Virus record (IMG/VR): IMGVR_UViG_3300027752_000095
Coordinates: 1-25,812 of that record
Strand: one strand, 5' to 3'
DNA length: 25,812 nt
Origin: a virus
This document shows positions 1 to 25,812 of this stretch, piece by piece. Numbering within the stretch: position 1 is the stretch's first letter; each line of letters begins with the position of its first letter. Under the pieces are notes generated by a model. It did not search any database. It saw only the letters and a list, made by a program, of their open reading frames with translations, and was not told where the DNA came from. The position numbers and the translations under genes were made by a program.

Positions 1-617
1 CAAGAGTCTGACCCCCAGCCATAGCCATAAGTAATAAACGGGTAGCCTATATTAAGTTGAAACGCAGCTACAATACTAACCCCACCACCTGCAGCTATAC
101 TTGAGGTTGCGGCAGTGTCTACAGTAATGTTAAACGTTGTAGTTTCTACGTCAGTTATTTTAAACTCTTTGTTTATGTCCGCTGCAGGAATTCCACCAAT
201 ATCCACGGCTCCGCTAAAAGTAACCCAATCCCCTTCGTTAGCCCCGCTGATAAGGGTACACCGTATAACATTTGACCCCGAAATAGTAGTAAACATATTA
301 GCAGTAGAGGGAGAAGTAGTGTTAGTAAATGTTTCGCGGAGAGGAGTGGTGTCAACTAAAGTAGTACCGGTCAGCACATACATTTTTTCATTGGTACCTA
401 TGCCAATTATCTGCTCGCTATCAGAGGTTCCATAAGATATTAAGCTCGACGCAGTACCTTCGTAGGGATCAAAGTTAACAGGTCTCCAACCGCCGATTTT
501 TTCAGGGTAGCCTTGTCTAAAACGTATTTTATCGCCAGAATACCACCCACCTTCAGAGGCATAATCGGTTCTGTCCCGGTTAATACCCGGCTGAAATACT
601 AATTTTCTTAGTGCCAT
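1..617 (-). CDS. Partial tail/stabilisation-type structural protein (N-terminal 205 residues)
   Basis: The frame is open from an ATG at 617 down to base 1 with no stop, so the gene continues past the left edge. The protein begins MALRKLVFQPGINRDRTDY and continues with a GGWYSGDKIRFRQGYPEKIGGW segment, followed by a Thr/Ser/Gly-rich beta-type region. I recognise this N-terminus from large structural proteins of marine phages, and its opening resembles the beta-rich needle/plug proteins of the P22 gp10 type. It follows the holin/endolysin pair with a 4-base gap and so ends the tail and lysis region. That it is a virion protein is fairly safe. The gp10-like role is inference, since most of the protein lies outside the window. 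Confidence 0.75.
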   Translation of the reverse strand, partial: MALRKLVFQPGINRDRTDYASEGGWYSGDKIRFRQGYPEKIGGWRPVNFDPYEGTASSLISYGTSDSEQIIGIGTNEKMYVLTGTTLVDTTPLRETFTNTTSPSTANMFTTISGSNVIRCTLISGANEGDWVTFSGAVDIGGIPAADINKEFKITDVETTTFNITVDTAATSSIAAGGGVSIVAAFQLNIGYPFITYGYGWGSDS

Positions 618-621
618 AGTG

Positions 622-1068
622 TTATCTCATTAATAAGGCGAGCTCCGCCTGTCGTCGTCTTACTAAGCCTTGTAGTATTTTACCACCGGCTCTACGGTAT
701 TTTAAAAGAACTTCCCCAGACCTTTTTTTATCACCACGTATAAACGCTGAGCGAACTGTACTTCGTTGAAAGCATCCCAGGCCAAGATTAAAGCTAAAGC
801 TGACAAGAGCATCAAACTCAGACTGACTTGGTTGCACAGTACCCAACATACGAAGTACTCCCAACTCGAAGCGTCGTAGGTCTTTTCTAAGTAAATCATC
901 TATTTCCCCAGGTGATAAAACCCTATCCCATTCAATAGGTAGCTCAGCATCGCGACTGATAAGATGACCAACACCAACAGTCCAATAGCCGGCAGGGCAG
1001 ATATAAGGTTTTTTATGTATACCTTCAAAGTGTTTAATAAGTTTGATGCCTTCATCGCTCACCCTCAT
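622..1068 (-). CDS. Endolysin, T4-type lysozyme (glycoside hydrolase family 24)
   Basis: A 148-residue muramidase that would cut the glycan backbone of peptidoglycan at lysis. The family active-site pattern Glu-x8-Asp/Cys-x5-Thr is visible as Glu15, Cys24 and Thr30, followed by the conserved GVGH (residues 32-35); the C-terminal GLVRRRQAELALL is also typical. This enzyme carries the Cys form in place of the Asp of T4 lysozyme, as some other phage lysozymes do. The N-terminus (MRVSDEGIKLI) has no signal peptide or signal-anchor segment, so release should depend on a holin. The ATG overlaps the TAA of the upstream holin gene (TAATG), so the two are probably translationally coupled. Confidence 0.93.
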   Translation of the reverse strand: MRVSDEGIKLIKHFEGIHKKPYICPAGYWTVGVGHLISRDAELPIEWDRVLSPGEIDDLLRKDLRRFELGVLRMLGTVQPSQSEFDALVSFSFNLGLGCFQRSTVRSAFIRGDKKRSGEVLLKYRRAGGKILQGLVRRRQAELALLMR

Positions 1069-1550
1069 TATTTTTCCCAGTGTCTAGACCCAAACCAAAA
1101 CCCTATAATAGACGCTAGTATAGCCATTTCTTCATCACTAAAAACAATGTGCATAGCTTCTGCATAATTATGTCCTGACTGAATGGCCCAGTATAAGCCT
1201 ACAAAGTCGACCACCAAAAGAATAAAAACAAAAATATAGGTGATAATGGGGCGAACACTAGCACGGAGATTAATAACCCAAGTAGACGCGCCTTCTGCCA
1301 ACTGCGTATCATGTTTATATAACGCAACACGTTCTTCCGCATAGGTTTCCATTTCCACTTGATCTGTTTTAAACTCTTCAATTCTTTCTTGGGATGCATA
1401 ACCTGCCTTGGCCATTTCTATAGTTCTGTCTATTTCTAATCTAGCCATAGACTGTTCATGTTTTTGGTCACCTTTTTGCTCAAAGAACTTCAGCACACTG
1501 GGTAGACCGGATGTAGCAAAACCTAAAATTCCAGATAATATAGATAGCAT
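1068..1550 (-). CDS. Holin-like membrane protein (GTA holin / 3TM type)
   Basis: A 160-residue protein with a short hydrophobic N-terminus (residues 1-20), a long charged helical region (25-90) and two C-terminal membrane segments at about 101-122 and 141-155. The Arg-Pro before the first segment (100-101) and the FWFGSR motif after the second (151-156) are the signature I associate with the 3TM holin family of gene transfer agents and marine phages. A TTAGGAG ribosome site precedes the ATG. It lies immediately upstream of the endolysin with a TAATG overlap, which fits a holin making membrane lesions for endolysin export. The family assignment is from memory of the motif, but topology and position agree. 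Confidence 0.82.
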   Translation of the reverse strand: MLSILSGILGFATSGLPSVLKFFEQKGDQKHEQSMARLEIDRTIEMAKAGYASQERIEEFKTDQVEMETYAEERVALYKHDTQLAEGASTWVINLRASVRPIITYIFVFILLVVDFVGLYWAIQSGHNYAEAMHIVFSDEEMAILASIIGFWFGSRHWEK

Positions 1551-1574
1551 ATTTTTACTCCTAACGCAATGCCC

Positions 1575-1664
1575 TTATTTTACCATATTTTCTGGATTTT
1601 CTTCTTTTATATGCCATGAAGGCGTTGTTCCTTCTAAAACAAACTCACCATCTAAATGGACACC
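1575..1664 (-). other. Out-of-frame coding-like segment downstream of the 230-residue protein
   Basis: In the frame offset by one base from the preceding gene, 29 codons run from the A5 tract at 1665-1669 to a TAA at 1575. They read GVHLDGEFVLEGTTPSWHIK and then EENPENMVK. The segment looks like protein but has no ATG, GTG or TTG near its beginning and a stop just upstream of it. It may be the true C-terminus of the 230-residue protein, lost by a one-base change in the A run, or a remnant of another gene. Chance is also possible in AT-rich DNA. Confidence 0.3.
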
Positions 1665-2337
1665 TTTTTGGTTTTAGTTTATCTATCATTTTCTTCATAA
1701 AACTATAGTTTGTTTGCATATTATGCTTAGGTGAGTAAGCTTTTACACTTGAACACATTGAAATTAAGTTTTCAAGTTCTTTAGTAGGTTCTTGTTTAAT
1801 TAATTTAACTTTATCTAAAGTATTAAATCTTATATAGTATAAAGGGTCACCTCGTTTTATTACTAAAGGTTTTGTATCATCTATAACCTCAAAGGCAAAC
1901 TCTAAAGGTCTAACCCACTTAGATATATCAAAAGTTGCACCAATTAAATTTATGTTATTTTGAAAAGTATTTTTATGCCATGTGGGAGGTATTACCTCAA
2001 TCATCACTGATTCTTTACTATAAAAGGTATAAAACCAAGCTAGAGAAGCAGTAACATGTAAGTCTCCTTCTTTAAACCTGTTAGTAACTATCATGTTTAA
2101 ATAGTCTGCAGGAAGTTTTTGTAAACAGTTAATCATTGAATTTGATATATTAAGAGTTATATCTATAGGAGCTTTAATCAGATAAGTATTTTTATAATAG
2201 TCTAAAAAAGCAGGACATTGTAAAATATCATTTTCTTTTCTGCTAGTAGATAAATAATCTATTACAGATTCAGGCTCAAAGAAAAAAACCTCTTCTAATT
2301 CATTGACTTTAGGAGCAAACACATAGTTTATTTTCAT
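1645..2337 (-). CDS. Conserved phage protein of unknown function in the oxygenase operon
   Basis: A 230-residue soluble protein with no signal peptide or membrane segment. Residues 1-110 mix beta and helix. A central part has APIDITLNIS (about 56-65), then VIPPTW (about 116-121), WVRPLEFAFEV and PLVIKRGDPLYYIRF (about 140-170), which suggests a beta-sandwich or cupin-like fold. It ends in KPKRCPFRW, a short basic Cys-Pro-Phe tail that I have seen on other phage proteins of this sort. I do not recognise a family with certainty; a DUF6065-like protein is one guess. It follows the third oxygenase by six bases and so belongs to the same operon. The region is visibly AT-rich and has only a weak ribosome site. 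Confidence 0.75.
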   Translation of the reverse strand: MKINYVFAPKVNELEEVFFFEPESVIDYLSTSRKENDILQCPAFLDYYKNTYLIKAPIDITLNISNSMINCLQKLPADYLNMIVTNRFKEGDLHVTASLAWFYTFYSKESVMIEVIPPTWHKNTFQNNINLIGATFDISKWVRPLEFAFEVIDDTKPLVIKRGDPLYYIRFNTLDKVKLIKQEPTKELENLISMCSSVKAYSPKHNMQTNYSFMKKMIDKLKPKRCPFRW

Positions 2338-2343
2338 TTTATA

Positions 2344-2901
2344 TTATCTATACCAAGTAATTATTGAGTATCTAGTGCCTTTTGTTACAGGCATAATTTC
2401 ATGTGGGTACATAAAAGTAGAAGGGAACATTACCACATCACCTTTACCTGCTTTAATCTTCATCTCTCTATCAAAGAACCCAAACTCTCCGCCTTCGTAG
2501 TCATCATTCAAATGAAAAGAACAGCTAACTAATCTGGGTGCTTGTAAAAAACTATCAACATGCTCTATATAAAACTCTCCTTCATTATATCTAAGAAGCT
2601 CATACCCTGTATCTTCTTTTATATTAACAAGTTCAAATTTTTTATTATACTCTTCTATACATTTAGCAGCACACTTAAACATTTCTGCATCTAATCTTGC
2701 CCGTTCTTTGTTGTCTTGTATTACAAATGGTTGTGACATTTGAATAGTATTACAGTTACGTCTTGTTTTATCAACTTGTCCTAGTCCTATTACTGTGTGT
2801 TCCCACTCACTACTTTTAACATACTCAGCTAAAATAGCATCACATAATTCATCAGGAACTATGTTTTTTAATACTACGATATAGTCTTTAATATGTTCCA
2901 T
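2344..2901 (-). CDS. 2OG-Fe(II) oxygenase (prolyl 4-hydroxylase-like), third of the cluster
   Basis: A predicted Fe(II)- and 2-oxoglutarate-dependent hydroxylase; substrate unknown. Counting from a possible GTG start at 2916, the facial triad is His119-x-Asp121 (in YIEHVDS) and His172, with Arg182 (TKGTRYSIITWYR) positioned to bind 2-oxoglutarate. The double-Gly EGGEF motif before the last strands is typical of the P4H/PiuC-like group. I prefer the ATG at 2901 because AGGTGG lies 11 bases before it; the GTG start adds five residues (MDRKL). The gene overlaps the end of the second oxygenase by 14 bases. All metal ligands are present, so it should be active. Confidence 0.9.
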   Translation of the reverse strand: MEHIKDYIVVLKNIVPDELCDAILAEYVKSSEWEHTVIGLGQVDKTRRNCNTIQMSQPFVIQDNKERARLDAEMFKCAAKCIEEYNKKFELVNIKEDTGYELLRYNEGEFYIEHVDSFLQAPRLVSCSFHLNDDYEGGEFGFFDREMKIKAGKGDVVMFPSTFMYPHEIMPVTKGTRYSIITWYR

Positions 2902-3445
2902 CAGTTTTCGGTCCACCTATAATAGTTACTCCATCATAACAAAACCAAGTAACCACTACTTCTCTTGGTGTGGATGAAGGAGTTACATAATGTCCATACC
3001 CTCCGTGAGGTGAAAACACAACAACCTTTCCTTCTTCTGTCTTAATTTTTTTGTTTTGTTGTGGAAATACTAACTCTCCACCTTCATCATTAGTGCTTAG
3101 ATGTATCACTACTGAAGCATATCTAAGCAATCCATCCATCATCTCACCATCAGCATGTATGGTACACTCATCACCTACATTATATCTATGGTATTGATAT
3201 CCAGTATCTGCTGACTTATGCTGAGGATAAAATATGTCTTGCACTAACTCTGTTTGTATTTTTTGCATCAAATTATGCAATTTATTGTCTAGTTCTTTTA
3301 ACTCAGGCATTAAGGAAATCTCAACAGTATCTCCTCCTCTAGTGAAATACATATCTTTCTTGCCTAATCCAATATATTGTCTACTTTGATTCTTTATTTC
3401 TTGAATCAATCCTAAGTCTACATAGTTAGGAAATTCATATATCAT
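2888..3445 (-). CDS. 2OG-Fe(II) oxygenase, second of the cluster
   Basis: A 185-residue hydroxylase-type protein. The iron ligands are His97-x-Asp99 (TIHADGEM) and His152 (YGHYVTP), with Arg161 as the probable 2-oxoglutarate contact. The DEGGELVFPQ segment (about 120-129) and the GKVVVFSPHGGYGH segment (139-152) match the jelly-roll core of P4H-like enzymes. It is clearly diverged from its two neighbours, so this is an old gene family expansion or separate gains rather than a fresh tandem duplication. It overlaps the first oxygenase by four bases and the third by 14, implying translational coupling. The target may be protein, glycan or nucleotide; the sequence does not say. Confidence 0.9.
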   Translation of the reverse strand: MIYEFPNYVDLGLIQEIKNQSRQYIGLGKKDMYFTRGGDTVEISLMPELKELDNKLHNLMQKIQTELVQDIFYPQHKSADTGYQYHRYNVGDECTIHADGEMMDGLLRYASVVIHLSTNDEGGELVFPQQNKKIKTEEGKVVVFSPHGGYGHYVTPSSTPREVVVTWFCYDGVTIIGGPKTDGTY

Positions 3446-4002
3446 TGTGGATTTAATCCTGCATTAATTCTGTCGCCAAAATGTTCCCAATGCTCTCCAG
3501 TTCCCCTGACATAGTGCAAGAAAACCTGTATATACTCTTGTCCAGTAAACTTATCTCTCCAGTGTTCTGATAGTGTACCCTGATAAACAATAGCTTGTCC
3601 AGGTTTTAAATTTATAGCGATCTGCTCGCCATTAGGTTTAGTCATCCAAATATCCCAAGGGGTGTCTCCACCTAAATGAACAGTTAGACTTATCTCGCAT
3701 GAAGGTCTGTCTTTATGTTTTTTTAGTTCATCTCCATGAGTATACAACCTAGCATAGGTATAACTAGGCAACATATTTTCTTTCATCAACTCACTGATTG
3801 TCGGAAGTTTTTCGCAAAGAAGATTTAAAAAATCGCGGAAGTTGTACATCGCATAGGACAAAGGACACTGAGAGTCTTTATCAAACAAATGAGGGTATTG
3901 TTCTACATGACTTTTATAAGTATTAAAAAGCTCAGAGGCTCTTTCGGGAGAAATAAAGTTATCTATAAGTAAATAGTTATCTTGCTCTAATTGTTTATTC
4001 AT
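3442..4002 (-). CDS. 2OG-Fe(II) oxygenase-like protein, first of the cluster
   Basis: A 186-residue protein with the double-stranded beta-helix layout of 2OG-Fe(II) oxygenases. The likely iron ligands are His96-x-Asp98 (LKKHKDRPSCEISLTVHL) and His147 (GTLSEHWRDKF). The usual Arg or Lys about ten residues after the last His is not evident: the stretch reads TGQEYIQVFLHYV, with Gln155, Tyr157 and Gln159 in that zone. Cyanophage relatives I remember share the EHWR...QVFLHYV pattern, so this may be a subfamily trait with another 2-oxoglutarate anchor. The gene overlaps the methyltransferase by eight bases and the second oxygenase by four. Confidence 0.85.
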   Translation of the reverse strand: MNKQLEQDNYLLIDNFISPERASELFNTYKSHVEQYPHLFDKDSQCPLSYAMYNFRDFLNLLCEKLPTISELMKENMLPSYTYARLYTHGDELKKHKDRPSCEISLTVHLGGDTPWDIWMTKPNGEQIAINLKPGQAIVYQGTLSEHWRDKFTGQEYIQVFLHYVRGTGEHWEHFGDRINAGLNPQ

Positions 4003-4552
4003 TTATTAACTTTAAGTATGCTTGTTTACTTGTATTTATTGTAATACTGTATTTATTGTTATATAAATTTAAAAATGTATCTACTGCTTGTTTTGGATGA
4101 ATACCATGTTTTTCTGAGAACATATGATAGTCATCTATAATAATTAAACCATTCTCATTTAATAAAAAGGTGCTTAACAATAAATCACAAAATACATCTT
4201 CAGTTTTATGAGAACCATCCAAGTAAATTAAATCAAATTTTTGTTCTTTAGTTATAAGATTACTCAAAGCTTTAAAAGACTTTGTTTTAATTACATCAAT
4301 CTTTTTAGATGAGTTATGTTTTTTACACAGCTCTATATTAGAGTTAAACCTAGTTATAACTGCGGCAGATATATTAAAAGGGTCAATACAAGTAATAACC
4401 CCGTTATCATTTAACAAGTTCTCTGCAAACCAAATACTAGACCTTCCTTCAAAACTTCCAACCTCTAATATAGAATTAACTTGACTAAGCTTTTTCCATT
4501 CTGCTTGTTTACTTATATGCTCAAGGCTGTGATGAAATATATATTGGGCTAT
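3995..4552 (-). CDS. SAM-dependent methyltransferase (class I, Methyltransf_24-like) with apparent ATA start
   Basis: A class I Rossmann methyltransferase. Motif I is LEVGSFEGRSSIW (residues 29-41), followed by an acidic residue after strand 2 (Asp57 in CIDPF), FDLIYLDGSH (106-115) and GLIIIDDYHMF (136-146). The substrate is unknown. The start is unusual. No ATG, GTG or TTG lies between the upstream in-frame stop at 4577 and motif I; the first usual start codon (TTG, 4417) would delete the SAM-binding loop. A perfect AGGAGG (4564-4559) stands six bases before an ATA codon at 4552, giving a 185-residue protein of normal length. That ATA overlaps the TAG stop of the upstream gene. It heads the AT-rich operon with three oxygenases. 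Confidence 0.8.
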   Translation of the reverse strand: MAQYIFHHSLEHISKQAEWKKLSQVNSILEVGSFEGRSSIWFAENLLNDNGVITCIDPFNISAAVITRFNSNIELCKKHNSSKKIDVIKTKSFKALSNLITKEQKFDLIYLDGSHKTEDVFCDLLLSTFLLNENGLIIIDDYHMFSEKHGIHPKQAVDTFLNLYNNKYSITINTSKQAYLKLINE

Positions 4553-4869
4553 TGCAGTCCTCCTGCTTGTTGGTTTTCAGCAAATAATCTGTCTGACTCT
4601 TCGTCTGCTAACCTTTGTGCTTCGTCTGCTGCTAATTTAGCAGTGTGTGCATTTTGCCACAATGTATGAGCTGCTTCAGCCCATGCAGGAAGCTCTGTTA
4701 TATCTTCATTTTGTGTAGTTACTTCTTTATATTCAATATGACCTGAGGTATTATCCCATTGTAATGCCCAGACATTTGATGGAATACCACAAGTAGATAA
4801 ATTTAGGTTGTTATAAAACAATTCATCTTTTCCTGCACTATCATCTACTACTACAATTGTAAGCCTCAT
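4549..4869 (-). CDS. Small tail-fibre-associated conserved protein
   Basis: A 106-residue protein starting MRLTIVVVDDSAGKDELFYN. It has a compact beta N-terminal half with the segment PSNVWALQWDNTSGHIEY (about 31-48), the sentence ITELPAWAEAA (57-67) and a charged Ala-rich C-terminal helix. I know similar small proteins next to tail-fibre genes in marine phages, with the VHALQW...GWIE(F/Y) pattern. Their function is not established; a chaperone or fibre accessory role is inference from position. It overlaps the 95-residue gene by one base, and its stop (TAG, 4551-4549) overlaps the apparent ATA start of the methyltransferase. Confidence 0.75.
   Translation of the reverse strand: MRLTIVVVDDSAGKDELFYNNLNLSTCGIPSNVWALQWDNTSGHIEYKEVTTQNEDITELPAWAEAAHTLWQNAHTAKLAADEAQRLADEESDRLFAENQQAGGLQ
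4559..4564 (-). promoter_or_regulatory. Perfect Shine-Dalgarno site deciding the methyltransferase start
   Basis: AGGAGG on the minus strand, inside the last codons of the 106-residue gene, with a six-base spacer (ACTGCA) before ATA at 4552-4550. Spacing and strength are ideal, and no other start codon lies within reach in the methyltransferase frame. This is the main evidence for initiation at ATA. Confidence 0.7.
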
Positions 4870-5156
4870 TACTTTTCTCCTATTAATTTGTTCTGTTCTT
4901 GCATTAATAATCTTGTGGTGGCTTCATTAGCTTTTACCATCTCGTTTCTAAATGACTCAACTGCTGCCCCTGTTTCTCTTTGAGTACCTGAGTTTTCAAT
5001 TTGAAGCAAAGGCATTAAAGCTATTGAACAGTTGTATTCATCGACTTCTTTCCCTGTATTTTTATCAAATCCTTGGACTCTAATAAACCAAGCACATTTT
5101 AACCCAATACATTCTTTCTTTAGTAGGGGACAGTAAGTCCCTTTTTCTAATTGCAT
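4869..5156 (-). CDS. Conserved four-cysteine phage protein, unknown function
   Basis: A 95-residue protein. The N-terminal half holds four Cys residues at 9, 16, 21 and 43 (YCPLLKKECIGLKCAW ... EYNCSIALMPLL), a pattern that could hold zinc or an iron-sulfur cluster. The C-terminal half, from about residue 55, is a charged amphipathic helix (ETGAAVESFRNEMVKANEAT). I have seen relatives in marine phages next to tail-fibre genes but know of no established role. It follows the tail fibre after 19 bases and shares one base with the next gene, so all are co-transcribed. It is unlikely to be a secreted disulfide protein because it has no signal peptide. Confidence 0.72.
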   Translation of the reverse strand: MQLEKGTYCPLLKKECIGLKCAWFIRVQGFDKNTGKEVDEYNCSIALMPLLQIENSGTQRETGAAVESFRNEMVKANEATTRLLMQEQNKLIGEK

Positions 5157-5175
5157 TTTAACCCTTTCAGACTTA

Positions 5176-6387
5176 TTAGTCTTTAGTTGCTGTTATAACG
5201 TCTAAGTATTTTACCGCTAAATTAATCGCTGTACCACTAAAAGTACCAGAACCACTAGAGAAACTAAATGGGTGGTCATGAGAACCTCCGCCACCTGCTG
5301 CTCCTGTGTTATTAACCTGGATACCTGGAGCTGGGCTAATCATTCCGTACATTCCTGGTATGGGTGTTACTCTTTGTACCCCATTTGTTGGAGATGGAGG
5401 AGAGTTTGCAAAGGTTGTTCCAATACCTGCATGAGTATGACTTGGTATCTGAGGTGTACTCAATGTTGTAGCACCTGCACTACCTGTGACGGCTGTAATA
5501 GTTACAGAACCCGTTACTGCTTGAGAAGTAAATGCTGAGGTAAAGTCTACTGTACCTGCTGTACCCCCCGCTGTTCCCGTTACAATTCGTATGGCGTGTT
5601 GGTTATAGTTTGTTGTGTCTTTTGTCCATCCTGTTGGAGCTGCGTTTTGAGCAAATATCATTCGGGTGCCTGTATCAAAAGCCGCTGCCGCTCCGGATTG
5701 CCAAACCGTTCCGTTAGAAGTTAAAACATTTCCTGATGAACCTGGAGCAATAGAAGTAACAACTCCTGAACCCGCTCCAACTAAAACGTTGTTAAGTGTA
5801 TGTGTTGCCGCTCCCATACCGCCTTGAGGCACAGTAAGTGGAGTAGTTAATCCCGTTAAAGAAGTAATATCAGAGTTAGCTCCGGCAGCTGCAGTGCCTA
5901 GATTAGTTCTAGCGCCACCTGCGGTTGCTGATCCTGTACCACCTGATGAAACTGCTAATGGAGTTGTAAGGGTTAAGACTGATTTATGGTTTTCTGCATC
6001 GACAACGTTAGTACCGTCATTGTATAACCACATAGCTGTTGAAGCTGGGACGGAGATACCCGCACCACCTGATGCTAAAACTGTAATAGCTTCTGCACAA
6101 TTGTTATAAACAAGGTAGGGTTTTTCAATCGCTGGGACTGTACAGTTCCTAACTGATCCACCTGTTGTTCCTGTTAGGTATAACCTTAGTGCTCGTGCGT
6201 CTTGTAGAGAGTTTGAGTTAGATAGTGTAAGAGTAATATCCCCACTAGAAAAAGTTACGCTTGCTTGGCCTACAATCGCTTGTTCGAGAGCAGTACCTAA
6301 GTTGGTATTAGTTGTGTCGCCCCATGTACCAGACTGTTCGCCTGTGGTAATGAGTTCTATCTTTAAGTCGGACCATGTGCTTGCCAT
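5176..6387 (-). CDS. Tail fibre / tail collar domain protein
   Basis: A 403-residue host-recognition or distal tail protein. The N-terminus MASTWSDLKIELITTGEQ with SGTWGDTTNTNLGTALE is a very common start for marine phage fibres and probably attaches to the tail. The middle is low-complexity Ala/Gly/Thr with GGTGSATAGGARTNLGTAAAG and LTVPQGGMGAATHT units, the usual trimeric fibre shaft repeats. The C-terminal part has FDTGTRMIFAQNAAPTGWTK (about 239-258) followed by IPSHTHAG and GGGSHDHPF, the His-rich pattern of tail collar and long-tail-fibre tips, where metal-binding HxH motifs stabilise the trimer. Host specificity would lie in this tip. A clean AGGAG lies before the ATG. Confidence 0.9.
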   Translation of the reverse strand: MASTWSDLKIELITTGEQSGTWGDTTNTNLGTALEQAIVGQASVTFSSGDITLTLSNSNSLQDARALRLYLTGTTGGSVRNCTVPAIEKPYLVYNNCAEAITVLASGGAGISVPASTAMWLYNDGTNVVDAENHKSVLTLTTPLAVSSGGTGSATAGGARTNLGTAAAGANSDITSLTGLTTPLTVPQGGMGAATHTLNNVLVGAGSGVVTSIAPGSSGNVLTSNGTVWQSGAAAAFDTGTRMIFAQNAAPTGWTKDTTNYNQHAIRIVTGTAGGTAGTVDFTSAFTSQAVTGSVTITAVTGSAGATTLSTPQIPSHTHAGIGTTFANSPPSPTNGVQRVTPIPGMYGMISPAPGIQVNNTGAAGGGGSHDHPFSFSSGSGTFSGTAINLAVKYLDVITATKD

Positions 6388-6402
6388 TGTTATTTCTCCT
6401 AA

Positions 6403-6606
6403 TTAGCTGGTTCCACCGCTTGCAGGCACACTTGTTACGTGAACTTTGGTATGTTGCTTGCCATTCCACGCGGCACCACAATCAGAGCAGGTTCCTGATT
6501 TGTATTCTTCCGCATCTACGTGCATACCACATTCGGCACACTCTAAATGCACTTCGTATTTATTTACTATTGTACCATCATTTAACTTTTTTGCTTCAAC
6601 TATCAT
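6403..6606 (-). CDS. Small zinc-ribbon protein
   Basis: A 67-residue protein with two CxxC knuckles: Cys23-x-x-Cys26 (LECAECGMH) and Cys40-x-x-Cys43 (GTCSDCGAAW). This is a classic rubredoxin/zinc-ribbon spacing that should bind one zinc. The start is chosen at the ATG at 6606, because it forms an ATGA overlap with the stop of the upstream repetitive protein and has AAGGA seven bases before it; a longer frame from 6657 lies inside the upstream gene. The sequence does not show whether it binds nucleic acid or the virion. It sits between a surface repeat protein and the tail fibre, so a structural or assembly role is possible. Confidence 0.78.
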   Translation of the reverse strand: MIVEAKKLNDGTIVNKYEVHLECAECGMHVDAEEYKSGTCSDCGAAWNGKQHTKVHVTSVPASGGTS

Positions 6607-7499
6607 GCTACTATCCTTTTCCAATGAGGGTCTTGCGCTGTGTCTATTAAACCCCATACTAATGTGAAATGGTTAGTCTCGCACGTTCCACTAACCCCCG
6701 TTACGTCTATTGTAGCCTTACCAATTATTGATACACTACCAATTCTTCCTGTTCCCTTAACTCCTGTAACAAGGAACCTGTTTGTAGATTCAGTTGTTAC
6801 CACTCCTGGTGTTGCTGTGGCAGATACTCCCGTTGGTGATACAGTCGCCTTAGCTCCTACAGTAACACTTCCTAATTCGGTAGTACCAAAATCACCTAAA
6901 ACCGCTTCTACTACAGAACTTGAAACAGTGCTTACAACTCCAAGTAATGCGCTACCCGCAACTCCCGTTAAGTTAACCGTTGCTATACCAGATACAGTAG
7001 CAGTACCTAAAGCCGTTGTACCACTTACTCCAGTAGTAACAGCTAGAATAACCGGTAATCCCCATGTTCCTCGGCCCCAAGGTCCAGAGCCCCATCCTGA
7101 CCATACTTCTACATATGTTATGTAACCTAACCCAGTTGTGCCAGCTACACCCGTAGCACTAACAGTCGCCTTAGCTCCTACAGTAAGATCACCTACAGCA
7201 CCGGTCGCTGCTACTCCGGTTGGTGAAGCTCCACCTCCGGCAACAACTTCTGTTGTCGTTCCTAGTCCTGTTGTCCCTGCTAACCCTGTAACTACCTGAT
7301 TAACAATAATAGCAAACTCATACACTCCAACAACTGTTGTACCATTTACCCCTGTTACGGTTACCAAAGCATTTGCTGTAGCTGTAGCTGTGCCTAAGCC
7401 TGTGGTGCCAGTAAAATTTTGTACTGTTTCACCCCAGCCATCTGCTGCATCCCACGGCCCAGAGCCGTATCCGCCTAGGGTAATCGTTACATCAGCCAT
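6603..7499 (-). CDS. Repetitive beta-rich virion surface protein (TGVxGTTxLG repeats)
   Basis: A 298-residue protein built from about eleven degenerate repeats with the core TGVxGTTxLGxxTV, for example TGLAGTTGLG, TGVAGTTGLG, TGVSGTTALG and TGVKGTGRIG. A GSGPW motif appears near the N-terminus (12-16) and again mid-protein (about 136-140), suggesting two internal halves. It ends in a non-repeated tail with VWGLIDTAQDPHWKRI. Such Val/Thr/Gly repeats fit a beta-solenoid or Ig-like shaft on the virion. I have seen similar repeat proteins in marine phages but no defined function. It lies between a structural protein and the zinc ribbon or tail fibre genes, so a tail or head fibre is the best guess. 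Confidence 0.78.
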   Translation of the reverse strand: MADVTITLGGYGSGPWDAADGWGETVQNFTGTTGLGTATATANALVTVTGVNGTTVVGVYEFAIIVNQVVTGLAGTTGLGTTTEVVAGGGASPTGVAATGAVGDLTVGAKATVSATGVAGTTGLGYITYVEVWSGWGSGPWGRGTWGLPVILAVTTGVSGTTALGTATVSGIATVNLTGVAGSALLGVVSTVSSSVVEAVLGDFGTTELGSVTVGAKATVSPTGVSATATPGVVTTESTNRFLVTGVKGTGRIGSVSIIGKATIDVTGVSGTCETNHFTLVWGLIDTAQDPHWKRIVA

Positions 7500-7511
7500 A
7501 TTAGCCCCTTA

Positions 7512-7961
7512 TTAGGCTATACGTATAATTGCGTTTGTAGCATCAAATACTGGGAATACTACTGAGAAATCTCCCGCTGTTGATGTTTTATCTCCACCAA
7601 AGTCTAGTACAGCAACTGCTTTATCACTTTGAGTATCATTATAAATTAATGCACCCGCTGCAGTAATACTTGCTGTAGTCCAAGTTTCAGTTGAAAAGTT
7701 AAGAATCGCTGTAGTACCTGAAGCTATTGGTACCTCTGAAACAGTTAGATCTTGTCCCGTTGCAACATATCCTGTACCTGATGTTTCGCCTGAGGCAGTA
7801 TAAGCTGTTGTAGCCGCGCCTAGTGATGCTGATGAAGTGTATAGTGCCATTTTGAAAGTGTCAGCCGTTGTAGCTCCACGAACAACTGTTGTACCAAACG
7901 CATGTATCCCGTCTAGTAACTCAACTTTAAATGACGTACACATTGCTTGTGAAATTGCCAT
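7512..7961 (-). CDS. Conserved virion structural protein
   Basis: A 149-residue protein that starts MAISQAMCTSFKVELLDGIH and contains TFKMALYTSSASLGAATTAY (about 35-54), then YVATGQDLTV and a C-terminal part with GALIYNDTQSDKAVAVLDFGGDKTSTAGDF. It is a well-conserved protein of marine and other environmental phages, predicted all-beta, and always in the tail region. The exact role is not known to me; a tail or fibre-attachment protein is likely. A clear AGGAG lies upstream of the ATG. It sits 12 bases from the next gene. Confidence 0.8.
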   Translation of the reverse strand: MAISQAMCTSFKVELLDGIHAFGTTVVRGATTADTFKMALYTSSASLGAATTAYTASGETSGTGYVATGQDLTVSEVPIASGTTAILNFSTETWTTASITAAGALIYNDTQSDKAVAVLDFGGDKTSTAGDFSVVFPVFDATNAIIRIA

Positions 7962-7973
7962 GTTTTTCTCCTA

Positions 7974-8249
7974 CTATATATTTAAAATAGTTTTAATTAA
8001 ATCAGAATGCCCTGCTTCACGCAGTTTATTCGCTAGTGTTGTACGGTCCGACTTCACCGCTTGTTTTAAATGGTGTACTAAGACTTGCCTAATATACCCT
8101 TTAAAAGCTTCTGCTTGTTCCCTAATTAAAGGATTTGCATCTTTGCTGACATACATAATCTTATCTAGCGCGAATTCCGCAATCTCTTCAGGAGTATGTC
8201 CTCTATGCGATGTTGTATGTACCTCAAAATCTATATTACCTAATTGCAT
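7974..8249 (-). CDS. Conserved small helical phage protein
   Basis: A 91-residue mostly helical protein. The start MQLGNIDFEVHTTSHRGHTP is followed by EEIAEFALDKIMYVSK, then NPLIREQAEAFKGYIRQVLVHHLKQAVKSDRTTLANKLREAGH. I recognise the FEVHTTSHRGH(T/S)PEEIAE motif from marine phage structural clusters but know no function for it. The charged helices suggest protein-protein contact or a small assembly factor. It lies between the adaptor and the structural protein in the same operon. His-rich N-terminal residues could bind metal, but the spacing is not diagnostic. Confidence 0.75.
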   Translation of the reverse strand: MQLGNIDFEVHTTSHRGHTPEEIAEFALDKIMYVSKDANPLIREQAEAFKGYIRQVLVHHLKQAVKSDRTTLANKLREAGHSDLIKTILNI

Positions 8250-8269
8250 GTTATTCCTTTCATTTAAAA

Positions 8270-8929
8270 TTATCCTATACGACGGCTTGTACCTGGAACA
8301 GGTATTCTAACTTGTCCGCTTCGATAAGCATCACGTCGGTTTTTACCTTCGCCAAGATTGGTTAATAACCCCATTGCTTCTTGATAGCGAGCCGTATAAT
8401 TAGCTATTGTATCAGGTTCTGACAACATAAACGCAGCTGCTTCCAATAATGAACCATAAAGGAGTGCAGTATCAAAGTTATTCCCAAGCCAAGAAGTACC
8501 AGCAGTGACAATGCTTTCAGGGTAGTAATAATAATGTAATTCAGTATTGTAGTCAGCATCGGGTGTAGGTCCTATAAGCATAGCCGTATCATCAAAAATA
8601 GCATAATACTCAGGCTTACCATAAAAAGGTGCATCCGTATCAGGAAATGATTCTCTAATAAAATTAACATCTTTATTTAGTAAAAAGGTATAAGCATTAG
8701 TTACTGGGTCAATTACTGCAATACTAAACGTGGACAGCCAATCGGTTGGTAGCCCCATATACTTATTAGCCTCACTCATTGCACCCGTTACATTTTTACG
8801 TAAGTCAGGTAACTGCGCCGTATTAAATATTCTCTGCTCAGCGTTTTGTATAAATGTGTTTACGTCCGCAGTAGAATAAGAATTCTCTGTATAACTTTCT
8901 ATTGCTGCAACTAATTCTGTATAAGTCAT
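8270..8929 (-). CDS. Head-tail adaptor (SU10-adaptor-like)
   Basis: A 219-residue protein of the phage neck. Helices at the N-terminus (MTYTELVAAIESYTENSYST with DVNTFIQNAEQRIF, 1-35) are followed by LPTDWLSTFSIAVID (60-74), beta strands, and a C-terminal helical part with LLYGSLLEAAAFM (about 156-168) and YQEAMGLL. This is the layout I associate with SU10-type and P22 gp4-type adaptors, which sit under the portal ring and join it to the tail. The basic tail (RIPVPGTSRRIG) is also usual. A second connector-type protein lies at 10239-10922, so this phage may stack two adaptor rings or use one as a tail tube protein. Confidence 0.82.
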   Translation of the reverse strand: MTYTELVAAIESYTENSYSTADVNTFIQNAEQRIFNTAQLPDLRKNVTGAMSEANKYMGLPTDWLSTFSIAVIDPVTNAYTFLLNKDVNFIRESFPDTDAPFYGKPEYYAIFDDTAMLIGPTPDADYNTELHYYYYPESIVTAGTSWLGNNFDTALLYGSLLEAAAFMLSEPDTIANYTARYQEAMGLLTNLGEGKNRRDAYRSGQVRIPVPGTSRRIG

Positions 8930-8939
8930 TGACTATTCC

Positions 8940-9083
8940 TTATGCCATTGGGCCACGTGCTTTAGTACCTTTTGTAGCTGCGCCATTACCACGAGTTTCA
9001 ACGCCTGTGGTTTTAACATTCTTCTCGGGGTAACCTGCTACGTTAGGTACAGGTACATTTTGTGGTTGTGTATATTCAGTCAT
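8940..9083 (-). CDS. Small 47-residue conserved protein with KGTKARGPMA tail
   Basis: An ATG at 9083, with AGGAG six bases before it, opens a frame of 47 residues ending in TAA at 8940. The product is basic and Gly/Thr-rich: MTEYTQPQNVPVPNVAGYPE, then KNVKTTGVETRGNGAATKGT and KARGPMA. The gene fits exactly between its neighbours (gaps of 9-10 bases), which supports it. I recall short marine phage proteins ending in RGPMA in the same position; their function is unknown. The unstructured, basic composition suggests a virion-internal or assembly peptide. The Arg-Gly tail is weakly like the C-terminal RGxTRAK tags of nearby basic proteins. Confidence 0.72.
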   Translation of the reverse strand: MTEYTQPQNVPVPNVAGYPEKNVKTTGVETRGNGAATKGTKARGPMA

Positions 9084-9092
9084 TTCTTTCTC

Positions 9093-9461
9093 CTAAGTTG
9101 TTGTTATGGTCACAGTCCCTACTTCTCCGTCACCCTCTAAATTATCTGGAATGCCGGGTAAATCTAAAGGATTAGCAAACCCTACAGGGTCCCAACCCCA
9201 TTGTATATTTCTACTACTATATGGTCCCGCTTCCGTAAAACTTTTATCTGGTCGTGGATCACGTACAGCTTGTGGGTCTTCGACCGGGTACATCCCCTGC
9301 ATGTTCTGTGGTTGATCTCGGTTCCAACACTCGGTACACGCTAATATGTTTGTCTTAGTCTTTCTTACAAATAAACTTTTTAATGTCTTTAGTTTATATT
9401 GAAAGCCACAAACATCACAGTCCGCAAGTGCGTTCTTATTAGTGGTGTACTTATTGCTCAT
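9093..9461 (-). CDS. Conserved zinc-ribbon virion-region protein
   Basis: A 122-residue protein with Cys15-x-x-Cys18 (ADCDVCGFQYK) and Cys42-x-x-Cys45 (ACTECWNRDQPQ), which should form a zinc ribbon. After it comes a Pro-rich region with MYPVEDPQAVRDPRPDKSF (57-75) and SSRNIQWGWDPVGF (82-95), and a Thr-rich end (VGTVTITTT). This combination of zinc ribbon plus DPQAVRDPRPD is very common in marine and freshwater phages at this position. Function is not established; a structural, neck-associated role is inferred from the gene order. It overlaps the upstream basic protein by one base. Confidence 0.82.
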   Translation of the reverse strand: MSNKYTTNKNALADCDVCGFQYKLKTLKSLFVRKTKTNILACTECWNRDQPQNMQGMYPVEDPQAVRDPRPDKSFTEAGPYSSRNIQWGWDPVGFANPLDLPGIPDNLEGDGEVGTVTITTT

Positions 9462-10228
9462 TATTTGCTTCTTTGTTTAGCTCTAGTTCTACCACGAACA
9501 GCTATGCCATCCATTCTACATTTTTTGCCTTTAACTGCACCACCATGTTTCATCTTTTTTGCAGCCTTTCTTCTTGCAGGGGGTGAGGATTCAAATATTT
9601 TTTTTCTTTCTTTGTCTTCAGCACTTAATACATATCCACCAGCTTTCATTCCGTGTTTAGCGCCTTTCATTTTAGAGCCATCGGGCATAGTGTGTGTTTT
9701 AACTGTTCCGCCTTTAGCTTTTTTCACTGGCGCATACTTACCTCTTTTCATAAGCTTATCAAGGGCGTCTATTTTAATTCTGCCTTCCCCCATATTACTT
9801 TTAGTGGTATTACCTTGTTCTTCTAGTTTTTTATTTGGGTTTTCATTAGCTTTTTTTACTTTCCCACCTTCTCTGTATCCATCGGGATCAAACCTATCTT
9901 TAGGGTTTCGTTTAAGTCCTACGTTTCCTTTCATATAAGAATCAGTTTTCATTCTAGTATTAGGCATAGGTTCGTTACTTAAATATTTTCCTCCACCTTT
10001 TTTTCCTATTTTTTCTTTTAGTTCTCTTATTTTTTTCTGAGTACTAAGGTATTCTTTTGATTCTTTAGCTGACAATTTTGGCTTAGTTTTCTTGGGAGAA
10101 CCAATGGCTTTTCTTGCAGCTTCCTCATCTAGTCTTTTAACTAGAGCTAATTTTTCTGTATCTGCTCTTCTTCCTGCAGGACTATTTGCTTTTTTAAGCA
10201 TCTCTTTTATTGTTGAAAATTTTCCCAT
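9461..10228 (-). CDS. Lysine-rich protein with GGxVK motifs and DGIAVRGRTRAK tail
   Basis: A 255-residue, strongly basic protein. I chose the ATG at 10228 (MGKFSTIKEMLKKA) because AAGGAT precedes it by seven bases; a start at 10264 would lie inside the upstream gene. Helical segments with Lys/Glu (about 1-80) are followed by disordered Lys/Gly stretches with EGGKVKK, KGGTVKT and HGGAVKG. The protein ends in CRMDGIAVRGRTRAKQRSK. The same GGxVK modules and DGxAxRG tail recur in two other basic proteins nearby. Function is unknown. A DNA-binding internal head protein or ejection protein is plausible from charge and position. It is not a histone homologue by any motif I can see. Confidence 0.75.
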   Translation of the reverse strand: MGKFSTIKEMLKKANSPAGRRADTEKLALVKRLDEEAARKAIGSPKKTKPKLSAKESKEYLSTQKKIRELKEKIGKKGGGKYLSNEPMPNTRMKTDSYMKGNVGLKRNPKDRFDPDGYREGGKVKKANENPNKKLEEQGNTTKSNMGEGRIKIDALDKLMKRGKYAPVKKAKGGTVKTHTMPDGSKMKGAKHGMKAGGYVLSAEDKERKKIFESSPPARRKAAKKMKHGGAVKGKKCRMDGIAVRGRTRAKQRSK

Positions 10229-10238
10229 TTTATTATCC

Positions 10239-10922
10239 TTATACGTATGAACTTCTTGGTGCAATAGTTAGTGTAGCTTTTTCTCTATCTTCAGTAGATG
10301 CGAGTAGCCACTGCTCTTCATATTCTTGTTTTAAAAACTGCACTCTATCCCCAGCTTCTGGAATCTTTATTGCTAGGTAATAAGCTAGTCCTGCAACCAA
10401 GCAAGGTAAGAACCTAAAGGGTATGTGTTGTGTGTTAACCCCGGTACCTGCATCATCTATTCTTTTCAGCATCCAGTATACAAAAGTATAAGGCTGAGTA
10501 GTATCAGGAATAGGCCACATAGTGACTGTAGGAATCTCTGCTTGTCTATTTATATAGACTTGTATTGGTCTGCCCGTGTCATTCTTACTTGGTATAGATG
10601 CGTACGTAGGATTTGACACCCTCGAAATAGCTATATCTGACTGAGTTGTTCCAGACCCAGTTCTTATGACTTGGCTCATGAGGTCGATGGTAGTCGCGGG
10701 CAAATTGTAAGTGGCAGTTCCGGCAACTAGTGGTATCTCTCCTTGTTCCACAGTCCATAAGTTGATTCCCCGGTTAGCCCATTCAATAGTTAATAAGTTC
10801 AAGCTACGTGTAGCTGTCCTTAAATCATATCCTGTTCTTAGCTCTGATCCGCATCGTTCAAATGCCTCTTCAACAAGCAAGTTTAAATCTAGATTAAAAT
10901 TATGTGTATCTGTTGTAGCCAT
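10239..10922 (-). CDS. Head-tail connector / tail accessory protein (P22 gp4-like layout)
   Basis: A 227-residue neck protein. The N-terminal helices (LDLNLLVEEAFERCGSELRT and SLNLLTIEWANRGINLW, about 10-57) resemble the first helices of P22 gp4-type stabilisation proteins, and are followed by beta strands with PLVAGTATYNLPATTIDL (about 64-81). The C-terminal half has RPIQVYINRQ...TVTMWPIPD (119-140) and a helical segment PCLVAGLAYYLAIKIP (about 173-188). It would bind under the portal. It is the second adaptor-type protein here. The next gene upstream shares one base with it, and it is part of the main structural run. Confidence 0.8.
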   Translation of the reverse strand: MATTDTHNFNLDLNLLVEEAFERCGSELRTGYDLRTATRSLNLLTIEWANRGINLWTVEQGEIPLVAGTATYNLPATTIDLMSQVIRTGSGTTQSDIAISRVSNPTYASIPSKNDTGRPIQVYINRQAEIPTVTMWPIPDTTQPYTFVYWMLKRIDDAGTGVNTQHIPFRFLPCLVAGLAYYLAIKIPEAGDRVQFLKQEYEEQWLLASTEDREKATLTIAPRSSYV

Positions 10923-11212
10923 TATGTTTTCCTAGTTGTCTTTTTCTTTCTAAGTGAAGCTACTCTACGCGGCTTCCCTGCTGGCTGACCGAGTCTTTTC
11001 TTCTGTGCTATTCTTGACTTCTTCTCAGCTGCTGTCATTTCTCCAGATGTCTTTGGAGTTTTACTAGATACTTTTTTAGTAGGTCGGCAATACGGAGTTG
11101 CTCTTCCGTCACCTTTTTTTCTACCACAGGCTTTGCCAGTCTTTACGTCTTTCCAGTCTTCTTTAAACCAACGTTTTAATGCGGCTCCTTTAGCTGTCTT
11201 ACGAACTGCCAT
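10922..11212 (-). CDS. Small basic cysteine-containing protein (DUF5872-like)
   Basis: A 96-residue basic protein. The N-terminal part reads KRWFKEDWKDVKTGKACGRK (13-32) and then GRATPYCRPTKKVSSKTP (36-53), the LxRWFKExWxD...CGR...YPxCRP pattern I connect with the DUF5872 group in phages and large algal viruses. The C-terminus is Lys/Arg-rich and probably disordered (KKKTTRKT). Two Cys (29, 42) may bind a metal with other residues. Function is unknown. It overlaps both neighbours by one base (TAATG-type junctions), so it is tightly coupled with the other basic genes. The DUF number is from memory and should be treated as tentative. Confidence 0.75.
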   Translation of the reverse strand: MAVRKTAKGAALKRWFKEDWKDVKTGKACGRKKGDGRATPYCRPTKKVSSKTPKTSGEMTAAEKKSRIAQKKRLGQPAGKPRRVASLRKKKTTRKT

Positions 11213-11481
11213 TATTTACCTTTCTTTCTACACTTAGCAATGGCACCGGAAGCATACGCACTAGGAAAAACTTTATAACTCGCCTTTACCTTTTTATAAC
11301 ATGCATCTTTTACGGCACCACCTTTTTTTAACTTAAGCGACTCAAGAGTCTTCGCTTGTTTAGCGTGTGTCTTAGAAGCTTTTTTTAAGCCCTTTACGAC
11401 TTTGTTAACTTTGGCTTTAACTTGGCCTCCAGCTTTCATTTTTTTAGGGTTAATTATACCCATGCCACGAGAGGCTCTCAT
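11212..11481 (-). CDS. Small basic protein with CYxKVKxxYKVFPSAYASGAIxKCRKKG domain
   Basis: An 89-residue basic protein. The first half is Lys-rich with AGGQVKA and KKGGAVKD modules; the C-terminal third is DACYKKVKASYKVFPSAYAS plus GAIAKCRKKGK, a conserved module I have seen at the ends of many phage and large-DNA-virus proteins, usually as PSAYASGALVKCRK. Its function is not established. The two Cys (61 and 84) could form a metal site or a disulfide. The start ATG overlaps the upstream stop (TAATG), with AAAAAGG eight bases before. It is one of six basic genes in a row, which suggests joint packaging into, or joint assembly of, the virion. Confidence 0.78.
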   Translation of the reverse strand: MRASRGMGIINPKKMKAGGQVKAKVNKVVKGLKKASKTHAKQAKTLESLKLKKGGAVKDACYKKVKASYKVFPSAYASGAIAKCRKKGK

Positions 11482-12269
11482 TATCTAGACCTTTTTGCTC
11501 TAGTATGTCCTCTTACTGCACAGCCGTCTATAGAGCCACCTTTTTTATATTTCTTAACATTACCACCTTTTTTCATACCCATAGACTTACGAGCAGCGTT
11601 CATTTGGTTTCTACCCATTGCTCTTTTATCTTCACTAGCACCAAAGAGTTTTTGCATAGTTGAACGAGAATCTTTTTTAACTGCTGATTTAGCATCAGGT
11701 TTATTAACTTGGCTCATGTTAGGTCCTACTTTAGACCCATCTGAGTTGTCAGTTCTAGAAGCAATGTTACCACCTTTAGGCTCTACATACTTAGGAGCTG
11801 TTCTTTGTGATCCACCGCCGCCACCTTTAGTAGGAGCTGATCTAGTAGCAGCTGGCTTACTACCACTACTTCTACCTCCTAAATACCCTGCACCTGCACC
11901 TGCACCTGCAATGGCTGCAGAAGAAATTTTAGCCTTATTAAAATCAAGCTGTCTAGGCTGAACTTTAGCTTTACCTTTATCTTTCATTGGAGCGTTAGAA
12001 CCGCCGGTGTTAGCTTTGTTAGTATTAGTAGCTTTATTTTGTGCTGAAGGTTTAGCTTTAGGCTTAGCTTTAGGCTTAGCTTTAGGCTTAGGATTATTAC
12101 GAGCCTGCATTTCTTTAAAAGCTTTATTCTGTTCCGCGTTCATCCCATTTGATTTAGCTTTAGGTTTAGTTTTTTTCTTAGGAGCACCGTCCCCAAAACT
12201 TTTTGCTTTTTTCTTTACGTAGTTCTTAGCGTCCTTAATTCTTTTTAATATTTCTGATGCTTTTGACAT
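11481..12269 (-). CDS. Lys/Pro/Ala-rich disordered protein with GGNVKK and DGCAVRGHTRAK tail
   Basis: A 262-residue, very basic and largely disordered protein. A short N-terminal helix (SKASEILKRIKDAKNYVKKK, 2-21) is followed by a PKAKPKAKPKAKP run (about 62-74) like histone H1 tails, then a Gly/Ala stretch (AAIAGAGAGAGYLGG, about 118-132) and GGGGGS. The end is KKGGNVKKYKKGGSIDGCAV and RGHTRAKRSR. The composition suggests nucleic-acid binding or a flexible internal virion protein. The C-terminal tag matches that of the gene at 9461-10228 almost residue for residue, although the rest of the two proteins does not. A Gly-rich segment could also be membrane-active on ejection; that is speculation. 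Confidence 0.75.
   Translation of the reverse strand: MSKASEILKRIKDAKNYVKKKAKSFGDGAPKKKTKPKAKSNGMNAEQNKAFKEMQARNNPKPKAKPKAKPKAKPSAQNKATNTNKANTGGSNAPMKDKGKAKVQPRQLDFNKAKISSAAIAGAGAGAGYLGGRSSGSKPAATRSAPTKGGGGGSQRTAPKYVEPKGGNIASRTDNSDGSKVGPNMSQVNKPDAKSAVKKDSRSTMQKLFGASEDKRAMGRNQMNAARKSMGMKKGGNVKKYKKGGSIDGCAVRGHTRAKRSR
12052..12092. repeat. 12-bp tandem repeat encoding Pro-Lys-Ala-Lys units
   Basis: The unit TTAGCTTTAGGC (plus strand) occurs three times exactly, followed by a partial copy. On the coding (minus) strand it encodes the repeated Pro-Lys-Ala-Lys of the basic protein. Exact repetition at the DNA level points to recent slippage, so copy number may vary between related phages. Confidence 0.9.
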
Positions 12270-12280
12270 TCTAGTTCTCC

Positions 12281-12823
12281 TTAGACCATGCGACCACGTG
12301 TGTGGCCCTGAGTTATAATTCCGTCTGCACGTTTAGATGCCGATCCTTTAACTGCTCCACCTTTTTTGTACCCTTTTTTGATCTGAGAAACTAACCGTTT
12401 CTTTTCGCTTTTAAGGTTTTTCTTACCTTTTTTAGTGTAGCCTTTCTCAGCGTCAACGCGACCAAGTTCTTCTAGGTTATTCATTTTAGCTGTATTCTTT
12501 TTAACCTTACCACCTTTTTTCATGCCACCCATAGCCGCTTGTTGTCTTTGAGCTTCCATTGCCATTTTCATTCTGGGGTCCATTGCTTGAGCACCAGCCA
12601 TTCCTGCCATACCCGGAGCTTTCATAGGTGGGGCTGTCATACCCGGAGCTTTCATACCCGGAGCTGTCATACCACCGCCCATCATTTTCTTAACTTTCTT
12701 CATGTCTTTCTCCTTAGTGAATTCTTTTCCTACTGATTGTTTAACCCCTACCTTTTTAGCAAACTCTGGGTTATTAGCCACCGCTTGCATAAACTTTTTT
12801 TGCTTCTTACTTTTTGCGGGCAT
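12281..12823 (-). CDS. Basic Met/Gly-rich protein with MPAKSKKQ N-terminus and DGxxxxGHTRGR tail
   Basis: A 180-residue basic protein. The N-terminus MPAKSKKQKKFMQAVANNPE with FAKKVGVKQSVGKEF is a conserved module of short marine phage proteins. The middle has five-residue Met-(Lys/Thr)-Ala-Pro-Gly repeats (about 52-72) encoded by near-identical 15-base units, then MGGMKKGGKVKK. The C-terminal part (LEELGRVDAEKGYTKKGKKN ... YKKGGAVKG) ends with ADGIITQGHTRGRMV, a diverged copy of the DGIAxRGxTRAK tag of two neighbours. Function is unknown. The modular build suggests shuffling of short cassettes among these genes. It overlaps the holin-like gene by 17 bases. Confidence 0.76.
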   Translation of the reverse strand: MPAKSKKQKKFMQAVANNPEFAKKVGVKQSVGKEFTKEKDMKKVKKMMGGGMTAPGMKAPGMTAPPMKAPGMAGMAGAQAMDPRMKMAMEAQRQQAAMGGMKKGGKVKKNTAKMNNLEELGRVDAEKGYTKKGKKNLKSEKKRLVSQIKKGYKKGGAVKGSASKRADGIITQGHTRGRMV

Positions 12824-13016
12824 CGTTAATTGCCTTTTTAGTTTTTGCTACCCGTCTTTTTTCTACTATCTTTTGCACAGTAGGAGTTTCCCATATGCGA
12901 ATACCAAGCCATACAATAGTGAAAAGTGAAGCTAGGTGGGGGAGCCATGAAAGCAAGGAGCCTACAGCGGTAAAGATAGACGTGATGTCTAATAAGTGTT
13001 TTGTCGATTCTTCCAT
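12807..13016 (-). CDS. Small holin-like membrane protein
   Basis: A 69-residue protein with a hydrophobic segment at about residues 10-40 (DITSIFTAVGSLLSWLPHLA, SLFTIVWLGIRIWE), then a highly basic tail (KKAINDARKK). One long or two short membrane helices followed by a charged tail resemble the small class II holins of T7-like podoviruses, and I recall similar marine phage proteins annotated that way. I set the start at the ATG at 13016, two bases after the upstream stop; ATGs at 13031 and 13025 lie inside the upstream gene. With the 3TM holin at 1068-1550 and the membrane protein at 14783-15133, this makes three lysis-like membrane genes. Confidence 0.68.
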   Translation of the reverse strand: MEESTKHLLDITSIFTAVGSLLSWLPHLASLFTIVWLGIRIWETPTVQKIVEKRRVAKTKKAINDARKK

Positions 13017-13018
13017 TT

Positions 13019-13315
13019 TTAGCATTTCCATCGTTTACGTGCTTGTCTTAATCTTGAATTAGGGTCTTTAGCTGCTTTAGGAAAGTCTTTCATTTGCCCT
13101 GCACTCCTAGCACAAAATGACTTACGTCGCTTTGCATCTTTAGAGCCTGGTTTAACTTTTCCTGTTACTGCTGTTTTTAACTTGCTGCCCGGGTTAGCTT
13201 TACGATAGGCTTTAACACCTTTCGTTGTCATACCCGCGCCGGATTTAGTCTTTCTAAAATTACCTGACTTAACCGAAGTTTTAATTCCCATACCTTTTTT
13301 CTTTGTTGTAGCCAC
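13019..13315 (-). CDS. DUF6321-like basic protein
   Basis: A 98-residue basic protein that begins at a GTG (13315) sharing a base with the TAG of a 27-codon frame (TAGTG). The core is GMTTKGVKAYRKANPGSKLK, TAVTGKVKPGSKDAKRRKSF, CARSAGQMKDF and RKRWKC, which I recognise as the DUF6321 domain of marine phages and some algal viruses. It has two Cys (68 and 98) and a strong positive charge. Function is not known. An alternative ATG start at 13291 has its purine-rich site too close to be good. It is the first of the run of basic genes in transcription order and is probably a virion or nucleic-acid-associated protein. Confidence 0.83.
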   Translation of the reverse strand: MATTKKKGMGIKTSVKSGNFRKTKSGAGMTTKGVKAYRKANPGSKLKTAVTGKVKPGSKDAKRRKSFCARSAGQMKDFPKAAKDPNSRLRQARKRWKC

Positions 13316-13398
13316 TATACGCAGTCCTGTTGAGCTTCAAACCAACGCCTTAATGCTTCTAAGCGTTCTTGCATTGATTTGTTTGGCTCAGGTTCCAT
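13315..13398 (-). CDS. Tiny 27-residue putative gene filling the gap before the DUF6321 gene
   Basis: An ATG at 13398, three bases after the stop of the 198-residue gene, opens a 27-codon frame: MEPEPNKSMQERLEALRRWF, then EAQQDCV. It ends in a TAG that overlaps the GTG start of the next gene. A GGA six bases upstream is a weak ribosome site. The frame fills an otherwise empty gap exactly and has an amphipathic helix with RRWFEAQ. It may be a real micro-protein or a leader that couples translation to the next gene. Evidence is only positional. Confidence 0.5.
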   Translation of the reverse strand: MEPEPNKSMQERLEALRRWFEAQQDCV

Positions 13399-13401
13399 AA
13401 C

Positions 13402-13998
13402 TTATCCACAGAACAATGTGTAGTCTGTAAGATTAGTTGGTACTACAACTGCATAGTCATTGTTTTGTCTAGCGGTTAAAATGCCATTACCGGGTAATTG
13501 TAAGTTTTGAACTAATGTAGCTCCCGCAGGAGTTGATACATCAAAAACGGTATTATTACCAGTGGTAAGACCATTTATATTAACTTTTAAGCTGCCTGCT
13601 GTTGCGCCACTTACTACATAAAACCCTTTAACTCGAGTTCTAGCTAATGCTACGTCGCCTGTAGTGCCTATACTAACGGTACCTGCTGATGCGCCACTAG
13701 CTACAATACTAATGTCTGATGCCCAATAGTTTGTAGAAGTAACTGCAGCGGCTGATACACCTGTAAGTACTTCAACTGTTGGTGCATGACCTGTTAAGTC
13801 TCCTACTTTAGTACCTGTGATAGTAAAAGTAATTCCCGTATCATCACCAGCGGAGGTAATAATTATCTTATACCCAACACCGTTAGGTCCTGCATCAGTA
13901 GTTGTTAAAGTAACATCACCGGCGCCAGTAATAGTTGCCGCAGCTCTATAGAACGTAGCACTTGTGGAGGGGTTTACTGCCCATATATCTCCTTGCAT
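13402..13998 (-). CDS. Beta-rich virion structural protein
   Basis: A 198-residue protein, poor in charge and rich in Thr, Gly, Ala and Val, as usual for capsid decoration or tail proteins. It starts MQGDIWAVNPSTSATFYRAA; the middle has GYKIIITSAGDDTGITFTIT (about 42-61) and the C-terminal part GNGILTARQNNDYAVVVPTN. Predicted all-beta, perhaps two Ig-like domains. I do not recognise a named family. It follows the 152-residue structural gene after 12 bases and has an AGGAG-type site. It lies between the capsid region and the basic-protein block, so a head decoration, head fibre or minor structural role is likely. Confidence 0.75.
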   Translation of the reverse strand: MQGDIWAVNPSTSATFYRAAATITGAGDVTLTTTDAGPNGVGYKIIITSAGDDTGITFTITGTKVGDLTGHAPTVEVLTGVSAAAVTSTNYWASDISIVASGASAGTVSIGTTGDVALARTRVKGFYVVSGATAGSLKVNINGLTTGNNTVFDVSTPAGATLVQNLQLPGNGILTARQNNDYAVVVPTNLTDYTLFCG

Positions 13999-14010
13999 AA
14001 CGTTCTCCTA

Positions 14011-14469
14011 TTAAGCTGTACGTGTAAGTGTGTAACCTGTAGCTGAACCAGGAGTTACTCCATCACCGCCAGTAAACATCAAAGTGAATTGAGCCATACC
14101 AGTAGCACCGTTGGCGACAACTACTCTACCAAAAGCAACTGCAGAAGCAGTAATAGTAGCAGCATCAGATAATGATCCGCCAGTACCTAAAGCAATTGTT
14201 ACGTCGTCAGCACCGCCTGTGTTATCTACTACGAAAGAAAATTGTTGGCCTCTTACTGCAAGCATTTGCTGAGAGATTCCTGTAACACCACCTGCTGTAG
14301 TAGTAATAGGAAGAGTGATAGTTGTTGCAGCTGCTGAAGTAGAAGTAAGGTACCCTACTTGAAGATTTTGCGCTGTAACAGTTGCTGTAGCATTAACTGC
14401 TACTGAAGGGCCTGTTGGTACGAATCCGTTAGTTGAGGCAACGGGACCTGAAAATGTGGTTCTAGACAT
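14011..14469 (-). CDS. Virion structural protein (MSRTTFSGPVASTNGF family)
   Basis: A 152-residue beta-rich protein starting MSRTTFSGPVASTNGFVPTG, a start I know from structural proteins next to capsid genes in marine phages. The body is Thr/Ala/Gly/Val-rich with LQVGYLTSTSAAATTITLPI and QFSFVVDNTGGADDVTIALG. I take the ATG at 14469 because GGAGA lies seven bases before it; an ATG at 14487 is possible but has no ribosome site. It is the first gene after the terminator that closes the pqqA unit, and a TATAAT at 14583-14578 may help start its transcript. Exact position in the virion is unknown. Confidence 0.78.
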   Translation of the reverse strand: MSRTTFSGPVASTNGFVPTGPSVAVNATATVTAQNLQVGYLTSTSAAATTITLPITTTAGGVTGISQQMLAVRGQQFSFVVDNTGGADDVTIALGTGGSLSDAATITASAVAFGRVVVANGATGMAQFTLMFTGGDGVTPGSATGYTLTRTA

Positions 14470-14577
14470 TTGAATTTCTCCATACAAAGTTAAGCTTATC
14501 TGTCGTGTATGCGTCTGCTGGGGCAGTCATGATAAGCTGGTTTTACCCAGATAATTAATGGTACACGGTTTTACATT

Positions 14578-14583
14578 ATTATA
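14578..14583 (-). promoter_or_regulatory. Possible -10 element after the pqqA terminator
   Basis: An exact TATAAT on the minus strand directly follows the T-tract of the terminator and lies about 110 bases before the next structural gene. No convincing -35 hexamer is present at 16-18 bases, so the call is weak. If real, a phage activator or extended contact would be needed. Confidence 0.3.
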
Positions 14584-14610
14584 CAACAAAAAAGGGACCG
14601 AAGCCCCTTT
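14584..14610 (-). terminator. Rho-independent terminator with C(UUCG)G tetraloop after pqqA
   Basis: On the minus strand AAAGGGGC-TTCG-GTCCCTTT forms an 8-bp stem (one G-U pair) closed by the very stable C(UUCG)G loop, and the sequence then runs TTTTTTGTTG (counting the stem T residues). It starts 17 bases after the pqqA stop codon, so it ends that transcript. Confidence 0.88.
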
Positions 14611-14626
14611 ATATAAAGCTTTGAAA

Positions 14627-14698
14627 TTACTTGTTCATTACGTACATTGTTACTTCAAAACCAAATCTCATTTCTGTTGCTTTAGGTGATGTCCACAT
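14627..14698 (-). CDS. pqqA: PqqA-like pyrroloquinoline quinone precursor peptide (23 residues)
   Basis: A 23-codon gene with ATG at 14698 and AAGGA six bases upstream. The peptide opens MWTSPKATEMRFG and continues FEVTMYVMNK. It matches bacterial PqqA in length and in nearly every diagnostic position: Trp2, Pro5, Arg11, Gly13, Glu15, Val16, Thr17, Tyr19 and Asn22. Klebsiella PqqA, also 23 residues, has the same Glu15 and Tyr19. In PQQ biosynthesis the radical-SAM enzyme PqqE, with the chaperone PqqD, links the Glu and Tyr side chains; later steps excise and finish the cofactor. No pqqB, C, D, E or F gene is seen here, so the host would have to supply these. The gene sits in a late, bracketed unit behind a membrane protein and before a strong terminator. 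A use unrelated to PQQ is possible. Confidence 0.82.
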   Translation of the reverse strand: MWTSPKATEMRFGFEVTMYVMNK

Positions 14699-14745
14699 AA
14701 TTAATCCTTAAAATGTAATATATAAGCAAAAGTGCTCATAGAAGA

Positions 14746-14751
14746 ATTATA
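14746..14751 (-). promoter_or_regulatory. Possible -10 element upstream of pqqA
   Basis: An exact TATAAT on the minus strand, which would place a transcript start about 40 bases before the pqqA ATG. The -35 zone (AGGGTG at 17 bases) is not consensus. The site lies in the 84-base gap between the membrane protein gene and pqqA, where nothing else is seen. Confidence 0.35.
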
Positions 14752-14782
14752 TCTATCCGTTTAGTTTGCACCCTAAGCATAT

Positions 14783-15133
14783 TCATGAGTTTTTACTCCA
14801 TATTTTAGACATCGCAAGGCACAGTAATCCAGCACCTATTCCTGTTACTATTGCTTCGGTAGATGGTCCCCCAAAGTGTGTAGGGTGAGTCATCATATCG
14901 GCTACTGCGGTAAAGAATCCAATAGCACCTGCCATAGCAAACTTGTTATCTGATAGGTTTTTATTACCATATATAACTAATGCTACTGTGGCTATAGAAG
15001 CAATTACGCCAACCTGTAATGCTTTTGCCCAGTGTCCTAAAGTAATAGCTGTTAGGTTACCCTGTGTCATCAGCACCATGCAAGAGGTAGTAGATTCAGA
15101 AAGTCTTTTTAGAAAAATGTTTAAGTGTTTCAT
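14783..15133 (-). CDS. Membrane protein, putative holin-like, upstream of pqqA
   Basis: A 116-residue protein with a basic N-terminus (MKHLNIFLKRLSESTTSCMV), then hydrophobic stretches at about 41-55 (VGVIASIATVALVIY), 65-80 (FAMAGAIGFFTAVADM) and 93-110 (AIVTGIGAGLLCLAMSKI), giving about three membrane segments. The loop MMTHPTHFGGPSTEAIVTGI resembles marine phage membrane proteins that I have seen called holin-like. It has no ribosome site; a TATAAT at 15145-15140 lies so close to the ATG that a leaderless transcript is conceivable. It stands between the capsid terminator and pqqA, so the two may form one unit. Whether it is a holin or a transport-type protein is open. Confidence 0.72.
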   Translation of the reverse strand: MKHLNIFLKRLSESTTSCMVLMTQGNLTAITLGHWAKALQVGVIASIATVALVIYGNKNLSDNKFAMAGAIGFFTAVADMMTHPTHFGGPSTEAIVTGIGAGLLCLAMSKIWSKNS

Positions 15134-15139
15134 ATTCGT

Positions 15140-15145
15140 ATTATA
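15140..15145 (-). promoter_or_regulatory. Possible -10 element between the capsid terminator and the membrane protein
   Basis: GGGTATAATACG on the minus strand follows the capsid terminator. A start about seven bases downstream would fall on the ATG at 15133, which itself lacks a ribosome site. No -35 match is seen, so this is a weak call. Confidence 0.35.
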
Positions 15146-15157
15146 CCCTATAAAAAG

Positions 15158-15187
15158 AAAAACCCAGCTGAGAGGTGCCGGGTTTTT
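15158..15187 (-). terminator. Terminator after the major capsid gene (possibly bidirectional)
   Basis: AAAAACCC at 15158-15165 pairs with GGGTTTTT at 15180-15187 around a 14-base loop. On the minus strand the stem is followed by CTTTTTATAG, giving a U-rich tail; the plus strand also ends in GGGTTTTTC. It lies about 50 bases after the capsid stop codon. The 105-base gap it occupies holds no gene. Confidence 0.85.
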
Positions 15188-15238
15188 CAGGAGATTAGCG
15201 CTCAGAACTATGAAAACTAAGCGCTAGGAAGTAGCAAG

Positions 15239-16147
15239 TTATGCACCTGCTGAACCCCACATACCTAATGGATCAGACCAACCGAATGAATATCTTTCAC
15301 GGGCTTTGTAACGTACATTACCTGTGTCGAAGTCACCGTCCATAGAAGTAGTTAATGCAGTTCTTTCGAAATGCTTCATACCGTTAGGAACGTCAGTTGT
15401 TAGGAAATAAGCGTCACCGTCTGTTAAGAAGTGATTTACTGAATAACCTTCTGGAATTGCACCATTAGTTCTTAATGCGTTGATGTCATTATCTGCAGTA
15501 GCTACACGAAGATCTGTATCTAATAGACGAGTTGCAACGAATTGAAGTGCTGGTGGAATAACTAACTTACGTGGTTTAGACGCAATTAGTAAGCCACGCT
15601 CATCGGTCCATGCTGCGATTTGAATAACTGCATTTTCCAACGCTGTTTCATTCAAGTCTGTAGCAACACCTTGTGTATTACTGTTAACACCACCCGATAC
15701 TAATGGATGATTTGCGTTAAACAATGATACACCATCACCACCTGCAAAGGCGGCAGTAAAGCCGTTGTTAAGAACGTTAGCTGCTCTAACTTGCTTAGTG
15801 TTAGCCATTGATCGTGCAAGTGCTTTAGTATAACGAGCTGACAATGAATCATATAGATTATCCTCAACTGCTTCTTCAGTTAAACTGAATCCTAAAGCAA
15901 TAGTCACGTGGTTGTAACGTGCTGTAAAAGCTTCTTGTGCGTTATCATACGCAATTGCTGCTCCCTCAGATTTCAGAGGTGCTGCAGCGAAGCCAGCTAG
16001 TTTTGTTTCTTCTTCGAAAGAACGGTCTGAAGATTCAGTTTCGTAAATCTCTTTATGCTCTTCGCCATAACGTGCATACTCTAAACCGAATAGCGCGTTA
16101 AGTCCTGGTAATAGCTCCTTTAGGAGCTGGGCTCTTGAAATTGCCAT
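15239..16147 (-). CDS. Major capsid protein
   Basis: A 302-residue protein starting MAISRAQLLKELLPGLNALF, a start I know well from major capsid proteins of marine phages related to the Mu gpT-like group; an HK97-type fold is expected. N-terminal residues 20-70 are charged (E-loop-like), followed by YNHVTIALGFSLTEEAVEDN (about 78-97), a helical spine SARYTKALARSMANTKQVRA (about 103-122), and NANHPLVSGGVN (about 143-154). The C-terminus has RYKARERYSFGWSDPLGMWG. It has a strong AGGAG eight bases before the ATG and a strong terminator after the stop, as fits the most abundant virion product. Its gene order (scaffold, two head proteins, capsid) is canonical. Confidence 0.92.
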   Translation of the reverse strand: MAISRAQLLKELLPGLNALFGLEYARYGEEHKEIYETESSDRSFEEETKLAGFAAAPLKSEGAAIAYDNAQEAFTARYNHVTIALGFSLTEEAVEDNLYDSLSARYTKALARSMANTKQVRAANVLNNGFTAAFAGGDGVSLFNANHPLVSGGVNSNTQGVATDLNETALENAVIQIAAWTDERGLLIASKPRKLVIPPALQFVATRLLDTDLRVATADNDINALRTNGAIPEGYSVNHFLTDGDAYFLTTDVPNGMKHFERTALTTSMDGDFDTGNVRYKARERYSFGWSDPLGMWGSAGA

Positions 16148-16164
16148 GTTTTATTCTCCTAAAA

Positions 16165-16776
16165 TTAATCGCCTACACCAGTAGGGTTAGTATATGAATG
16201 TGCTACAGGATTAAACTTAACGAGTAAGTCTGTAAACGCATCGCCCACGGTTGAAGTTGGTGAATCTACAAAATCAACAATTCGTAATGCAATACCGTCA
16301 GTAGCTGCATAAGTAGCATCTGCTGCAATATCGGAATTACCATTTACTGTTGATCCTGTTGTACCAGATTGCACTTCAGCTAAAGGTATATTACCACCTA
16401 AACCTGTTTGTACAACTGCTGCATCAGCTTGAACCATAAATACTACATCAGGATCGTCAACAACGTATGCTTTCGCATCTGCTGCTGCTGTGCCTGCTGG
16501 CCAGTATTGATTAAATGTTAATACACTTGTGACTGGATCTGAATATGTACATCCTACAAATACACCAATTGTACCTGCGTCAAAAGGATCAGCGGCTGAA
16601 CCAATGCTAGGCATTAGTTGTATTGTTCCGTCTGTTCCAATTTGAACGATAGTACCGTTGTAAAGATTTGTATTATATCCAGAAGCAATCGATAGTAAGC
16701 GTGTAGAACCCGCATATGGGGTACCGCCTACATGGTTTACCGCTTTAAGTCCGTAAGGACTAGCTGTTGAAGCCAT
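16165..16776 (-). CDS. Head-associated structural protein (decoration-like)
   Basis: A 203-residue protein beginning MASTASPYGLKAVNHVGGTP. Conserved patches are VGCTYSDPVTSVLTFNQYWP (about 74-93) and KAYVVDDPDVVFMVQADAAV (about 101-120). Similar proteins always sit directly upstream of the major capsid gene in related marine phages. The low charge, beta-rich composition and position suggest a head decoration or cement protein; direct evidence for that role is not in the sequence. It has AGGAG before the ATG and lies 17 bases from the capsid gene, in the same operon. Confidence 0.82.
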   Translation of the reverse strand: MASTASPYGLKAVNHVGGTPYAGSTRLLSIASGYNTNLYNGTIVQIGTDGTIQLMPSIGSAADPFDAGTIGVFVGCTYSDPVTSVLTFNQYWPAGTAAADAKAYVVDDPDVVFMVQADAAVVQTGLGGNIPLAEVQSGTTGSTVNGNSDIAADATYAATDGIALRIVDFVDSPTSTVGDAFTDLLVKFNPVAHSYTNPTGVGD

Positions 16777-16797
16777 GATTGTTTCTCCTAATTATTT

Positions 16798-17259
16798 TTA
16801 CTTATTTCCCTTACCAAACGATCGACCATTTTCCTGACCTTCAGCAAACTTAGGCATACGTGGATCATTTTGATTCAAATATGATGAGTCTACTGCTTCA
16901 GTTTGTGCACGTGTTTTTTCATTTACGTACGCACGTCTTTGGTCCATCAACTCGGAAGGGGCTTTACATAGTAATAAACCACCAATTTCAATACCCTCTT
17001 GGTACTGAGAGTTAGGGTTTCTATGTATTAATATCTCTGGGTGATCCGCATGCCGCACCGGTTCCCAGCCTTCACGCATTTTTGAAGAGACGTTCATGTT
17101 ATCGGGTTCATTAAGTAAGGAAATCCTAATCCATCGATAGTCAAAACCTGGCTGCTGTTTAAATTCAGGCAGTAATGATGCAGGTTGCCACTTCTTTACT
17201 TTTAGGCTTTCTTCTCTTACTTCTAAATCTCGGTCAGTTCTTTTGATAACTTTATCCAT
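16798..17259 (-). CDS. Conserved protein of the head module, unknown function
   Basis: A 153-residue, charged, soluble protein. It has an N-terminal Lys/Arg/Glu helix (MDKVIKRTDRDLEVREESLK), then a conserved block YRWIRISLLNEPDNMNVSSK with MREGWEPVRHADHPE (about 41-75) and GIEIGGLLLCKAPSELMDQR (about 89-108), ending in a disordered tail. I know the RWIR...NVSxxxREGWEPV pattern from head clusters of marine phages, always between scaffold and capsid, but not its function. It overlaps the scaffold gene by eight bases, so translation of the two is coupled. A capsid assembly factor is the natural guess. Confidence 0.78.
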   Translation of the reverse strand: MDKVIKRTDRDLEVREESLKVKKWQPASLLPEFKQQPGFDYRWIRISLLNEPDNMNVSSKMREGWEPVRHADHPEILIHRNPNSQYQEGIEIGGLLLCKAPSELMDQRRAYVNEKTRAQTEAVDSSYLNQNDPRMPKFAEGQENGRSFGKGNK

Positions 17260-18301
17260 TTGCGTTCTCCAATTTTATCATTTCTCTTGCATATTGTTCC
17301 GGAGTTAACTTAAGCTTCTTAGCAAAAGCAACTTGTGTTTTAGACAAACGTACTTTTTTAGGCGCGGTACTACGCGAGGCCGGAGCAACTACATTCGAAG
17401 GTTTGCGTTGGGCGGGTCTTCCCGGTTCCAACGAAGTTTCCACGAGATCAATTTCAAAGTTCTCGGGGAATCGTTTTTGCATCGTTTCGTCTATACGAAG
17501 GTAGTATTCATCAGAAGTAGGTTGTATTCCACTCCTGACTAATCTTTCGTGAACTCCTAAAGCTAAAGATGTCATTTCTTCGTCTTTACCAAACCATTGG
17601 TTTTTGGCCTGCCAAGCCTGAGCTTTGACATCTGGTTGGGGTGCTCTAGGTCGAGTCACTTCTTGTGGTGACTGTACACTATTTTCAGGTGTTTGTGAAG
17701 CCCTATATTGTGGCTTCAAGTTACTAGCTTGTGACAATTTATATTGAGCACTGTTCATTAAAGCTTGAGACTCAACAATTTTATCCGTATCTCCAGAATC
17801 ATAAGCTTCTCGATAATCGCGCTTAGCTAAAGCAAGTTCTTTTTCAGCAGAGCCTATTAATGTTTTAAGGTAGTCTTCTTCACCTGAACTTAATGTAGTC
17901 TGAAGCTTTTGATTTTGTTGATACACCTTTTGTGCGTAAGCAATGGCTTCTTCTTTTTCTCTAGCTGCTTCTTCTTTAGCACGACGTTCATCATGATAAA
18001 CTTTTTTAAGCTGAGCCATCCTTTGTTTAACGCGGTCCGAATAGTCTTCTAGATTATCCTCTTCAAGTTCCTTAACTATTTTTTCTGGTAAAGGTTCTTT
18101 GTTCCTATCTTCAGGAGGGGTATCGTCTTCCTCTTCAATTTCTAGTTCAATTTCTTCTTGTCTAGGCGCTTGTTGTACTCGCTCTACGTCCGCAGTAGAC
18201 TTTGTACCTTTAGCCTCTTTTTTACCTGCATCTAAATCTACCTCTAATTCATCACCTTCCATTTCTAGTTCATCAGGCATTTCATTAATTATTTCAGCCA
18301 T
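17252..18301 (-). CDS. Putative scaffolding protein
   Basis: A 349-residue, highly charged protein. The first 100 residues are very acidic (for example EEIELEIEEEDDTPPEDRNK), a coiled-coil follows at about 85-215 (MAQLKKVYHDERRAKEEAAR and further heptad-like Glu/Lys/Ala), then a Pro/Gln-rich linker. The basic C-terminal part contains PKKVRLSKTQVAFAKKLKLT. An acidic coiled-coil with a basic C-terminal domain, placed between portal and capsid genes, is the usual make-up of a scaffold that binds capsid protein through its C-terminus. No protease domain is seen, so it is probably released intact or cut by another enzyme. GGAG lies six bases before the ATG. Confidence 0.83.
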   Translation of the reverse strand: MAEIINEMPDELEMEGDELEVDLDAGKKEAKGTKSTADVERVQQAPRQEEIELEIEEEDDTPPEDRNKEPLPEKIVKELEEDNLEDYSDRVKQRMAQLKKVYHDERRAKEEAAREKEEAIAYAQKVYQQNQKLQTTLSSGEEDYLKTLIGSAEKELALAKRDYREAYDSGDTDKIVESQALMNSAQYKLSQASNLKPQYRASQTPENSVQSPQEVTRPRAPQPDVKAQAWQAKNQWFGKDEEMTSLALGVHERLVRSGIQPTSDEYYLRIDETMQKRFPENFEIDLVETSLEPGRPAQRKPSNVVAPASRSTAPKKVRLSKTQVAFAKKLKLTPEQYAREMIKLENANG

Positions 18302-18310
18302 GCTATTCTC

Positions 18311-18769
18311 CTATGCGCGTTCGTAGCCACGAGGGTCATCGACCACTGCTTCTACGGTATCGTCGTTTATAATGCGGAATTCTTTTCCGTGAATTTTGAT
18401 TCTAGTCCCTGCGTAAGCACGAGTGATAACGAAGTCACCTTCTTTACACCAAGCGCCTGTAGGGAAACGAGCTTCGTCTTTATAACAAAGATCACCTAAC
18501 TGCATAACAAATAAAACTACTGTTGAGTGCTCTTGTATTTGTTTTGCAGAATCAGATTTTATAATCCCACTTTCGTAAGCTTCTTCTGCTTCAGGTACCA
18601 TACATAAAATACGATAACCTTTAACGTCAGGAAGTTGAGCTGCTGCTTGCGCTATAGCCTCTTCTTCAGTTAACTTAATGCCTTCTTTAGTGGAAGTGTT
18701 TTTTGTTTTAATAGGAGCTCCTGAAAGGGAGACTATTTTTTTGTCTGGAGTTGCAATGGTGGTATTCAT
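18311..18769 (-). CDS. GroES-like co-chaperonin (Cpn10 fold)
   Basis: A 152-residue protein with a disordered N-terminus (1-45) and a Cpn10-like domain from about residue 46. GYRILCMVPEAEEAYESGII (51-70) corresponds to the first strand and mobile-loop zone of GroES; KEGDFVITRAYAGTRIKIHG and KEFRIINDDTVEAVV to the last strands. Phage Cpn10 proteins such as T4 gp31 replace host GroES to fold the capsid protein in GroEL; the place next to scaffold and capsid fits that. The IKIHGKEFRIINDDTVEAVV ending is typical of marine phage versions. GGAGG within the upstream gene lies six bases before the ATG, and the start overlaps that gene (ATGA). Confidence 0.82.
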   Translation of the reverse strand: MNTTIATPDKKIVSLSGAPIKTKNTSTKEGIKLTEEEAIAQAAAQLPDVKGYRILCMVPEAEEAYESGIIKSDSAKQIQEHSTVVLFVMQLGDLCYKDEARFPTGAWCKEGDFVITRAYAGTRIKIHGKEFRIINDDTVEAVVDDPRGYERA

Positions 18770-19017
18770 TTTTTTCCTCCAGGTTTTGTCATTGTTACGA
18801 CATTATCTGTAGGGCTGCTGTCGAAATCTTCTTCTTCGTGTTCGTGCGTACGAATAGCTTCTGAAATCATATTTTGTATTATTAGATAACCCCGAACTTC
18901 ACCGCACGCGTGTTGGTAACCACCATAATCTTTAGCGGTTCCTGCACCCATACTTTCTAATAACTCTTTGCGTCTTTCTTCTATCCGGGTTGATAGAAGC
19001 ATAAGCGTTTCTTTCAT
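18766..19017 (-). CDS. Small conserved head-module protein
   Basis: An 83-residue helical, charged protein. The core is GTAKDYGGYQHACGEVRGYL (26-45), then IIQNMISEAIRTHEHEEEDF. I have seen the DYGxYxxACGxxRGxL pattern in small proteins directly after portal genes in marine phages. Function is unknown; a portal-associated or assembly factor is possible from its place. It overlaps the GroES-like gene by four bases (ATGA) and starts 14 bases after the portal stop. The C-terminal PGGKK codons contain the ribosome site of the next gene. Confidence 0.75.
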   Translation of the reverse strand: MKETLMLLSTRIEERRKELLESMGAGTAKDYGGYQHACGEVRGYLIIQNMISEAIRTHEHEEEDFDSSPTDNVVTMTKPGGKK

Positions 19018-19031
19018 GATGTTCCTTTCGT

Positions 19032-21584
19032 TTAGTTGATGTTATCGTCCTTGAGTTTTGTTTCTTTTACCTTAGTTGTATTACGCAACTGAGATTCTTT
19101 TTCACGGAGGTTAATATCTTTTTGTTTATTAACAGCTGCCGCGCCTAATTTTGCACCTTCTAATACTTCTTTAGTATTTATTTGTTTCTGCTCCATCTCT
19201 GCTTTAGCACCTATTTGAGCTCCAACAATTTCTTTCTGTGTTTCTAGTCTAGCTTGTTCTAGTGCAACATCTTTTTGCACACCAACAGTAGCTTTATCTT
19301 TTTCCAGTTGAAGTTTTGCTTTGTCTAACTCAATGTCAGCCATAGTCTTCATACCTTTAATTTTTGCTTCTTCTTGTTTAATTTGTAGTTCAGCTTTTTG
19401 CATTTGTAAGATAGGATCTTGCGCTTGTTGTTGAGCTTTTTCTTGTTGAGCCTCAGCAGTATTAGACTGTAATAATTTCTCTGCTGCTGGAGCAGTAAGC
19501 CTAGCTACTTCATTCTCAACATCAACAGGTAATGCTTCATCACTTGGAGGTAACGGTACACCGAGTTGTTTCTCAATTTCTAGTCGGTACTGGAAGGCAA
19601 TGTGTTCTGCAACGTGAGCTTCCATCGCTGCTTGTACCATCCCTGCTTTCTGACTTTGACCAACAAGTTCTCTAATTTTAGGGTCACCAGCAAACGCTAA
19701 GTGAACCGCCATATGTGCTTCATGGTCTTGGTCAAGGAATGCTTTAACCGGTTTACCATTAATAATGTTCATGTTTTCTGATACTGGATCTACCTGCTTA
19801 ACATCTTCTTTATTAGGAATAAGCTTATTAATATTTTTAACACCTAACACTTCAAGCATCTGACGATTAAGTTCAGGTAAGTCATAGATGTCCGGGTTCT
19901 GCTGTGCCATTTGCATAACAGCTTGATACTGCACAACCTTCTGTGCCATCGTTGCAGCATTAGGATCAGCTACTGGAATAAGGTTAACTTTATTGTAGTC
20001 GTCTTGTTTAGCGCCGGGAGTGCCTGTAGCCGGATCATAGCGGTAATTAGGGTCGGTGTAGTCTCTAATAATATTTTTAAGTAGACCAAACTCTTTCTTC
20101 ATTGAGTAATAGATACGCGCATTGACTGCGGACATAACTTTGAGCGTTCTCTCTAAGATAGCAAGTGTAGAACCTACGGGAGAGTTAGCTGACATATCAG
20201 ATACTTTCATATCTGCAGCAGAAGCAAAGCGTCTACCTTCTTCAATAATTTTATCCATCAAACCCGCAAGTACTTGGCTAGGCTCTTTGTATGGTAATGG
20301 CATTAAATTGTCACGGATAGTTCCTGACGGTGCATCCACATCACGCCACTCAGCTGGTCCAATTGGTGTATCATCACCTTTAATACGTAAGCCTCTGGCT
20401 TTGAAACCACCTGGAAGATTAGATAATGTCCCTGCGTCTACTAACTGTCTTAGTAACATGGTTCCTGATTTTGAGAAACCCCCAATTAAATGGATCAGAC
20501 CAAAACAATAAAATCCAAATCCTGGGATGTATCCATAATGAACAAAATGTTCACGACGTTTTTGTTGCTCATCAAACTGATTCCAATTACGTCTAATAGC
20601 TAATATCTCAGAAGTGCCTTTATCTATCGTTACAATATAAGGTAATGCAATGCCGGTTTTTTCTCCGTCGTCTTCATCCTCATAACCTTCTAAGTCAAGG
20701 TTAACATTCATCTCTAATATTTTATATCGGTCATCGTTAGTTGCATCGAATCCCATTTGTTCTGCAATCTTTTTCTCTACTTCATCTAAATCATAATCCG
20801 CTTCACCAAGTTCTATGTCACGGTAAAAACCCATCTGTTGTAAGTTGTATACTTCTTGTTTAGTCTTGCGCATGACATGAGTAATACGCTCAGCTGTTTC
20901 TAAGTTAGATGCACCATAAGGCACTACAATATCTTCTGCTGGTACAAATAGTGATACTTGACGTTCTAATGCTGGATCATAATAAACTTTCTTAAATGCA
21001 TTACCTGATAAGCCAAGACCCCATAACATTCTTTCATGTTCAGGACGATACTCGGGCATCATGTCCATCAACTGATAGTTCATGTTTTCTTGTACTCGTG
21101 CAGCAGCTTCAACACACTCAGGTGTTTCTTTACCAATAATAGATGTCTTCACTGGGCCTGCAGCAGGAAAGGTTTCCATCATGGTTTCAGCTTGGAATTT
21201 AACAAGTGCTTCGGAGAGTAGTGGGTGATAGACAGCACATGCGCCTTCCCACGGTTCGGACCTTTCTTCTATTTTAAGTCCTAATAGTTCTAAGCCATCA
21301 ACGTAAGTTTCTAGCCAGTCTTTTCTTGAGTTTACATCATTACTAAAATCTTCTAATAAGTCAGAGGCTAATTCTGCCATGTATTGCTCAGGCAGTTCTT
21401 CCGCTAAGTTTTTATCAAACTCATTATCCTCCATAGCATCGGGATCAATGATTAATGTAGTACCACCAGCAGTGATTGTCACACTCTCTGGGTCTTCTAT
21501 CTCAATCTCAATAGCCTCTTCGTTTTCAGCCATTTCCTCTAAGCCCATTGGAGCTGCATATAACCCTTTATCTACGTCTGCCAT
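19032..21584 (-). CDS. Portal protein
   Basis: An 850-residue portal, the ring at the unique vertex through which DNA enters and leaves. The N-terminus is acidic (1-65), then LLEDFSNDVNSRKDWLETYV (about 76-95) and EPWEGACAVYHPLLSEALVK (about 109-128), typical of P22-like and marine podovirus portals. Further conserved blocks are LGLSGNAFKKVYYDP (about 190-204) and PAEDIVVPYGASNLETAERI (about 215-234). The last 160 residues are a long coiled-coil rich in Gln, Glu, Lys and Ala, matching the helical barrel or tail of large portals. Length is similar to P22-type portals with a barrel. It follows terL by 26 bases. Confidence 0.92.
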   Translation of the reverse strand: MADVDKGLYAAPMGLEEMAENEEAIEIEIEDPESVTITAGGTTLIIDPDAMEDNEFDKNLAEELPEQYMAELASDLLEDFSNDVNSRKDWLETYVDGLELLGLKIEERSEPWEGACAVYHPLLSEALVKFQAETMMETFPAAGPVKTSIIGKETPECVEAAARVQENMNYQLMDMMPEYRPEHERMLWGLGLSGNAFKKVYYDPALERQVSLFVPAEDIVVPYGASNLETAERITHVMRKTKQEVYNLQQMGFYRDIELGEADYDLDEVEKKIAEQMGFDATNDDRYKILEMNVNLDLEGYEDEDDGEKTGIALPYIVTIDKGTSEILAIRRNWNQFDEQQKRREHFVHYGYIPGFGFYCFGLIHLIGGFSKSGTMLLRQLVDAGTLSNLPGGFKARGLRIKGDDTPIGPAEWRDVDAPSGTIRDNLMPLPYKEPSQVLAGLMDKIIEEGRRFASAADMKVSDMSANSPVGSTLAILERTLKVMSAVNARIYYSMKKEFGLLKNIIRDYTDPNYRYDPATGTPGAKQDDYNKVNLIPVADPNAATMAQKVVQYQAVMQMAQQNPDIYDLPELNRQMLEVLGVKNINKLIPNKEDVKQVDPVSENMNIINGKPVKAFLDQDHEAHMAVHLAFAGDPKIRELVGQSQKAGMVQAAMEAHVAEHIAFQYRLEIEKQLGVPLPPSDEALPVDVENEVARLTAPAAEKLLQSNTAEAQQEKAQQQAQDPILQMQKAELQIKQEEAKIKGMKTMADIELDKAKLQLEKDKATVGVQKDVALEQARLETQKEIVGAQIGAKAEMEQKQINTKEVLEGAKLGAAAVNKQKDINLREKESQLRNTTKVKETKLKDDNIN

Positions 21585-21610
21585 AACTATTCCCTAAATT
21601 AATTCGGTAA

Positions 21611-23137
21611 TTATACTGCATAAAGGCGTTTTTGACCACGACCTTTAAACATCTGTATATCATCTTCCTCATCACTTGGCAAGCGAATAAACCCACCCTG
21701 CCTAAATCTTGCTAGTGCTAGTGTTGTTGAGTCAACCAAATCATCGTTGGCTCCTGATGGAAAGTCATTACATTCTTCTATTACTTCGTGAGCCCATCGT
21801 TTATCTGGTGCCCATACTACTCCTCCAGCGAACAAGTCCGATACTGCATTTACCCTGCTTACCTTGTCTTGGCCTTTCCCCGGGGTGAACTCACCCACTG
21901 GAATACCCATTCTTCTAAACTCTTGGTAAAGCGCAGCACCGTTGGACTTCTTCTCAACAATAAATGCATCCGGTTCCCAATCGCGATATTCTTCGATGCA
22001 GAGTTGCTTTAACTCTGGGAATTCTAATCGTTGCTTTATTGCATTCAGTAATATTATATTATAGTTATTAACATCTTCGTTAAAAAAGACTCCCCAAGTC
22101 GTTAATGCGTTGTAATCGGCTCTATTATTAGCTTCTTGCGCAGCATCTAAGGTCATAATAATAAATTCACAAGCAGGTGGGTCTTCTTCTTCCCATATAT
22201 TCCACCATTCCCGTTTGATTAGTGCACCTTCTTCAGATACCGGGTTTTGTAGGTACTGAGCGTTCCAATATCGTATGTCAAGTGCTGCACGTCGAGCTTG
22301 TAGCTCTTCAATACTCCAGAACTCAGGCCATAACGGGACTTCATACCCGTCTTTATCTTCTAAAATAGCAGGAAACTCCACTACTTCCCACTGATCTACG
22401 TCATCATTCTTGATCATTTGGTCTACAATCTGGCCTGTAAGGTCTAATTTAGACCATCTTGTCATCACTACTACAATAGCACCACCCGGCATAAGCCTTT
22501 GAAGTGGTCCAGATTGGAACCATTCCCATGCTGGGAGAAATACGCTTGCTTTTCCTAGTTTTGCGTCCTGTTCAGAGTGAGGATCATCAATTATGAAAAG
22601 ATCGGCACCCCGACCAGCCAAAGCGCCACCCACACCAATAGCAAAATACTCACCATCCTTGTTCGTTCCCCAGCGAGAAGCCGACTTACTATCCGCTTGC
22701 AGGCTAATCTCAGGGAAGATGTCCTTATACGCGTCTGAACCCACCAGATTTCGGACTCGACGACCAAAATTGACCGCGAGATCAGCCGTATGAGATGCCA
22801 TAATGACCTTCTTAGCGGGATGGTTACCAAGGAACCAAGCCGGAGCGAGGTAACTGATGAGTTCCGACTTGCCATGTCGAGGTGCAATATTGACAATAAC
22901 TCTCTTTCTTTTGCCTTGAGCGATTTCTTCAAATAACTTAGCCAGCCGTGCATGATGCGCTCCTACTTTGTAGTCTGGGTAGACATGTTTAATAAAATCA
23001 AGGAAGTTAGCCTTGCCTTTTTTCTGGGTTACTTCTTTCTGATACTGTTTTAATAACAATAAACTTTTTTGTCTTTCTCTCTCAGACATGTCAGGTAGTG
23101 ACTGTTGTAATAGTTCTAAGTCGTCGTGACTAATCAT
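21611..23137 (-). CDS. terL: Terminase large subunit (packaging ATPase/nuclease)
   Basis: A 508-residue packaging motor. The ATPase Walker A is APRHGKSE (85-92) and Walker B LFIIDDPHSE (180-189, acidic pair Asp184-Asp185), with the MTRWSKLDLTG coupling segment at about 225-235. The RNase H-like nuclease domain shows its first Asp at 331 (IMTLDAAQ) and the final DDLVD at 465-469. It would cut concatemeric DNA and drive it into the prohead through the portal encoded next. The ATG overlaps the stop of the lipoprotein gene by eight bases (ATGATTAG), with no strong ribosome site of its own, so translation is probably coupled. Confidence 0.95.
   Translation of the reverse strand: MISHDDLELLQQSLPDMSERERQKSLLLLKQYQKEVTQKKGKANFLDFIKHVYPDYKVGAHHARLAKLFEEIAQGKRKRVIVNIAPRHGKSELISYLAPAWFLGNHPAKKVIMASHTADLAVNFGRRVRNLVGSDAYKDIFPEISLQADSKSASRWGTNKDGEYFAIGVGGALAGRGADLFIIDDPHSEQDAKLGKASVFLPAWEWFQSGPLQRLMPGGAIVVVMTRWSKLDLTGQIVDQMIKNDDVDQWEVVEFPAILEDKDGYEVPLWPEFWSIEELQARRAALDIRYWNAQYLQNPVSEEGALIKREWWNIWEEEDPPACEFIIMTLDAAQEANNRADYNALTTWGVFFNEDVNNYNIILLNAIKQRLEFPELKQLCIEEYRDWEPDAFIVEKKSNGAALYQEFRRMGIPVGEFTPGKGQDKVSRVNAVSDLFAGGVVWAPDKRWAHEVIEECNDFPSGANDDLVDSTTLALARFRQGGFIRLPSDEEDDIQMFKGRGQKRLYAV
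23130..23137. repeat. 8-bp direct repeat (ATGATTAG), copy at lipoprotein/terL junction
   Basis: The minus-strand sequence ATGATTAG here is the lipoprotein stop and the terL start. An identical copy at 23392-23399 is the small-terminase stop and lipoprotein start. Deleting one copy plus the intervening 254 bases would fuse the terminase genes in exactly the same overlap. Confidence 0.85.
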
Positions 23138-23399
23138 TTAGGACAATACACCCTAACGCTTCCATACAAGGAAAATCAGAATACATTTTATTACCACAAC
23201 TAAACCCTGTTACTCTTGTGGGTTTATCTTTAAATATCGAATCTAGTATTATATCTGTACTCGTTTTGTTATCTGTTATATAAGCCCCAGCATCATATGT
23301 CGTTTTACTTTTATCTATAACCTGATAATATTCATTGTGTATAATATAACTACACCCAGGTAACAAAAGACTCACCATTAATATTGTTTTTCTAATCAT
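23130..23399 (-). CDS. Small putative lipoprotein inserted between the terminase genes
   Basis: An 89-residue protein. A basic N-terminus (MIRKT) and a short hydrophobic stretch lead to LLPGC, a plausible lipobox with Cys16 as the lipidated residue. The mature part (about 74 residues) is polar with three further Cys (68, 78, 84), able to make disulfides in the periplasm. Small phage lipoproteins include outer-membrane spanins and superinfection-exclusion proteins such as T5 Llp. I cannot tell which applies: the sequence has no Pro-rich region like many o-spanins. Both its ends share the same 8-base ATGATTAG overlap with the flanking genes, so it could be lost or gained cleanly. The gene is an odd guest in the packaging operon. 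Confidence 0.72.
   Translation of the reverse strand: MIRKTILMVSLLLPGCSYIIHNEYYQVIDKSKTTYDAGAYITDNKTSTDIILDSIFKDKPTRVTGFSCGNKMYSDFPCMEALGCIVLND
23392..23399. repeat. 8-bp direct repeat (ATGATTAG), copy at small terminase/lipoprotein junction
   Basis: Second copy of the octamer. The bases on both sides of the two copies differ, so the identity is limited to the stop/start overlap. Confidence 0.85.
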
Positions 23400-24003
23400 C
23401 TTCTATAATTTCATGCTCGCCTTCAACGATGCTACCTTTAAGTTGTTCTATGGTTGCCATGAGTTCTTTCTCTAGCTCATCACCTGATTTAGTAATATGG
23501 GTAATCTCGGTTTTCTTCTTAAACGCATCCACTCCATCAATCTCTCCTATTGCACGAAGGGCCGCTAGTTTATCTCTATCATTCTTGGCCATGGCTGCCA
23601 GCTGCACAAAGTTATTCACTACGAAGAGTTTAAGATCCGCTAATTCTTCTACAATCATGCAATTGGTTTGACCTACTAACCCGGCAAGGAATGCCATTGT
23701 TTCGTTGGGGTATTGCCCAAACTCCGGTTTAATCTTTTTGTTTGTCATCATTTCACGAGCAAGTTCTTTGGCTTGTTCTTGATGTTCGTGAGAAGGTTCT
23801 ATGTTTTCCCCATTGATGTCAGAAACCGTTTTAATCGTGTGGCTGCGTATACGTATCTCTTCTTCAGGGGTCATGTCCGGAATAATTTTTTTACGCGCGT
23901 TAGGTAGCTCTACGTCGCTCTCAATGGCAGGCATAACGATGGCAGGCTCAAATAAATCAGATTCTTCAGACGGAGATAGTTTTGGTACTTTTAGTTTACT
24001 CAT
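23392..24003 (-). CDS. terS: Putative terminase small subunit
   Basis: A 203-residue protein, first of the late operon. The N-terminal 85 residues are Pro/Glu-rich and probably disordered. A helical core follows, FLAGLVGQTNCMIVEELADL plus KLFVVNNFVQLAAMAKNDRD (about 109-148), then ALRAIGEIDGVDAFKKKTEI, a phrase (IGEVDGVDAFKKxTEVTH) I associate with DNA-packaging small subunits of marine phages; the C-terminus is acidic. It would recognise the packaging site and feed it to TerL. Position next to terL supports the call. No clear helix-turn-helix can be picked out by eye. Its ribosome site is weak (AGGTG eleven or more bases before the ATG). Confidence 0.72.
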   Translation of the reverse strand: MSKLKVPKLSPSEESDLFEPAIVMPAIESDVELPNARKKIIPDMTPEEEIRIRSHTIKTVSDINGENIEPSHEHQEQAKELAREMMTNKKIKPEFGQYPNETMAFLAGLVGQTNCMIVEELADLKLFVVNNFVQLAAMAKNDRDKLAALRAIGEIDGVDAFKKKTEITHITKSGDELEKELMATIEQLKGSIVEGEHEIIEDD

Positions 24004-24050
24004 GTGTCGCTGTTACACCTTTGATAAATTAATTGCAGCTATAAGGTGAG

Positions 24051-24079
24051 AGTATAACTAAGTTACCATAGATTGGCAA
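24051..24079 (-). promoter_or_regulatory. Sigma70-type promoter of the late (packaging/structural) operon
   Basis: On the minus strand TTGCCA (24079-24074) and TATACT (24056-24051) are separated by exactly 17 bases; each matches the consensus in five of six positions. The predicted transcript begins near 24044, about 40 bases before the small-terminase ATG. It is the best promoter in the window. Confidence 0.75.
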
Positions 24080-24126
24080 TACGTATAAATAAGTGTTAGA
24101 AAGAAAGTAAGTTCAAATATATTCAT

Positions 24127-24144
24127 ACCCACATTGTAGTGGGT
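24127..24144. other. Hairpin upstream of the late promoter
   Basis: ACCCAC and GTGGGT form a 6-bp stem with a 6-base loop (ATTGTA). On the plus strand it is followed by TTTTATATT, like a weak terminator; on the minus strand there is no T-tract. It lies between the HNH gene and the late promoter, so it may be an operator, a weak end for stray plus-strand transcripts, or chance. Confidence 0.45.
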
Positions 24145-24170
24145 TTTATATTGGCACGTGGTAGTGAGAA

Positions 24171-24644
24171 TCATTCACTTACATAGGCATTATATTTTTG
24201 CATATTCTCTGTAGCCGTAATAATTTGCAGGTTAGAGGGTACATGCAGTCCAGATATGTGTTTGCCTTTCAAAGGGATAATGTGGTCGACCTGATACTTA
24301 ACTCCGGTTGCTAACGTTTTTCTTGTAGCTTCTGCATAGAATTCTTTTATGGCTTTAATGTCTTCTTTAGTTAGCCATTTAGGAACACGTTTTAATTTTT
24401 CGGCTCTGTGTCTAGCGTGACTAGCTTTTATTTTTTCTGGGTATCTCTTCCGGTATGCTTTTCGTAACTCTCGTCGTCTTTCGGGAATTTTTTGCTGGTA
24501 TTGTTGTGTATGTATTCTGTTGCATTCTGCACAAGTATGGTTGCGTGTGTACCTTAAACCCTTATGACCATATTTACATGGCCCTCCTAGGTACCTGATG
24601 TCACCTGCAGCTAGTGCTTCTTTTCGAGAAGTTTTATATTGCAT
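24171..24644 (-). CDS. HNH endonuclease with N-terminal zinc motif
   Basis: A 157-residue nuclease, taking the ATG at 24644. An N-terminal zinc-binding part is visible as Cys23, His27, Cys38 and Cys41 (GPCKYGHKGLR ... HTCAECNR). A basic linker follows (ERRRELRKAYRKRYPEK). The C-terminal HNH domain reads YQVDHIIPLKGKHISGLHVP and SNLQIITATENMQKYNAY, with Asp120-His121, His134, Asn138 and Asn147 as the metal and catalytic set. HNH nucleases next to terminases can assist DNA cutting for packaging (as HK97 gp74); a free-standing homing nuclease is the alternative. The frame is open upstream to 24761, but those extra 39 residues are low quality and overlap a regulatory region. Confidence 0.87.
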   Translation of the reverse strand: MQYKTSRKEALAAGDIRYLGGPCKYGHKGLRYTRNHTCAECNRIHTQQYQQKIPERRRELRKAYRKRYPEKIKASHARHRAEKLKRVPKWLTKEDIKAIKEFYAEATRKTLATGVKYQVDHIIPLKGKHISGLHVPSNLQIITATENMQKYNAYVSE

Positions 24645-24695
24645 GCAAGGCAGTCTACCAGTTTTTGAGAATTTTTTGCGAAATATTTTTTTGCC

Positions 24696-24704
24696 TGTGG
24701 ATAA
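24696..24704 (-). promoter_or_regulatory. DnaA-box match
   Basis: TTATCCACA on the minus strand (TGTGGATAA on the plus) is an exact match to the bacterial DnaA box. It is next to an AT-rich run (24671-24693) that could unwind. It is a single box, so origin function is only a hypothesis. Confidence 0.4.
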
Positions 24705-24829
24705 CTTTTGGTACCGGGGGGTATACGTAAAGTAAGGGGGTACCCCTCCCTGTATTGGCATATGTGGTTGGTGATTTACGCGGATCAGTATGTATATAGA
24801 TATATTTTATACTTGTTTTAGATTTTGGC

Positions 24830-24848
24830 GGGTGGGGGCGGGGTAGGG
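24830..24848 (+). other. G-quadruplex motif
   Basis: Four G-runs, GGG-T-GGGGG-C-GGGG-TA-GGG, with loops of one, one and two bases fit the strict four-stranded G-quadruplex rule; short loops favour a very stable parallel fold. It stands on the coding strand side of the rightward genes, about 80 bases before their promoter's -35 element. Confidence 0.75.
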
Positions 24849-24909
24849 TCAAGCCCAGGTCAAATAGGGGTGCTCTAGATCCCAGGCGCACCAAGGGATT
24901 CCAGGGGTG

Positions 24910-24939
24910 TTGTATTATATGTAAAGTTATGCTTATAAT
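24910..24939 (+). promoter_or_regulatory. Probable promoter of the rightward genes
   Basis: TTGTAT (24910-24915) and an exact TATAAT (24934-24939) are separated by 18 bases, with a start expected near 24946, about 37 bases before the ATG at 24983. The -35 matches the consensus in four of six positions. Confidence 0.55.
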
Positions 24940-24982
24940 ATAGCCATGATGCTACTTCGCATTGTTACATTTGGAGAGTCAC

Positions 24983-25249
24983 ATGACTACAGCTACAGAA
25001 AGAAAGGTTCTAGAAGTTTTACCAAACGGGGCTGATGCCTTGGCAGTGTTCGAAGGTCCACGCTTCGGTGTGGTGCTAGCGCACTGGAAGGAAGAGTTTA
25101 TCACTTGGGAGTTTATGACTGGGGATAAAGCTTCTACTACATCAGGCAACTATCATATGTATGGTAGAGGGCAGGATGAAGAGGAAGCTTATCAGGACGC
25201 CGAGTCTGATTTCCTTTCTCGTGTAACTAAGAATATTAAATTCATCTAA
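24983..25249 (+). CDS. Small hypothetical protein, first rightward gene
   Basis: An 88-residue soluble protein. I use the ATG at 24983 because GGAGAG lies four bases before it; an upstream TTG in frame (24962) has no such site. The sequence MTTATERKVLEVLPNGADAL with AVFEGPRFGVVLAHWKEEFI and TWEF suggests a small alpha/beta fold, followed by GRGQDEEEAYQDAESDFLSR, an acidic helix. I do not recognise a family. Its first five residues (MTTAT) recur in the partial gene at 25706. As the first gene after the promoter it is probably early-expressed; small acidic early proteins are often host-takeover or regulatory factors, which is only a guess here. Confidence 0.72.
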   Translation: MTTATERKVLEVLPNGADALAVFEGPRFGVVLAHWKEEFITWEFMTGDKASTTSGNYHMYGRGQDEEEAYQDAESDFLSRVTKNIKFI

Positions 25250-25290
25250 CCAAGGGTTGGGGGTGAAAGCTCCCTTCAATAATTATGAAA
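25247..25290 (+). repeat. 44-bp stop-leader-start repeat, copy 1
   Basis: The segment runs from the TAA of the preceding gene through a 35-base leader to ATGAAA of the next. It is identical to 25507-25550 except for one base (G25262 versus A25522). The leader holds GGGGG-TGAAAG-CTCCC, a 5-bp hairpin that keeps pairing in both copies (G-U here, A-U in copy 2), and AAGGG/CCCTT arms that could pair instead. No ribosome site lies in the normal window before ATG. Confidence 0.92.
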
Positions 25291-25509
25291 AACTTTAAAC
25301 CAACAAGAAAATTAGTAGATACATTATTAGATAGTCCGCTTGGCAACATCTTCCTAGTGACTGCTTTACAGCAACACGCTGATTCAGTAATTAAGTATTC
25401 AGCGTGGCTTAAAGATAATGACATAGAGTCAAAGGAGATTGTTAATCCTCACGCTCTGGCTCGTACAGCAGAGGAATTTATAGCTGACATGAATCAAACA
25501 TTTAAATAA
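25285..25509 (+). CDS. Small hypothetical helical protein
   Basis: A 74-residue, mostly helical protein, starting MKNFKPTRKLVDTLLDSPLG. The rest reads NIFLVTALQQHADSVIKYSA, WLKDNDIESKEIVNPHALAR and TAEEFIADMNQTFK. It has no Cys, no signal peptide and no motif I can name. Codon use and length look normal for a real gene. It is bounded at both ends by the 44-bp repeat (leader in front, next leader and start behind), so it could be gained or lost by recombination between the repeats without harming its neighbours. Its translation must start without an obvious Shine-Dalgarno site. Confidence 0.7.
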   Translation: MKNFKPTRKLVDTLLDSPLGNIFLVTALQQHADSVIKYSAWLKDNDIESKEIVNPHALARTAEEFIADMNQTFK

Positions 25510-25550
25510 CCAAGGGTTGGGAGTGAAAGCTCCCTTCAATAATTATGAAA
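25507..25550 (+). repeat. 44-bp stop-leader-start repeat, copy 2
   Basis: Second copy, exactly 260 bases after the first, again joining the stop of one gene to the start of the next. The single change (A25522) lies in the left arm of the hairpin and turns a G-U pair into A-U, which is what selection on RNA structure would allow. Confidence 0.92.
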
Positions 25551-25706
25551 TTTGGAGATACTTTTAACTGCTCTATATGTAAAAAAGAAATAGACGATGA
25601 GTGGGGTAATAACCCTCATCCAGTAACTCAAGAGGGCGAGTGTTGTGACAAGTGCAATGACTCTGTTGTGATACCTGCCAGATTAAAACAATTGGGGATA
25701 GGATAA
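25545..25706 (+). CDS. Small zinc-finger protein (53 residues)
   Basis: A 53-residue protein with Cys9-x-x-Cys12 (FNCSICKKEI) and Cys34-x-x-Cys37 (ECCDKCND), a zinc-ribbon spacing. The C-terminal part is VVIPARLKQLGIG. Short phage zinc fingers of this sort often bind nucleic acid or RNA polymerase, but no specific family is evident. It begins in the second leader repeat (ATGAAA at 25545) and its TAA overlaps the next ATG (TAATG), so the next gene is probably coupled to it. The pair of Cys at 33-34 leaves the exact ligand open. Confidence 0.72.
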   Translation: MKFGDTFNCSICKKEIDDEWGNNPHPVTQEGECCDKCNDSVVIPARLKQLGIG

Positions 25707-25812
25707 TGACTACAGCAACAGGACAAGATGCAGTTGTACTAGACAAGCCAGACCAGATAGAAGCTTACAGGTTGGCAGTGGTGAAGCAAGGCATCAAAGC
25801 TTTACTAAGAGG
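25706..25812 (+). CDS. Partial hypothetical protein at the right edge
   Basis: An ATG at 25706 opens a frame that is still open at the window end (35 residues visible): MTTATGQDAVVLDKPDQIEA and YRLAVVKQGIKALLR. The segment KPDQIEAYRL...KxGLK is common in small early proteins of cyanophages and pelagiphages, with no assigned function known to me. The start overlaps the stop of the zinc-finger gene (TAATG), and AGGA precedes it. Only the N-terminus can be judged. Confidence 0.65.
   Translation, partial: MTTATGQDAVVLDKPDQIEAYRLAVVKQGIKALLR

Follow-up and report, generated by a model that had tools for sequence, protein, structure and literature searches.

The pqqA gene and its surroundings in the window

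The window, that is, the whole 25.8 kb stretch of DNA that was analysed, is an IMG/VR virus record with genes for a large terminase, a portal protein and a major capsid protein. Downstream of the capsid gene, on the minus strand, it carries a frame of 23 codons for a peptide of the PqqA type, together with the features listed here.

15239..16147, minus strand: major capsid protein (PHROG 371 major head protein, 1.4e-20; PF25209), which borders the gap upstream
15157..15188, minus strand: terminator after the major capsid gene, upstream border of the gap, also present in relatives
14783..15133, minus strand: ORF of 116 aa of unknown function in the same gap as pqqA, with no Pfam or PHROG match
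14746..14751, minus strand: TATAAT, putative -10 box of a pqqA promoter, 48-53 nt upstream of the gene
14705..14709, minus strand: ribosome-binding site AAGGA, read directly, 6 nt before the ATG
14627..14698, minus strand: pqqA, 23 codons, peptide MWTSPKATEMRFGFEVTMYVMNK, stop codon TAA; precursor peptide of PQQ
14591..14610, minus strand: intrinsic terminator after pqqA, AAAGGGGCTTCGGTCCCTTT followed by a T run, with a stem of 8 pairs
14011..14487, minus strand: next gene of the structural module, of unknown function, which borders the gap downstream

The peptide scored 38.5 bits against PF08042 (E 1.1e-9; gathering cut-off 21.1 bits), with all 19 model positions aligned, and 35.4 bits against TIGR02107 (E 6.6e-9; cut-off 20 bits), covering model positions 1-21 of 21. 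It was the single PqqA match in a six-frame search of the window record (14698-14627), and the same family search gave no PqqA match in 14 control genomes; no match was found to any solved structure. The PQQ-forming residues Glu15 and Tyr19 are both present with the E-x-x-x-Y spacing, together with Trp2, Pro5, Arg11, Gly13 and Asn22. The peptide has the same length and all the model positions of bacterial PqqA (PF08042, TIGR02107 and the dispersed copies of Methylophilaceae), with which it has Glu15-x-x-x-Tyr19, Trp2, Pro5, Arg11 and Gly13 in common. This comparison shows that the predicted phage peptide retains every residue needed for PQQ formation.

An earlier note on this DNA had recognised PqqA here from its length and key residues and had named the two family models as the way to check it, and both bear the identification out with scores above their thresholds. 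The coordinates that it gave were exact, but the strand was missing from the claim: the frame exists on the minus strand only, and a plus-strand reading of 14627-14698 was dropped, as no PqqA-like frame is found there. The good ribosome site and the terminator of its own that the note had described were both seen (AAGGA with a 6-nt spacer; 8-pair stem and T run), and the terminator has a folding energy of -10.8 kcal/mol (z -2.5).

The gene follows the 116-aa ORF in the gap that runs from the capsid terminator to the next structural gene; this ORF is missing from one relative (L273) where pqqA is kept. Among the relatives by capsid, 52 had 1.5 kb or more of downstream sequence, and five of these had pqqA in this gap (capsid identities of 100, 98, 91, 84 and 82%); the one with the identical capsid hardly differs from the window over 1.5 kb and does not count as a separate case. 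The search at the same place in related phages that had been proposed thus recovered the gene. No pqqA was found in that gap in the remaining relatives of the 52, and in those pqqA-less relatives that were read, the same two borders enclose different cargo or none at all; the leader of the 14011..14487 gene is conserved whether or not a relative carries pqqA. Since pqqA, other cargo or nothing is found there among relatives, the gap downstream of the capsid gene is, to judge from these comparisons, a cargo site.

Capsid proteins that share 63-70% identity with that of the window are found in Pelagibacter phages HTVC023P and HTVC027P, Synechococcus phage MinM2 and Planktothrix phage Pag-Yong1, and the nearest relatives of the window terminase are around 50% identical to it. 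The twelve phage records in which tblastn matched PqqA include none of these phages. As is asked of an auxiliary metabolic gene (AMG), pqqA lies inside a genuine phage genome, with terminase, portal and capsid genes in the same record, and it is present in isolates too.

The location of the gene also bears on whether pqqA could be a piece of a host gene at the attP of a temperate phage, for which the several short, conserved and solitary pqqA copies of the hosts would be convenient targets. We give this explanation very little credence: the window pqqA is embedded in the structural module, the window proteins that were scanned included no recognisable integrase, the full frame is retained with its ribosome site, promoter-like box and terminator, and its synonymous divergence is high (pS 0.74, see below), whereas the core of an attP must match the host.

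Scans of the window for Rfam families and tRNA genes gave no hit. Elsewhere in the window, residues 51-143 of an ORF at 18311-18769 (minus strand) match the PHROG of the phage co-chaperonin GroES (2.6e-11), and two adjacent genes for 2OG-Fe(II) oxygenases (PF13640) are located at 2344-3445 (minus strand), adjoining a 186-aa ORF without Pfam hit and a methyltransferase-like ORF (3995-4417).

pqqA in other phages and in Methylophilaceae

The peptide is of the methylophile type of PqqA. By tblastn, the same type was found in the records of nine methylophage isolates (P19250A, Venkman, MEP301, MEP401, MEP402 and four Melnitz) and also in the uncultured podovirus ctXG6705, and all seven genomes tested with the Pfam model scored above the PF08042 cut-off. 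A hit in Acinetobacter phage MD-2021a was rejected as host DNA, with pqqB, pqqC and pqqD adjoining. The neighbourhoods differ among the phages, in such a way that pqqA appears close to recombination genes, antisense to its neighbours, close to the end of the record or, in the T4-like Melnitz, next to a tRNA-Leu gene. Whereas the pqqA ORF of the window is 81-93% identical to those of the other phages (82-93% for phages of other lineages), the flanks (85 nt upstream and 80 nt downstream, compared ungapped) are 21-44% identical, near chance level, with the exception of the downstream side of one syntenic relative. These alignments show pqqA as a cassette that is independent of the differing phage genomes around it.

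PqqA is never annotated in the isolate records or in ctXG6705, where the frame is unannotated or overlapped by a "hypothetical protein"; in Melnitz MZ577097 (76100-76195, L008) the hypothetical protein MelnitzEXVC044M_152 was called antisense over pqqA, probably as a miscall. The suspicion of the earlier note that the gene is widely missed holds, then, for the isolates. Genes as short as pqqA escape the common gene callers, and a metabolic gene that recurs in cultured phages has seemingly been missed for this reason. The papers on OM43 phages PMC8024684, PMC10580990 and PMC9004378 do not mention pqqA, and in the last of them PQQ appears only as a medium supplement.

A pattern search of IMG/VR that fixes parts of codons 1-5 and codons 9-10 matched at least 120 contigs, and a complete PqqA is encoded by 118 of the 120 contigs among the matches listed; L098 is a chance match and not PqqA, and in L121 the frame is cut by the contig end and was left out of the complete count. 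Arg11, Gly13, Phe14, Glu15, Thr17 and Tyr19 are invariant among the 112 distinct phage sequences listed, where the translated filter had demanded Glu15, Thr/Ser17 and Tyr19 and only the chance hit and the cut hit failed it. For these 112 sequences, the entropy at the three codon positions averaged 0.27 (first), 0.22 (second) and 0.85 bits (third). In codons 11-23, untouched by the pattern, pN was 0.087 and pS 0.74, with a pN/pS of about 0.12, which is an all-pairs summary over related sequences and not a tree-based value. Glu15 and Tyr19 are thus kept in relatives, and the frame is conserved with changes biased to synonymous ones, both as anticipated in the earlier note. The ribosome site, the terminator and the pN/pS of 0.12 in codons 11-23 argue for a real coding gene and not a chance frame, as had also been held, and these analyses confirm positions 14698-14627 as a phage PqqA gene, solitary, conserved and, by its substitution pattern, under purifying selection.

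Host contamination of the viral contigs was considered and rejected, as blastn against host loci gave matches of more than 200 nt in nine loci, and these match L238 and, in the case of L049, L148/L151. L238 (CAIYXB010000030.1), a contig of a bacterial assembly, shares 81% identity with phage P19250A across 4.7 kb; it is apparently a phage contig binned with its host in a MAG.

Regarding expression signals, AAGGA or AGGAG is found within 20 nt upstream of 107 of the 115 phage pqqA copies listed (46 in shuffles), and a terminator-like site within 110 nt in 54 of the 117 copies listed (0-1 in shuffles). TATAAT is present upstream of 45 of the 115 phage copies listed (shuffle mean 20, maximum 27) compared with 1 of 133 host copies, and GTATAAT upstream of 25 of the 115 (shuffle mean 2.8, maximum 7) compared with none of the 133. 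In the window, no clear -35 was seen upstream of the TATAAT, and this box was not among the sites listed by a consensus promoter scan. The window type differs from bacterial PqqA in being phage-encoded, often with a TATAAT/GTATAAT box that host copies lack, and the enrichment of these boxes over both shuffles and host copies fits an independent transcription of phage pqqA from its own promoter-like box.

Selfish or neutral capture was considered as well, with pqqA as passenger DNA that moves between phages without benefit. The variable cargo gap and a place that differs between lineages would suit such a passenger, but purifying selection, without frame-broken copies in related phages, has largely been seen already, the gene has its own -10 box, enriched relative to host copies, and it is present in all nine methylophage isolate records found, all of which makes the idea highly improbable.

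In agreement with the earlier note, no other pqq gene accompanies pqqA in the window: pqqE was not found within the 25.8 kb record, which is a fragment, and tblastn for pqqB, pqqC, pqqD and pqqE, with positive controls working, found none in the window or in any of the viral loci. PqqE above cut-off was also absent from 50 virus records (48 that encode the full PqqA, together with the chance match L098 and the cut L121). Linkage to pqqBCDE, common in bacteria but not defining for PqqA, is therefore absent for the window pqqA; phage copies are not found with pqqBCDE in any record examined, and the extra copies of Methylophilaceae are solitary too. No dehydrogenase was found among the window proteins scanned, and a PQQ-dependent dehydrogenase is lacking in 49 of the 50 virus records searched. 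The other record, L049 (G023, IMGVR_UViG_3300025120_009955, 72 kb), encodes both pqqA and a PQQ-dependent alcohol dehydrogenase. The ORF beside its pqqA resembles DNA of the host pqqA loci L148 and L151 at around 67%; these two loci, from marine Nitrosomonadales MAGs, have two tandem pqqA genes around 200 bp apart that encode different peptides.

Bacterial matches to the same motif belong nearly all to Methylophilaceae. Eleven genomes of this family carry 1-12 scattered pqqA copies each, and a true PqqE was found in 10 of the 11, usually as a single pqqE per genome, the exception being an assembly of 0.9 Mb; 3-12 copies of pqqA, with the other pqq genes typically single, have been described (PMC4109929). 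This multiplicity, as expected of a precursor consumed one for one, suggests that the dose of PqqA matters to these bacteria. The host pqqA found to be nearest to that of the window (L182, Methylophilaceae assembly AH-578-I23) is identical in 66 of 72 nt, which supports a Methylophilaceae host for the window phage.

Proposed role of phage PqqA

The best-supported reading of these data is that phage PqqA would raise the PQQ output of the host. More specifically, we consider it likely that pqqA is a minimal AMG, which supplies substrate for PQQ and sustains methanol dehydrogenase in infection. During infection, a promoter of the phage itself would drive synthesis of the peptide, to which host PqqD would bind and which host PqqE would cross-link at Glu15-Tyr19; host PqqB and PqqC would finish PQQ from the cross-linked product. 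As one PqqA is consumed per PQQ while the enzymes are reused, substrate alone would be the cheapest way to keep PQQ synthesis going when host transcription falls. The PQQ would then serve the periplasmic PQQ-dependent methanol dehydrogenase, providing host energy while virions are made. Effects on PQQ output, methanol dehydrogenase and phage yield are what we infer from such a supply. Single-gene AMGs of the psbA/D1 type in cyanophages follow the same logic, with the phage contributing no more than the quickly used-up part of a host energy pathway; in the window, by contrast, this part is a consumed precursor peptide and not an enzyme subunit.

Published data bear on this proposal in both directions. 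Cell-free extract converts added PqqA peptide to PQQ, according to work cited in PMC9851590, and a Gluconobacter production strain was helped by expressing additional pqqA alone or the pqqABCDE cluster, as cited in PMC8102297. Selected pqqA copies are strongly expressed at peak PQQ synthesis (PMC9851590). The same paper suggests that PqqB or PqqC may be rate-limiting in a producer strain, which counts against substrate supply, as PqqA may not be limiting during infection.

A peptide encoded without the enzymes could also act as a decoy or regulator, titrating PqqD/PqqE, which it would bind in any case, and lowering or redirecting host PQQ synthesis. The earlier note had put this forward, and we find it quite improbable. 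A decoy would not need Glu15 and Tyr19 intact, yet both are invariant in the 112 distinct phage sequences listed. Moreover, the commonest host peptide is encoded exactly by 23 phage records among the matches listed, and phage peptides that equal the host peptide letter for letter, of which there are many, should be consumed as substrate.

If PqqA is supplied as substrate, the resulting PQQ, which has several uses, might also serve for antioxidant protection or for a PQQ enzyme besides methanol dehydrogenase. This appears rather unlikely, as the gene is found mainly in phages that infect methylotrophs, bacteria that depend on PQQ for their core energy reaction, and one relative also carries a PQQ-dependent alcohol dehydrogenase.

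A phage-encoded PqqA, as in the window, was described in 2020 in the T4-like Lake Baikal virus VP_266, with a predicted Methylophilaceae host, and an aid to methanol oxidation was proposed (PMC7678222); this answers the earlier note, which could not say whether phage pqqA had been reported. The VP_266 population also encodes methanol dehydrogenase, a combination similar to that of L049, and the window belongs to a different capsid lineage. Viral pqqA has also been listed among phosphorus-cycle genes (PMC13188868, 2026). That pqqA occurs on its own in each cultured methylophage examined, and in several lineages unrelated to one another, was not found described in a literature search that was incomplete, so an earlier report is possible.

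On balance, we lean towards the broader proposal that solitary pqqA is near-universal in Methylophilaceae phages, placed independently in unrelated lineages with phage-type promoters, and would be a general control of host methanol oxidation. Methylotrophy in the abundant marine OM43 and freshwater LD28/Methylopumilus bacteria begins with PQQ-dependent methanol dehydrogenase, and infection by viruses would have a direct effect on methanol turnover if phages routinely supply the PQQ precursor. In addition, pqqA would serve as a simple marker by which phages of methylotrophs can be recognised in sequence data. Venkman, Melnitz, MEP301 and MEP401 are in culture together with their hosts, so the proposal is directly testable.

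Other types of PqqA were also seen on viral contigs. The type DLRFGFE[IV]TMY is carried by 22 more contigs (L356-L377), some of them apparently the same sequence repeated, which may come from phages that infect other hosts; PqqE did not score above cut-off in any of these records. With a pattern of the alphaproteobacterial type, L353 and L354 were rejected as chance matches, and L352 and L355, IMG/VR contigs of 266 kb and 18 kb and of putative phage or host origin, encode a PqqA of this type (MKWSAPIVQEVCVGMEVTSY...).
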